Source of the DNA: Kappaphycus alvarezii
Lineage: Eukaryota > Rhodophyta > Florideophyceae > Gigartinales > Solieriaceae
Assembly: GCA_002205965.3 (NCBI GenBank)
Contig: NADL03000517.1
Coordinates: 1,116,001 to 1,180,000 of the forward strand
Direction of reading: 5' to 3'
Length of the DNA: 64,000 bases
Part shown: positions 1-64,000 of the stretch, piece after piece
Position numbering within the stretch: the first letter of the stretch is position 1
How the letters are laid out: the number at the start of each line of letters is the position of its first letter
Position numbers and translations under genes: made by a program
Notes under the pieces: model-generated
The model's input: only the letters and a program-made list of their open reading frames with translations
The model's database searches: none
Told to the model about the DNA's origin: nothing

Positions 1-590
1 ACCAATGAAGGTGAGGGAAAGGAACAGTTTCTGAGTACAACGAGGAAGGGAAATCTCTTCCATCCAACATCGGAACAATACTGTATGGCACAGTACAGTA
101 TTGTGGAAGGATAGCGGTGGAAAAAAATTTTTATGTTTACAGTACCGCACAGCAGTGTCTGCATGTACATTACTGTACACACAGATAAGGTGCATGAGTA
201 GTGCTATGGGTGACGTGAGGACAGTACAGGAAAAAAACTTGTGTGAAATCGTGAGTCACAATTTTATTTCTTTGCGTTTTTGTAATTAACAGGGAATAAA
301 ATGGCTCTTTTCCGGACTCAAAACAATGGGACAGACTATCCCTTTTTTCTTCACACTGCACTGTACAGTATGAGTCGGAATGTCATGAACGGAATGGAAC
401 AATATATACATGTATGTCCAACATTATATGAAGAATTAAAATTTTCAGCAAAAGTACGCTGTACGTACTGCATGAAAGCGTGTGTCAGTTCCACCAAGGA
501 CGAGTGAAGCGGTAAGGAATTAAAATCATAAGTAGGAGAAGGAAGCAGATAAATAGATGGGGGCATTCAGAGGCCGGATGTTCGGGCTTG
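1..590. other. Non-coding AT-rich flank with GTACAGTAC-type motifs
   Basis: Short open frames overlap here on both strands and none looks like a protein domain. Several short copies of the GTACAGTAC/ACTGTAC motif occur around 80-110, 165-180 and 355-370. They belong to the same family as the arrays at 2.3, 47.3 and 50.9-51.2 kb. I see no gene. Confidence 0.5.
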
Positions 591-2130
591 GACCGCAAGG
601 TGGGCGAGTCAGCCGCCGCCACGGGAGCTTGATTGACCCTCAATCTATTTCTTCCCCTCTCTCCTACTTTTAGTCATAGTATGCCCCTTACGGTGGCGTG
701 GGCGTTTGCTGGGAGCCCCACCGAGGAGAACGACCCTCCTTACCTCGTGGACGGTGTGGAATTCAGAGATGTGCCCCACGCAATCCTTCAGGGCGTCGGC
801 AGAGAACGCCAACGAGAATTCTTCTGCCGGGTCGAGTAGTCGACGACTAATCGTATTGATGGAGAGGCAGTGGTTGACCCCCATGCGATCTGATGAGGGT
901 TGCTAGGTATGTCCCGGGTGGTAGACTTAGGACGGACTCGAGTGGGGGATTAGGTGGAAGGCACTTCTGTAACACGAGGCTACGTGGCGGGAGAAGCCTC
1001 TGGGCTTCCCTCAAACTGCGAATGAGGCCGCCCCTAATGAGGTCATTCTGAGTACGGGCGGCCCTCTCACGGAAGATGGACACCCAATGAAGGGCCTTGT
1101 TAGACTCGCCGTGCTCAGTTAGGGCGTTACCCAAGGGAGACACCAATACAAACGTCTGTCTGGTATCTGAATTGGACTGGCTGGAGAGCAAAATAGCGGT
1201 GCTGGGTGGGATCCGCACGGGGGCCTCTAGAACGCGTGTAAGAGAGCAGAAGTTTCCGGTCGGGGTACCTCTGGCACCACTGATGTATGTTGTCAATGGT
1301 CTGAAGGTGGTCTTGTCTGCCCAAGACAAGTTGGTCTCCATTCACGGCGGGATCGCGTTCCCCGGAGAATCCATCGAACGCCATCGTGTACAAGAGAAAC
1401 GTATGCTCCTCGATAGTGTCGTCGTCGATAGCGCAGTATACATTGCCACCGCTGTGCCAATAAACCGAACGTATGCACCAGCCGGAGGGCGTGACGGAGG
1501 AGTAAGGTTCAGGATCTTCCAAGGACTCGGTCAGACCAAACCGGTACGCACCCGTCTTCGTGAATTCATGGCCCGCGTAGTGGTGCAAAAAAGCCGTAAT
1601 GTGGCGACCGAAGAGCATCTTGTGCCCTTACTCGTTCATCGCGATGGGGGCGGGGAAACGCAGCACGGTAGGCGGCGTAATTCAGGGGGCTTCTGTTATG
1701 GTAGACTATCTTCTCGATATTTTTGCGGCCCCCGGAGTCCTAATATTTCGGGGTGGGACCATACGCCGGCATTCAGACGAGGGACTCGGGCCGCCTTTGT
1801 AGCGATGGCCTTACGAGGGGCCCTACCCCCCATGCTCAAGCTTGCCTTCTGCTTAGTGCGGGCCTGGATGAAAGACAGGGAATGGATGACAAGGAGGTGA
1901 GACCAAGTGCGATGAGGGATGATGCCGACAACGAATGGGAAGATGTTAGGACGAGAGGGGAGTGAAACAGGAGATCATGTGAAGAAAGCCACAGCAGGGT
2001 GCTTGCACCGACACGCCAAAGGGAGCCCGCTCCGAGAATACCAGCTGTTTTGCAGCTCTTTGGCACTTCTCAAAGGGCAGGCGGGCAAGGTTGAGGGCGT
2101 GCCGCAATGGCTGAGGAGCTGGCAGGTTGG
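590..2130 (-). other. Unrecognised, probably degenerate minus-strand coding island
   Basis: This stretch is clearly richer in G+C than its surroundings. It has two long minus-strand open frames, 1618 to 1127 and 1341 to 847, that overlap in different frames, as expected from one gene broken by a frameshift near 1300-1350. The upstream frame has protein-like composition, including aromatic-rich and acidic stretches such as AIDDDTIEEH. I do not recognise a family in either frame. A plus-strand frame of 267 codons (1097-1900) overlaps the same DNA and is Arg-rich, as antisense shadows often are. The island is probably a remnant of an element gene. That there was coding here is a moderate-confidence inference; the strand choice is less certain. 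Confidence 0.25.
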
Positions 2131-2280
2131 CGTTGGATGGGGTGGAGGTGACCGTGGCAAGCAGGTAGGGCGGTGCAGTAGTGGGGTGGTTAGGGAGGTA
2201 CACTTGCCTACTTGTGCACCCGTGTCGCACTTGGAGTGCCGAGGCATGTGGACTGTGCGAGCTCACTGCCGAGCTGGAGA

Positions 2281-2365
2281 GATACTGTACTGTATCTCCC
2301 CCGTCCAATGTAGGGTTAGGTACTGTATTCCACAACACGGGACAGTACAGTATACAGTATGGATA
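2281..2365. repeat. GTACAGTACT-type short palindromic repeats
   Basis: Runs of ACTGTACTGTAT, ACTGTATT and GACAGTACAGTATACAGTAT occur within 85 bases. The unit is self-complementary, so each run can fold or be read on either strand. The same motif recurs near 2675-2695, 22670, 26035, 31815, 39245 and 40440 and in the two larger arrays near 47.3 and 51 kb. Confidence 0.6.
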
Positions 2366-2459
2366 CTGGAATGTGTCGAGGGTGCTCGGAAAAGGGGGAT
2401 AAGGATAGGTTATGCTTGGCCTAAGGCAGGAAAGAAATAAAAGGACTTTCAAGCATTTC

Positions 2460-3430
2460 AACGCAGGAGTGGAATACTGACCTCTAAAAGGCTACACGCC
2501 CTCCTATCCCACTATGGACGGTGGAACAGCTTCCTCGTTCCTGCCTTGCACCCCCCCACAATTGTTCGAAAATACAAGTCGAAGACATAACTCTTTCAAT
2601 TCTCCTGACTCAGTATTATAGAAATGTATGTTTTCAGAGCAACTCCTAAAGTTTGGTTACCACCACCATGAGTTCACTGTACAGTACAGTACTGTAGGAA
2701 CAGATTCCACCAAACAATACAGTATGCGATGAAAAACGTTTCCGTGAAACAACAATTTGTCGAAGGGTGGATGGAATTCCACCAATATCAAATTCAGTCT
2801 ATTACAACCACGATCAACGTATACAGTATGCAATTTATTTTTCCCTTCCCGTTTTGAGCTCAAGTTGTGATTAATTTCAAAATTTAAGTTGTGCACTATT
2901 GCTGGGTGACAAACCTCCCGTGTGATAGTCCAAAATTTTTGTAAGAAAGTCATAGTTACCTGTACAGTCTCCGGTGTACGGTTTTCGTGTCGAAAAGAAT
3001 AAAACTAATTTTCCACATAAGTTCGTTACAACCCTGCACCGCGTCATGGAGTTCAATTCCATCCGCAATGAACTTCACCGAGGTTATCTTCTCTGTGCAG
3101 GACAATAAACAGGACTTTGAACTAATCGGTAACCCACACCACCACATTTCACCCCTCCTCCCCCTTTAGAAGGACGATAAAATTACCAAAATGACTTACT
3201 TTACTAACTTAACATTACTTAACACAAATAGGCTGCGGTGGACGATAACATCTACCGCAAACCATTTGTGTTAAGATGGTTAACTAGATGCGGGCAGGCC
3301 CGCTACCGCGACAGGTTCAACTCGCCAGTCGAGAAAGGAGAAGTGAACAGGAAAGAAACAGACGCCACCGGCTGCTGCGGCCGGATCGTCGGCCATGGTT
3401 GCGACAGAAGTCTCACAACAGATCCTACGA
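2460..3430. other. Intergenic stretch, no gene seen
   Basis: AT-rich DNA with overlapping short frames on both strands around 2657-3169 that do not resemble a protein. It contains ACTGTACAGTACAGTACTGTA near 2676. It may hold upstream sequence of the helicase pseudogene that follows. I see no convincing promoter element. Confidence 0.4.
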
Positions 3431-6400
3431 CTCACGATATGGCTAATTCAGTGGAAGTTTTGCCACCCGTCCCGACTCGGCAGAAGAGGACCAAAAAGAA
3501 ACTCTCCGTGCTCAACGTCACCGATTCAGATGAGGATGTCATGCTTGTGACAAGAGGAAAAGAAGGGACGAAAAACACACTAAGAGGAGCACGAGACAAA
3601 GACACGAGTGGAGAAGAAAAATCTACACTGAAAGAGAAGACTGCGGCTAGACCGCGATTAAGACATGGGAAAACGAAGGAGAGTACGGTTGCCCGGACTG
3701 AGTTACCCTCAGTTCCTCTAGCTGTTGAGAAAACAGGTCGTATATCTCTCTATCCACTTAACAAAAGTCCCACTATCCATGCTGCAGCTCAAGTCGCGAG
3801 GGCATTGATGAAATCACCGCCATACCGGAATCTGAAGCTCCACTTCCGAACTCGATATCCCATTCACAAGAACAGTCGGATGCAATAGGGAAGCCGAAGA
3901 AATCCACAAAATTGGTAACCAATAAGCCACCTTCGAAGAGGAGTCGAGACGAAATTATTGATCTCGTCACATCCCCGAAGAAGACCGTGAAAAGTATGAA
4001 GCGTCAGAATTCCAGACGCGGTCCTGGAGAAGAACCGAACGTTGAGTTGGCTCTGCGATACGAGGGTTTAGATGGAAAGCGACAGTCCATTAATATTGAG
4101 GAATTGGCTTTGATTCAGAATGCTCCAACAAACAAGCTGAATAATGACGCATTCCTTTTCGTCCTACATCTTGCCCTTGGATCACACGTCGATCAGCAAG
4201 ACACATTCATCATTCTCCGATTTGATGTAGTGTCTGGAAATTCATATCACGGCACCAGTTCTCCGAATAACTCATCTGGTTCAGTTACCTGGGGGAAATT
4301 ATTCAATTACACTATTCTTTTTATTCCTTTGCTTTCCATTGATCAATTCTCATTGATTGTCATCCGTGGTCTACGAAATGCATTGACTTCTCTTCGGTGC
4401 GGTTTTGGACGTACGCCCGAAAGCTTTACATTGAGCTTCTCGATTCACTGCGCGAGAAATCTCGACATTCGGCGAACTACGTCGAGCGTACTATTAAGAC
4501 GTGGTTGTGTATCGGAGAGGACCAATTTCAGGCGGAACTGTATCCGGACATCATCCCAGATAACTTCGTCTATCAGCGTGTGAGGCAGTGCATGGGCGCG
4601 CAAAAACCGTCGATCAACCTCTGTGGGCCACTAACAGCTTTGTTCTCAAGATTGAGGTCGTGAAACGCCATTATTCTCCCTCCCGTTGAGAAACAATCCC
4701 CGCAATTTGACAAGTTTTGGAAGGAAACTATGCATATGGTAAGTGAGAAAAGGAGGAAATTCTTGCTCGAAAAGGTCACGGTCGAGCAGGATTATTTGCC
4801 AGCATTCTTTCGCCTACAGCCTTCCGATGTTCAAAAAACGGAGGGAGACCGATAGGTGGTGGCGTATATCCTAATGATGGGGAACTGGAGGGTGGATCTA
4901 TCTGTCCTGAACGTATCAAGGGATGTCTTCGCTGCTCACGAGAGAGACCCGAGACTCAAGTCACTGGTGAAGGAGGATGTTATGTCTCGTTTCGCATCCA
5001 CATTCAAGATAGGCGGGAATATGAAGGAGCTAGTTGGCACAGGTCTGAACTTCTCCGCAGGCGCATTTCAGCTGGTTGTATATGTTTGCTTCAACCTTCC
5101 CCCATACGGTAACGCCGAGAACATTCTTAAGAGTATGAGATGCTATCCACACTCTGGTCTGGCTGCTTTGCGACCCGAACTCATATTCAACTCTTATGCG
5201 ACCAGGCAGCGGAACGTACGCCCTTTTTCCGGCGAACTGAGTAAATTGTTTCGCATATTCTCAAGTTTCCCAAGGGTCGTTGGGAAGGGATCCTCTCCAA
5301 GATGTTTCCCTCCAAGAGGAAAGGTCCTAATGCAGGAGAGCTCGGCAAATGTCATGTGTATAGCTGAATGTGTTTTGAGATTGCTCCCTCCTGACGACTG
5401 TGCTAATCGCGTTACCAATTTCTTCCAATGCCTGCGGGAAGTACGGTTCGGTACAGAGGATGTACATGACCGTTTATACCCTGGTCAATTCCTACATCTC
5501 GGTGTAAATACTACCGACATTGAAGCACCGCGGGAATACCACTACATTCCTGAGGCTTTGGACTTGGCTTTTCATGAAATGAACAAGGCCGGGAAAATGT
5601 TCGCGAGTGAAGAACTGAGAGCTCTTCGGAAGAAAAACCCGAAATATACAGAAGCTTTAACTCCAATTGATTCGATCCAATTTATCCCTCAGACTATATT
5701 CAAGAGACCACACTTCTCCATCCTATGTAAAATTGAGGCTAAGATTTCACTACACAAGAGGAAGGCGGAGGCTTCAGAATGTCTCATTGCCATTTACGGT
5801 GTTGCAAAGAAGCTATAGGGATCAGTTCAACGAGTGTCTGGCAATATACCAGTCATGGAAGCATCTCCGTTTACACCCTCTCAACCCCCCCTGTAGTCTG
5901 GTACCTCATCTGCTGGAGATCCACGATCACTGGCTGGAACATATACCACGGGTTGGCAGGATAGTGCGCAAGGTGGCAATACGCAAGTAAATGATCGTCT
6001 TATTAGTGCCGAAGGCGAAAACGGTCTTTGTGAGTCGGCGTTCGACATGGAGTGAGATCAGCGGCAATGGTTTTTTAGTTTCAATAGTTCCCAGATGTAC
6101 CTGGAATCCAACTTCTGCTACTTACTTTATATGGTACTCAATTCTGAGGAATTTTTTACAATCGCCACTTCTGTTTGAAATTCGACCAGGAAATTGATCA
6201 GGACACACTGAGGAGGCTTGATAAATGTTTCTCACAACTGTTCAATGTTCGGCTACTTGGTATTTCATCGACAATACCGACCCGTGATATGCACTACTGT
6301 ATGGTAATGGCAACAGAAGTTATAGCAAAAGGCAGCATGGAACTACTCAAAGAAGGGCGTCTTGGTCTTCTACCCACCACGGCCACAGACCTGCAACGCA

Positions 6401-7649
6401 CTCCTGTGTAGGTCTGCTTGGGATAAGGAGGGATGGTATTCTCATGTCATGATGCGGCCTTGTGGTGAGCTCCAAAATCCATGGGTACGTTCATCCCAAA
6501 GTGTGGAGGAGAACGGTTGGAAATGATGAGACGGTAGGAATTGGTCCTGTGGTGATTCCATTGTCACTGTTACAGGATATTAAGGTGTTACCCGGTGATA
6601 TGTCGTTGCTTTCGGTTTCCGTCACGTGCGAGAGTGAATATACAAGGAAATCTATATTCGCTTCATCAGATTAGGCAATTATACGTCCAGCTCATTTCAC
6701 TTCGAGCAGTCTGGTGGAGTTGCGGCTATACATGGAAGAGCGTCCGATCGGTTCCCTATACGCACTTGTCCACGGGAAGCCCACTTTGCTACCCTCTCGA
6801 CAAAGGAGTAGTGGGGACCCGGCCCGCTACGAATTGCGGCTGTTGAATTGGAAGGACTCCAGTAACAATTGCCATTTCTCTACTCCATTCCAAGACTTTG
6901 GTGCTGATGGCGGCGTTGTGAAGATATACAAAGTCTGAAATTGCCGGCACATCTGTAATATGTTCATTGGAAGCATATCTGGGCTACATTACATAATAAC
7001 GACACTCCGTTATGGTTTCTCGGATCCGCAGTGGGCTCGGTAGCTACGGCATAGTGATTATGACTTTCTGCTTACGGCTTATCCAATGACTAAATCCGGT
7101 CTGAATACGGTGGCCCCGCAGGCTTGCCTTTCTACAGTTCAGCCGTACAATGTGAACCAACTGGTCCAACTCCTAAAACTATTGAATGACACAAAGCTGA
7201 AGTTGAGGAGTTTTATCGCGGGATTCAGGTCACGAGTGAATGAGTCTCAGTTGGGAGTTCTAGTAGCATGGACTTTCATGCGGCATATAATTTGCTGTTT
7301 TCCGGTGGATGTATTGAATTACTACCTCAACAATCGTGCGCAGTTAGGTCCCCAAAATCAAGGTTTAACAGTACGGTAATATTTTGTCAAGGCACTCCCA
7401 GTACTGGGAAGAGTCATTTCTCTAATCTTCTCATCAGTCTAACAGTTGAGAAGGTAATGGTTTCGGGTATAATACCCGAGTTTACGCAAGCAAAGCTACT
7501 AAAAGGACGCATGCTCATTCTCAGTGTTAGCAATGCGGCAAGGGATGACTTATTCTTGAAATACCTCCGGTGTATACGTTCAGACTTGAGCTCGTTGGTG
7601 AAATCAGTCCGCGTGGGAAAAAACTCAAATGAGGAAGAAGTCGCGACAC

Positions 7650-7685
7650 GCGAATTGTCAAAAATACGCGAATTGTCAAAAATAT
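7650..7685 (+). repeat. 18-bp tandem duplication inside the helicase pseudogene
   Basis: The unit ACGCGAATTGTCAAAAAT occurs twice head to tail. Being a multiple of three, it keeps the frame and gives the repeated peptide RELSKI-RELSKI. Confidence 0.8.
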
Positions 7686-7940
7686 GTACATCTAAAGAAG
7701 CCATATCGTTGTTTCCGCACCAAGGTCATACTACTTTCACACCGAAACCAATCAACATCTTGAACAAGTACTCCGTGATTTTCGGAACCATTGGTTCAGC
7801 CCTTGTGCAACAGTTTGATGATGTTCTACCTTTCGATACAGTCATTGTTGATGAAGCCGCGGTGAGAGATGAAACTGAAACAGCCACCTGTTTGTCCAGG
7901 GTACTGTCTTCGACGGGGGTTACCCGCTTTGGTACTTCAG

Positions 7941-7968
7941 TTGTATTTTTTGGGTTGTATTTTTTGGG
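7941..7968 (+). repeat. 14-bp tandem duplication that breaks the helicase frame
   Basis: TTGTATTTTTTGGG is present twice in a row (7941-7954 and 7955-7968). Because 14 is not a multiple of three, the duplication separates the Walker B frame from the frame that carries motif III GDPFQ. It falls exactly at the junction of the two frames. Confidence 0.85.
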
Positions 7969-8894
7969 GACCCATTTCAAAACGCCCCTTTCGTGGCGCA
8001 TTCCTTCAGGCAGTGGTTGCAACATCTACAGAAGCGTGGCCATTTTACAGAGAGAGGAATGAATAAAAAATATGCTACTGCCACAACATACGCAGCGCCT
8101 GAGTCCCGTGCTCACAATTCCGAAGGAGTTTTTGAACGTACAGACTTGTATCCAGTTACGTCCTTTTTCCTGAATGAACAAACGAGAAGTTCTGAGCCTA
8201 CTGGATCGCTAAAAAGTGAACTTTTTTACGGAGGGAGGGTTAAGAATGGTCGAAGACCAACAAACACAGCGTGTATACGCTGTGGTAACGCCAATCACCT
8301 TTATTTTCAGGGCGAGAAGTTTTGTGAAGTCAGCGTTATTGATACAACTGAGGCTTACGGGACGGCATTGGAAACACGTCACGACAACGCTGGTTACTCA
8401 AACAAGTATGAGGCAAAATTGATCGTATCCATGATTCATGATTGGGAGGCAAAGATTAGGACGGAAACCTTCGCAGTTCTGACACCGTACAAAAAGAAGG
8501 TGGAAGAATTTTGGACTTTCCCCGGCGGAAAAGTTTGCACAAGGCTGTTACTGTTATGACTTTTGACTCCTGTCAGGGGTCGCAGTTCGATGTTGTTTTA
8601 ATATCAATGGTCCAGTCTACAATCACATGTAGCTTTATGTACCCAAATCCTACCACCGGAATTGCAACAAACTTTCTCGACGACAAGGGCGCTTCCTGCG
8701 TCGCTCTATCTCGGGAGAGAGAGGTGTGCGTTATTACCGGAAAAATTGACACCTTTGGCAAGCATTCAAGCGTTTGGAAAAACATTCTCAACCGTATTAA
8801 GGAGAAAGTAATTTCAAATACCCGAAGCACAGTGTATTGGTCGATTCGTGATACTAGCAATGGGCAGCAGCTCAAAGATCCCAGACAAAGATAA

Positions 8895-9407
8895 TGATGT
8901 GTCTCGTTGATGAATAAACATGTTAATTACATTGTGTGTCATTGTTAGCTGTGCGAGTACTTCGTCTTTGATTGTATGTTATAATGTTTACGTAGACCTA
9001 TAAAGGGGTGGACACAAATTCTTACGCTACAGTCATAGGCTCCTCGTTCGATACGCAAGTTGAATATTAAAATTCAGGGGTTATTTTCCGTGATGAACCG
9101 GACGTTATGTACACCTCTGTTGCTAAACTACCAACTAAAAACAACTTGTTTCGATAGCGTATCTACTTACAGCGATGCAATTAAATTTGCGTGTTCTATG
9201 ATAAATGCACATTGATTCCAGACAGATGGAGAGTACACAGTGGGCCACTTAGTAGAGATCATAGAAAGATCAGCACGCGAAACATGGTAAAGATCAAACA
9301 AAGATCAGCACGCGCTCATTCCATAACGTTGGTGTGAGTCAAAATCAAATACCTCACAATTTAAAAGTACGAAGAACTTTTTGCTTTACTCAGTGGTCTT
9401 CTAAACG
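8895..9407. other. Intergenic stretch, no gene seen
   Basis: Downstream flank of the helicase pseudogene. It contains a short repeated phrase, AGATCA..AAGATCAGCACGCG, around 9265-9315. No coding frame of note. Confidence 0.4.
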
Positions 9408-11212
9408 CTACAAGCGGCAGCTAGGCAATCCTACCTCCCACACGTCGCCTCGATAATGCGAGCGCAGTCTCATGGGGTGACACAGCCCACAGGGTGTCAC
9501 TAGGATGCGGTGTATGTCTGCCCAACGTCGAGTCAATCTCCGACCACCGCCTCTCTGTTGTGTTTTCGGATCAGGAGGACCCCCAGTATCTTCTTCTGCC
9601 ATTTTCGGGACAGTATATTCGGCAAGGAATTCACGGAGTGTCGGCGAGTACATAATCTTAGTTATGTATTCGAACCCTTTATTCAATTCCTCTGTCCTCT
9701 TGGCTTTGTTCCACGACCTGTCGCATTATGTGAGAAAGGCTGCGTTGTAGAACACAACCCCCCCATCTAGCTCTCCTTTAAGACGGCTCTCATGGCACCC
9801 AAGCTCTTCGAGTAGCTGTGATACACTCCATTTGATGCAGTTGCCGACCTCCACTTCTACACGGTCCGGAGACTCCAACTTAAAGAGCGAAGGTGCTCCG
9901 GCCTCCCAGGGTCCCTGAAGGGCCCTCAACATTTTGTTCTGCATCATGTCAGCATCAGGTACACACAGAATAAAGGCGCCCTCCTGGCCCATGGACGAGG
10001 TTCCCCGCACATGTGCATCACAATGGTATTTAAAAGCAAAAATCGACTAAAGATAAGGTAGGGTGAACCGACGTAGTCCCATTATGAACCCTACCTCATA
10101 AGGTAACCTGGAAAACCTAGCATTAGCTGGCATTGGGCTGAAAGGAAGAGGGAGTATCTTGGACGGCCGTGGGACGTCTTCATATTTCCAAAGCAAGCTT
10201 TGGTTTGTAAAACCCTGACCGCGTGTGGAACATTTCCCCATCTGTGCAATTTCCGGCTCGGAGAAATCAAACACAGTCCCGATCACCTGGAAAGGGATCC
10301 TCCCTAGCACAGTTGAGGGATATTTTCACCGCCAGGCCGGGACAACAACTGTAGTACCGGATTCGCAAACCATTACCCGCTCCGTACAAGCGCCGGGGTG
10401 AACAATGTCGGAAAACAGAGGCGGCCTTTCCTTCATCACCTCCGCTACAACAGCCGTTGGCGCAATATCAAACACCACCTGCAACGTCCGCGCGGCCCCG
10501 AAATTAGTGCTGCTATCAACACCAAGGAAAATGTACGCAACCAGTGCCCATGGCTGGGTGCGAGGCAACAGCGGATTCTTCGACACAAGAAACCCATCCG
10601 TGTCGAACACGTTATATACGGCGTTGTCACTAGCTTCAGTGAAGTTATCTGCAACTCGAAAGTAGTCACGCATCCCCAGCCCAGCCTTACTGTCCAGGAT
10701 GAATTAAAGGGAAGGATTGCAAGTCACCGTAAACGCCTGCAACTGCATGAAGGCGGACTACGTCTACCGGCGGTAGACGCGGATTGAGTCCCAGACGAGA
10801 GCGCCGATACAATCTACCTAAAAAAGGCCACCGTGTTTTCGAAAACTGGGCACGAATTTGCCGTCGTGATACTTCTCATGACCAATAAGCCCTCGCTTCG
10901 CAGCTTGATATCCACATGAACCTCGATTGTTTCTGCGTCCTTGTACGACACGTGGATACGGGGGGAACCCTCTTCGAAACAAAGGAAAGGAATGGACGGG
11001 GTAGGGCTTGGCACAATGACAACACCGCGTCTGTGTAGAGACAAAGCGCAGTACCGGAAACTTGCAACTGAATGTCCACTATGTGGACCGTCATGACATA
11101 TGGTAGAGCTGATATCAATGGGATAGCATCTGTATCGAAAATCATCGGGGACTAGGCAAGCGCCTGATGCCAGCCGGGGTTTTCTTCCCCTCCCATTACG
11201 TGTGGATGACAT
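9408..11212 (-). pseudogene. Degenerate minus-strand gene, family not recognised
   Basis: A chain of minus-strand frames (11212-10814, 10673-10326, 10310-10047, 10010-9726, 9686-9408) follows one direction with few gaps and is GC-richer than the flanks, which suggests one broken gene. The start near 11212 is Arg/Lys-rich (RNGRGRKPR). A later segment (about 9835-9740) contains SQLLEELG followed by an Arg/Lys and Gly-rich stretch. This resembles HELLEELG at about 17960 in the Mutator-like pseudogene, where it is followed by a similar pattern. I therefore suspect an N-terminal part of a related element protein, but no catalytic motif is visible. Could also be an unrelated host gene remnant. Confidence 0.3.
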
Positions 11213-11955
11213 CTGGAATGGAGAGTGTGGGGGCGGCGAAATTGCGGTTGGTGCGCGGTTATTTTGCGATGCTTTTGCTTTTATTCTGAGGGTTGCACAA
11301 GTTGCATGGATTGTACGGGTTGTTAAGGGTGTACGGATTGTGTGTGCTGTGCGGGCGGTGCGGGTTGTGACGTAGAGGCTTAAGGAGGCCCGGTTAAGGG
11401 GGCAGGGGGGTGTAGGCGGGTTTAGGGGGGTATATAATGGTGTAAAAGTGTGTTGGGGGTGGCAGGGTGTGGAAAATGGATGTTATGAGGTAAAAGAGTG
11501 GAAGTTTCCAACGCGATGTACCATAGTTGACCGAAATTTGCGAGTAAACAACGACAGTAGCGTACTGTGTTCTGACAGAAGGCGTTAATTCGTAGACAGT
11601 AAGAAAAATCGCAAAAATGCAGTACATTGTTTATTACAAATTTGGTGCGACAAAAATATTATTTGAAGTAGGCTGTACGGCACACACTCCCTAAAAATTG
11701 AGTTGGAAGGACACATATCCTAAAGCATTCCATGCATGATGTTACAACTCATATGGTACAGTTCAGTGCCAGGACAAAAGTGACAGCCAGTTCTATTATA
11801 TTAAGTCCGCAAACGAGCTATTTTATTCCCTTTGACTCACAAAAACGTAAAGAAATAAAATTTTGACTCACGATTTCACACAATTTTGTTTCGTTTACTG
11901 TCCTCACGTCTCCGTTTTATTGCATAATTACATATGGGCATTGCGCCATCTCGTT
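11213..11955. other. G-rich non-coding stretch with G-quadruplex motif
   Basis: From 11285 to 11370 there are imperfect roughly 10-14 bp repeats related to TTGTACGGGTTGT. They are followed by very G-rich DNA, then ordinary AT-rich DNA. The G-run cluster is listed separately. No gene seen. Confidence 0.5.
11398..11431 (+). other. Candidate G-quadruplex
   Basis: Four runs of three to six G (GGGGG, GGGGGG, GGG, GGGGGG) are separated by loops of CA, TGTAGGC and TTTA, which meets the usual G3+N1-7 pattern. A TATATAAT sequence follows at once (about 11433), so the motif lies just upstream of a TATA-like box on the plus strand. Confidence 0.6.
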
Positions 11956-13200
11956 TTATTCATCTAATTGGAGAAATACTATAACCGCAGGTTGTAGAAC
12001 TGCTGCAGATGAAGTTTTGATCGATGTCCTAGGTGTTGAACAATGTATTCCACAAGTATTAATATAACAATGATAATTTTGTACGGTTACAAGCGTCAGA
12101 ATGACCACTACATTTGTATTGCCTCCAATTCTTGGTTCAAATTCTGTTCGAAACATAGCTCCAAACCCTGCGCCTCAGGTTGGAAATAGTATAATGGTTT
12201 TGAAACAACTTCTTCTAGTACAATACTGGTCTTTTTAGATCACTCGTACGCGACCGGACAAATACTAATTCTTGGAAAATATATAAGCTGCCGCGGATCA
12301 ATGTAATCAGTAGTGCACTCTTACATTACATGGTTATGAACAGCTGACAATAATGTACCCGGTACCTACGTGGTTTGTGGTTTACCATTTGAAACTAAAC
12401 CGGTTACGAAATACAGCAAACATACTACTGGACGAATGGGAGAGCAGTATCAATTACGTGTCCACATTAATACTACTGAAGGCGCCCCGGTTTAATATAA
12501 TCCAAGCTAATAAACCAGGAAAACGTTTACGAGGGATCATATTTCAAAACTATTACTGCAGCCAAACTCTTATAATAAGCTACGTAAGACGTGGGGTTGA
12601 CGTATGCAGCGTCACCTATAAGCAGAAGAGACATAATTAACTGCTCAACATGTAACGTGCTACTTTCTACGACATTTCATCAAATGATCGCACGGAGAAA
12701 GGGATTTAATTCTAAACCAGTATGGTTGACAGAAACAATCCTTTACTGTTCGAATGTAAGTAAAATTGTTGAGTACATACGGTCTTTTTCCACTGCAATT
12801 CGTACTCTTAGCTTTAACCAGATACTGTATATTGGAAACAGTGGTGATGATAAGGGTATGAAATTTTTTCCACATTTATGTGGTTTCAGAACAGGGATGG
12901 TTTCTTAAGAAGTACTTATTGCAGGCTCGCTGATAAAATACCAATTCTTTTGTCCTCTTTCTATCTGGGCTCCTCTGTACACAGAAGCCGTTTAATTTTA
13001 ATTCCCAAAAATAGGTCTAAAATAATAACGTATATTGAGCGGGAGCTGGGTGCCCTGCAGACAGGTACTTAAATGTTCTACATTAATATTCAGCAGGAAT
13101 CCAGAAGAATCGCTGTGGTTACCCGTAGAGTCAAGTTTCTTGAACTGCTCCGATTCAGTGGCTTGTTTCTGAGAAAGAAAGAAAGTTTATAAAATTATCC
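11956..13200 (+). other. Weak coding traces, possible helicase-like remnant
   Basis: Two plus-strand frames (12353-12640 and 12591-12908) have protein-like composition. The phrase GKRLRGIIF resembles the start of the second RecA-like domain of superfamily 2 helicases, and RTAADEVLIDVLG (about 11995-12035) vaguely resembles a RecQ-type segment. Neither is enough for a family call and no Walker motif is visible. A RING-like gene follows in the same direction. Confidence 0.15.
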
Positions 13201-13298
13201 GATTATGGCCCGCCTACATGGGGATTACTCCTTACCCAGCGTAGAACCTGGAGCCGGCCCAAGTACAAAGGGAAATTTTATTAAGTCACCGTACGAAG

Positions 13299-13835
13299 AT
13301 GGCGGCGAAATGCCTTCGCCGCCATCTTCTTACCCAGAGCCTATCAATGATGAATTACTTCAAAACCTCCCTAGAAGGTCTGCTAGATGTTCTAGTGAAA
13401 CAAAAAGGATCGTCTACCGCACTTAGTTTGGATTGCTGCGTATTCCTTGAACCTGTTATTGAGGGGGAATTCCGCATGAGTTTATGTGGTCACATACTTC
13501 ATAATGAATGTTGGAAGTGCCTTTTTCAGTACAAAAGGCGGAGTCCAACAACAGAAGATGCCGTTGAGCGTGAACAGTTAATTACGACCCCAGCGAATCT
13601 CTCACATGTCTCACTCGGAGTCAATAGTGATAAGTTGGTAGAATGCCCCTGCTGCAGAAGACCAGTTTTCTCGAGTGAACTGTTAACTCCGCATGGTATT
13701 CGCGTTGGATCCATGTTTGATCGTAAGTCGTTGGAGGGGTCAAGCAGCACGGAATGCAAGATTCTCTTTGGTGACAGTGGGAATAGCAGGTATACATTTG
13801 GTGCCATGTATATGGATGTCAAAAGTAGATTTTAA
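13299..13835 (+). CDS. RING-like zinc-finger protein, probably a gene fragment
   Basis: A 178-codon frame has the spacing of a RING domain: Cys46/Cys47, then CGH at residues 63-65, His68, Cys71, and CPCC at 116-119 followed by RRP. The usual second cysteine of the first CxxC pair is missing (CCVFLE), and a 40-residue insert lies between Cys71 and Cys116. RING domains bind two zinc ions and usually recruit ubiquitin E2 enzymes. With one ligand missing, activity is doubtful. A Pro-rich frame (13205-13426) overlaps the start in another phase, which hints at a frameshift just upstream. The frame ends at a TAA, and a coiled-coil frame follows within 30 bases in the same direction, so both may be parts of one broken protein. 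Confidence 0.45.
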   Translation: MAAKCLRRHLLTQSLSMMNYFKTSLEGLLDVLVKQKGSSTALSLDCCVFLEPVIEGEFRMSLCGHILHNECWKCLFQYKRRSPTTEDAVEREQLITTPANLSHVSLGVNSDKLVECPCCRRPVFSSELLTPHGIRVGSMFDRKSLEGSSSTECKILFGDSGNSRYTFGAMYMDVKSRF

Positions 13836-13860
13836 TTTTTGAACAAATTGGCACAGTGCA

Positions 13861-14094
13861 GTGACGATTGCGCATATACTACTGCAGCTCCGGAAACTTC
13901 CTGACCTTCTGGAATGTTTCCGTGAACAAATACAGGAGTCTGTTCATCGTGCAGAAAAAGGGCGGACACAAGAGTTCGATATAAAAATGAAAATTTTGGA
14001 AAGGCAGGAAAATTATTTGCATCACAACGAGGAATTGGTTCGTAAACAGAGTCTGATACTTAGTCGCCGTGACTCGGAGCTAACGTCAGGGTGA
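13861..14094 (+). CDS. Coiled-coil frame downstream of RING-like frame
   Basis: A 77-codon frame is highly charged and helical, with regular Leu/Ile spacing (LLQLRKLPDLLECFREQIQE and then KMKILERQENYLHHNEEL). It starts 25 bases after the RING-like frame ends. RING plus coiled coil is the usual order in many E3 ligases, so the two frames probably belonged to one protein separated by a stop or frameshift. I do not recognise the family. Confidence 0.3.
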   Translation: MTIAHILLQLRKLPDLLECFREQIQESVHRAEKGRTQEFDIKMKILERQENYLHHNEELVRKQSLILSRRDSELTSG

Positions 14095-15651
14095 CGAAAA
14101 TTAGAAGACCGAGAGAATTTAATTCTCCCGAAACAGAATGAAATGATGACAATCCTGGGTTACTTGGAGTTTGCAACAACTTCCGCCAATGTGAAAACGA
14201 CACGAATTTGAACCGATATCCTGAAGATGACCTTTAGTCATAATCCTTCTCTGGGGTCACAATGTGACGTGCAGCGTTCCGCAGATAAGAGGAGGAAGAC
14301 AGAAACGATGGAAGGTAAACAGAGTGATGGTCATGATAGTGATGAAAGTGTAGAGCTTGTGGAATAATATGAAATGAGGACGAGTAAGGCACCAATACTA
14401 TAGTGGTACTGTGTCATAGTCTACAGTTTCACCATACTTATAACCACTCTTTTTTTCCAACCATTTACATCCATGTTTGATTAAGACAAAAGCATATGTA
14501 TCCTGATGTCCCACAACCAATTTCTCAGGAATGTTGTTACAATCCAATAAACATCTTCATCTCAGGGACGTAAATTTTGTACTACCGGGACCTGATTTTG
14601 ACTATCACTATTGCGCCTCCCACGGTCAATTTTGCGTTCCCATTTTCGCATTCTACGGCTGTGCAGGTACTATTCTCGAAAAACCGTACCAGATCCACAC
14701 TACGGTGATGCTTACAGTGAGCAAAACATCTTAATTTCTCCTACTGCCACCAACGTTCATGGTTACTTATGATGAGGAATGGGTGATTTCTGCCGCCGCA
14801 GCGCACCGAGTGGCATATCCTCGAACGGAACTCCATGTCAATATTACTCGACTCTTTATCCAGTTATGGGGATGCAAGCCCTCCTTATTGTTACCTGTCG
14901 CAGATCTAAATAGCAGTTTCATTATCAGTACCACTTTTTATTCTCTTTCTCTGTTAATTTAAAGGTGAAACCTTCACTCTTCTCAATGATGATACTTCGT
15001 ATCATGATCAACAGCTTACTAGGGTTCCCAGCAAATAGGGAAACAGTTGCATAAATTCGAAGGGTAATGGAAGGAAAATACAGACCTCATCCGGTTAATT
15101 CAGCCTACCGTGGTATTTTATCAATACAATTCCTTGACGACTGAACACATAAGTGGTGTATAGTATGCATGTATATTTATATAAAATAGGGTGTTGGAAA
15201 TTATTGTCTTATCAATTTCTATACACATTGTTTTGTTTCATATCAACAGCAGAACTACGATTATTTCGAACTAATATATTTCAGACTTACCGACATGACG
15301 TATTACGCGACTGCCATAATTCTTCTGAACCATTGAAACGAATTTGGAAGACTACATAAGTTACCCCGATCAGTTAAGAATTTATTGAGGCACCATCTCA
15401 GAATAAGTTGTCTGCTTTATTACATTAGATATGAACCTACTTGTAGAGTATTGGTCGAAGGTCAGACCCTTGGACGCATACTACTGTCCCTCCTGTGATA
15501 TAAAGTGGCGTGATACTGTGGATACTTGACTTTCAACTTCTTACGGCGTAATGGAGGTATCTTCAGACGTATTCATGTCTCTGGACTTTTTCGGAATCAA
15601 TGTACCGTAGGCATTGGATAGAATAGCTCCAATGTAATCACCTTCGGCGTG
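14095..15651. other. Stretch without a recognised gene
   Basis: A short acidic/basic plus-strand reading continues to about 14370 (RRKTETMEGKQSDGHDSDESVE), probably the tail of the preceding coding remnant. From there on I see only short frames of 60-70 codons with no domain. Confidence 0.35.
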
Positions 15652-18348
15652 TTAATTCATTTCGCGCACGACTTTCATACGGATTTCCTCCGCCTTGATG
15701 CCTACACCTGATAACAAATTTTCAACATCTAAAAGCAGACTGAAAAGTAATTTTCGGCGAACGCAATCGTTTCCAACATCCATGAAAGCACACCCAAGCA
15801 GTTTAGATACAGCACGAAGGTTTTCTTGAACTTCATTTCGATTTCGGAACTTTTGCCGTTTCGTGAATCGACTAGATGTGGGAAGCAACGGAGATTTGCG
15901 CTTAGAGGCGGGAGGTTTCTCTTTCACACTTCCACCGAAATTTCAGGAAGGTCTGATCTGCCGACGCTTCCAAGACTCCGATCCAAGCTCGCTCATTCTA
16001 ACTGCACCCAGTTGTTTCAGCTTAGTGATGGCGATACCCGGAATCACCTGTACTCTACATATGTTACTTACGACCCTGCTCTGGCTTTGAACGCCGTTTT
16101 TGTCGTGAAAGCACAGAGATTTTGTGTCACAGTCCATTTTGGAATAAATAGGGGCCACCATACACTTAATGCCATGATTTTCAACCCAGGTAATCCATTG
16201 TGGGTCAATTTCGCGAATTACTGCCATCCAGTTGTCCGCGTCATTTTTTGTCGTTGAATTCCAGACATTTTGCATTTACTTTCTCAACTGTCCTTCCATT
16301 ACAACACCTACTTTAGCTGCCCTTGTTTTAACATCGCGTTAGAAGTAGACGTCACATCACACCATGATTGACTCCATGTGAAGTTCCTTTGAAGCGCCTG
16401 TTGCTTCTTCCAAGGCCATAGCTATCCCGTGGACCTCCACTGCCTCGAAGTACGTTGTAATACCACGCTTATCTATTGCCTTAGATTCAAATTCAGCACC
16501 TATCGGCGCGTGAGGAACCTTAATTCGGCAACTTCTGAATAGTTCAGTACTGGACTTGTCGTTTCGCCCAAAAAAGCTGGGATAATTTACCCGCAAATGA
16601 TCCAAGAACATAGACCATCTCGCTCTGTATCCTTCAATAGTAAGGCGTGATATCAAGAAACGTGCGAAAACTACAATCTTTGTTCCTTCAGCCTCACTTT
16701 GAAATATGTTTTGCCTTGCAACAACATTTTATAAATACCAATCTTTGTAGAGAGGGTCCCCTCTATCAACGGACAGAGACTTGTATGTTGCATCACCTGG
16801 TAGAAACGATGCTGTTGCAGCATTTCGTAACATTGAATCATTTGCTAGGAAGATAAAGAAACCATGTTCAATTGTTCGTATATCCCTTACGTATTGTTCT
16901 ATCGGGCTTGCAACCATCCTAAACATTGCGTTAATCTACTGGCAAAAAGATTGTACGCTTTCACGGTCTGCACGGTTTATGCGATTTGCTGCTGCTTTTC
17001 CAATTGTATCCTGATTCTCTCCGCCAAATCCTTGTGTGATAAGTTTCTCCTGTGACCTTACCTTTATTAAAACCGGTTTCGCATCCGGAGCCTTAATTTT
17101 TTTTGCAGCCAGAATTCTTCCCTTCTCGACTGTGACTGGAGGTATTGGCGGCGGTGGGTGGTTTTGTGTACCGAACGCAACGGCGAAAACCATTTTTTCC
17201 TGTCGGTTTGGAGAATTTTGCTTTGGCGTCGATTCTGTTTTGAGTATTTCTGAATTGGTAGGCATTAACACTTCCCTGTTCCCCTGCTCCATTTCGAATA
17301 AGAATAGCTGGAATGGGCAGAATCTTGTTTCGGCAAGAATAAAAAAGCAAATTCCACATCTTGTTGCACCTCTCTGGCTTTTCAGGGATAAATAATTGCA
17401 ATTTTGGACAAGTTCGGGTATATTTCCGGTCCTCAGCATATCTTCGAGTGAATTTATTCCCTTCTTGGTCATTCCTTTAAGTGGAACCGACATGTGTCGC
17501 TTCTCGGAACTCTTGCAACCTTCGATAGTATCACTGATATTCCATGATATGTCTGAGCAACCTACAACACGCGTATTGTTTTTTTGTCTCTTCTCATTAT
17601 TGGTTTCCCAGTGCACCTATTCTCTCCGAGTATGGGATCGGCTCGTTCCGTGAACTTCCCAATAAACCTACGATATCCACTCTCGCTCATTTTCCGAATT
17701 GCGTGGTACATGTGACTAGCCCTCTCCATTACAATATCTGATGAATATGGCAACTTCGTCGGTGCAATCTGTTTATCTTAATATAATTTGACCTCTGGTG
17801 TCATAATGTGATGTGTATGCTTGTTCTCATCAGCCATTTGTATGCAGTGGCGTAGTCCAGTACATGTATACTTCCTCCTGGTCATTGTTACATTACCCAA
17901 GAAAGGTACTTGACATTCAATTCGTCCTCTCGTCTTGAACTTATACCCCAACTCCTCCAGAAGCTCATGACTATTCATTCTCCTGATTACATGCAATATC
18001 CCCTCCTCATGGCTCTCTAGTGTAATCAAAAAGCTCTTATCTTTCGGGAAGTCATGGAACTGAACGTATTTTGCAACGACAAACCTGTCAAACCTAGGTC
18101 GTGTCGTCATCTGGAACAAACCAGATGTTGGGTCCCGTATAATTTCTATGTTGTTCCCATTCAACCATTTTTTAACATCGCAATCGGATGCAATTTGATG
18201 TAGGGGAGGTGATGGTCTTTGCCCAGCAGATTCAATTGGTTGTACCTCGGGGACCTCATCTGCGTCTTACTCCAAATCAAATACCTCAACATCGCTACCT
18301 TGTTCGAAAAATATTTCGACCTTCTTCCTTTCAGACATTGCACTCATC
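15652..18348 (-). pseudogene. Degenerate gene, probably a Mutator-like (MULE) transposase
   Basis: Reading from an ATG near 18348, minus-strand frames join into one protein: an acidic N-terminus with an in-frame stop after FDLE, a segment with HELLEELG (about 17960), a CTGLRHC cysteine motif, a Cys/His-containing stretch ending EKRHMSVPL (about 17490), and a Pro-rich linker. Then comes a segment with GDATYK (about 16795), read as the first DDE aspartate of MULE transposases, which often show DxTY or DGTF. Further on, NWMAVIREIDPQWITW matches the style of the later MULE region. The C-terminus (15927-15652) is Lys/Arg-rich. Stops and frameshifts occur throughout. The coherent gene is fairly secure. 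The MULE assignment rests on pattern memory of a few motifs and is tentative; I see no terminal inverted repeats. Confidence 0.45.
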
Positions 18349-21300
18349 TTTCGAATAATGAGTTACTTTTACAGTGATTGTAGATTGGTATTAGCGAAAA
18401 TGGGCTCTATAGATATATGGTGAGTACGAGGGTGTATATTCAATTCTGGGAGGACAGGTATTGCTTTTGCGCATGAAGCACCGGAACAATTGTCTCACCC
18501 TGGTTGGTTCATTCGGAAAATAAGTCATTTTCTTATAAATTATGTTGTCGTTATCATTAATCGCGTACTGGCGCACTAAAGTGGCGATTTATTTTTACTG
18601 CAAATGTTCCGGTTCCGAGAAGACGAATGACTTAATTTCTATCACAACCTGTTCCTCCAGTTTGTTTACGGTTCTTTGCGTTTTCTGTTTGTTTCCGTTA
18701 CTATATTACCATCATTTTAGGAACCAAAGACCTACAAGCTATACTCAACACGACCTTTCAAAAGGTCATTTGATACTTATAACTAGTTTAGAGTGGTTAC
18801 TACAACGACTGGCTGCCCTGTTCATTTCTTTACGAGTCAATGTTTTCAATTTTAAAATTAATGGTTGATGAGAATCATAGGATTTCATTACTAATTACTT
18901 TAATTCCTAAATTTTCTGAGTTCTGAGAATCACCTGTGCGATTATTTCCTATAGACTTGTTAAATTTTTAAAATTTTTCCATGTATATAACCAATGCATT
19001 CTGGGGATGACGCAAGTTTCAATTCCAGCTGTCAATTACTACTCTTCCTTCCGTAAGTGATTCCAGTATGAATTGGCGGTTCATATCACTAAATAAATAG
19101 TCTAAGCCGGAATTGAGTATTGAATAGATCATATGTGAAGAAATTTTGTTGACCTATATCCTCAGAAAAGTAATTTGATTGTTTCCTCCGAATTCGTAAT
19201 ATAGTTCTACCCTAGCAGTATCACCTTACACTACAATAAGCAATCAAGCAGGGTGTAGCGTAAATTATGGAGTTGTATCCCGAATACTTCCTACATATTA
19301 AAATCCAATGTACTTTTCTTGTGAACACACTATACAGTTATATAAAAAATTATACATGGTCGTATTTTTTAGCAACCATATTATCCCCGGCTATCTATTT
19401 ATATTCTGTCACGTGCCCTACCTTCCTTACTAATACGTAATATTACCAATATCGTCAACGAGTTGCTATTCGTTCACAATGTAATTTTCACCATCAGCAA
19501 CGTAAATTGAATACATAGAATGATAACTATATATATCTTTTCTAAAGCCGTTCATATCTCCCACTGTCCTCCCACCAAAAACAGCCTTCGAACTATGCAG
19601 TCCAATGTTTTTACAGTTACTGCCTGACATTTATTTTTATCAGTACCTTTACATATTCTATTAATTAAACGTTTTTTCGCTGTTACATTGTACCTACATT
19701 TTATGCGTTCCCTTCAGTGTAGTATCAGCTTATCGAGAATCTCCTTATTTTCTTCAACATTTCGGCATGGGAATAAATCTCAAAATATTCCCTAATATAA
19801 CCGTCTCCCTTCGCACTTTCAGATCTCTGTGTAAATGTTGATTTCACCCTAATACATACTGTACATATGTAGATATCAAACAGCCACCATCGCCAATATC
19901 TCTTGCTGACCAAGTTGAATATGATTACTTGGTTCTTTGTTCCAGGCAAAAAGCTTAGTAGGGTAGCTCAGACTTGGCGTATCTCAAATTCGAAGCCAGT
20001 CAGCCCTTCTGATTTTTTAATTAAATTATTCCAATTTTATTGTAGTATTTTCCCTTCCCGAATTTTGGCCTTCTTCCAACAACCATTGACTCCTTCATTG
20101 ATTTTATCACTAATCGAAACTGTTTTCTGTGCGCAAAGATTTTATTGGATAATTTTGCAATGGCATAGTAGTTGTGTCCCCCTAAAATTCAATGTTTCAA
20201 GGCAATACAAGCGTACAATTATGCACACCTCTATGATACAAAAGCTGCAGTTTGAATCACTACGATTTGACTTCAGTGGATTTTCCACAAACATTTGTAC
20301 AACTTGGACAAATTCAGGTCCAGTTGAAACGAGCAATTTTATAATATAAACAGTACCGATTTTTCAACACAATCCGAAACTGACATTATATGACTACTTG
20401 TATCAGTGAGTACCTCAGTATCCATTAGAGCTCATACTGTTTTACTGTATAAACTGCCAGAGCGTTATAGAAAACCACACTCGTCACTACAATCATTACT
20501 ACTTTGTCATATTACATAACCGTGCCCCGTATTACATATTTCGTTCTCCATCGTTCCTTCTACCAAGCAGTAAGTCGGGGGAAATTTTGGTGCATTTTTA
20601 GAAATTAGATTCACTGGCCGTTATTATCCGAGAAGTTCATGCTTTTGTATGAATTTGAGATAGGGAGGGAAGTTATTACAAGACTTTTTTATATCCATAC
20701 CTGTACTCCTTTACAGTTATCCCATATACAATTGAACCCTGTTGAATAATTGCGGCAGTTGTAATCTAGGCGAACCACCATTTCCAGATCAAGAATTAAT
20801 ACGGCTTGAGACTCGCTTCGTGATGAATTTTGCTTCTGCGACTAATACATTCATAAATTGTCTCATATGAAAATCCGTGATTTGTCGCACAGGTGATGCA
20901 TGATAGTTGACCACTTTACGGTAATTTATTTGCACACTATCTCTGTAATATTCTGATCAATGTTGTATTTAATCAATCTTTTTTGGCCTCATATCAGTTT
21001 TATAATTTTACTTCTTATTTATTTATTCCGTTCGTCAAATAATTCTTCCTAATCCCTTTATATGCGTCATAACCAATTTCAAGCTGCGCCCCGGCCTGAA
21101 CTATTACTTTTTTCAGGAAGATTGCGTACAACTTGTATCATAAAATTGATCACAATATACAGATATCCTCGTATTAAAAAGGTATCATCACACGGCATGT
21201 GACTACCCTACATCTTTCATCCAGCGTCTCCATGATAGTTGCGAATTTATTGCAGCACAAAAAATCATATATAGTGCTCCAAAAGACATTTCCTGGGATG

Positions 21301-21350
21301 TGCTGTCATTCTATTCTACAGCTACATTCGTTTAGTGTTGAAAGATGCCA
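18349..21350. other. AT-rich stretch, no gene seen
   Basis: Three kilobases of AT-rich DNA with only short frames, the longest 148 codons at 19903-20349, which is Phe/Ser/Ile-rich and looks like chance. No repeat array, RNA gene or domain recognised. Confidence 0.45.
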
Positions 21351-22640
21351 TTATACTCTCATATCATGCCATTGTACCCCTGGTTCTGTATTTTGGCAGA
21401 AAAAATATAACTTAATTGTTTCCTTGGAGTACAGATCGACTACACGGCCGCATAACTGCTCTATAAGTAACAAAAAATGTACACAGGCGGTTATGGCGGT
21501 GTCGTCAATTACCGCAGCAATGTAGTGATGCTTCAGCATAAATGTGCATACAACATATTTGGTTTTGGGGGCCAAGAAATGGTGAGCGGTGAGGAAGGCC
21601 ACGGCTGGAGTGCCAATTACGGCGTAGCTGCCGTTAAGCCACCAAAGAGAAGATAATGGATGCTTCACTGGTTTAGGTACATGTACGTAGATAAGCACTA
21701 CAGAGATTAGTGGAGCTGTCGACTCGCACAAATACCACAACTAAATATATTAGGTGTATTCATGCCGCGTCTTGGGAAAAAACCTTTAAAGTTTTTGGAC
21801 AAATCAAAAATCCAGATTTGAACGCTTGGGAAACTGCTCAGCGCTCGAATTTCCAACCTCTTCCAAAAAGATCTGAGACTAACTGTAAATTTGTTTAGGT
21901 CGGAGACCCAATGAAAACGCTTTGAGGGAACGGTGAATGATCTCGCGAGAATGGCACGTGGCCCCTTGAACGGCATGTGAAGGAACCCTGCGGTCGAAAG
22001 AGTGGAAGTGGCAGGAAGGAGGGTCAGATATAGAAAGGGCGGTTAATCTGGAGCGGCGCTCGATTCTGAATCCAAATAGCCCCAGTGGTGCCATACGGGC
22101 ATGTTCCGTGCTCCTGACTCCCCCACAACAAGAGATTCAGATGATGCGCCCCCATTACTTTCGTAACAATGCGTCGTGCCGTCATTGAACGACGTATACC
22201 AATCATTCATTACTGACAGTAACACAAGTAGTTTGTAAATTTTTTTAAAATACCTTTGTCTTAAAACCATAACTGACCAATCACAGAGCTTACAGCAGTT
22301 TCCGAGGAAAAGTCTCGGAGCTGTGTATACCCTTATTAAGTATTGTCGGGCTCTGGGGTGATCGGAATACTGTAGCTTCCTGTCCATGCCACGGAATACA
22401 GAACATGATATCCTGTATCTGCTGAAAATTTTTCCCGTACTGCATCGTTGTCATTTAGGTATTTTTTAAAATAAACAATTTTACACACATGCCCTACTGT
22501 ATGAAGTCCCGTTTGGTTTATCCCTTTCATCTGCGGTAAGAGTAACTCATATATCTGTTCTCATTCTTATTTCTAGCTCACATTTCTGTTTTTTTCTGAA
22601 TTTGGAACACACGTTGTCGGCGGTATGCATTATTAGGTCT
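21351..22640 (-). other. Weak minus-strand open frames, not recognised
   Basis: Frames of 129 (21740-21351), 89 (21976-21707) and 114 codons (22387-22043) run in the same direction. The first is hydrophobic and rich in His, Val and Leu. None shows a motif I can name. They may be parts of a decayed gene or chance. Confidence 0.15.
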
Positions 22641-22665
22641 TTGTTTTTTGGTACATTTTTTCAGT

Positions 22666-23001
22666 TTACTGTACAGTACTCTGCAATGCAAAAAAACCCT
22701 GGCCATTGAGCCCTCTCACTATCCTTACCGCGGCCATATCAGAGAAGCACTTAAGGTCCCAAGCCTTCATTTTAGCATCGCAACTTGGGACGAGGCTCCT
22801 CCCATTTCCTGTTTCCACTTTGGGAGGGTGGCATCCGGACGCATTTTCCGTGGTCACACAGCTGCCAAAAGTTTTCGTGAGAGGAGGAATGAGGTTTTTC
22901 GCTAAAGCGAGATCGTTTTTTTTCACAAAGCCATGCCGCCCTAGTAGTCTCCTCAAATGCGGAATGTCTGTTGTCTGGTCTCCAGACAGCTTCTTAGCCA
23001 A
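22666..23001 (-). CDS. Conserved dispersed coding fragment (copy 1)
   Basis: This 111-codon frame contains ENASGCHPPKVETG. The same phrase, as ETASGCHPLKVEIG, is found on the plus strand at about 46560-46620, and similarity extends upstream (GDQTTDIP here, GDPTTNRP there). Two related coding fragments 24 kb apart in opposite orientation indicate a dispersed family. Both lie near GTACAGTAC motifs (22670 and 47.1-47.3 kb). Function unknown. Confidence 0.4.
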   Translation of the reverse strand: MAKKLSGDQTTDIPHLRRLLGRHGFVKKNDLALAKNLIPPLTKTFGSCVTTENASGCHPPKVETGNGRSLVPSCDAKMKAWDLKCFSDMAAVRIVRGLNGQGFFALQSTVQ

Positions 23002-24061
23002 ACAAAAACGTCAATTCTGCCCGCTGTACTAATTTAGCTTCCAATCAAACCACCCAGTTCTCAACCCCCTTAAACCTCGCGGTAAGTTCACCGCCCATTC
23101 CCCTTGGCCTTCCGTAAGTGCGGTTGGTGGATTCCTACTATACTAACTGCTCCCCACTGCATATTGGTTCTACCAACAGTTTTTTATTGAGTTAATAGTT
23201 GCAAGGATGGGGGATTTCTTCGTTCTTTTCCCATTTTTTCACCCTTTTGTCATTTTACTATGCACCGGCTATATGGAACTGCTGAAATCTTTCATTACAA
23301 GCCCCGCAATAGTTCCCTCCCATAAGGACCGTACATAACTGTATTTATCTACTGTACTTCATAATCATCTGGATTTTTATATATATAGGATCAAAAAGTT
23401 TCATATTGTCCATTACTATTCTCCCTTCCGCCGTTTTGTGAACAATCTTCAAGTACGGCCTCCCAGCGTCAACATCATGTTGGGGTTATTCCTTCATTTC
23501 ACATCTTATAGCATCATTAAAGGTTCAAACATGTTTTCGAAGTCGAAAGTTTGATTTTGGCTTTGCACACTCACCAGTTTCTGACATCAGTTCGCATTTC
23601 CCCGTGCACTGTACATAGGTTTACATTTTACAAGACAAGCATCACCCATGATAAAGTTGCTTCCGCGGCCAGGACGTCGAGTGAGAATTTCAATCTCCAT
23701 TGATTTTATTTGAAGAGAAGTCCTCTTCGATTGCGGCTTCCGCGGCCAGGACGTCGAGTGAGAATTTCAATCTCCATTGATTTTATTTGAAGAGAAGTCC
23801 TCTTCGATTGCGCCTACTCCTATTCAGCGCCGCCTACCATCTGTATTTATGCATATGTGATGTGAAATGGATGTAGTACGGCGCCCATTCCTCTCATTAA
23901 ACTTGTTCAGTAGTAATTCCTTCCATTCCGATTCAAAGCAACATATAAGGAATCCACATACATCCCTTCCAAGCAACGATAATGACATTGCAGTCCCACA
24001 CGAATAAAAAACCGCATAAATCTTTCTACGTCCCTAATTTCATTTTCCTAGTATCGTGACA
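23002..24061. other. Non-coding stretch with a tandem duplication
   Basis: AT-rich DNA without a convincing frame. The only structure is the 77-bp tandem duplication listed separately. Confidence 0.45.
23659..23812. repeat. Perfect 77-bp tandem duplication
   Basis: Two head-to-tail copies (23659-23735 and 23736-23812) begin GCTTCCGCGGCCAGGACGTC and end CCTCTTCGATTGCG with no difference between them that I can find. Each unit contains the inverted repeat GAAGAGAAGTCCTCTTC. Complete identity points to a recent event. Confidence 0.9.
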
Positions 24062-25614
24062 TCATGTGAACCGCAAGTTCAACACTATCGCAAAAGAAAG
24101 CAACATGTCAGAAACATTTCGTTCCGGAATCTCAGCACTGTCCTCACCTTCGCCAGGATATCCACATTTTGTTTTCTGAGTCTCGGCTTCTTTCCGTAAA
24201 TCCCCAAAACTGGCTCGCGTCGTTTCTATTTCTTCTAGGCACTTACTGACATCCGCTTCGTGGGATAATCGCTCTCGTACTGGTTTACGAATCAGTTGAA
24301 TCGTTGATTGTGCTGATCCACATGAGCCCCTTCTACGCAAAGAACTTGTACAGTCAGAAGCAACTGATGCTGATAGCTGGAGAATTCGGGTGGTTTGGAG
24401 TAAATATTTTTTGTCGCAAAAACCTGGAGACAGTTCGTTTCCAATTATCCTTCCCCTTCGCAACACCTCTAGAATACTCGAGTAGTAACTGTGCTTAGCA
24501 CGTTTTATATACTCCCTGTGAGATTGGTAATTAACATTTCATGACATTCCCTCGCTCTGCCACGAGAAATATATTCCAGTATGACGCCTCAAATCATCTT
24601 AATTGTTTTACTTCGAAGGACCTGGTAACCAGCGAGCTTTCCGTTTCCATAAAAGACCTCGCGGTAGATTTAGACCGCTCTAGGGTGCATTTAAGTTCCA
24701 TGATTTTCAGCTTCGAGTAGATTTTTTGAACAAACTTTGAAATACATAATTCTAGGACAGCCAGTTCCTTCGCGCTCAATGTTTTCCCCTTTACCGATCT
24801 AACGTCTCCAAATAACATTAACTCACAAAAATACAACACAAAACCAAGGACAGCTAATAAGAATATGCTACCTGTCGTCGCCCTCCTCTTGGTGAGGACT
24901 ACGATACATTTCCCTATCTGGTTGCCGTAAATTATCTCCGCATCGAGTTCCTTCATACAGGACCAATATTCACCAAAAATTGCAGATAAGTCACTCTTCA
25001 CTTTTTGGCCCAGTTCCGCTATAATTTTCGCCAAAGCCGTTTAATAAGGTAAGTATTTACCGCTGTATGCTCTGCTCGTCTTTCGAATCCTTGGGAGAGG
25101 TACTCCAATCATCAACGCCTCCACAACTTCAAGGGCCAATGACTTATCCCGTGAAGACGCTAATTTCTGTGTAAATGGAATTACCAAAAATACCGTAAGG
25201 AACTCTGCAGCTAGTTTGATGTTGGAGGTAACATACTCCTGAAATATATTTCCGTTTTCTTATTCCTATACGCAGATGCCGGGCACTGCCACAAGTCGAA
25301 TTAACTCCTCTGCAATTTTTCTCTCCCAAAGCACAGTCAGCCTGTCCCTCAATCGCCGATACGACATCGTAGGCTTTTCAGTTTTTACCTTCCCTCCGAA
25401 ACAAAAAACAGGGTTCGGCAGGTTTCAATGAGATTTTCCAACAGGGCTCCAGCTTCAACGGCCGGAAAAAACAGAACTTCACTAAAATTCCCACCCTGAA
25501 ATTGGTCCAGCGATTTAAGTTCTCGACGATCTCACCTACCTGGGTGGCGCTTCTGGTACCATATCCCTCGCGAGGGAATAATTTTTGCTGAAGATAACTG
25601 ATGACGGCTACCAA
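24062..25614 (-). pseudogene. Degenerate helical protein with one membrane segment
   Basis: Minus-strand frames 25614-25378, 25329-25144, 25034-24594 and 24466-24062 appear to be one broken gene. The best piece (146 codons) is helical and charged, with a hydrophobic stretch of about 19 residues (GSIFLLAVLGFVLYFCELM) that would span a membrane, followed by a helical Lys/Glu-rich region. Just upstream, GGTAAATACTTACC around 25045-25060 looks like a splice donor and could start a short intron. The last piece is helical with Glu/Arg pairs. I do not recognise a family. Stops in the connecting regions make it a probable pseudogene. Confidence 0.3.
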
Positions 25615-26559
25615 TGCAGTTGGCGCTTACCACCTCAGTTGCCCAAGGTCTCCACACATCATCCCCCCTTTTATGCTGTTTTCAGGAACAACATTTACAG
25701 CCTTCGTTCTCATCTCTGCAAGCATGCAGGCGTTCATCCCAGCGAGCTATTTCCCACCATTTTTACCTAAATAACCACCTTCACTTATTTTCTATTATTT
25801 ACATTGTGACTACGATACCCTCCTCCAGTGCTGATCACCATAAGCATACTATACGGTACCGCTGCAAAAGCGATTCCAATCACTTTCTGGCTTCATCACA
25901 ACACGGAGCATTCTCAAGTCATGAAATTTTTCTAGTATATACCATTTTTCAAAAATACATCTATTTTAGTTTGAAAAATGCAGTACAATGCTGATTTACA
26001 GTGATTCATTCTTGTGCAGATTATTTATGTACATTACTGTACATTGCGCATTACTTTTGACCCCTTAAATAATATTTAAATAATATTTAATTTACTGCAT
26101 ACTCCTTACAGAAGCCGTACACCCAGACAAATTTTACCCATCCCTACTTTTATTTATTTTTCCACACATATCGCACGTTATATTTCCGTAATACCGAATT
26201 CCACAAGAGGGTTCAGTGGTGTAATGTTCGTGACGAACTGTAATTTTAGTATACCGCAAATTTTCGGTATCTTATTTCATTCACCTAGCCTGGCCGCAAG
26301 GGTGGGTGAGTAGGATCGTCTTACATTGTGCAGTACAATCCTAGCATGTTAAATTAACATCTTGCACGCGTGCAAATCTTGCATTGCACGTATCCTGCAT
26401 TACAGTGCTAATATTTAACTTAATGCACTGTTGCATTAGTTTACTCACTTCAGACGGATAGCCCATTTGTCACGACCCGTGCGCAAAGAAATGACGGCTT
26501 GTGACAAACACGTGTCATATGTTTGGTGGGAAAAATTGATCAAAAGTACTACATGCGCA
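25615..26559. other. AT-rich stretch, no gene seen
   Basis: Contains the AT palindromic tandem AAATAATATTT x2 near 26068-26090 and short ACTGTAC motifs near 26033. The frame at 25614-25994 is Ser/His-rich and not recognised. Confidence 0.35.
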
Positions 26560-27420
26560 TGTTAATTTTAATGCAGATTCGCTTCAAGCGAAGGTGCAGG
26601 GCAACTGAAGTACTTGGCGTTTTGATTAGGATGCAGGCAATTATGTCAGCTAGGAAGAAACATGCATGAGAGGTAAAGCGGCCCAACAAGGGATTCCAAT
26701 AGTTTCATTTTCTTCATGGCTTATTGAATGCAGTTTGATACTGGCTTAGATTTGAACCTTGACATGGAACCTCCAAGAACCATCTGTGGTTACACTGAAC
26801 GCCACCTGTCTGCATGATTTCTGGTAAAGCTTCATCCAACCCACTCCGTATGTATAGGATCCAATCGTGGCGGCGACCCTCTATTGGTCCGAAAGTGTGT
26901 AAAATGAGTCCATCCGGTGAGTTAAAAGCCAGTAACTTGAACGCATGTTACCGCTGATTTCCGTTTTAACACAAATTTTGTCGCTTTTTTCCTCTTGGTC
27001 TTGCTATCTTGATCACAGTTCCGTCAATGAAACCAACACTGCTACTCAATGAATTGCATTTTTCCTTGACAGCCTTAACATATAGGGCAGCTCTTGTAGT
27101 CCACAACCCACTGTTAATTTCCAGCATCACCCTGTTACCGTTAGTTTTCATCATTTGCTCCAGCGCCTCCCGGAACATTTCTGACAGCGCCCACCACCTC
27201 TTACAAAAAAACCTTTCTAGGTCAATCCATCTGACGGGTCCTGACACCCTAAGTAGTACAATGCAGGTAGCTAGTAGGGTACGCACCCTTTATCTACTAC
27301 GATCAGTTCGCAGTTTGTAACACTGCCATGCCAAAGCATTCATCATGTGAATAACGTCTTGCTTTGTAAACTTGAAATGTGCAAGAAATTCGCTATCTCC
27401 AAACGCATTAGAATTAAACA
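26560..27420 (-). pseudogene. PIF/Harbinger transposase pseudogene 1
   Basis: The best frame (27286-26966) contains SVGFIDGTVIKIARP, the first catalytic Asp block of Harbinger (DDE_Tnp_4) transposases. After a break, FNSPDGLILHTFGPIEGRRHDW (about 26930-26860, given here as two adjoining motifs PDGL and GPIEGRRHD) supplies the second Asp block. A FNKP..RK segment near 26710 corresponds to the third block. Upstream, from about 27420, the same frame reads FTKQDVIHMMNALAW and then DLERFF, matching the usual N-terminal half. An in-frame TAA sits at 27290-27292, and more stops or frameshifts follow the first Asp block. Harbinger transposases cut at 3-bp TTA/TAA-type targets. I did not find convincing terminal inverted repeats. 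The family call is strong and the pseudogene status clear. Confidence 0.8.
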
Positions 27421-28440
27421 TGACGTCAGTGTTGCTGATTGCACACGATCTTGTACATATTTAAGTGTGCTAGGATAACTTCTTGTACTTTTAACTTGCG
27501 ATTGAAATCAGGTCTGATGTGCGAGAGAAAATAGACATTGGCGCTTCGCTCCTCTTTTTCCACAAAGGGCGGACTACAACGGCCAACATAGTTGCCCTAT
27601 GAGTGCATGCAGATAGGGTAAAAACACGTTGAGATACCATACTTCTCGCTAAACCTGGTCGTGATGAGATTGTTTCTCGAAGACCCCACCACTGCGCATG
27701 ATCCTACCAAAAGTAATACTCATTTCTTAGTGAATTCCAATTTTTCGTACATAGTTTTAATTTTCTTCACCCCAGTACTTGATGATCAATTTTCACTAAC
27801 TTCTTTTTGTCACAACTTTGTGAAATTTGGAATTGAAGTCAGTTTCGTACGCTCTCAAATAGATTTCACCAGGAAATTACAAGCAGTATACTCTAGCACC
27901 TTATTTACCCAACATTTACTGTAGTAGACGGATATTTCGGGCCACAACCGACCATGTCTTTCAAATATTAAACCACTCCACATTTCCCCCCTGTAAATCA
28001 ACCCATCAACTCAAACATTTCCTCTGTAAGCAGCCCAATTTTGTTGTTTAAATCTCTGAGAGAAAGGTCTGTCTGAGAGAACTTTCTCGAAACACTTTTT
28101 GCAAGCGTCCACATGGATAGTCATGAGTGATGCAACATTTTGGCTGAGGATACTTGATTGAGATCATGAGGCTCAATGTGATCACATTTTTTACATCTTC
28201 ATGAAAGTCCATAATTTTCGTATATGCTTTCCGCGATAGTAGCCCAGTCTGTTGGAGTCGTAAAAGTTTGTCTTGACTCCTGACTAATGGAAGTAGGCAC
28301 TTTCAACTAGGTCCAACGAGAACGACTAAGTGATACCGATAATCACACAAATTAAATCGACGATTCCATTGATGAAGAAATTTAATAATGTTGAAGATAA
28401 TAACCTCAAATATAATTAGGAGAAGTGCTTGGTCGCTGCC
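27421..28440. other. Stretch without a recognised gene
   Basis: AT-rich, with one 87-codon Phe-rich frame (27661-27924) that looks like chance. No structure noted. Confidence 0.35.
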
Positions 28441-30120
28441 GGCGTTGAGCTCGAGTGGCTGACAGCATACGCTGAAATTGCTTATTGCTGCAGATATGAG
28501 CCTGGGCCGATCGTTTCTGCATTTTGGGAGGATTCTTCAAGGAAGAGCAATATTATCTCCGCTAATCGCTCGAGAGTCCAGTACGAGGCCAGTTGCAAGT
28601 TATGAGGCAAATGAAATCAACCTAACTGGATACTGGCTTTCGTTTAATGAAGTTGTCCTCTAATTCCGTCATGAGGTGATTTCGGACGATGAGATGAACA
28701 AGCCCGAGGAGTACGGTGCTTGGACTTTTTCTTAGTTCGCTTCGCCCCGCGGTTTGTTGCTTTGTGTACTGAAGTTTATACGATGGTAGCTGATGATCCT
28801 CTTACTGCTGAGATTATTCTACATTGGTTTGAGCGCTGTCAATATACTGTGTATCGGCTTCCGACGACATTGCGGACGTCATGGAAACAAATGACAGTCA
28901 TATGTCAATACGTAACTGATCAAGGCAGTAGCTACCCCCAAAGCAAGCAAGAAATATGGTACTCAAAGAGGTAGTGTTGCTGATGGCCATTTGAAGCCTG
29001 GTGCATGGGAATCTGCTTTTGACTTGAGAATAATTATGTCGTCGAGTGGTGTTGTCGCCCTGGCTGCCCGAAATATGTGTGTCCAAATGTCATATTAGGC
29101 ATTCAAGAGCGGTTAGGCGTCCTTGTCTAGGAAGAGGAGGGACTATTACTTAGAGAAAAGTCTGTCAAGCCAGATAGCCAGAGAGTTGAATATGTAGAAC
29201 TGTATCCCGGATACAAGGAAGGAATTTACCGCTAGATTACCAAAGATAATGGGCAAAGAGCCTTGGAGAAAGGCGATCTGTTTTTTTCGACTTCTTCAAT
29301 CGTGCAGAAATGTTCAGATGGACGCAAGGGAAGATTTATTGTCAAACCGATTCTCCAATTGATGCACAGGAGGAAAGTACACGTTAGAATGGAATGACTG
29401 CCATATTTTGCACTAAGCATACCGAGAAGCAATGGGGTTTTAACAATGTATGCAGGGAAAGCAAAATGAGCGTTTTAGATGCACCATGTTATGTATGATT
29501 GGTCTATTTTGCACCTGGAAGGCTTCTCTACCTGTGCATTGTCCTGCTTTTTAGATAGAAAAGATAATTACAGTTATTTACACTATTTCTAACAGTTTTG
29601 TTCAGGAAATTCGAATGAGAGGCATGCTTCTGCTAAAAAAACGTCGCCGACTTTCTTTTTGTCTCATTTACTCTAGGGGAAACTGTCATGTTCTGCTATT
29701 TCCGGCACGCAAGGACGGCTCTTGAGCGACTATCGTGACATATTTGTTTTAAAAGTCATCCATAGAAACGCAAGAAGATCATTTATACTCATCTTGCCCA
29801 TTTGAGTGTGGATGTAAACACTAAGCAGATGCACTTTCAAAATTTTAAGCACAAGCAGAGAGGAGTCAAGAGCTCTGCAACGGACATGGTTTGGAAAGCT
29901 TGAATATGACGATGATGGGTCAACGCTCGAGCCCTAGCGAACTTCCGTGGCGTTTACGTTTTTTTATCTCTTTTGGTGTCATAGACTGATTTTAAACCGT
30001 CCCAATTACTTGGATATGGGTTCTAATCGCAAAAGAAATGCCAAGAGCGAGTTATTAGAATACACAATAATATAAAAGACTCGGTTTCTGGAAAATGCTA
30101 CAGAAGAACTACCTATAAGG
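28440..30120 (+). other. Weak coding traces upstream of a retroelement RNase H remnant
   Basis: Plus-strand frames at 28478-28663 and 28720-28974 and a longer broken reading to about 29450 have protein-like composition but no motif I can name. Their direction and position would suit the gag or reverse transcriptase part of the retroelement whose RNase H remnant lies at 30.13-30.54 kb. This is a positional inference only. Confidence 0.15.
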
Positions 30121-30129
30121 AGTTTCAAA

Positions 30130-30539
30130 TAATCCGTTCCAGCCACATTCTGCCATCCACTCAGATCTGATACATATCGGATACGGAGGAACTTAGACAT
30201 GAAATAAATTCTCTTTTGGGTTCTAAGAAAGCTTTGGATACGGTTCATCTGGAACTGGTGCGATCCCGTACGTAGCATAAACTACCCGGAACTGGAAGCT
30301 ATACGAAAGATAATGATGCGAAATGCCGAAACTTCAAGGCACAGTAACGAAAAAAATTGTTACTACTCGTTCATAATCATGCTTTTGTTAACATGACCAA
30401 CACCAATTTTTCTTCAATGCATAGTATTATGACAGAGTTGCGAAGGATGAAACCCATCCTGGATTGCACTGGCCTTCTAATTTTTACGGATGGGCATCAT
30501 CCGTGCCAAGTGAGAATTGCAGACGCTCTGTCGCGATGA
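30130..30539 (+). pseudogene. Retroelement RNase H remnant, DIRS-like type
   Basis: Across three frames the segment reads in the order expected for the RNase H domain of DIRS-like or related retroelements: IHSDLIHIGYGG (first Asp block, about 30156), INYPELEAI (Glu block, about 30275), NNHAFVNMTN (about 30365, where the usual Asp before Asn is altered) and IADALSR ending at 30536. The last motif is the standard end of this domain, and HHPCQVRIADALSR resembles the HxPG.xN.xADALSR consensus. At least two frameshifts separate the blocks. I find neither a tyrosine recombinase nor a YVDD/YADD reverse transcriptase motif nearby, so a Ty3-like source cannot be excluded. Confidence 0.45.
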
Positions 30540-31763
30540 TTCCCTCAAGGCGACCTCTGGATCAAGGGGCAGCTGCGACGTTCCGTTTTGACTGGTATGG
30601 ATAATCCACTAGAATGTCTTTGAAGCAGGACATGAAGAGAACAAACAATGTTTCGGAAACCTCAAGCGTTAGCAGAACTGGAATTAAATTGGTAGAGTCC
30701 ACAGGTATTGGATTTGTGAGAGCCAAGTCAATATGCTTTTTTCGCATATTATTTAACGGAATTTAGGAAAGTTCAGTCGTGTCCTTGCAGGTCACTGACG
30801 TCTAATTTACTGCTACTGTACTGATATTGATTTTTTCTGTCGATGAAGGGCACCATGATGGCCGCATGTCACTTTTTTGATTTCAAGCACACAAAATTCC
30901 TTCCTGTCGGATTTTGGGTGAAGTTGGAGTTCAATGCGGCCTCCTCATTTGCGTCGATTCGTTATTTCTGGAGATTATAATACTTAGCAGCCCTCCACTT
31001 CATCAAATAAGCTACCTCGTTGCTTGATGAATGTAGGAATTACGAGCTACGCCGGAAGCAAGTTAAAATATCACAGTTTGCGCATCGGTGCGTATATTGA
31101 GAAAGTTTTCTCAGCGTACTGCTAGAATTTTGACTTGCTTGCTTTGGATGAGGCCCTTGCATCACGGAAATGGAGCATACTTACTTTGATTGTACTATAG
31201 TTTCTACCACGCACTTGTCCTGGGTGTTCGGTGTTTCTCCATCTCTGTCTATGAATTATGCGTTGGGCCCCGTTTCCACCCTTACTGCGTGAGAAGTCGC
31301 TCCGCTTGGGGATTGGGGCTGGTTTTTCGTCTTGTTTAGACGCTTTCATTTATGCGAATGAAGCACTAGAAATGTACAGGGAGCGATACAGGCCATTCTT
31401 GCTCTTCCAGCAAGTACTAAATACTAGGATGCAGCCTCAATCTGTCTTCAGCCTTAATATGTCTTGGTCTCAAATTTTCGACCCAAATATCGAACTCCAG
31501 GGCCTTCAAAGCCATTTTGGCCTTAAACCCCAACCAAGGAGTGACCACCAGGGGCTCGAAGACCCCCACGACTCTTACACCCCAAATTCCGTTTTTCTCT
31601 GACAGGTGGTCCCGAACTTCGTTGAGAATTTCTCTGAACGTAGACCGGAGCTACTGCAACAAAAGTTGCGAGAAGACAAAGCAGGTCCCGAACGCCTGTT
31701 GTTGTGTCATGTGCTTCTTATGATTCTCTCTTGACATATAGCTGTCCTCTGAAGTGAATATTG
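30540..31763. other. Stretch without a recognised gene
   Basis: Scattered short frames. A plus-strand frame at 31258-31602 and its antisense partner at 31349-31122 are both basic and unrecognised. Nothing else seen. Confidence 0.3.
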
Positions 31764-32243
31764 TTTATTTCACTTCACAGGCCTTACTGTTTTACACCAA
31801 TTTACTGCATCTACTGTACTGTAGATTCAAACCACCGTTAACCTTACAACCAGGGCTACTGGGCATTTTGCTGTCATTAAACTTTTCCTCACAGTTCTGA
31901 ACACAGCGTTTGACCCCATTGGTACACTTGTAATAGTCACTGGCGAGTTGCACACAGGGATATTATATCACTGCTTTACAGATCAAAAGTTGCCTTGCTA
32001 TCCCGTGCCACCTAGACCAATTTACGTTTTGCATCTTGTCAGCGTATGTCACTCGTGCCGACTGCAACTCTGAAAGCGCTACTTACGATACAGTCGGGGC
32101 TTTTTTACGAGAAAACCTTTGCATTCGTTACTGTTGGACTACATTTTCCTTTAGTATGTAGCTATATCTAATTCTATATAAACCCTGATTTGGCGTAGCT
32201 GGCTTAACCCAGCCAGCCCCAACCAAAGTTTCTACCACAGTTT
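31764..32243 (+). repeat. 480-bp dispersed repeat, left copy (inverted relative to 40021-40499)
   Basis: This segment is about 85% identical by eye to the reverse complement of 40021-40499 over its full length. Read on this strand it starts TTTATTTCACTTCACAG and ends CTACCACA. It contains CTACTGTACTGTAG, a TATA-like ATATAAACC near 32176 and the inverted repeat GCTGGC..GCCAGC near 32198-32217. The other copy starts TGTATTTCACTTC and ends AACCACA, so TG...CA ends and an internal TATA box suit a solo LTR. I found no matching target-site duplication. A long terminal inverted repeat of one larger element is the alternative. Confidence 0.7.
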
Positions 32244-33559
32244 AACCTAGATATGCTCTTTTGTGCTTAATACCCGGCAAATATCGTACAAGTTTAGAAA
32301 AATTGCACAAAATTTCCTCCTTATATGACTCTCGTACCATTTATCTTCACTGACGTCCGATGCAGGGCCACCAGACTGTTCGCTTACTTTCTTAAGTCTC
32401 GGCTCCGGCAGCTGTTTCGCAGGCTCCGGCAGCTGTTTCGCAGTCTCGGACTTTATTCTTCCCGGAGCGCTTATTTCGCACTCCATTATGACTATAAATC
32501 ATTTCGTCATGACCCTGCTTCAACAAAAACGTCATGTGTCCTGCCATCCCAAACCTTTCCTCTTTAAAGCCAGGACATTACTCGGCTTGTATTTAATACC
32601 TCATACGTCGCTTTCACCCTATTTATTCCATCTAGAGTTTTTTCTACTTATCTTTCTCACCCTTACTTTTGGTATGCTCGAGTTTCAACGGGATCGGACA
32701 TAACTTTGCCGATACTACAGCTACATATACAGACTCTCATTCTTTTAAGTACCATCGGAATTTTTCCCCAGCTCAGATAATGTGGCATACGTCAGAGAAG
32801 AAAACAAAAATACCCTGGACAAGTGATATATAAATGAGACTTCTGGGCACAGAAAATTCCTTCCCCCACCAGCTTTGACGCATTTTGCTCCTGCACAAAC
32901 TGATCGAAGTCTTTTTGACAGGCATTAATTATCGTTCACACCACTTAAGGATTTAATACGATTCTATTTTTCTTGCACATTTTATGGTCATTTTACGTAG
33001 AAATACTATCTTCCTATTGAACTACCATTGAAGAAGATACTGCCGTGGGGTCACACACAGTTACCTTCCTTCCGAGGGAATTTTTAATACCGAACGAACT
33101 TCGGCTTCAAAACTAACGCTGTCTCAATAGAACCATCGCACAATGGACTAAGGAAGCTCTCTTTTATGATAATATTACCTCGTGAAATCTTCGTATTTGT
33201 AAATAAGAATGAACAGCAAAAATAAAATTGAAAGCCAGTTTTAGCTAATTTTCTCAATGCTATGTTTATTCTTGGACAATCCTTACCAAAGACCATTTTA
33301 TGTGGCAGTCGATTTGTCGTTCAATTCGCAATGATGTGCCACAATACAACCGAAATGATGCAATACTTCCCGTGGCGATGTATTGCGAGGCGGAGCGATG
33401 GAGATTGTTTCATCTTTATTATGCGATCCGGCAAAGCAGCTGATCGATAATGTTCGTTAGCTGTGGACTTCAATTTGTAAAAATGTGCTTCCCCCTTTGC
33501 AAAGTTCCACCGCAACAGTGGCGGTTAAACGCAACCGCGGAATCTGTCAGCCAGCGGCC
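32244..33559. other. Stretch between repeats, no gene seen
   Basis: Contains the 21-bp tandem duplication listed separately inside a 79-codon minus-strand frame (32486-32247) that is Glu/Lys/Pro-rich and unrecognised. The rest is AT-rich. Confidence 0.35.
32401..32442. repeat. 21-bp tandem duplication
   Basis: GGCTCCGGCAGCTGTTTCGC plus A occurs twice in succession. In the minus-strand frame it encodes a repeated AKQLPEP heptapeptide, so the phase is kept. Confidence 0.85.
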
Positions 33560-33684
33560 GTCGAGCTACTCAGTACAATATAAAAACAAATAAAATTTCG
33601 GAGAAAAGTAGATAGAATAATTTACACACTGCCACCCTCGAATTATTTAAAGCGAGCGCACTTTTGACCACAATATTGATACTC
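33560..33684 (-). repeat. 3' LTR of the copia-like element
   Basis: Direct repeat of 39161-39320. Both begin on the plus strand GTCGAGCTACTCAGTACAAT and continue through ATAAAAACAAATAAAATTTCG. They realign at CACCCT(C/T) and end near GACCACAATATTGAT here and GATCACAATACCGAT there. This copy lacks about 35 bases present in the other. The exact ends (TG...CA) are unclear in both copies. Confidence 0.7.
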
Positions 33685-33768
33685 GCTCCCTTTTGTACGA
33701 CCGTTGTTGCAGTGAACAAAACACAGGCGCGCTTTGCAACTCAAGGTGGCACACAGGGAGCATAAAAG

Positions 33769-34828
33769 ATGGATGGTGAACTGCGAACCAAAAGAGCAAA
33801 GAATGTGTACTTGAGAGGCTATGCTCCGGCTACGCTTGCCCCAGGAGGCCAAATAGTGAGGGCCCTGGGTCATGCAAAACTGGTCGGCTACTCTCCGGAT
33901 ATGCCGCGCCTCTCGAGAATGCGTAGGTTTCTTCACGTCCAAAGCAATACCAGTAATGAATGGAACATTGGAGAGGTCGTTATGGGAGAAGGAAAGAAGT
34001 GCAACGCAAACAAAAAGCTCAGCAAGGAGAAGCTGTATGGATTGGCGAGCATGACCGGGGGTCGAGAAAGTTTCCACCTGATTGACACGTTTCGCGCCGA
34101 GTGGGCAAGAGATTCTGTACTGAGTTTTGAAACCCCTGCGTTTCCCGCGGTTAATTAACTGTTCCCAAGACATTGCGTGGTGAGAAAAGCGCGCGAAATA
34201 AAGCATTACATGACGGGGAAGATCAATTCCCAAAATATTGCCGAGGCCGTACTCAAATTTCTCCATCGCTGCGAGGATGTTGTGATCAAATCATTTTTGG
34301 AGGCGGGAGCGTGCGGGCAAAATAAATCTTTGCATCCTTTCAAATTGGACGACGAAAATGGGTTACTGGCGACAAGCTCGAAGTTGGACTGCGTGCCAGC
34401 ATCGATGGTAAATGCGATGGGACAGTGTGAAGGTAGAGAGAAATCAGAGTCGCTGAGGGCGTATTTGCTGGACGATGAGATCCATTATACAAAACTTGCT
34501 CGAATCGGGAGCGTGATTACTAAGATGAAGCTGGGATGCCAATTGCGGAAGGCTCCAAAGCCCATGAGAAAAATTTTGAAAAAACGGATGCCTCCATGCG
34601 GCTTTCGAGTGGCCAGTTGACATTATAACTGGCGTGTGGATAGCCCTACTCCTGCAAAACAACGTAGTGGACTATCTTCTCTGCATCAGTGCTGGCAAGA
34701 AGCTCATATTGGACGCTGAAGAAATGTTTCCTATGAGAATTACCATTGAGAGTTTAAGGATGTGCGGAGAGCCGAAAGCAACTGAGATGCGAGTCGCTAA
34801 GGTTCTTCAGCTGATTGCGTCGAAATGA
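33769..34828 (+). pseudogene. Antisense accessory frame inside the copia-like element
   Basis: The plus strand between the 3' LTR and the end of RNase H is open in one frame from the ATG at 33769 to 34620, interrupted only by a TAA at 34156-34158. A frameshift near 34590 then leads into a second frame that stops at 34828 (…RVAKVLQLIASK). Together this is about 350 codons with protein-like composition: a basic N-terminus (RTKRAKNVYLRG), then helical, Lys/Glu-rich segments such as NIAEAVLKFLHRCEDVVIK. I do not recognise a domain. The opposite strand also has a 207-codon frame (34266-33643), but it is richer in Cys/His/Ser, as shadows tend to be. Extra antisense frames in this position are known from some plant LTR elements. 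Whether this is one is an inference from position. Confidence 0.4.
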
Positions 34829-34861
34829 TTCAGTAAAATAGTTCACAAAATATGGGTCAGT

Positions 34862-35644
34862 TCTGGTTGTCATCCTTTGTTCTGTTATCCTTACACATGA
34901 TCCATTGCTCCGGTTTAAGGTCCTACGCCCCAGTAGCTATAAGTTGATGGAATATTGCTTCTGACATGGTCTTGTTTAGTCCATATGCTATGCTATTAGA
35001 GCTGCGGACAAAATCGATATCTGAGATGGCTTTATTCTTGGACCTTTCTCTTGCTGCGGCAATATAAAACATAGCCCGTTTTCGGAAGTTCGGGAGCCCT
35101 CTGAGATAACATCAAAGAGGCTCTTGCTGTCCGTCAGAAGTCGCGCTGGGACGGTTTTTGGGATCACAAAGGCCAGCTCCTGCGATAGTGATACTGGGAC
35201 ATGGAAGAGGTCACTAAATGCTACAAATTCGCCTGCGATTACAGAACTTGTAATCCTTCGTGCTTTATACGACTTGAAGCTGACTGGGACGCTGTAATCA
35301 TTTTAATCTGCTATGAACACGATGTGTCCAAGCTGTGAGCTGAATTACTCATTTTTTGCAAAAGATACGTCGGAAAAACCAACAATACGCAAACCCCTTT
35401 CGTCAAGCCAGGGAATTATTAGTGATAAGCTCTTGAGAATTGCGTAGTTCACAGCTCTTTTGAGCCTTCGGATGAGTTCTCGGCCTCTCTCTGCAAAGAT
35501 AGCCTCTGTCACTTGCGTTAGCTGAGAAATCTCAGCCAAACAGTCAAGTTGCTTGTGAGATAACCAAGCAAGGCTCATGCGCATGGATCGGAATTGTTTG
35601 AATTTAGCATCTGTCTGTAATGCCTCAAGTTTCCTGATATACAC
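34862..35644 (-). pseudogene. Copia RNase H region
   Basis: Starts with the connection region RMSLAWLSHKQ and LDERGLRIVGFSDVSFAKNE, whose GFSD carries the first RNase H Asp. An in-frame TAA follows, then SSQLGHIVF, KARRITSSVIAGEFVAFSDL (Glu block), LLTDSKSLFDVISEGSRTSE (Asp block) and, after a frameshift, AYGLNKTMSEAIF and PEQWIMC at the C-terminus. These are the characteristic phrases of the RNase H of one Ty1/copia clade. Catalytic positions look conserved but the frame is broken at least three times. Confidence 0.85.
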
Positions 35645-35649
35645 ATTCT

Positions 35650-36514
35650 GCTCGATAAGGATGTCTCAATTCTTGTCGTGGCCGAGTGGGAATCCATTGA
35701 AATTACGTGGCACTCTCATGGCTGAAGATGAGCAACATGCAGTTGCTCATCTTCAGCCATGTCGAAATTTTTGTTTGTCTCTGCCGAAATCTTGCGGAAT
35801 TATTTCTCACTCGCACGTTGTAGATCATCCACGTAATTTCCTTTTAGCCCCTATAGCAATTTGTTTTCCATTAGATAATACAGCGCGGATACCAATCTAC
35901 TTGCTCTCATACGTAGATCCATGCCGTGACGTCAATCAAGTGCCCCGTACCATAGATTCCCCGGCTCGAATAAGTAATTCAATGACTTCAGCAGTTACAA
36001 TCAATGATGAGGCCTCAATTCAAAGTCACCAACTGGCCTGTCGATGAATATTTCCCTTACCAGAGGTTCAGCGGATTACAAGTGTGCCTGTCGGACGTCT
36101 GAAGTCCGAATATCAAATTCATAGGCGTTTACGAGTGCCAGAAGTTACCTGAAAGACTGTGGTTCAAGTTTAGTCGTCGAATGTACCATCATATCCTTTC
36201 ATTTTTCTCTGTGCCCTCTATCACGTATTCCGCTTTAAACTTGACAGTGCCGTCTCCTGTCGACTTGAGCGAATTTCTGTCTTGAGGTACGTATTCCTTG
36301 AGAATGATCCTGAAAGTAAAATTCTCGAGTAATTCATTATTTCAGTCTTCTTTGCATTGGAAATTTCAACATTGCAAGCCCTAGGATCCTCCTTGTCAAG
36401 TATTTCTGTGAGGAAAAATTTTTGATCAGTTGGGGTTTTAAATGTCGTAAACCCTTTGTCTAAGCTCAAAATGAGAGAGTGGGCAAGTAATTCATCCTGA
36501 TAATATGGCTTCAC
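35650..36514 (-). pseudogene. Copia reverse transcriptase region
   Basis: The N-terminal part (36514-36221) contains DPRACNVEISNAKKTEI, followed by NGTVKFKAEYVIEGTE. The central part has TSDVRQAHL (about 36095), the first catalytic Asp block of copia reverse transcriptase, then LFEPGNLWYGALD, and YVDDLQRASEK (about 35835), the YVDD catalytic pair. Several stops and frameshifts intervene. An 18-bp perfect hairpin lies just downstream of YVDD. Copies RNA into DNA in intact elements; inactive here. Confidence 0.85.
35718..35760. repeat. Perfect 18-bp stem, 7-base loop hairpin
   Basis: ATGGCTGAAGATGAGCAA and its exact reverse complement flank CATGCAG. The left and right arms have no mismatches. 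It sits inside the reverse transcriptase region, where the family frame is lost. Confidence 0.9.
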
Positions 36515-36949
36515 TTGTGGGAGGTTAAACGACCTTGCTGTACCGAACTACGGGGCCTGTATGTACAATAGCTTCTTTGAATCCGGTACTGCGAGTACTA
36601 GAAATGGCCCAAGCCATTCGCCAATTCGATTGATAACGATGTGCTGATAAGTTTTTTCTATAGCTGTAGTATATTATTTTTTAGCGCTCTGCTCAACCTG
36701 GTGGCAGCCATTAATTTCTCCATGTGCTTTCTCGCATTATTTTCAATTTTTGAGCGACTTTTCACGGTCGCTCTCTCTTGCCTTACCTCCGATTTGGTGT
36801 AGATCTGCGGGTACTCTCCAAGCACTAGGGCGGATAGAAATAGCCTAGTGTATCGTTCATAGTATTGACTGAAAGCACGAGAGCTACTTCTTTGTGGGTT
36901 TTGGGTTCTTATTTCATTTTTCTCCTGTATGAGTTACGGATAGGTTGAT

Positions 36950-37559
36950 GGTAACTTTCCCCCACACCCAAACTAGAATGAGCTTCAATACATTTTTGTT
37001 CCACCTGCGTATTAGATTCAGCCAAAATGGTGATGAAGAGATCCCTTAGCTGACTTCCTTGATTAACCAATATGCGGTTGGAAAGGCCTATGTAAATTGC
37101 AGCCCAGCATTTTACGATCGCTAGCCAAACGCTTGTGATTTAGACATTTATGAGGAATCAAGCAGAGCTAAACTCCTTGGCTTCATCCACTATGTGTAGT
37201 ACGGGGCAGGGCGTCCCTCAATGTAGAAGATGCCAAGGAATATCCTTTCGTTGAACCTTGAATTTTCAGCCCCAACGCTAACCTTAAACCTCCTCGGGGC
37301 ATTCCGTACTCCGTGAATAGTATCGAAGCCCATGCAAATGTCCTCCAGTAACTTGCGTGTTTCTAGATTCGCATGTTCTGGCTCTTCTAATTAGCAAAAG
37401 CTTCGCTGCAGACGGATGGAAAAACTGACCATGAATTTCCAATAGCTGAGTACTTGTGAAATATATTGAAGGAGGAAAACTCATCTTAGCATACAAGTGA
37501 CCACTCAGAGACATCCGGAGAGGTAAGTACCACCGATCAACGTATATTACCTCACCCAA
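36950..37559 (-). pseudogene. Copia gag-pre-integrase and integrase region
   Basis: The start of the frame (37559-37284) has the pre-integrase phrase LLEIHGQFFHPSAAKLLLI with the conserved His of the HHCC zinc-binding region. Downstream, over shifting frames, are PRRFKVSVGAENSRFNERIF, EGRP and VLHIVDEA, CWAAIYIGLSN, VNQGSQL (usual D-x-G-S block with the Asp replaced by Asn) and GIEAHSSLGVGESYH-like sequence carrying the catalytic Glu region. Integrase inserts element DNA. The Asp loss and frameshifts show it is inactive. Confidence 0.8.
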
Positions 37560-37611
37560 TCCTTTTCCACGGGCACACGCTTAATCAGTCGTTTGGAGGT
37601 AGTGGACGTAG

Positions 37612-37842
37612 TTAATGATCGCAAACGTCCAACCCAATTAAGGCTGTTGTATATGCCTCAACTCCATCCATCGTAACTAGTAACTCGAGCTTCCCTAGCG
37701 AAGTACACAGCGGTATTGGTACCTTCCGCAGGGAATCATGTACAGCATCAGCGAAACGGAATATGTTTCTTGACAGTTCGAAACCCTTCAAATGAACAAC
37801 CATCGATTCAGTGACACGATGGAGTTCCTTCCGACCGATCAA
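37612..37842 (-). pseudogene. Copia protease-like region
   Basis: A 76-codon frame reads IFRFADAVHDSLRKVPIPL, then LGKLELLVTMDGVEAYTTAL and IGLDVCDH. This is the usual sequence of the aspartic protease tail and linker in this copia clade (FRFGD-like, IPLPT-like, PALIGLDVLD-like). The DTGA catalytic motif itself is not visible and may lie in the broken sequence upstream. Confidence 0.6.
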
Positions 37843-38109
37843 AGATTTAGGTAATCCAATGTCACAGCAAAAAAAAACATTCGATCTGTTCTTCCTTCAA
37901 AAGAAAACTTTGAACAATAGAAATATTACCTATTAAAAACGTCAAGAATGCGACTATTATTGGTTCCTTGCATGTTTTTCATTTTCTTCCGCCGTACGAG
38001 TGGCGACGAAGATTTAATTTTGAACTGAACCTCCCTGGCCAAAATCCCTCCTGTCTGTATCCGTATTGCTAATGAACGCTGCCAAGTGGTTTGTAAAATA
38101 TTCTGCATC

Positions 38110-39089
38110 GACTGAATGAATACGGTCTGGCTCCTTCATATCTCCTTCTTCCTTGAGAGAATCGAAGACCTCGAGTTCACTAGCTGGTTCATCGAGATGT
38201 GTACCTCAGCCCTCTCCCTCGGCCATTTCAGGCTCAGAAATTCTTTGCATGTTCAACTCTCCTTCTAAAGATTGAACGAGATCCGGGACAATATGGACTG
38301 AGGATTCCCTGTTCATCAGTCGGCTGCGTGTGTTCGCCCTTATTGCTCCTTTCATTCAGCGTTGACCGGGCTTCTACGGCGAGCAGCACTTGTGGCATTC
38401 CTCTATGCGTCGACTTTCTTCGAATATGCGACCAACCTTGTTACGTTCTTGAACAGAAGACCTCGTTTGAACAAATTGCGGTTTCTGTCATACGAGTTAA
38501 CTATAGTATCATGAGTATCAGTGAGGGGAACTTCGAGGATGTGGTCAGAAGTTCAAAGTATCTGTTCGATGTCTTTCAGGATTCGAACGGACTCGTGTAT
38601 TGCAGGTACAAATCTATTGAATAACATACTTCCATAAGTAATAAGTTGTATAGGAATTGTTTACCATTCCTTGTGCTAAGATACAGCTCTTCGAAGGTAG
38701 CTGTTTTTGTGTGCATCAGATCTAAAATAGGAATGGAATTGCGGGACGTGCTTGTCAATTCGGGAAACAATTTTTGACAGGCCCTCAAAAACAGTATTAA
38801 TCTCGTTTCCTTGCATAAATCATTTCACCTGAGTTTTGTCCAGATTCCTTTTCATTCTCGTTTGGCGTGCATCACTGTTGTATTCATCAAGCATCAAGTC
38901 GGCCAGTTCCTTGAAGCTCATCCCATCTTTGATGTCACTGAGGAAGAAAAAGGCGTGTGTACTCATGCAGAGAAGTCTGACTTTTTGTTCCTCACTGAGG
39001 TTGCACTGCCTTACACAGACGTCATACATTTTGAGGGATTCCTGGATCGATTAACCCAAATCCCCGGTGAACTTTGTATCCCGGAACAT
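38110..39089 (-). pseudogene. Copia gag region
   Basis: Starts at an ATG at 39089, about 70 bases inside the 5' LTR. It reads MFRDTKFTGDLG, an in-frame stop, then IQESLKMYDVCVRQCNLSE and FKELADLMLDEYNSDARQTR. This is the helical capsid region typical of copia gag. Later frames (38788-38576 and onward) include RNSIPILDLMHTK. A CCHC zinc knuckle was not seen. The product would package element RNA. Confidence 0.65.
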
Positions 39090-39160
39090 CTGTTATATGT
39101 ACCTAGCCTCCCTTGGGTCTTTAGACCTCTGAACCACTGAAGATACAACAGACGGCGGCG

Positions 39161-39320
39161 GTCGAGCTACTCAGTACAATATAAAAACAAATAAAATTTC
39201 GCAGAAAATTTGATAGAGCCAATTTGCATGCAATTTGACCATACAGTACAGTATGTGTGCACACAATACCACCCTTCAATACTGTAAAGCAAGCACATTT
39301 TTGATCACAATACCGATACA
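39161..39320 (-). repeat. 5' LTR of the copia-like element
   Basis: Direct repeat of 33560-33684 with an extra segment around 39225-39262 containing CATACAGTACAGTATG. On the element strand it starts near TGTATCGGTATTGTGATC and ends near CTCGACCGCCGCCGTCTG. The gag ATG lies about 70 bases further on. Confidence 0.7.
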
Positions 39321-39595
39321 TTTACGTACGTAAATGTGGGGAAAATAGGGTTGATAGGAGAGAAAAAGAAAATTTCAAAATAGTACCCTTAATGCTTTTA
39401 ATGAGCGGCTAAAAGCTTATGACCAAAAATAGTTTCCTGCCGGTATTTCGGATAATGAGCTTCAAAGCGCATAGTAGGTTCGTTTTGATGACCAACTAAG
39501 AAGAGTAACGCTGCCCTCTTTCGATACGTTCAGGATTTTTGCCAAACTGTATCCTAAATCAAATCGCGTAAGCTGTAATCGACGAAATCGGGCTA

Positions 39596-40045
39596 GTGGC
39601 GGCAAAGTTACGGCCGTTCACCTTCCACTTTTTGCTGCTCTGTGTTATCTTGGGCATAGAGTCATTAAAAACCAACAACGCTCATCCCTTTGCCCCTCAA
39701 TCTTTGCGCCTTACCGCTGGAGAGCGTTTGCTTGCGCATGACTCACAATTGGAAGTCGCAGCTTTAGAGGGCGAGCCATTACAGACCATCAATGCAACGC
39801 GTGCAGGACAAACTACTGCTCACGATCTGCAAGCCGCACAGGTGGGTAATCAAAGTGTTACTGCGGCTGTTCGTAGGAGGGGGAGAGGGCGGGGGCGAGG
39901 GTGGCCGAGGGGAAGTGGACGAGGGAGGGGGAGATGTACGGCTCGGTCAAGACAGTCTTCCTCCCAACTGGATGCGAGCGGGGTGTGGGGTGTTAAGCGC
40001 ACACGCGCAGATCAAGGTAGAACTGTGGTTGAAACTTTTGGTTGA
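39596..40045 (+). CDS. Unrecognised frame with Arg-Gly-rich tail
   Basis: The 149-codon frame (GTG or internal start) begins with a hydrophobic stretch (FTFHFLLLCVILGIESL) that could be a signal sequence. It continues with Ala/Gln-rich sequence and ends in an RG-rich tail (RRRGRGRGRGWPRGSGRGRG) encoded by a strongly G-rich strand. A similar RG tract occurs in the N-terminal extension of the transposase at 55.8 kb, and a broken copy of that transposase begins 500 bases downstream here. So this may be the N-terminal part of that copy, separated by the 480-bp repeat. That link is inferred from composition and position, not from alignable sequence. The frame ends inside the repeat. Confidence 0.3.
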   Translation: MAAKLRPFTFHFLLLCVILGIESLKTNNAHPFAPQSLRLTAGERLLAHDSQLEVAALEGEPLQTINATRAGQTTAHDLQAAQVGNQSVTAAVRRRGRGRGRGWPRGSGRGRGRCTARSRQSSSQLDASGVWGVKRTRADQGRTVVETFG

Positions 40046-40499
40046 GACTGGCTGGGTTAAGCCGGCCGCTCCAAACCAGGGTTTATATAGAACTGAAGAT
40101 AGCTACAAACTAAAGAAAAATGCAGTCTAACAGTAGCGAATTCAAAGGTGTTCCCGTAAAACAGCCCTGACGTTATCGTAAGTAGCGCTTTCAGAATTAT
40201 AGTCGGCACGAGTGACATACTCTGACAAGATGTAAGAAGTACATTGGTCCAGGTGGCATGGGATAGCAAGGCGACTTTTGATTGGTAAAGCAATGATATA
40301 ATATCCCAGTGTGCAACTCGCCCGAAACTATCCCAAGTGTACCAATAGGGTTAAACGCTGTCTTCAGAACTGTAAGGAAGGTGTAATGACAGCAAAGTAC
40401 CTAGTAGCCCTGGTTGCAAGGTTACCAGTGGTTTGAATCTACAGTACAGTAGATGAAGTGAATTCGTGTAAAGCTGTAAGGTCTGTGAAGTGAAATACA
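40021..40499 (-). repeat. 480-bp dispersed repeat, right copy
   Basis: Reverse-complement copy of 31764-32243. On the minus strand it begins TGTATTTCACTTCACAG, contains a TATA-like TATATAAACCC and ends AACCACA. TG...CA ends and the TATA box suit a solo LTR. Flanks (AAACG and GTAGAAC) do not form a clear target duplication. It seems to interrupt the RG-rich frame and the truncated transposase copy on the plus strand. Confidence 0.7.
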
Positions 40500-40579
40500 A
40501 AACGGGGGGTGGAGAGTTAGTCGGTCTTGCGAGACTGTTACCATGGAGACCGAGTTCGGTGAGTGTGTATTGCAGCCAC

Positions 40580-42379
40580 GTGCTAGGCTTAGTTCACCTC
40601 ATCAAACATTTTGGCGTACTGCACGACCGGGAGAGGTGATGAAATGAGCCTCTCTTGGCATGCACAGCGAGATCAAACACGTGAGCTTTCTCAATTTGAT
40701 ACTTGATCATTTGGAACATCCCAAAAATTTTTCTTCTGTCCCTTACACCTCCTTGCAGCCCTCGATGATGATCTGTTTGGCTCTCGTGCATCCGAGAACT
40801 GAGTGAAGACTCTGAGCACCAGGAAAGCGGATCGTGAAGGTCACCCCGCAGACTTCGTTTCAGATTCATTATTCCGAGTTGTATTCGCAACACGGTTTCG
40901 ACGAAGAGGCGAACCGCAAGTCGAATCAGTGCGAAAGATGTTTGGTGCGCTCTTGGACGGCAGGGGGGAGGAGTTTTTGAGCGGATGCGTCATGACCGCA
41001 GTTAGGGGCTTCGGGAAAGAATATTTTATGCAAGTTATGATGCAGTTTTGGTTGTGCTCAGTGTTTGTTATGCCAGATCACATACTACAGTGCCACCCGT
41101 TTGCGTCAAAAGTCTTTCTTAAACCCTTTACGCGGGGACAGGGAAGCTAGGGGGCCGACCGAATGCCCTGCGGAAGATGGCGAGGGAGTTCTTGACATTG
41201 TGGAAGAAGAGACGCCTACAGTGTGAGCTGCTCCGAATAATCCTGAAAATCGAGAAGCATCTGCTGCAGTTGTGTTGGAGGGAGGCGGAGGAGAGGAGAA
41301 TGGACGTCAATTATCTACAATTCGGGAAGATGTCAGAAGGGACTTTATTGCAGGGTAAGATCGCCGTAACGACTTGTTGTTGACAAATATTCGCATTTGG
41401 GGCCAGAGGCATTTTTTGCCACCAAGTAATTTCGGTCAACGGGTCGAAGAAGTGACAATTTTGCTGTAACGGCGGTTGCGGTGAGAAAAATGGTACTAAG
41501 AAATTTTGTCGCATACTAAGGTTCATGCAAAGTCTTCCCAACTCACTTCAGAGCAATATTATCACATTTTTTGATGTTCCGAAGCCTTTAGTCTCAATGC
41601 AGAACGTTCCGCTCAGTGGGCATAGTCACAATGATGCTAACATGCAATCAATGCGTCCCGCTGTTGAGTCCAGAATTGGAAGCAAATGTGACGTACTAAT
41701 GTTGGGGCAGCGATGCGCGGGTTGTTTCATCTTGAGAAAGTCTAGAGGGACTCCACAAATGGTGATCAGATCCTGTTGACATATCTGGAGGCTATTGAGC
41801 TTTTCAAGCTTCCAGAAATCAATGAATCTAAGACTATGTAGAATGGTTTGACGTGTTGCAGAAGGGCTTGTTCAGCACAGAGACTCAACTGAGGCAATGA
41901 TGAGAGGAATGGTCAATGATCCTGCAGTTTTCAAAGCGATCAATCGTATGGAAGTCGTCAAAGCGGTGTTTGATGTTGGAGTAGTAGCCGCGAAACATGC
42001 TCAGTATTTGACATATTCCCCAGACCCTGTAGCGCTACTAGACACTAGAACTTTCAAAGAATGGGCTCATAGTGTGAATAGAACTCCGGAGGGAAGCAAA
42101 TTTGTTCTTGCTTCCGTGGAAATCAGGACCTGTGTCGCGCAATCAAGCCTTGGACCAGCAGCTCAGTTGTCATCGCCAAATTTTCTAAGATGGAATATTG
42201 AGGACAGTACGTTTTCGCGATACGTTCCACGTCAGCACATGGGACATCTACTGTATCAGGCCATAGTTCTGCAATTCGAATTTGTGCTATACGTCGTTGC
42301 GGCAGAGTATGGTATTCTGTACACGCTACTAATTAAGTTCGCAAAGAAGAGGTTTCCGCTGCGAGTCCAAGCTAATTGA
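40580..42379 (+). pseudogene. Second, truncated copy of the DDE/YqaJ-nuclease transposase
   Basis: Across several frames this aligns with residues 40-585 of the frame at 52.6-55.5 kb. It reads SSNILAYCTTGRG, then LDDDLFGSRASEN with a TGA at 40800-40802 where the other copy has Gln, RKADREGHPAD, TAVRGFGK (expected catalytic Asp replaced by Val), CRILRFM, LGQRCAGCF, then the nuclease part from 41897: MMRGMVND (Glu replaced by Asp), YSPDP, VEIRT (catalytic Lys replaced by Arg), YVPRQH and the Q-motif region. It ends where the nuclease domain ends; the C-terminal zinc-finger part is absent. Both halves of the fusion are present in the same order as in the other copy. Clearly dead. Confidence 0.8.
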
Positions 42380-42649
42380 GGTTACTAAGACAGATGACCC
42401 ACTTTGAATACTTTATTTGACTTTGAATGAATTTTTAGTTTATTTTACCAAATCCATGGATCTTATTACTAATTTATGATAAATTTGCAATAAATTATTG
42501 GAATTAACGCCAATATTTTTGGATATACCAGCTACGAATATGGGAACCGTATTCAAGGAGCAAACACATTCTATGCTTATCTGGAGGACGCGTAAAAATG
42601 CTAAATTTTACAACTTACCAACTGAAGCAGATAAAAAAGCGTAGCTTAC
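42380..42649. other. AT-rich spacer between two element remnants
   Basis: Very AT-rich DNA joining the truncated transposase copy to the Harbinger-type remnant. I looked for the GATCAGTATACTGATC site or a CCCTAATGC end of the first element and did not find one. Confidence 0.4.
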
Positions 42650-43538
42650 TGCACAATGCTTAGGCATCATATTGTTACTTCCGGCAAGTTAATCTATGCA
42701 ATTTATTGAGCCATGCCAACGTTTTACAGAGCAACATAAAACAAAGGATGACCATGATTTTTCATAAGCTCGGTTAAATTAGTTCAGCTTGCCGCTAACA
42801 TTCTCATGCTTCGCTCTAATAATCGAAATATAGCGCTGGTGACTCAATATTTCAGATGAATGCAAGACGGAAGCACCGCTGTACCCTCTATCTTCAATTA
42901 CTCTTTCATTAGGGCCGAGCAGATCCCTTAACTTCAAAGCAAAAAATCACCTGGTCAGATAATGACCCTTGGGCAAATTGTCCAATCACCCAAACAATGG
43001 ACCCCCCAACACTGTCACCTATTTCATATCTTAGACCAGCTCCGCGGAACTTGTGAGAAACCTTACAATTATTGAACGGGTTAGGCTCCTGCATGGTCAC
43101 ATGAGTCCTGTCGACTCTCATAAAGCATCCCAAAAAGGCTCACAATTAAGTCGACCTTCAAGAATAATATAAACTAAAGTCATATTATGAAAAATTTAAA
43201 AAACATTAAATAAAAATAATTAAAAAACTTACCACGTCAAGCTCTGCCAGGTGTCGGATAAAATTGTAGCACTAATTTCGGAATATCTTTTCATTCACTC
43301 AAAAAAATGGCGCGTTGATTTCCTCTATGCAATACCCTTTCAAAAAACGGAGAGCGAAAAGCAGATGCATATGCATGCTCCCTGTCGTCAATCTTGACTC
43401 TAACCAGTTCCACACTACTGCACAGACAAGCGGTTTCACTCCGAAAAGCGATAAAACTCGACGGCTGAATGCACTTGTTGAGGTAGATGGGATTAAACGC
43501 CTAGCTAAGAAGGCAAACACAGCTGCAGATGTGACCAT
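42650..43538 (-). pseudogene. PIF/Harbinger-type transposase pseudogene 2
   Basis: The N-terminal frame (43538-43299) reads LFGVKPLVCAVVWNWLES and MHLLFALRFLKGYCIEE, the usual start of one DDE_Tnp_4 lineage (lone W, then HLLWxLxFLK). A possible 80-base intron with GTAAGT donor near 43228 follows. Then come RVDRTHVTMQEPNPF (first Asp block), SHKFRGAGLRYEIG, VIGQFAQGSLSDQVIF (second Asp) and, after a frameshift, LLGPNERVIEDRGYSG (third acidic block) and IIRAKHENVSGKLN. All three blocks are recognisable. Stops after FF and after KLN and two frameshifts make it a pseudogene. It belongs to a different lineage from the copies at 27 and 58 kb. Confidence 0.8.
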
Positions 43539-43560
43539 GACCAGTGGGCTGCGACGTTAA

Positions 43561-44412
43561 TGAGATAGCCTCCGTCAACATCATCATAGCGTATGTAGAC
43601 ATTGACTGCTCTCCTCAACCGAGCAATTTAATTTAAAAATATGGATAAAATGATTTGAAAAATTCAATGAATTTCAATTATTTCAATTGGACAAATACAT
43701 TAAACTGTTATGTTGGCAAGTAAGAACTGTTATCTTAGCTTTGTAAACTTAAGTAGTATAATTCAAGTAACGTTTTCATTGAAAAGATTCAGAGATACAG
43801 TTCTGTACAAAAATAGAGACCTTCTTAGGTATTGAAACTTTGAAACCGCTCTTTACAATGAATGTAAATGGTGCAAGCCATTGTTGATAAAAAACGAGAG
43901 AAAATTCTTCAAAACAATAATATTTCTAAAAAGAAGAAATATTGCTGTTGAAAAGTCAGTTATATTCACTAATTCTTCGGCTTTTTTGTTCATTTTTAGT
44001 GCAACGGGAAGCTTTGCTCTACTGGGCAGTTGAGCAAAGGTTTAATATTTTGGAACAAAGGTGAAGAGGCTTCGGAACTTAGAAATAAGCGATTATTCCC
44101 AAAAAAGAGAAGTTACCACCGCTAATTATCTCCTCATTTAACCGAAAATTTTAGAAAAACTTACATTATCTTAACATTTTATGTTATTTTAAAAATATTT
44201 TTGCTCAAAATCTATAGTAGGAAAAAAGCACGATGCCAATAATAAAATACTTCCCCTCCTTTTATGTTTTGCGTTCACACCCGCTGCTTCTACCCAATTT
44301 TCACTCCGCTTTGTGTAATTAAAAAGATGGCTGACACCCAAGTATGGGAATGAAAAATAAAAACGTACATCCAGCTCACAAGTCTACGTTGAAAGCCAAA
44401 CTGCGCTAAAAT
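43561..44412. other. AT-rich stretch, no gene seen
   Basis: Very AT-rich with runs of A and T and no frame of note. Confidence 0.45.
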
Positions 44413-45221
44413 ATGCCTCTAAGAAAGGACCATTCCCTCGCTGAATCGTGTCAAGCCGTCAAACGCCTGAGTAAGATGCTTGAAAATGGTGAGCTGAGTG
44501 GAAATGAATAACCAGCGCAAGTTACAAAAATGGACCCGCCTTTTTCTAATTTGAAGAAGCCTACTTTCGTGTCAAGCGGAAGCCGGTTATGGGTAAGTTC
44601 AGCTATGAATGCTTTATTCTCTGCATTGTGGTATGTTTATCTAACTTTTTTATTGGATTGCTCAGTATCTGATATTGATGTGATTGCAAAATCAAATGTT
44701 TACCGTGCCCCTGAGTTGGAGGATGAAGTTGATGATGGGAGTTACATTGAATATGAAGATGCCGAGGGATCGGCCAAACTTACTCCTTCATCTCCGGTAA
44801 CATTCATGCCTACCTAAATAATACCTGAGTGGGAGGGTAGTGAGTATGATACGCGTTGTTTGTCTGTTGCTATGTAGCTTCCATCTGGAGTTGGCAAAGG
44901 GGATTTTAGTGTGTTGTTGAGATACGAAAGGAGTTTATTGCTTTTCAAATTTAATTGGGCCCTTCCGCTCATGCACGTCATGTCAGGTTTCTCCATCGGC
45001 GTTGGCATTGTAAAAATCGAGCTCCTCCAGCTAATTTGATTTTGAAAATTCGCGGCTTTATTCTTGCTTTGAAGTCCTTTAGGAGGCATAATGTGGATAC
45101 AGTTTTATCTACAAAGCACATACCGCTACCCAGTCCTGTGCACGATTTCCGTGATTATAAGGCTAATCTTGGTTGGGATGATAGTAGTGTTCTAGTTGTT
45201 TACGTGGAGATGTACCGGTAG
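44413..45221 (+). pseudogene. Small unrecognised gene remnant with intron-like sites
   Basis: A reading frame from the ATG at 44413 (MPLRKDHSLAESC) is interrupted by a TAA at about 44509. It continues in frame through MDPPFSNLKKPTF and then meets a textbook donor GTAAGT at 44593 and a pyrimidine-rich acceptor ending at 44665. Removing that 73-base segment does not keep the next acidic frame (SNVYRAPELEDEVDDGSYIEYEDAE) in phase, so one base must have been lost or gained. A second donor-like GTAACATTC follows at 44800. A further frame ends at 45221. The acidic stretch and paired splice-like sites suggest a former spliced gene. No family recognised. Confidence 0.3.
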
Positions 45222-46399
45222 TTCAGGGTCAAACCTATATTACTGGTAGTTTTGATAGCGATTAGTTCATAATATCTTAGAATGACAAAATAAATCGAAG
45301 TTTGTTGACTTTTCGATATTTCTACAGAATCTATGTTTTTCGCATCCTCCTGGTAGGTTGGGGCTCTAGGTATTGTAATAAAATATTTACTTTGAGGCAT
45401 CTTACCCCTATCAATTGTAGTCCATTTTGAATGGATTTTTGTAGTATTTAGTATGTTTTTTTTTCAGAATTTCGGGCTAGAGTAAATGTGAATACAAGCC
45501 GAGTAAAGTGATACCTTCTATAAATTTCAGGCAGATTTGAAGAAAATTTTATGAGCGAACATGGGTAAAAACGAAGTTGGTAGTTAACTTCAGACATAAA
45601 AGCATCATCTACTGAGTAAAGTTGGAGACGCCGACCCTTCTGGTTAGACTGATAGAGTCAAATTCGTTTTTTCTCTTCGCCTGTTCCCAAAGCTATATTT
45701 ACTCATCATACAATACACTGTGCTGTACTGTAAAGTACATTATATATCATATATACTCATTTAACTACTTTACGGTTGCAATTTTGACATTTACAAAAAC
45801 TCCGTTTAAGTTTATTATACGATGAGAGTTTCATTCGCGTCAATTAGCTCTGACTTTTATTTTTCCACAGACATGCAGGTGCAACATGCAAAGTCCTGAA
45901 TGTCCCACTGTGACAAACCTAAAAGAATTAGCTCCTACCAGACATATTTACATAAGCCCGCGAAATGCTACCTGGGAGTTGTCTCTACATTTCTGACAAC
46001 TTATCACAGCATCACGAACAGGAGTTCTCGTCTTTCGTACATATGCACCACGCCATACTTTTTACCGTCAGAACATACGCTGCATCGTTCTTGTTTTGGC
46101 TTGTGGAGCTCTTCCAGAAAATCATATCTTTGCACCACAACACTGCACCCTCCTGCTCCCTTGATGTAACCTCTCCAGTCGGAATGCCTCTTGTGTTCTC
46201 GTCCAAGCGATACACTAGCTCATGATAGCAGTTTGCTCTGAACCTAGGGGAGCAGAGCGAACGATTGGTCATGACTTGGGAGAACACCACGTCAGAGGGG
46301 CAAAGGAGGAAAGAGGGTGTGTGCCTACGGTGAGAGCTCGGAAGGCTGAGAATTAGGGGGTGTTTTACGGAAGGCGTTGTGGAACACAGAAGATAGCAA
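45222..46399. other. Stretch without a recognised gene
   Basis: AT-rich with short frames. The minus-strand frame at 46290-46012 is unrecognised. Short ACTGTAC motifs occur near 45722. Confidence 0.35.
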
Positions 46400-46624
46400 A
46401 TGTCTTTAAATGTCTTTGCTTTATCTAAAAAGATGTGGGGAGACCCGACAACAAACAGGCCGTGTCAGAGGAGACGACAAGTGAGGCGTACCGTCAGAAG
46501 AATTGATTTCGTCCTCGAGAAATGCTCCATAGCTCTACTCTCCACAGCTCTTGCAACCCCCAGGACAACGGAAACAGCTTCTGGCTGTCATCCTCTCAAA
46601 GTGGAGATTGGAGGAGCAAAGTAA
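46400..46624 (+). CDS. Conserved dispersed coding fragment (copy 2)
   Basis: A 74-codon plus-strand frame with ETASGCHPLKVEIG and GDPTTNRP, related to the minus-strand frame at 23001-22666. Downstream sequence to about 47000 stays GC-rich with several competing frames, so the original gene was probably longer. Function unknown. Confidence 0.4.
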   Translation: MSLNVFALSKKMWGDPTTNRPCQRRRQVRRTVRRIDFVLEKCSIALLSTALATPRTTETASGCHPLKVEIGGAK

Positions 46625-47277
46625 AGCACGGCTCCGAAGTCGAGCAGGTCGTGCCCGTTCACCGACTTGTGACTGGCATGACTATCGCGCCATACGGGGC
46701 TACGAGCCGCACTGTGCTTCATTGTGCTCGTTTGCGGCGTCGAAACGCATCCACGCTAGCGTGGACGTCGAGATAGTTATGCGGGAGGCATGAGACTTTG
46801 CAACGGGAGTAGAAACCTGTTCCTCGGTGGGAGGCTTTTGCGCTGACAAAGTCTTTGGGAAGAACTCCGGTTTGGGGCTTACTGTGCGGACGGGGTTGGA
46901 TTCGGACAAAGACGTTGGACATTGGTTGTTGACGGTGATCAGTTTGCAGAATTAAAGGGGGAAGTTCTAGGTTATTATTATTGTAATGTATGGAAGATGT
47001 GGTCGGTTGTATCCTCCCCGCTAGTGCGTTGTGCGGGATAAGCCGTCACTGATGGCGACCGTCGCGGTTGCCCTCGAAAGTCAATCATTCCATGTCAAGT
47101 ACAGTACCTAGGTTTGGATTTGGAATTTGGTTCGGTTAGCATGCTCTAATGATCATAGAGTTGGAAGTGAGTGGCTCTCACTGTGTGAGTGTGTTACTGG
47201 AATGGTAACTTTGATCAATCTTCGCCTGTCTATTAGAGAAGCTATGAACAGCCTGAACTGGGCAGCAGTCTTTTTGA
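46625..47277. other. GC-richer stretch, no firm gene
   Basis: Overlapping frames on both strands, including a 14-bp perfect palindrome CCACGCTAGCGTGG at about 46751-46764. No family recognised. Confidence 0.3.
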
Positions 47278-47346
47278 TACAGTACAGTACTGTACAGTAC
47301 AATATACTGTACAGTAGTAGTACAGTACTGTACAGTACTGTACAGT
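47278..47346. repeat. GTACAGTACT palindromic array
   Basis: About 70 bases consist almost entirely of alternating ACAGTACTGT and its offsets. The sequence is self-complementary over long stretches and can form a hairpin. It lies 485 bases downstream of the stop codon of the 758-codon frame. A larger scattered array lies on the other side of that gene. Confidence 0.85.
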
Positions 47347-47830
47347 GCATGCCATCTGCGGTTTCGAGAGAAAAAAGTCCAGGTGCAAATCGATGTTCGC
47401 TCTAGGGCGACGCTCTCAGAGGAGCATCTCATTTTACCTCTGCTGCACAAGCAACCGCATTCTTTGATTTGTCAATAGCCCTCGTGAGAACCGTTTTCCA
47501 ACACAGCATAGTCTACGTCTCACTCCAGTGACATCCGCCGTGTCATTCTGTTAGCGTCGCTAGCCTCGTCGGCAAACACGAGATCCAAGTCACATTTCCT
47601 AGATGAACTACCGGTCACGATTAGATTATTCGCGTCATACTCCACTTCTCACTATCGATACTGTAATGTAATTCTTCTCAAAGCACGTCCCATGCCGCTG
47701 GTGTTTCCCGAACAGATGAGGCTTGGGACAACTTGCGAGAACAGAACTGGCAGCAGCAGTCAGCAACATGCTGTTCAATGGCTCACCAGAGGGGTTTCTC
47801 GTCCTTGGGTAATTGTTATGCACCTTGTCT

Positions 47831-50107
47831 TCACTTCCACATGATGGTGGCAACAGTACCAACCCCTCCTGAGTGCTCTTGACTTTCTTGACTCCTTCCC
47901 AGTACTGCCAGCTGTCCGTTCGTGATTACAACGTCCGCAATGCATACAAGTATGCCACAGGCTCGGACTAGTCTGAGCTCTGGGACTAGTCTGAGTTCAT
48001 TTTGCAGTAACGCAGTAAGAGATTTCTTCGTTAAAAAGTGACTGCGCCCGGCCAGGTAGGTGCGTTCATTACATTGGTCCCTTCCGGATATGAACGCACC
48101 AGGGTAGGTAGGTCCTCTAGAGTCACTCATAGACGACATTTCTTCTGCGATTGAGTTTTTTCGGAATAGCTTATCAAACACCACTGGAACCTGCACGTCG
48201 TTCGTAAAGACTGCAGTTTCGTCCACGACTGCTCCTCGTCTCGCCTCAATTGCGCAGTTAAAGCACCCCTCGAGGCAACCATATCCGTCGCAAACATAAA
48301 GCGCCATACATGTCGCCCACGCCTCTACGACGTTCTCTTCTTCGGCAGATGCAGAGTACAACGTCCCGCCCTCCTCGTCATATTCAGCATTAAGATATGT
48401 AATGTCCTTGCATAGGGACAGCACAACCTCAGATGTGCTGCCCATTCTTCGCAACACCGCCCGCTTCGGAACATTCCTGCCGTTCCTCTCCCTTTCGTCA
48501 CTTATGAGTAGGCTGAGGAACAAGCTTCGGTGCCTAATCTCAGTTTGTGGAGAGCTAACTCGGTAAGCTAATCCATCGTAGACCACCGCCAGTTCGTCTC
48601 CCTCCAAGATATGATTACAATGCGTACCGGTTGTACCGTGTTTTAGGAAATTCTTCAGGTACATAAAATATCCACGGGCCGCGGACAAAGTGTCCACCTT
48701 AACTGCGGTATTTCGTGCCTTATGTCCGAGGCAGTGGAAGACAAGTCTACAAACCTCATTTCCATCCGGTATCCCATAAGATTCAAGTCGCTCTTTGAGC
48801 TGAGTGAGGTCTGAAGGGCGCATGGCGTCGGCATTTGGCGGTGGGTGAATATATCCGAACCATTCTGGGGCCTCGTATTCCTCCCACACATTGACCGAAA
48901 CGGCGCAGCTGAGTCGGAAACGGTCCTTGCGACCCTTCCTTCTTACCATGTACAAGTCTTCGCCGATGATATCATTATCAGCTTTGACTGGCCTGTTGTG
49001 GGCGTCTGGAAGTACGTTAATCTTAGTCAGGGTCGACGTTTCGCCCTCGCGCACAGCCGTGAAAGTAGTACCCAATCTGTCCACGTGAACATACTTTTTG
49101 TAAAACCCTTGCTCATAGATGTCTGTTTTCATCATCATGCACAAAGTTCTTGTTGTGTAAAACTCGCAGCGTGAGACACGAAGACCTGGGATATCTAGAC
49201 CACCAGAATTAACGTCGTCAATACCGTCGGCGTCTTCCGGTCGCTTTGAGAACTTGACGCTTGAGAGGATAGCCTTCAAATCGTCGACATCCAAATCTTG
49301 TGAGTTTTCAAGGAACGCTTTCAATACAGTATCAATAGGGTAAACTTCTGTTGCTGTAACCTCGAATTGTGTTCCTTCATAAATGAGCGAAGCGACACCC
49401 TCCCTCTGCAATATAAACAAAACCCCGGCACCGTTGGAAATCAACGTTACTGTTGATATTGGTCCAAACATAGTAAGCCCCATCGCTTTGAGGCGCTCCG
49501 ATCTCAAATGGCACATCGTTGGCTCAGACGAGGAAACTATGCCAATAATTCCTTGGACATCTACAGCTGTTTGGAAGAGGCGCAATAGCGTGTGGTAGTC
49601 ACCCTCTGTAGTAGCCTGGAGCCGATCAGTCTCAGTAGGCGCAGTGCGAGCAGAAAGTTCACGAACCAAGGAAATTTGGGCGTCCACCGAACGAATTGAC
49701 GGGGGCTGGGAGTTGTTTGGGCTCACCGGACTTGCGGGGCTGCGAGGTTGTGGAGCAGGAAGCTGTGGTGGTAACGGAGAGGACACAGCGGACTCGGGGG
49801 CGGTAGGGGCTGCCGACGTTGTGCTGCGAGAATTTTTAGTGCTTGCCTTGGCTTCACGTTTGGTGAGGCGGACCCTTGTGGAGGAGTCAGATTGGGCCCC
49901 AGTGAGAAGTCGACGTACGGCACTCATTGCGGGGGAACAGTTTGAGTCTTGGCTGTTCAGGTCCGAAGGTGCGAAGGCGCGACGGCTGCGACGACGTATC
50001 GAAAGGTGCCCTTCAGTTCGCGAGCCGCTTCGAGTAGATGCTTTGGAGGGGGCTGAACCCATAGATAGCGCAAAGCGCAACCTAGATACCTTAGGTTTAA
50101 ACGACAC
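47831..50107 (-). CDS. Intact 758-residue protein of unknown family
   Basis: This is the longest uninterrupted frame of unknown function in the window. The first 150 residues are Ser/Arg/Pro/Ala-rich and look disordered (basic start, then APTAPESAVSSPLPPQLPAP). From about residue 150 the sequence is globular, with no transmembrane segment. Notable parts are an acidic block DLDVDDLKAIL, EWFGYIHPPP, a THCNHI motif and CDGYGCLEGCFNC at residues 606-618 (Cys at 606, 611, 615, 618), which may bind zinc. The repeat ELRLVPELRLV near residue 700 comes from an 18-bp tandem duplication. Other start codons exist at Met16 and about Met60; I kept the longest. GTACAGTACT arrays flank it, so it may be the cargo or transposase of an undescribed element, but no DDE, YR or RT motif is evident. 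Intactness among so many pseudogenes suggests recent function. Confidence 0.7.
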   Translation of the reverse strand: MSFKPKVSRLRFALSMGSAPSKASTRSGSRTEGHLSIRRRSRRAFAPSDLNSQDSNCSPAMSAVRRLLTGAQSDSSTRVRLTKREAKASTKNSRSTTSAAPTAPESAVSSPLPPQLPAPQPRSPASPVSPNNSQPPSIRSVDAQISLVRELSARTAPTETDRLQATTEGDYHTLLRLFQTAVDVQGIIGIVSSSEPTMCHLRSERLKAMGLTMFGPISTVTLISNGAGVLFILQREGVASLIYEGTQFEVTATEVYPIDTVLKAFLENSQDLDVDDLKAILSSVKFSKRPEDADGIDDVNSGGLDIPGLRVSRCEFYTTRTLCMMMKTDIYEQGFYKKYVHVDRLGTTFTAVREGETSTLTKINVLPDAHNRPVKADNDIIGEDLYMVRRKGRKDRFRLSCAVSVNVWEEYEAPEWFGYIHPPPNADAMRPSDLTQLKERLESYGIPDGNEVCRLVFHCLGHKARNTAVKVDTLSAARGYFMYLKNFLKHGTTGTHCNHILEGDELAVVYDGLAYRVSSPQTEIRHRSLFLSLLISDERERNGRNVPKRAVLRRMGSTSEVVLSLCKDITYLNAEYDEEGGTLYSASAEEENVVEAWATCMALYVCDGYGCLEGCFNCAIEARRGAVVDETAVFTNDVQVPVVFDKLFRKNSIAEEMSSMSDSRGPTYPGAFISGRDQCNERTYLAGRSHFLTKKSLTALLQNELRLVPELRLVRACGILVCIADVVITNGQLAVLGRSQESQEHSGGVGTVATIMWK

Positions 50108-50873
50108 GTTTACGGAATTGTGCGCAGAGCGCAGTAAAGCTGAGATTCTTCAATTTGTAACGTGGAAGGAAGAGGGCGGCGCGGGTCAGAGCGATGTATC
50201 AAAAATGGCTGCTTTTTGAAGGTGACAGGTTATTAGGGGCTATACCTGGCAGAACGAGAGGTTACACACACGACACATACGAATAAGGGAATGAGAATTT
50301 TGGATTTAGGTAAGGGGCTTTGGGGAAAGTGGGTACGGAAGGTGGTACAGTTTGACGATTGTGGAGGGGTAGGAGGTTGTAAGCAATCGTTGCAAGCGTT
50401 GGTCACTGGGACGGGCAGGAACGTTTGAGAAAGGGTAATGAACCTGGATGATGAGGTCAAAACCGATTCCGAATAATGTTGCCCAGTGTTAAACCCCGCA
50501 AGCACAGACATTGGCAGTAAACGTGTTATGTTTGAGAGACGCCAGATATCAATGGAACACAACCTTGATAGAGTGCTATCCAATAAGGGTATTCTGTTCT
50601 ATAACTTTTGTTCTAAACAATAGCTCATCTTTCGAAAGTCTTCTCGCGGAATAGCCAGAGGGGTACAGTTTTCTGTTTGAGAATAGATACCCAAACATTT
50701 GCGGGCTCATGCCACTTGAATAGGTGGACATGTCCACCTCGTGTTCTGAATTCCTATGCCGATCTCAAACATCACACCCAATTAAATGTGTCAGGAGGGC
50801 AAGGGTGCCCAATCTATGGTGCAGGAGGGTGCTGTTATACTCAGTGAGTGGTGCACAAGGAGATCTTTACGAA
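50108..50873. other. Upstream region of the 758-residue gene, no other gene seen
   Basis: Contains overlapping frames on both strands without a domain. The promoter of the minus-strand 758-codon gene should lie here, but I see no clear TATA box. Confidence 0.35.
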
Positions 50874-51250
50874 TTACAGTACAGTAACGTGCAGTAAGTC
50901 TGCTGTACGCATAAAGAGATGTACAGAGCAATACTGTACAATGGCACTGTTTGTCCTCTGCCGTGTAAAGCTCGGTATCCCCGATACTTCCGTACCATAC
51001 GCAGTACTGTACAGTACAGTACTGTATAGTGCGGTAAATGCAACAGAAAAGGATTCTGACTAAATTGTACAGTACATGCAGGACTGCACTGGAATGCACG
51101 GTACAGTACACGTACTGTACTGTACTCCATAACTCGGTTCTTGTTTTGTGAATAGCCGTCAAGGCAGGCTGTCCTACGGCTAAATAGCCCTATGGCAAAA
51201 ATGAGATGTCTCTTCTGTACTGTACTGTACAGCACCGTAAAGTACAGTAT
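50874..51250. repeat. Clustered GTACAGTACT-type palindromes
   Basis: At least five clusters of ACTGTACAGTAC and its permutations (near 50876, 50930, 51003-51030, 51065-51125, 51216-51246) lie within 380 bases. They belong to the same family as the array at 47278-47346 on the other side of the 758-codon gene. Confidence 0.75.
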
Positions 51251-52298
51251 AACTGATTGGTCGAACATTCTGTGCACAATGTATTACAATACTGAGCAGT
51301 ATCTCTGAAAATAACAACCCAACCTCTACCTCACTGTCAATTACACTGTAATGAATTAATCACACTACGTTTCAAACGCAGTTTTGCACACCTTTGCATG
51401 TACTAATATCTACGAGCTCAGCTCCTCCCAGGCCGGCGAAAAAAAAGAGGTGACCATCATCGAGAAGTTTTCGCTACATCTGATTCCGCAGAATCCGTAG
51501 CTCTGCCCACGCCACAGCGTCGGCCGACTCGCCTGGCAAAGTAAAATTTTATTCCTCTATCTTTCCTATCTTTGCCGTTGATACTAAGGCTGATTGTACA
51601 GTCTTACAACAGCAGCCAGTAGAAGTGGGAAAAAACGACACTCACCTCCCGTTCAGTACGCCTCACGCGCACCCAGTGGTAACTATAACCAAGCATTCAT
51701 CGCGAGTTCTGCAGAAGTAGGCTCCTCCCTGTGCCAATTTCCACCTTGAGAAGCTGGCAAACTGATGCTTAGTCGGTGATAACTGAGATCGAGAGGGGCG
51801 TAGCCGTGAGGGCTTTGGAAAGTTACGGAAAGGTGCGGGGCACATTCATGCAACGGCATGCTGTGGCTGCTGTCACGTCTAGCGCAGCTTGCCTGAGGGC
51901 TGGTATCGAGCCAGCCCTCTAAGTAATATTGTGTGTTCTGTGCCACCGCATATCCCGTCGGCAAATGCACCACTGCCTCATGTAGCACTGGAAACAGCTA
52001 ACCATGTCTTTCAAATAGAAAAAAGCCCAAAACATTTCCCTGAAAAGATTGGTGCTGTTACTAGGCCTTTTCAATTTCAATATGAAGCCTCCCGATCCTT
52101 ATATGTTCCATGTTTCGGTTAAAAGACTTCTGAGTTTTCACCCCTACATCACCAAAAATAAAGTATTGCACTTATCCGCTGTTCAAAAGCAGTGTGGAGT
52201 GGGCGTCAACGCAGACAGAATGCTACTGACATGCATATGGACTTAAGTAGCACGGCTATTTTAAATCAGTATACTGCATATAGAATATCAGAAAGCAC
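51251..52298. other. Stretch without a recognised gene
   Basis: Short frames on both strands. ACCATGTCTTTCAAAT near 52002 also occurs near 27949, a small dispersed repeat. An ATCAGTATACTG near 52264 lies just outside the left end of the transposon. Confidence 0.35.
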
Positions 52299-52302
52299 AT
52301 AT

Positions 52303-52339
52303 CCCTAATGCCATGATTTATTGATCTATATACTGATCA
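52303..52339. repeat. Left terminal inverted repeat
   Basis: Reads CCCTAATGC, CATGA, then TTTATTGATC and TATATACTGATCA. It pairs with the reverse complement of 56465-56497 with one 4-base length difference and a few mismatches. It includes a degenerate copy of the GATC...GATC palindrome (52323-52338). Confidence 0.85.
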
Positions 52340-52527
52340 GAGCATTCAGTAGTGCAGTAGTTCGCATCAAAGCAACGCTCGCTAGTATCGAGGACATGCG
52401 CGAATAGAAGGTGTTTTTCCACGTCTTCTCCCGAAGTTTCGCCTGAAATGATGCAGTAAAAACGACGCAGCAAGGTGCCGAAATTGAGTCGCCAGGCACC
52501 TTTCTGGAGGGGTGAAAAAGGCGTTTT

Positions 52528-52543
52528 GATCAGTATACTGATC
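52528..52543. promoter_or_regulatory. Left subterminal 16-bp palindrome
   Basis: GATCAGTATACTGATC is a perfect palindrome, identical to the site at 56412-56427 near the other end. Placement inside both ends suits a transposase binding site. It is listed as a site by inference; binding is not shown. Confidence 0.7.
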
Positions 52544-52620
52544 ACTGTATGTACGAGAAAGGGCGCTACAGGCATCCCAGGCGCTGTTGTGAAGCCACTC
52601 TACGGCACTCCGCTACATGT

Positions 52621-55600
52621 TTAATTTCGCCGCTGCCTCCGGCAAGGCCCTGTCGACGGGCTTTCAACACCGGAAGGTGGTGTTGACGCAAATTTTCTAT
52701 CCAGAAGACGCTTTGAAGCGGGTCTGGGAGTCGTAGAATTCTCCCGCTCAGCGGCGGGAGTACTCACCGGTGTCCTGTCTTCTTCATTTTGTCCCCCGGC
52801 TCCGTCATCCGCATCGGAGTCCGTCTGGCAAGCAGCGCTTCCCGTAAGGCGAGGCGTTTTTCGGAGCTTTAAGGCCTTTGTAGAATGCAACAGACTCCAG
52901 CAGCTTTTCCTTAGCCCTGGATACGTCCGGATGCACAGCTGAACGCTACAAACGGGACAAGAGTAGGTTGAGCGATGACCACGCCACTCACCTTTGTGTC
53001 GCCCGCATAAAACGCAGTGCAATACTGGACCTTGCTTTGGGGTGTGGCCGGGGACGACAAAACGGAGGTTAACGCCCTCTGCGCTGTTGAAGAACATGAT
53101 GCGCTTCCTACGTCGCGCTTTCGCTATCGCAATGAGCCTCTCTGCCTCCCTTCTCGGTATTCCTACTTGCTCTACAGCTTCGTTCTGTCCTTCTTGTATC
53201 GTTAAAGACTCAGCGTAGGAAAGAAGTTCCTTAGAGACATCATACATAAAATCTGCCGTTGCTTGAACCTTGCTCAATGCATTGCGGTAGTTGTCCAGGG
53301 ACTTGAACGTCTCTTTGGACTCCAAAAGGTCCTGCCTTTGAAACATCCGCCACGCGAAGAAGCCATTAATCGCGACCGTCTTGAGAACCTGTGAAACGAT
53401 CTTCTGTTCCCATTTAAAGTGGGATGTAGCACTGCGCAGTATAGCCCTTTGTTGTGTTGCACCGTCCACCCCTGCCTTTGTTTTAGAATAGAAGGATTGC
53501 GCAGCATGTTTAAAGAGCTTCAAGGGGAGGAAGGGTCTACTAGCTCTGACATGCCCGTTAATGATGCGCCAAAAGTTGAGACGTGATGTTACCGTAGCGT
53601 GCAGCGCTTTCGGTACAAAGGCAGGGATTGCACCATTTTCATCATGAGCCCACTCGATGAGTGGTGCAGCAAGGAACTTCACAGTCTCATAACAGAGCTG
53701 CTGCACGGAACCTGGACAGCGAATAACAACGATGTAGAGAATGCCGGTTTCGGCAGCGGCGACATAAACGGCATAGCTGAAACCCAACACCACGAGCTGA
53801 TGCATAATTTGAGCCGTGTGCTCTTTCGGGACGTATCTGCGAAACGTCGAGTCTCCTACTTCACATTCGATGGGTTCCGAAGTCGAAATTGCAATGCTTT
53901 GTCCGAGCGTTGACGCAGCAATACGCGTCTTAATCTCAACCGTAGCCAAGACAAGGGTATTATCAGACCCCGCGGTGTCTGCGTACGTAGCAGAGTTAAA
54001 GAGCGGCAGGGCAGCTTTCTTGAGGAGGGCTACGCCGTTCAGCGAGCAGGAGAGGTAAGGGGCCTCTCTGCGCCCCAAAAGCCCTGCCTCGAACACATCT
54101 TCCACGAAAGAAAGTCCACGCAAAGCAGACAATGCAGCGTATTCGTTGTCGGATCCGCGCATCATCGCCTCCGTAGACCGCTTGGAGGAAAACCATCCAT
54201 CAAATAAAGCCTTGAACCACTCTTCCATTGTCTTTTCTTGAGCAGGGCCGTCAATACCCAATGCAGACCGCGCCTCGTTGCTGCTTAGGAGCATCAAGCC
54301 AGCATTCGTGCCCGTAACTCTGAACTGGCGGAGGACGAACCAGTTCGCACATCTCTGGCCTATAGTCAGCGGTCTGCAGTTCGACGAAACTACATCTTCC
54401 AAAGTGTCCTTCAGTTCGACGACATGAGGCTCTTCGCTTGGTCTCCTCGTGTACAAAACCTTGTCGAAAGATACGTTCGCTTTGGGCACGGCTACCCATG
54501 TATTCAAGCTCTCCTGCACTGGGGTCGGCACAGTGTACATAAACCTGAGAACCTTCGCGAACTTCTCAGTCCCCTGCTCGCGAACCGCAACGGTGGTAGC
54601 TCTCTTCTGCCCGAGTATTGAGGCCGCAGATGACCCCACGGTTTTGGTCGCAAGAAACGCTTCCGGTGCAAGTTGCGGGGTGTCGTCAACAGGAAACCCT
54701 CGCGGCCGGTCCAACTGCAGCGTGGATACATGTACACCGTTCCCGACATCCCCTCCTTCCGCGCCATCTCCTGCCGTTTCCTTAGCGCCCAGCTCCTCCT
54801 CCTCATCAGCCCTGCTGGGGTTGAGGTAAGAAGACGCGACAAATGGATGCACACGCAGGAGGTGGTCGGGCATGATAAATACTGAGCTGAATCCAAACTC
54901 AGTGAGCAGCTCCATGAACGCCCTTTTGCCGTAACCCCTCTCCGCGGTGACTATGCAGGAGTTTGTTGCGCCCTCAGCACTACCCTCCGTAAGCACCTCA
55001 AATAAACGGCGAACAGACAGGAGCTGTGACTCTCCGCGGCGACGGAACCGGAGAGCCAGCACAATTCTGAAAAGAGCATCAGCTACGGCATCCGCAGAGT
55101 GGCCTTCCTTGTCTGCCTTTCTAGCGCTAAGCATCTTGACCTGATTGTCAGCGGCGCGCGTACCATAAAGATCGTCGTCCAACGTTGCGAGGAGGTGCAG
55201 AGGCACAAAGAACACCTTCTCGGTGTCCCTGAACGATAAATGCTCAAAGTCCCCCAACTGTTGCGTCTGGTCGCGTTGCGCATTCCACTCCATCTGGCCG
55301 TCTCGGCCACGCCCTGTGGTGGAGAAGGCCAAGATGTTGTCAGATATAAATCTGACCTTATCAACAGACGGCGGCGCACTCCCAGATTGGCGTAGAACAT
55401 CAACAGCTTTTCCAAAGCTGAAGCCGGTTGTGTGCGATAGAAGCAGAACCGCAACATAGCGATACATCTCAGACAGCCTAATGACTCCAATCTCATGTTA
55501 CCGTAGTCTGATAAGCTCGTTGAGCCACTCCGTAAGCTGAATGAGAACCCTGTTCATCAATAAAACGACAAACCCACTTCTGTTTGGTGCAACGTCCGGT

Positions 55601-56130
55601 ACCGCGCACTCGAGCTTCATCTTTTCGACCGCAGTATTGACAAGCAGCCGAGCGCGGTCATGTAAGACTTTGTCAGCAAAGACTTGTTCGAGCTTCACCG
55701 ACAGGCATTTCGAAGAGCTGAGATGCCATCCCTCACTAGGATCTCCCCTGGTACGATAAGCACGAGCAGAATCAGCCCCACGACCCCTACCACGACCTCT
55801 GCCACGCCCTCAACCTCTTGTAGATGCACCCCTTCCCCTCCCGCGTCCCCTTCTCACTTCGCGTCCGGGATCTGCTGTCGCTGTCCCCGTAGGCGTACCG
55901 TCGGCGGCCATGTCGATTCGCGCGCCACCGACAGAAGCGCTGCTGCCAGTGGGACCTTCTGATGGCCCAGCACGCCCGCGTCTTAGACCCGTGACTGGGT
56001 TCGGACCAGCTGCAGCCAGATTAGATGGCGCAGGAACCCGAGAGGGAACAGGAGCAACACCGAGATTGTCGTCCACAGTTGACGAGTCTCCAGCGGCGAA
56101 GGGCGCAGGAGCGTCAGTCACCGTCGCCAT
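52621..56130 (-). pseudogene. piggyBac-like DDE transposase with internal YqaJ-type nuclease domain
   Basis: From the ATG at 56130 one frame runs 1,170 codons to the TAA at 52621-52623. It is interrupted only by a TGA near 55808 (inside an Arg-Gly repeat) and a TAA at 55498-55500. The downstream 948 codons (55467-52621) are open; residue numbers refer to them. LDDDLYGTR (96-104) and TAERGYGK (174-181; an Asp expected at Glu176) resemble the first two acidic blocks of an RNase H-fold transposase. Residues 368-590 form a YqaJ/lambda-exonuclease-like PD-(D/E)XK nuclease: GQRCANWFVLRQFRVTGT, MMRGSDNE (Glu442), CSLNG (Asn477 where Asp is usual), VEIKT (Glu511, Lys513) and QIMHQ (Gln553, Gln557). 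The C-terminus has a piggyBac-type cysteine-rich domain: Cys818, 821, 837, 840, 845, 856 and His861. The N-terminal extension is Pro/Ala/Gly-rich with RG repeats. Confidence 0.75.
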
Positions 56131-56411
56131 GCTCGGGCGTTTGGGTATGGCGGAGGACGAGCGGAGGGTAAGGGGACGAACACGGACGCGGAGAAGCGCT
56201 CAACGGCGATCTGCGAAGGTGGGGCAAAGGGCGGAGGAGGCAGTGCGGACAAGCCGCCGTATCTTGGGAAGCAGTTGACGGATTTCAGTTCTTGAACATG
56301 CGGCGGGCAGCTGAGAGCGAGGCGATTCTTGTGGAGATTGCACCAATTAGATTAAAGCAATTTTTAAAGGCAAGAATTGTGGTCAAAGCACCTTTATTCT
56401 AAGCCTTTACT

Positions 56412-56427
56412 GATCAGTATACTGATC
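56412..56427. promoter_or_regulatory. Right subterminal 16-bp palindrome
   Basis: Identical to 52528-52543 (GATCAGTATACTGATC). It lies 38 bases inside the right terminal repeat, upstream of the transposase start, so it could also bear on its promoter. Confidence 0.7.
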
Positions 56428-56464
56428 CCTGGACGTGTAACAGCAAAAATCCAAAAATAGGTTA

Positions 56465-56497
56465 TGATCAGTATTTGGATCAATAAAAGCATTAGGG
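56465..56497. repeat. Right terminal inverted repeat
   Basis: Reverse complement reads CCCTAATGC, T, TTTATTGATC and CAAATACTGATCA, matching the left end. It contains a degenerate copy of the palindrome, GATCAGTATTTGGATC (56466-56481). The ATAT flank is at 56498-56501. Confidence 0.85.
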
Positions 56498-56501
56498 ATA
56501 T

Positions 56502-56815
56502 ATTCGTTAATCCAAGCGCTTGAAACCTGTAACCAGTCTTTTGGGCATCTCCACTTCCACCCTGTAAAAGTGTAAGTCGACAAAATTCCTAATTTTTGGA
56601 GAGGGATTTATCGGAGACTGCGTTTATCAGTCTCCAGTGGTCCGTCGATAATGGTATTGACAACCCTATACACATCGGTAGCGCTATAAATTTCAGTTTA
56701 GGCGAACTTTTGCAAGCGGTTTTATTGGCCCAGCAATACGGTACTGCTCAATCGAAGCACGTTATCATGTTCGGAAAGGAGAGAGCCCAACAATGAAGGT
56801 GAGCCTTTCACATCC
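56502..56815. other. Spacer between the 4.2-kb transposon and the Harbinger-type pair
   Basis: Contains a 66-codon plus-strand frame (56596-56796) without a recognised domain. It may be the 5' region of the following broken gene. Confidence 0.3.
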
Positions 56816-57828
56816 CCGACGCATATCGTCGCCATTCATAAGCGAACCCGTCATGGGGACCACAACGCGGTCTTCCGCACCGCCGATGCGAAAACTGTAA
56901 CTCGGAAAAAGCCCGTATGGGGCGACTTCGATACGATGGCTGCAACTATGGCCATCTTACACCTACCTAATACTTCCATCAACGTATGCAAGCAAAAGAG
57001 GCTTGACTGGCACGCGCGGCACAAAGCCATGTTTGATCGGCTGCTAGAAGTACATACGCCAGACTATACTGAGCTCAATGACAGACAGAAAATGGAAGTG
57101 TGGTAGGCGAAGTCTGGACGCAACGTCTCGGAGCAGGACCGGAAAGGGCTCGCTGCTTACCGCAAGTTAAAAGGTGCGCTTCGCATCGTTGAAGCTCAGC
57201 ACGTAAACGATAATCCAACAGATGACGAAAAGATGCGCTGCACTGTAGTTTTCTGTGATGAAGCCGTATAATTCTAACACTTCTATGATGTCCTCAGAAA
57301 CCCCAACTATGCCTTAAACAAGCTGCTAGCGTGTCCAAAAACTTTCCAGTGGCTGAATGAAACCACATCTGAGCTACACCCCCATCCTTTTCTTTCACCA
57401 GAGACCACGAAGGCCAGAAATGAAGTGTTAATTCTTGCCGAAGTATCCCAAAAGCCACATAATGCCGCAGTCTCTCAAGGGACCAGGGGCGCAGGCAACG
57501 CGAAGTTTACCCCAGAAACGGCGTCTACAGGCAAGTGGCTGGTGGATTCAAAGGCAAAAAAACTGCAAAAAGGGCTACGATCGAAGAATACAGCGAAAAG
57601 TGGGCATAAAAGCAGCGCCGAAGACATGGAAGAAATGGTTCTCTAATAGACTTAGTTCCTATATTGAGATCACAATAAAATAGGCTAAGTCTTGAGAGGG
57701 AACAATCAGAAAGGGAATACAAACTGTGCAAAGAAGTTGAAGAGCTAGAAGCTGTAAAGGTCCTTCTTAAAGACGGTGATGAAGACACTATACGTTTTAA
57801 AAAGGTGCTCAAGACGAAGAGGATATGA
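56816..57828 (+). pseudogene. Accessory protein remnant next to a Pong-like transposase
   Basis: One plus-strand frame can be followed from about 56905 (KPVWGDFDTMAATM) to 57646, interrupted by a TAG near 57104 (after RQKMEVW) and two TAA near 57268-57276. It reads as a charged helical protein: LDWHARHKAMFDRLLEVH, EQDRKGLAAYRKLKGALRIV, FQWLNETTSELHPHPF and a basic tail KAKKLQKGLRSKNT. Another frame carries KTWKKWFSNRLSSYIE, and a third a coiled-coil segment LEREQSEREYKLCKEVEELE up to about 57828. It converges on the Harbinger-type transposase, and Harbinger/Pong elements usually carry a second DNA-binding gene, so this is a likely ORF1 remnant. I see no clear Myb motif. Confidence 0.35.
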
Positions 57829-57924
57829 AAGCTACTCAAAGAAGAACAAGAAGAGGAACAACGAGATACTGATGACGCCTAAGTTATTTATGCTGCTTAA
57901 CTAGTCAAGAAGTTTCACACGATC

Positions 57925-59010
57925 TCACCGGCGGCGGATTAAACTTCCAGGAACTCTTCTATTGGCCCTTTCAATAGCAATCCCATGTAAAATATGCGAG
58001 CCCATTGGTGAGAAGATTGTCATACCGCTCTTCATTGATACCATAAGCACGTTCTCGGTAGAAGATAATAGCCACGTAGGGCTTATCTGGTACATCAAAT
58101 GACCAGTGGAGACTATTGCGTCAGGGTCAAAAATTATAATATTCTTGGTGCTCATGTGGCCGTCCCTGTCGCACTCTTCGATAATAATGTTGTGCAAAAT
58201 AGCGCAAGCCCTAAAAAAAGTTCCATGTCATTACTGTACCATATTCCAGAAGTAGTAGCCAGAATGTGCCGCAGACTAAACAATACGTCATATAGCCGTT
58301 CGCCAGCCCTGTAAAAAGCTTCTTGCGCCTTCGCGAAAAACTTTTATTTATTCGTCCCAGGGTTACGAATATTTTTCAGAAAGATACTGAGCGAAGGTTA
58401 TGTTCCGTCAAAGACCTAATAAAAACAATCGGTGACCCTTCTACGATGTGAATCTCCGGCTTAAATGGCGGCCAAAATCCGCTACACACATATACAAAGA
58501 GGGATGAGTATTATTGTATTTTTAAGTCGTTTATCGTCTCCAGGAAACCAAATTTAAGATAACAGATCCACAGTAGATCATCGCATACGCTTTCAAGACG
58601 CAACTCTGGGTTTCCGCTTTTGCCAATATTACGTCGTTGATATGCGACATCACCGCGATGAAACTGCCATCCTGAGCAATCGAGCGAATCCAGGGAAACC
58701 AAGAAGCCCATCTTGGCATGCAGTTTCATTATAAGCTTAAAATACTCTACAGTAAGTCTTCGCAGGCATTCCTCTTCGACTTTTACTCACATCGCACGCG
58801 CGAATCTCCTTCAGTACAGGTGCAAAGGTGGACTCTGACAGCCGTGCCAACTCAATAAGTGCATTAGAGCCGACCCCTAGACTCACTTGGTAAAGCGCTG
58901 CCACCAGTTTTCGGTGGGATGTAGCTGATTTTCAGATTCAGTCGCATCTATCCCAAAAGTACCTTTCAACTTGCAAAATCCGTCATTTTCGCGATTTTAA
59001 ACTACAACTG
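57925..59010 (-). pseudogene. PIF/Harbinger (Pong-like) transposase pseudogene 3
   Basis: Read on the minus strand: LYQVSLGVGSNALIELARLSESTF (about 58900), RRLTVEYFKLIMK, KMGFLVSLDSLDCSGWQFHR (first Asp block, 58710 onward), RLESVCDDLLWICYLKFG, INDLKI (second Asp), FAKAQEAFYRAGERLYDVL (third acidic block region, about 58320), then RACAILHNIIIEECDRDGH (C-terminal LHN.I.E signature). These phrases match Pong-like Harbinger transposases closely in order and spacing. Frameshifts separate the blocks, so the copy is dead. It is the third Harbinger lineage in the window, distinct from those at 27 and 43 kb. Confidence 0.85.
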
Positions 59011-62000
59011 GAATTCGAAAGCGCCTCTTAAACCGTCTCTCAGAGAATATTAGTCAAACTCATCCAGTGGGGGTGTTAAAAGCCGATGAAGTAAGAAAAT
59101 ATGAATCGTTCAGGATTCTTCCCTTCATTTCTCCTCCAATGTTCCTTTTGGGATCCCAAATGGGCTTCGATTCGCCATAAGGACGCAAACTAGATCGATT
59201 TCTCCGTATTAGTCTATCGTTAAGGTTAAGAATGATCATATTTGAAAAAGTCGTAGCTCCCTATGGGAATGTAAATTCCTCATTGCCTATCGAACTCTCG
59301 TTATTCTCCTCGAAGGTTCCTATTTTGCTGATAGTCGTTACCTATGTGGCCAAGGTATGGTTAGAGAAGCCCCTCTCTACACAGGAATAAATTGCTATTG
59401 TTTTACTATCGACCAATTTTGAACACCTTGTAAGGCATTTCTGTCTGTATAGCGCTCCACGGCTCTTTGAGTTGAGATGCCCTTATTGTTGCGCGAAGCA
59501 CTGAGGATAAGGGTGAGGTGCAACTATGGAGGTCTTACTGGTATTTAATTGCACATTGAATCAGCGATCTGTGCTACTGCATCGAACGGTGCTTAGGGAG
59601 AAAGAGGGACAGCGAAAAGCTTGTGAGTATTTGTCTGTGTGTCTAAGTTTTCTCATAGTTCGAGGGAATCCCAAAACTCGAAGAAAACACCTGCGCACCG
59701 CACATTGTACTATATAAATGTTCTCAACTGCTGAGGTCTAATGGAAAATTTCAGCAAAAACGTTGATTTGCAATCTAATAATGGCATTCGTGCACATGAG
59801 CATAGTCGAGATCAGAATATGCAGTGATTAATAATTCAATTTTCATTTACTTATTGAAAATATCTTTAGCAAAAATGATACACTTGACACATGTGTCAAT
59901 CTAATTGAATAATAACATCATTCAATATAAATCACCATCTTGTAAATTACATACTCATTTCCGGACCCGGAAGGTGCCTCCCGAACCGGCCCATTTTCTG
60001 TGGCGTCGCCATAACGTCCCCGTTCAAGCAGTCCTCACCAATGAGAGCGACACAGGTCTTTGGTATTGGTGCCGCCCTCACGCTCCACCGTAAGGTCAAA
60101 ACCATACAAAACGAGCTCCTATTTAGCCTGAAGTCCACCTTTCAACCCTCAAATGACCCGAGCTTCCGATCTCAGCCCTTTTAAAGCGACTGAATTGCAC
60201 GCAAGTGGATGATGTCGACTTCGTTGCGATGAATAGATCTCCAAGTTGAGCAAAAAAAATTGGGAAGAGATCTCAAGTTTGCAATTCTGTTACAGGGAAG
60301 AACCATTTACTCCTTGGAGGTGAAGGTACTGGGTTCTAACTCTCATTTTTACATGCTTTTTAAGCATCCTAAGGTTAGAAAAAAATCTTTTTGACGCCAA
60401 ATTGAAAATCCTTTTGGCACTTATTCTAAAAATTACGATCTTTTTTCAATTTTTAGTTCAATAAATCACTACTGATAATTACGAAAGGGTAAAATGGAAC
60501 CATTTTGGGTATTGGGTGTTTTTCAACGGCTTTATATATATATAAAAAGTAATAAAAATAGAATACTTAACTTCATCTAATTGAACGCAACTTTCATTAC
60601 TACAATATATAAGACTTTTCGAATCACTGTGAAAATTTTCAGAAAAAGTAATCTAAAACTTTGAATTTTTCGCAGTTTTTGTCAAAAGTCTAAGGACCAG
60701 AAAAAATTTTAAAAATATGGTTCAAAAATCATAGCATAATTTTAAAAAATTCCACTTGTACCTCCATATTTCTGTTGAATTATTTTGATTCAATAATATT
60801 TTTTTTTACTTATATTTTTTTGTTTTATTTTCTACCCAAAAAGGTACGTTTGTTAGAGTAAAATTAAAGGCGAAGTGACCCATGAGCCAAAAATATACGC
60901 AAAAGGCTTCAGTTTTACTAAAATTTTCTGTCGACTGTACGAGTAGAGCAATTAATTGTCTAAAAATCCTCTTAAGTACATTTGTGATGATGTAATTGTT
61001 TATACATAGATGGATTGTTTTAGTATAAATTTATCCAACTCAAAAGGACTATACAATTCTTGTCGCGTCACAAGCAATCTTAATTATAATTTCTTGTTCC
61101 GCTAAAAACAAAAATAGCGACAAAAACGTTTCTTAAAAAAGAAATAATGCCTACCGTAAACTGAAGATCATGATGATGAACAGAACAGTGTAGGATAAAT
61201 TTCCAGCAGGTATTTTCAAAAGTGACTCCAGCTCTCAGAAAGAAGGCCTCTACGTATTTATTTCCTCACTAAATAGGCTTAAGCAGGATATCGGTCGAAT
61301 ATAACACTACAACGTATCTTTTCTTCATTTATCTCGCTTAAATTTGACCAGACGGGACCATCTGACTATGGCTTTGTTTTTTTTGTAAGTGATGTTTCCA
61401 ATGGCGACGTTCTTTGTACGACGTAGCTAGGTTACGTTTTTTAGAGTTATAGGCGAGAAAAGCTAAGAATAAGTTGATTTTTTTTCACCTACATAGAAGA
61501 ATTTTCTCCCACCTCTCGGCTGATTTGAAACATGTTTACTTGAAGCGGATAGGATAGTTTAAATATGTGAAGAATTGCTCCTGTTTTAATTTTACTGGGT
61601 GTTGATTCCAATCAGTTCCTATTTAAGGTTACTAGCTGGTATTTTGAGCTCGAATCAGAAGTCACTTAGCATTTTTGTATGTCTGATTCGCTGATCTCTT
61701 ACAGATACATACTGTACATGTAGCGTATAGGGTCGCAAGATGCTACTTATTGGAATGTTTCTCGATTTCTCCATAACACCCTTGAAATTTTGGCTAAGAG
61801 GACCTTTTCATCCAGAAACGGACGAAAAAGTTGAACAAATCCATTTTTTGAAATTTCATATTCCTTTGCCTGTTTGCATCGAATGAAAAATACGTACAAA
61901 CAGAGAAATTAGTCTACTGATAGTATCCTAGGTCCCTCTTTTGCATTGGTTAGACGATTTTTTATGACAAAAAGTATACAGAACATTCCACGGCTAAGGA

Positions 62001-64000
62001 CTTTAGTTTTTGTTGGACATTTATAAAGTCATCGACTATATAATTTCGATACTCTTATGGATTATTCAATGATTGAAATTGCCTTGAGCTTCTACAAGCT
62101 TTTCTGCTTGCATATTTATGCATATTCAAATAAATTACATCTTGATCACTGCTAAGGTGAGATATGCTTACAAAGTCATCATTCTGTTTACAACTCAACT
62201 TTTTAAAGGTGTTTTTGATGATAATTGAACGAAAACAACAAAAAGTTCAAACATTTAATCGAGAAAATCTTTATCTTTTATTAACTGTTTATTAAATAAA
62301 GAAAAAGTCTTATCATGAAAAAGTCTTATCAATAACTATATTTAAAACTTACATCAGAATCTTTCAATAAATCTGTGCTTAAATGTTCGTAAAGCCGATA
62401 TTGGGCAAGTTACTAGTTAAAAGAGCATCAAAAACTTCTGTAAATAATAAAAAAATGAGCCAAAGTTGCAACTTTACAAATAAACCTACTTTAATAAAAT
62501 CCTGCTACAAATTAATTCAATTATAAATACAAGCTTTTCGCATGCTTCCCTTTTTTCTTATCTTAGTAAAAAACTGTCGCTTCGAAAGATTAAATTAAGC
62601 TTTTAGAAAAATATTTTTTAGCTAACGATCAACAATGCCCCATGGTATCCTCAACTGGTCTAGTGTGAGCACTTAACTTCCTTCTCGCATTCCGTTCCAA
62701 TTCAGGAGTCTCTCTCAACCTGATTATCCCGTAATCTTCAATACTCTGAGAGTATTGGCGATAAGCTGTCAATCCTTTGTATTGGGCCTACGGAAACAGT
62801 TGGACTAGTTCCTGGCTCTGCCGGAAATATAAAAACAAAAAACTCTGAAGTGCGACCGCGGTACTATATTGCTATGTTGTTCCTTACTTCAGGCCGAATG
62901 GAAGATTTCTTCTCCGACCGAAACCCTGCATAAATTACTAAAATTCAAACCTGTGCGTACTTTAATCGCAATTAGTGATCTTTTACGGTATATGTTATAC
63001 GGAGGAGACTTATTCCATTGACACATACCCAAATGAACATTTTTTCTTTAATTTTGCAGAGAAATTAGGACCGAATATTCCCGTTTGTTATGAAATTGTC
63101 CTTGATTATTATTGTTTGAATCATGATTGACTACACGTAATATCTTTACTCGGTCTGCTGGGACAGATCTTGAGAGCACATCAGACTGGTATTTAATAGT
63201 GCAACTCTGAGGTTTGAAGTATAACAATAAACGACGCACACAAAAAGGGAACACACAGTCCAGTCACATTCATTAGAAAAAACTTTGTTCTGTCAAGTCC
63301 TACTCTCGTATCCATCGTTGAGATATCACCCACATATAAAAAAATAGCTAAAAATTGTCAATAGATTCTCAACTTACGACCAGCGAGCTATCAAAGGACT
63401 CTGCACTTCAAACTGAAGTGAAATCGGTCAAGTATTATCGAATGAAAGGTTAAGTACTCCCAGTTGTATTTTTAGCTTTCCAGTAAAATTAAAGTTATGG
63501 AAATAATAAAAAGCGTAAATGCCGAAAATAACCATCTGGGATGAAGTAAGGCGAGAACAGGCAAAATTTTACTATTTGAAGATCGCAAGAGTACTACAAA
63601 ATGAGTTTAACCTCCTAATCTCTGTCTCTGAAACTAGAACATACCTTATCGGTAGTGATAATCCCCATTGAACCAAATTAAAACGCAAAGTAATTCTGAT
63701 GAAACAGAACAAGTCTATCTGTGTGAAGTGAAGGCCATTCATTTCGGCATAAAGTGTGTGGTGGTTGAATTTGATTGTATTTGGAAGCAAGAAAGTAGAG
63801 GATTGGCTTCGACTGCCCTAATGTGATACCTTGATATTGGTACGATTTGAGAAAAGGAGTAGCTAGTAATTTAAAAGACTGACTATTGAGAAAATGGAAC
63901 CATAGTATGGGCAGCTTTTTTTGAATATGAATGGACCAAATTAGTGCAATTAATTGGTCGCATGGAAAAAAATTTGTACATGCAGATGCTATAGAAATAT
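59011..64000. other. AT-rich stretch, no gene seen
   Basis: Five kilobases of AT-rich DNA with long runs of A and T, a short TA microsatellite near 60533-60543 and only short frames, the longest under 75 codons. I see no domain, RNA gene or repeat array. Confidence 0.5.

Follow-up and report, generated by a model that had tools for sequence, protein, structure and literature searches.

The window analysed here, a stretch of 64,000 nucleotides from the red alga Kappaphycus alvarezii, contains a transposon of 4195 bp (52303..56497) whose gene lies on the minus strand and whose inverted tips are flanked by ATAT. Its main ORF is an uninterrupted frame of 948 aa (52621..55467, minus strand), recognised as a transposase-nuclease gene from the frame itself, its homologues and a structure model. 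On the 5' side of this ORF two in-frame stops, TAA (55498-55500) and TGA (55810-55812), enclose an N-terminal transposase piece of 103 codons (55501..55809, minus strand) that matches the N-terminus of relatives (blastp, best E 2e-22); further upstream, the frame ended by the TGA begins with a low-complexity leader that is Arg-Gly-rich at its end (55813..56130, minus strand), and Arg-Gly-rich leaders are also present in longer relatives. Since the 103-codon piece is homologous to the N-terminus of the relatives, the gene once started near 56130. Thus the single gene that the initial annotation drew at 52621..56130 describes the past coding extent to ~56130, but the frame is now broken by the two stops. 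Judged by its sequence, this copy is dead; the family to which it belongs consists of cut-and-paste DNA transposons.

The transposase core carries the three acidic blocks of a DDD enzyme. The first (LDDDLYGTR, aa 96-104; 55156..55182, minus strand) was placed by alignment and by the structure model of the window ORF, in which its Asp stands at the end of a beta-strand; this Asp is kept in 34 of 35 aligned rows. The second (TAERGYGK, aa 174-181; 54925..54948, minus strand), placed by alignment, has Asp in 35/36 rows, the window copy being the only row with Glu; the piggyBac-like core that had been proposed is true of the family, but its triad is not intact in this copy. The third (YSKTKAGVDG, aa 660-669; 53461..53490, minus strand) has Asp in all 34 rows, is equivalent to piggyBac D447 and falls in a segment that a profile alignment pairs with piggyBac residues 437-503. 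Because this third Asp comes after the nuclease, the nuclease lies inside the catalytic domain. The initial annotation had correctly set the nuclease behind the second acidic block and ahead of the zinc region, but overlooked the third Asp.

The spacing of the triad locates the insertion. PiggyBac has D268, D346 and D447, and a three-stranded insertion domain (372-433) interrupts its catalytic domain (PMC7351741). The triad of the relative P0004 is D196, D275 and D760: the gap between the first two Asp is 79 residues as compared with 78 in piggyBac, whereas that between the second and third is 485 residues in P0004 and 492 in the window copy as compared with 101 in piggyBac. In the P0004 model the first two Asp each stand directly after the end of a strand, and three strands at 369-409 are followed by the nuclease; in the window ORF, the secondary structure of the model shows a beta-stranded segment at aa 258-328 (54484..54696, minus strand), which, from its place in the order, is probably the counterpart of the piggyBac-type insertion domain. 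The likely order is therefore insertion domain, nuclease and then, directly, the helix bearing the third Asp; it was read from secondary structure, as the structural aligner yields ranges only.

The overall fold of the core is a DDD RNase H-like transposase fold matching piggyBac, and the detection of this likeness varied with the method. PF13843 was matched by 6/39 members at E <=0.05 (best 8.2e-7), the window ORF not being among them. With Foldseek, P0004 retrieved lambda exonuclease and no piggyBac chain among its best 50 matches, and the window model reached piggyBat only at rank 38 (E 1.3). Set by hhalign against four near-identical ordinary piggyBacs of the source genome, the family profile gave a weak match (probability 0.5, E 0.12), which nevertheless aligned the GGVD segment. 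At the C-terminus, conserved Cys/His columns suggest a zinc-finger-like domain (aa 818-861; 52885..53016, minus strand), with zinc-ligand motifs where a cysteine-rich end had been predicted; it matches zf-Tnp_2 weakly (E 0.058 in the window ORF; 4/39 members), and structural alignments stop before it. In three relatives (P0019, P0033 and P0034) the C-terminus seems to carry an additional SCAND3-like zinc finger, below the Pfam cut-off in all three (best 26.9 of 27 bits).

The nested domain (aa 362-634; 53566..54384, minus strand) has the PD-(D/E)XK fold of lambda exonuclease and YqaJ. The initial annotation had credited it with a full YqaJ motif set, and the positions given for RQFRVTGT (380-387), MMRGSDNE (435-442), EIK (511-513, within VEIKT, 510-514; 53926..53940) and HTAQIMHQ (550-557, the HxxQxxxQ motif; 53797..53820), like that of TAERGYGK, hold in the 948-aa ORF; the set is nevertheless short of one element, as the PD motif, SPDG in relatives, reads SLNG here (CSLNGVAL, aa 474-481; 54025..54048), with Asp changed to Asn (the three sites with nucleotide positions are on the minus strand and were placed by alignment). 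Across the alignment the nuclease R is kept in 36/38 rows, the first E in 36/37, the PD Asp in 35/37 (the window copy is one of the two exceptions), the E and the K of ExK in 36/37 each, and each Q of HxxQxxxQ in 35/36. These R, E, D, E, K and Q positions, which we take to be the canonical active-site set of YqaJ/lambda exonuclease, are thus complete in the family and incomplete in the window copy.

By profile, PF09588 scored clearly above 22 bits in four of the 16 relatives scanned singly (one more stood at 22.0) and was found at E <=0.05 in 27/39 members, and phrog_434 matched five of six proteins scanned; the window ORF was matched by neither. On its own, the window ORF showed no Pfam match to the YqaJ or the piggyBac family even at E 10, and only weak matches of zinc-finger type (E 0.047 and 0.058). 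Therefore the assignment rests on the relatives and on structure, and the best fold and profile matches of the nuclease are exonucleases of the lambda/YqaJ/RecE type. The nuclease is less uniform than its surroundings (mean pairwise identity 0.41 vs 0.49 and 0.55 for the flanking transposase parts), and its similarity between proteins tracks that of the N-terminal (r 0.80) and C-terminal (r 0.65) parts, a level reached in 0/2000 permutations for each; this parallel similarity suggests that the parts have long been inherited together.

Used as a protein query, residues 340-640 of the window ORF found 24 homologues (best E 3.8e-88), a similarity far beyond chance. Residues 30-240 of P0014, used as query to look for sisters without the nuclease, gave 35 matches including the query, 34 of which bear at least one nuclease motif (the one without, P0029, may be a fragment), and the alignment of 39 proteins, i.e., 38 relatives and the window ORF, gave 49 matches when used as query; word-based searches would overlook distant piggyBacs. 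Several other relatives among the 38 are fragments, and of 19 short proteins added later (P0039-P0057, <=524 aa) ten are without a nuclease motif; we take these for fragments or broken frames. In 29 of the 39 proteins over 70% of each of the N-terminal transposase, nuclease and C-terminal transposase parts is covered in one frame, which rules out separate genes misread as one and supports the earlier proposal that a single polypeptide joins transposase and nuclease. The domain order is the same, and the motif spacing near-constant, in metagenome and red algal proteins. Two florideophyte red algae are among the named sources: Gracilariopsis chorda, which contributes the closest named proteins (P0042, 62% identity over 55% of the ORF), and Chondrus crispus; the family is thus seen in florideophyte red algae and in the present genome. 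One partial member (P0047, 386 aa) is labelled as Spongospora subterranea, outside the red algae, a label that could reflect contamination or horizontal transfer. No relatives were found in viral contigs, bacterial or archaeal contigs, or phages within the scans made.

The source genome (336 Mb, 884 contigs) was searched for further copies, and the fused family returned 75 match rows, some copies giving several. The gene-5' end of the element occurs in 11 copies, the window copy included, at 94-100% identity. Among siblings with a best piece of 92-97% identity, the second triad Asp is present in 10/10 and the PD Asp in 8/9; because the siblings keep Asp, the Glu and Asn of the window copy look like private losses of a dead copy. 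Among 24 copies checked at their active sites (fetched loci that form part of the 75 match rows), the second triad Asp is present in 20/24, the PD Asp in 20/23, the E of ExK in 23/23 and its K in 22/23. No signal of selection on the nuclease was resolvable between siblings: differences confined to single copies are near neutral, and shared ones are too few. A second, diverged and decayed copy of the family, frameshifted and without the C-terminal part, was located in the window by tblastn with family proteins (40593..42364, plus strand); no inverted tips were recognised on it, and a GGGAG/CGAGGG-type (Arg-Gly-coding-like) stretch lies upstream of it, near 39880.

Ordinary piggyBacs are present in the same genome. 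The piggyBac Pfam family gave 119 match rows above the cut-off, and at many loci the full profile is accommodated in ~1.15 kb, which leaves no room for a nuclease; one such locus, L072, encodes 647 aa with the Pfam match at 111-502. Thus piggyBac-fold elements with and without the nuclease coexist in this genome. Six ordinary piggyBacs (L072-L077) have CCCCTCGTCTGTA tips, preceded by NTAT at 11/12 ends and by GAAT at one, never by TTAA. YqaJ was found above the Pfam cut-off at four places, one of them in the fused family; the other three (C58:369316, C690:13350 and C488:653089), outside the list of fused copies, are possibly diverged members or free-standing nucleases.

The ends of the window element consist of inverted terminal tips of sequence CCCTAATGC (52303..52311, plus strand, and 56489..56497, minus strand), bordered by the two target-site copies of ATAT (52299..52302 and 56498..56501), which were assigned from sibling ends and empty sites. 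Each end bears two palindromes. At one end the outer palindrome occupies bp 20-37 from the tip (52322..52339; 14/18 bases self-complementary) and the inner, a perfect 18-bp palindrome TGATCAGTATACTGATCA, occupies bp 225-242 (52527..52544); at the other end they lie at bp 16-33 (56465..56482; 12/18) and bp 70-87 (56411..56428; 16/18). With up to three mismatches, TGATCAGTATACTGATCA has four matches in the window, all inside the tips, as compared with a mean of 0.00 in shuffles. CCC tips with a subterminal palindrome are a trait of the piggyBac superfamily, and in piggyBac the palindrome within bp 17-33 is bound by two C-terminal domains (PMC7351741).

The same ends are found on the sibling copies, whose outer flanks differ, and ATAT abuts the tip at 10/11 gene-5' ends and 9/10 other ends (19/21), both exceptions being the two ends of one copy (C697), both altered. 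The joined flanks of another copy, C585, recur at 40 further places, and all 30 that were fetched have a single ATAT at the junction; C585 and a further copy, C767, are inserted in opposite orientation within the same host repeat. This repeat (L042-L071) occurs at 40 places or more, contains a palindrome GTTGTCCTCATATGAGGACAAC and was entered by the transposon at least twice. Of 13 diverged loci examined, two (L020 and L021) are bounded at either end by ATAT-CCCTAATG tips, another nine have at least one ATATCCC in the flank, some maybe by chance, and two have none. Occupied and empty sites together show that ATAT is the insertion target and that the subfamily was mobile in the past.

TTAA as target and target-site duplication was not found for this element, which has ATAT instead, and it is for this reason called piggyBac-like and not a canonical member; TTAA is the target of most, not all, piggyBacs (PMC10813416). 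As ATAT is its own reverse complement, the length of the duplication is ambiguous by sequence, with three equivalent readings: i) a 4-bp ATAT duplication with CCC tips, ii) a 2-bp TA duplication with TCCC, and iii) no duplication with ATCCC. On the precedent of piggyBac, the 4-bp duplication with a CCC tip is favoured. A lead on the altered target may lie in the protein: all 34 rows have Ser in place of piggyBac N440, a residue touching TTAA. The lead is weakened, as the Asn is retained in an ordinary piggyBac from this genome, although TTAA adjoined the tips of such elements at 0/6 loci.

Compared with the piggyBac superfamily (PF13843; Trichoplusia ni piggyBac 6x67 and piggyBat 9c0f), the family shares the DDD RNase H-like fold, a helical N-terminal part, the third Asp in GGVD, probably the Cys-rich C-terminus, CCCT tips, a palindrome ~16-37 bp from the tip and a palindromic tetranucleotide target. 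It differs in the ~380-390 extra residues between the second and third Asp that hold the nuclease, in the tetranucleotide itself, in the Ser at N440 and in having A, T or S at the position of D450. With the YqaJ, lambda exonuclease and RecE-type enzymes (PF09588, phrog_434) the nuclease shares the fold and the R, E, PD, ExK and Q positions, whereas those enzymes are usually separate viral recombination proteins and this one is nested in a transposase. ISL2EU elements (PHIS superfamily) are likewise eukaryotic DNA transposons with a YqaJ domain, but their YqaJ is a second, separate ORF, their transposase is Harbinger-like and their target is A|AT|T, as described in PMC4482050 and PMC9179366. 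With the nuclease in the same ORF and a piggyBac fold, membership in ISL2EU is ruled out. TnsA is a PD-(D/E)XK enzyme. In TnsA-TnsB fusions of Tn7-like elements nuclease and DDE transposase are likewise one chain (PMC11406308); those fusions are bacterial and carry a TnsA-type endonuclease, whereas the present nuclease is nested and of exonuclease type; the two are likened by analogy. In the Teratorn-like piggyBac-herpesvirus fusions of fish, piggyBac is likewise joined to viral genes, but as separate genes in a large element and not as a single protein (PMC5822658). No description of a single-protein fusion of piggyBac and YqaJ was found in the open-licence full-text literature, which for this comparison also included PMC11707139, PMC13289751 and PMC7826175; one may exist elsewhere (e.g., in Repbase).

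Prediction and homology together, which bear out the fold expected by the initial annotation, make it almost certain that a lambda-exonuclease/YqaJ nuclease lies inside the RNase H-like domain of a DDD transposase of piggyBac fold. We put the whole reading, a dead transposon of a nested-nuclease family that worked as follows, at a probability of about three in four. By analogy with piggyBac, the C-terminal zinc-finger domains would grip the palindromes ~16-37 bp from the tips; the DDD site would cut at the CCC tips and insert the element into ATAT; the nuclease would then attack the 5' strand ends produced by the transposase; and resection of the donor break would favour repair from the sister copy, restoring the element at its old site. 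That the nuclease is active in 5'-end processing in general is predicted with slightly better than even odds; donor-break resection in particular is our first choice, though a tentative one at less than even odds; and the combination of an active 5'-3' exonuclease in the catalytic domain, one enzyme that excises and resects with a gain of copies, and a family-wide shift from TTAA to ATAT is more speculative again. Against the reading stand the poor showing of piggyBac in the Foldseek and hhalign comparisons and the short proteins without a nuclease motif; in addition, an enzyme that degrades DNA from 5' to 3' might attack the ends of the element itself. The working form of lambda exonuclease is a trimer. 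PiggyBac acts as a dimer (PMC7351741), and the two assemblies need not be compatible.

Other roles for the nuclease have to be weighed against this. It might cleave, at each end of the transposon, the second (5') strand in the manner of TnsA beside TnsB, so that the hairpin would no longer be needed: the TnsA-TnsB system likewise pairs a DDE transposase with a nuclease, either adjacent or in natural fusions (PMC11406308), and the present nuclease sits between the second and third Asp. Yet its best matches are the lambda/YqaJ/RecE-type exonucleases, and piggyBac already frees both strands by its hairpin (PMC7351741), which makes second-strand cutting unlikely. That the enzyme trims a short 5' overhang or flap where the element has newly inserted, instead of acting at the donor break, is less likely still. 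Lambda-type enzymes degrade 5' ends, which speaks for such trimming. So does the 4-nt 5' overhang left by piggyBac (PMC7351741), but at a near-invariant ATAT target the overhang would match the gap and no trimming would be needed. About equally improbable is a nuclease fold retained as a structural or DNA-holding insertion only. The lower conservation of the nuclease, which also counts against the preferred reading, the loss of the PD Asp in the window copy and the fact that DDE transposases with an insertion domain carry it at the same topological place (PMC7351741) would fit a non-catalytic insertion; against it, conservation of the six active-site positions reaches 35-36 of 36-38 rows, and 20-23 of the 22-23 own-genome copies with data.

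The chance that the fusion is an assembly chimera, or that a YqaJ gene became nested in an ordinary piggyBac by a single event, is negligible. Such an origin would fit the broken state of the window copy and the separate occurrence of the two domains elsewhere; on the other hand, the same order and motif spacing recur in metagenome and red algal proteins, and the own genome holds 75 match rows with sibling copies at different sites. An assembly or frameshift chimera is thus refuted by the family-wide fusion.

PiggyBac is valued for its scarless excision and for the linkage of hairpin formation with the choice of TTAA. A natural relative with another tetranucleotide, and with a nuclease next to the third catalytic Asp, allows comparative tests of how the target is chosen and of what becomes of the donor break; if active, the nuclease would give eukaryotes a counterpart of TnsAB and similar nuclease-transposase fusions.

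Elsewhere in the window, a 758-aa ORF on the minus strand (47831-50107), with no Pfam match at E 0.1 and a weak PDB match (E 0.016), could be a genuine gene or a further mobile element. Two overlapping ORFs at 7268-8559 match AAA_11 and AAA_12 and appear to be fragments of a single helicase gene, either divided by an intron or disrupted. Short tandem repeats of the TACTGTACAG type lie at 51002-51030 and 47278-47346.
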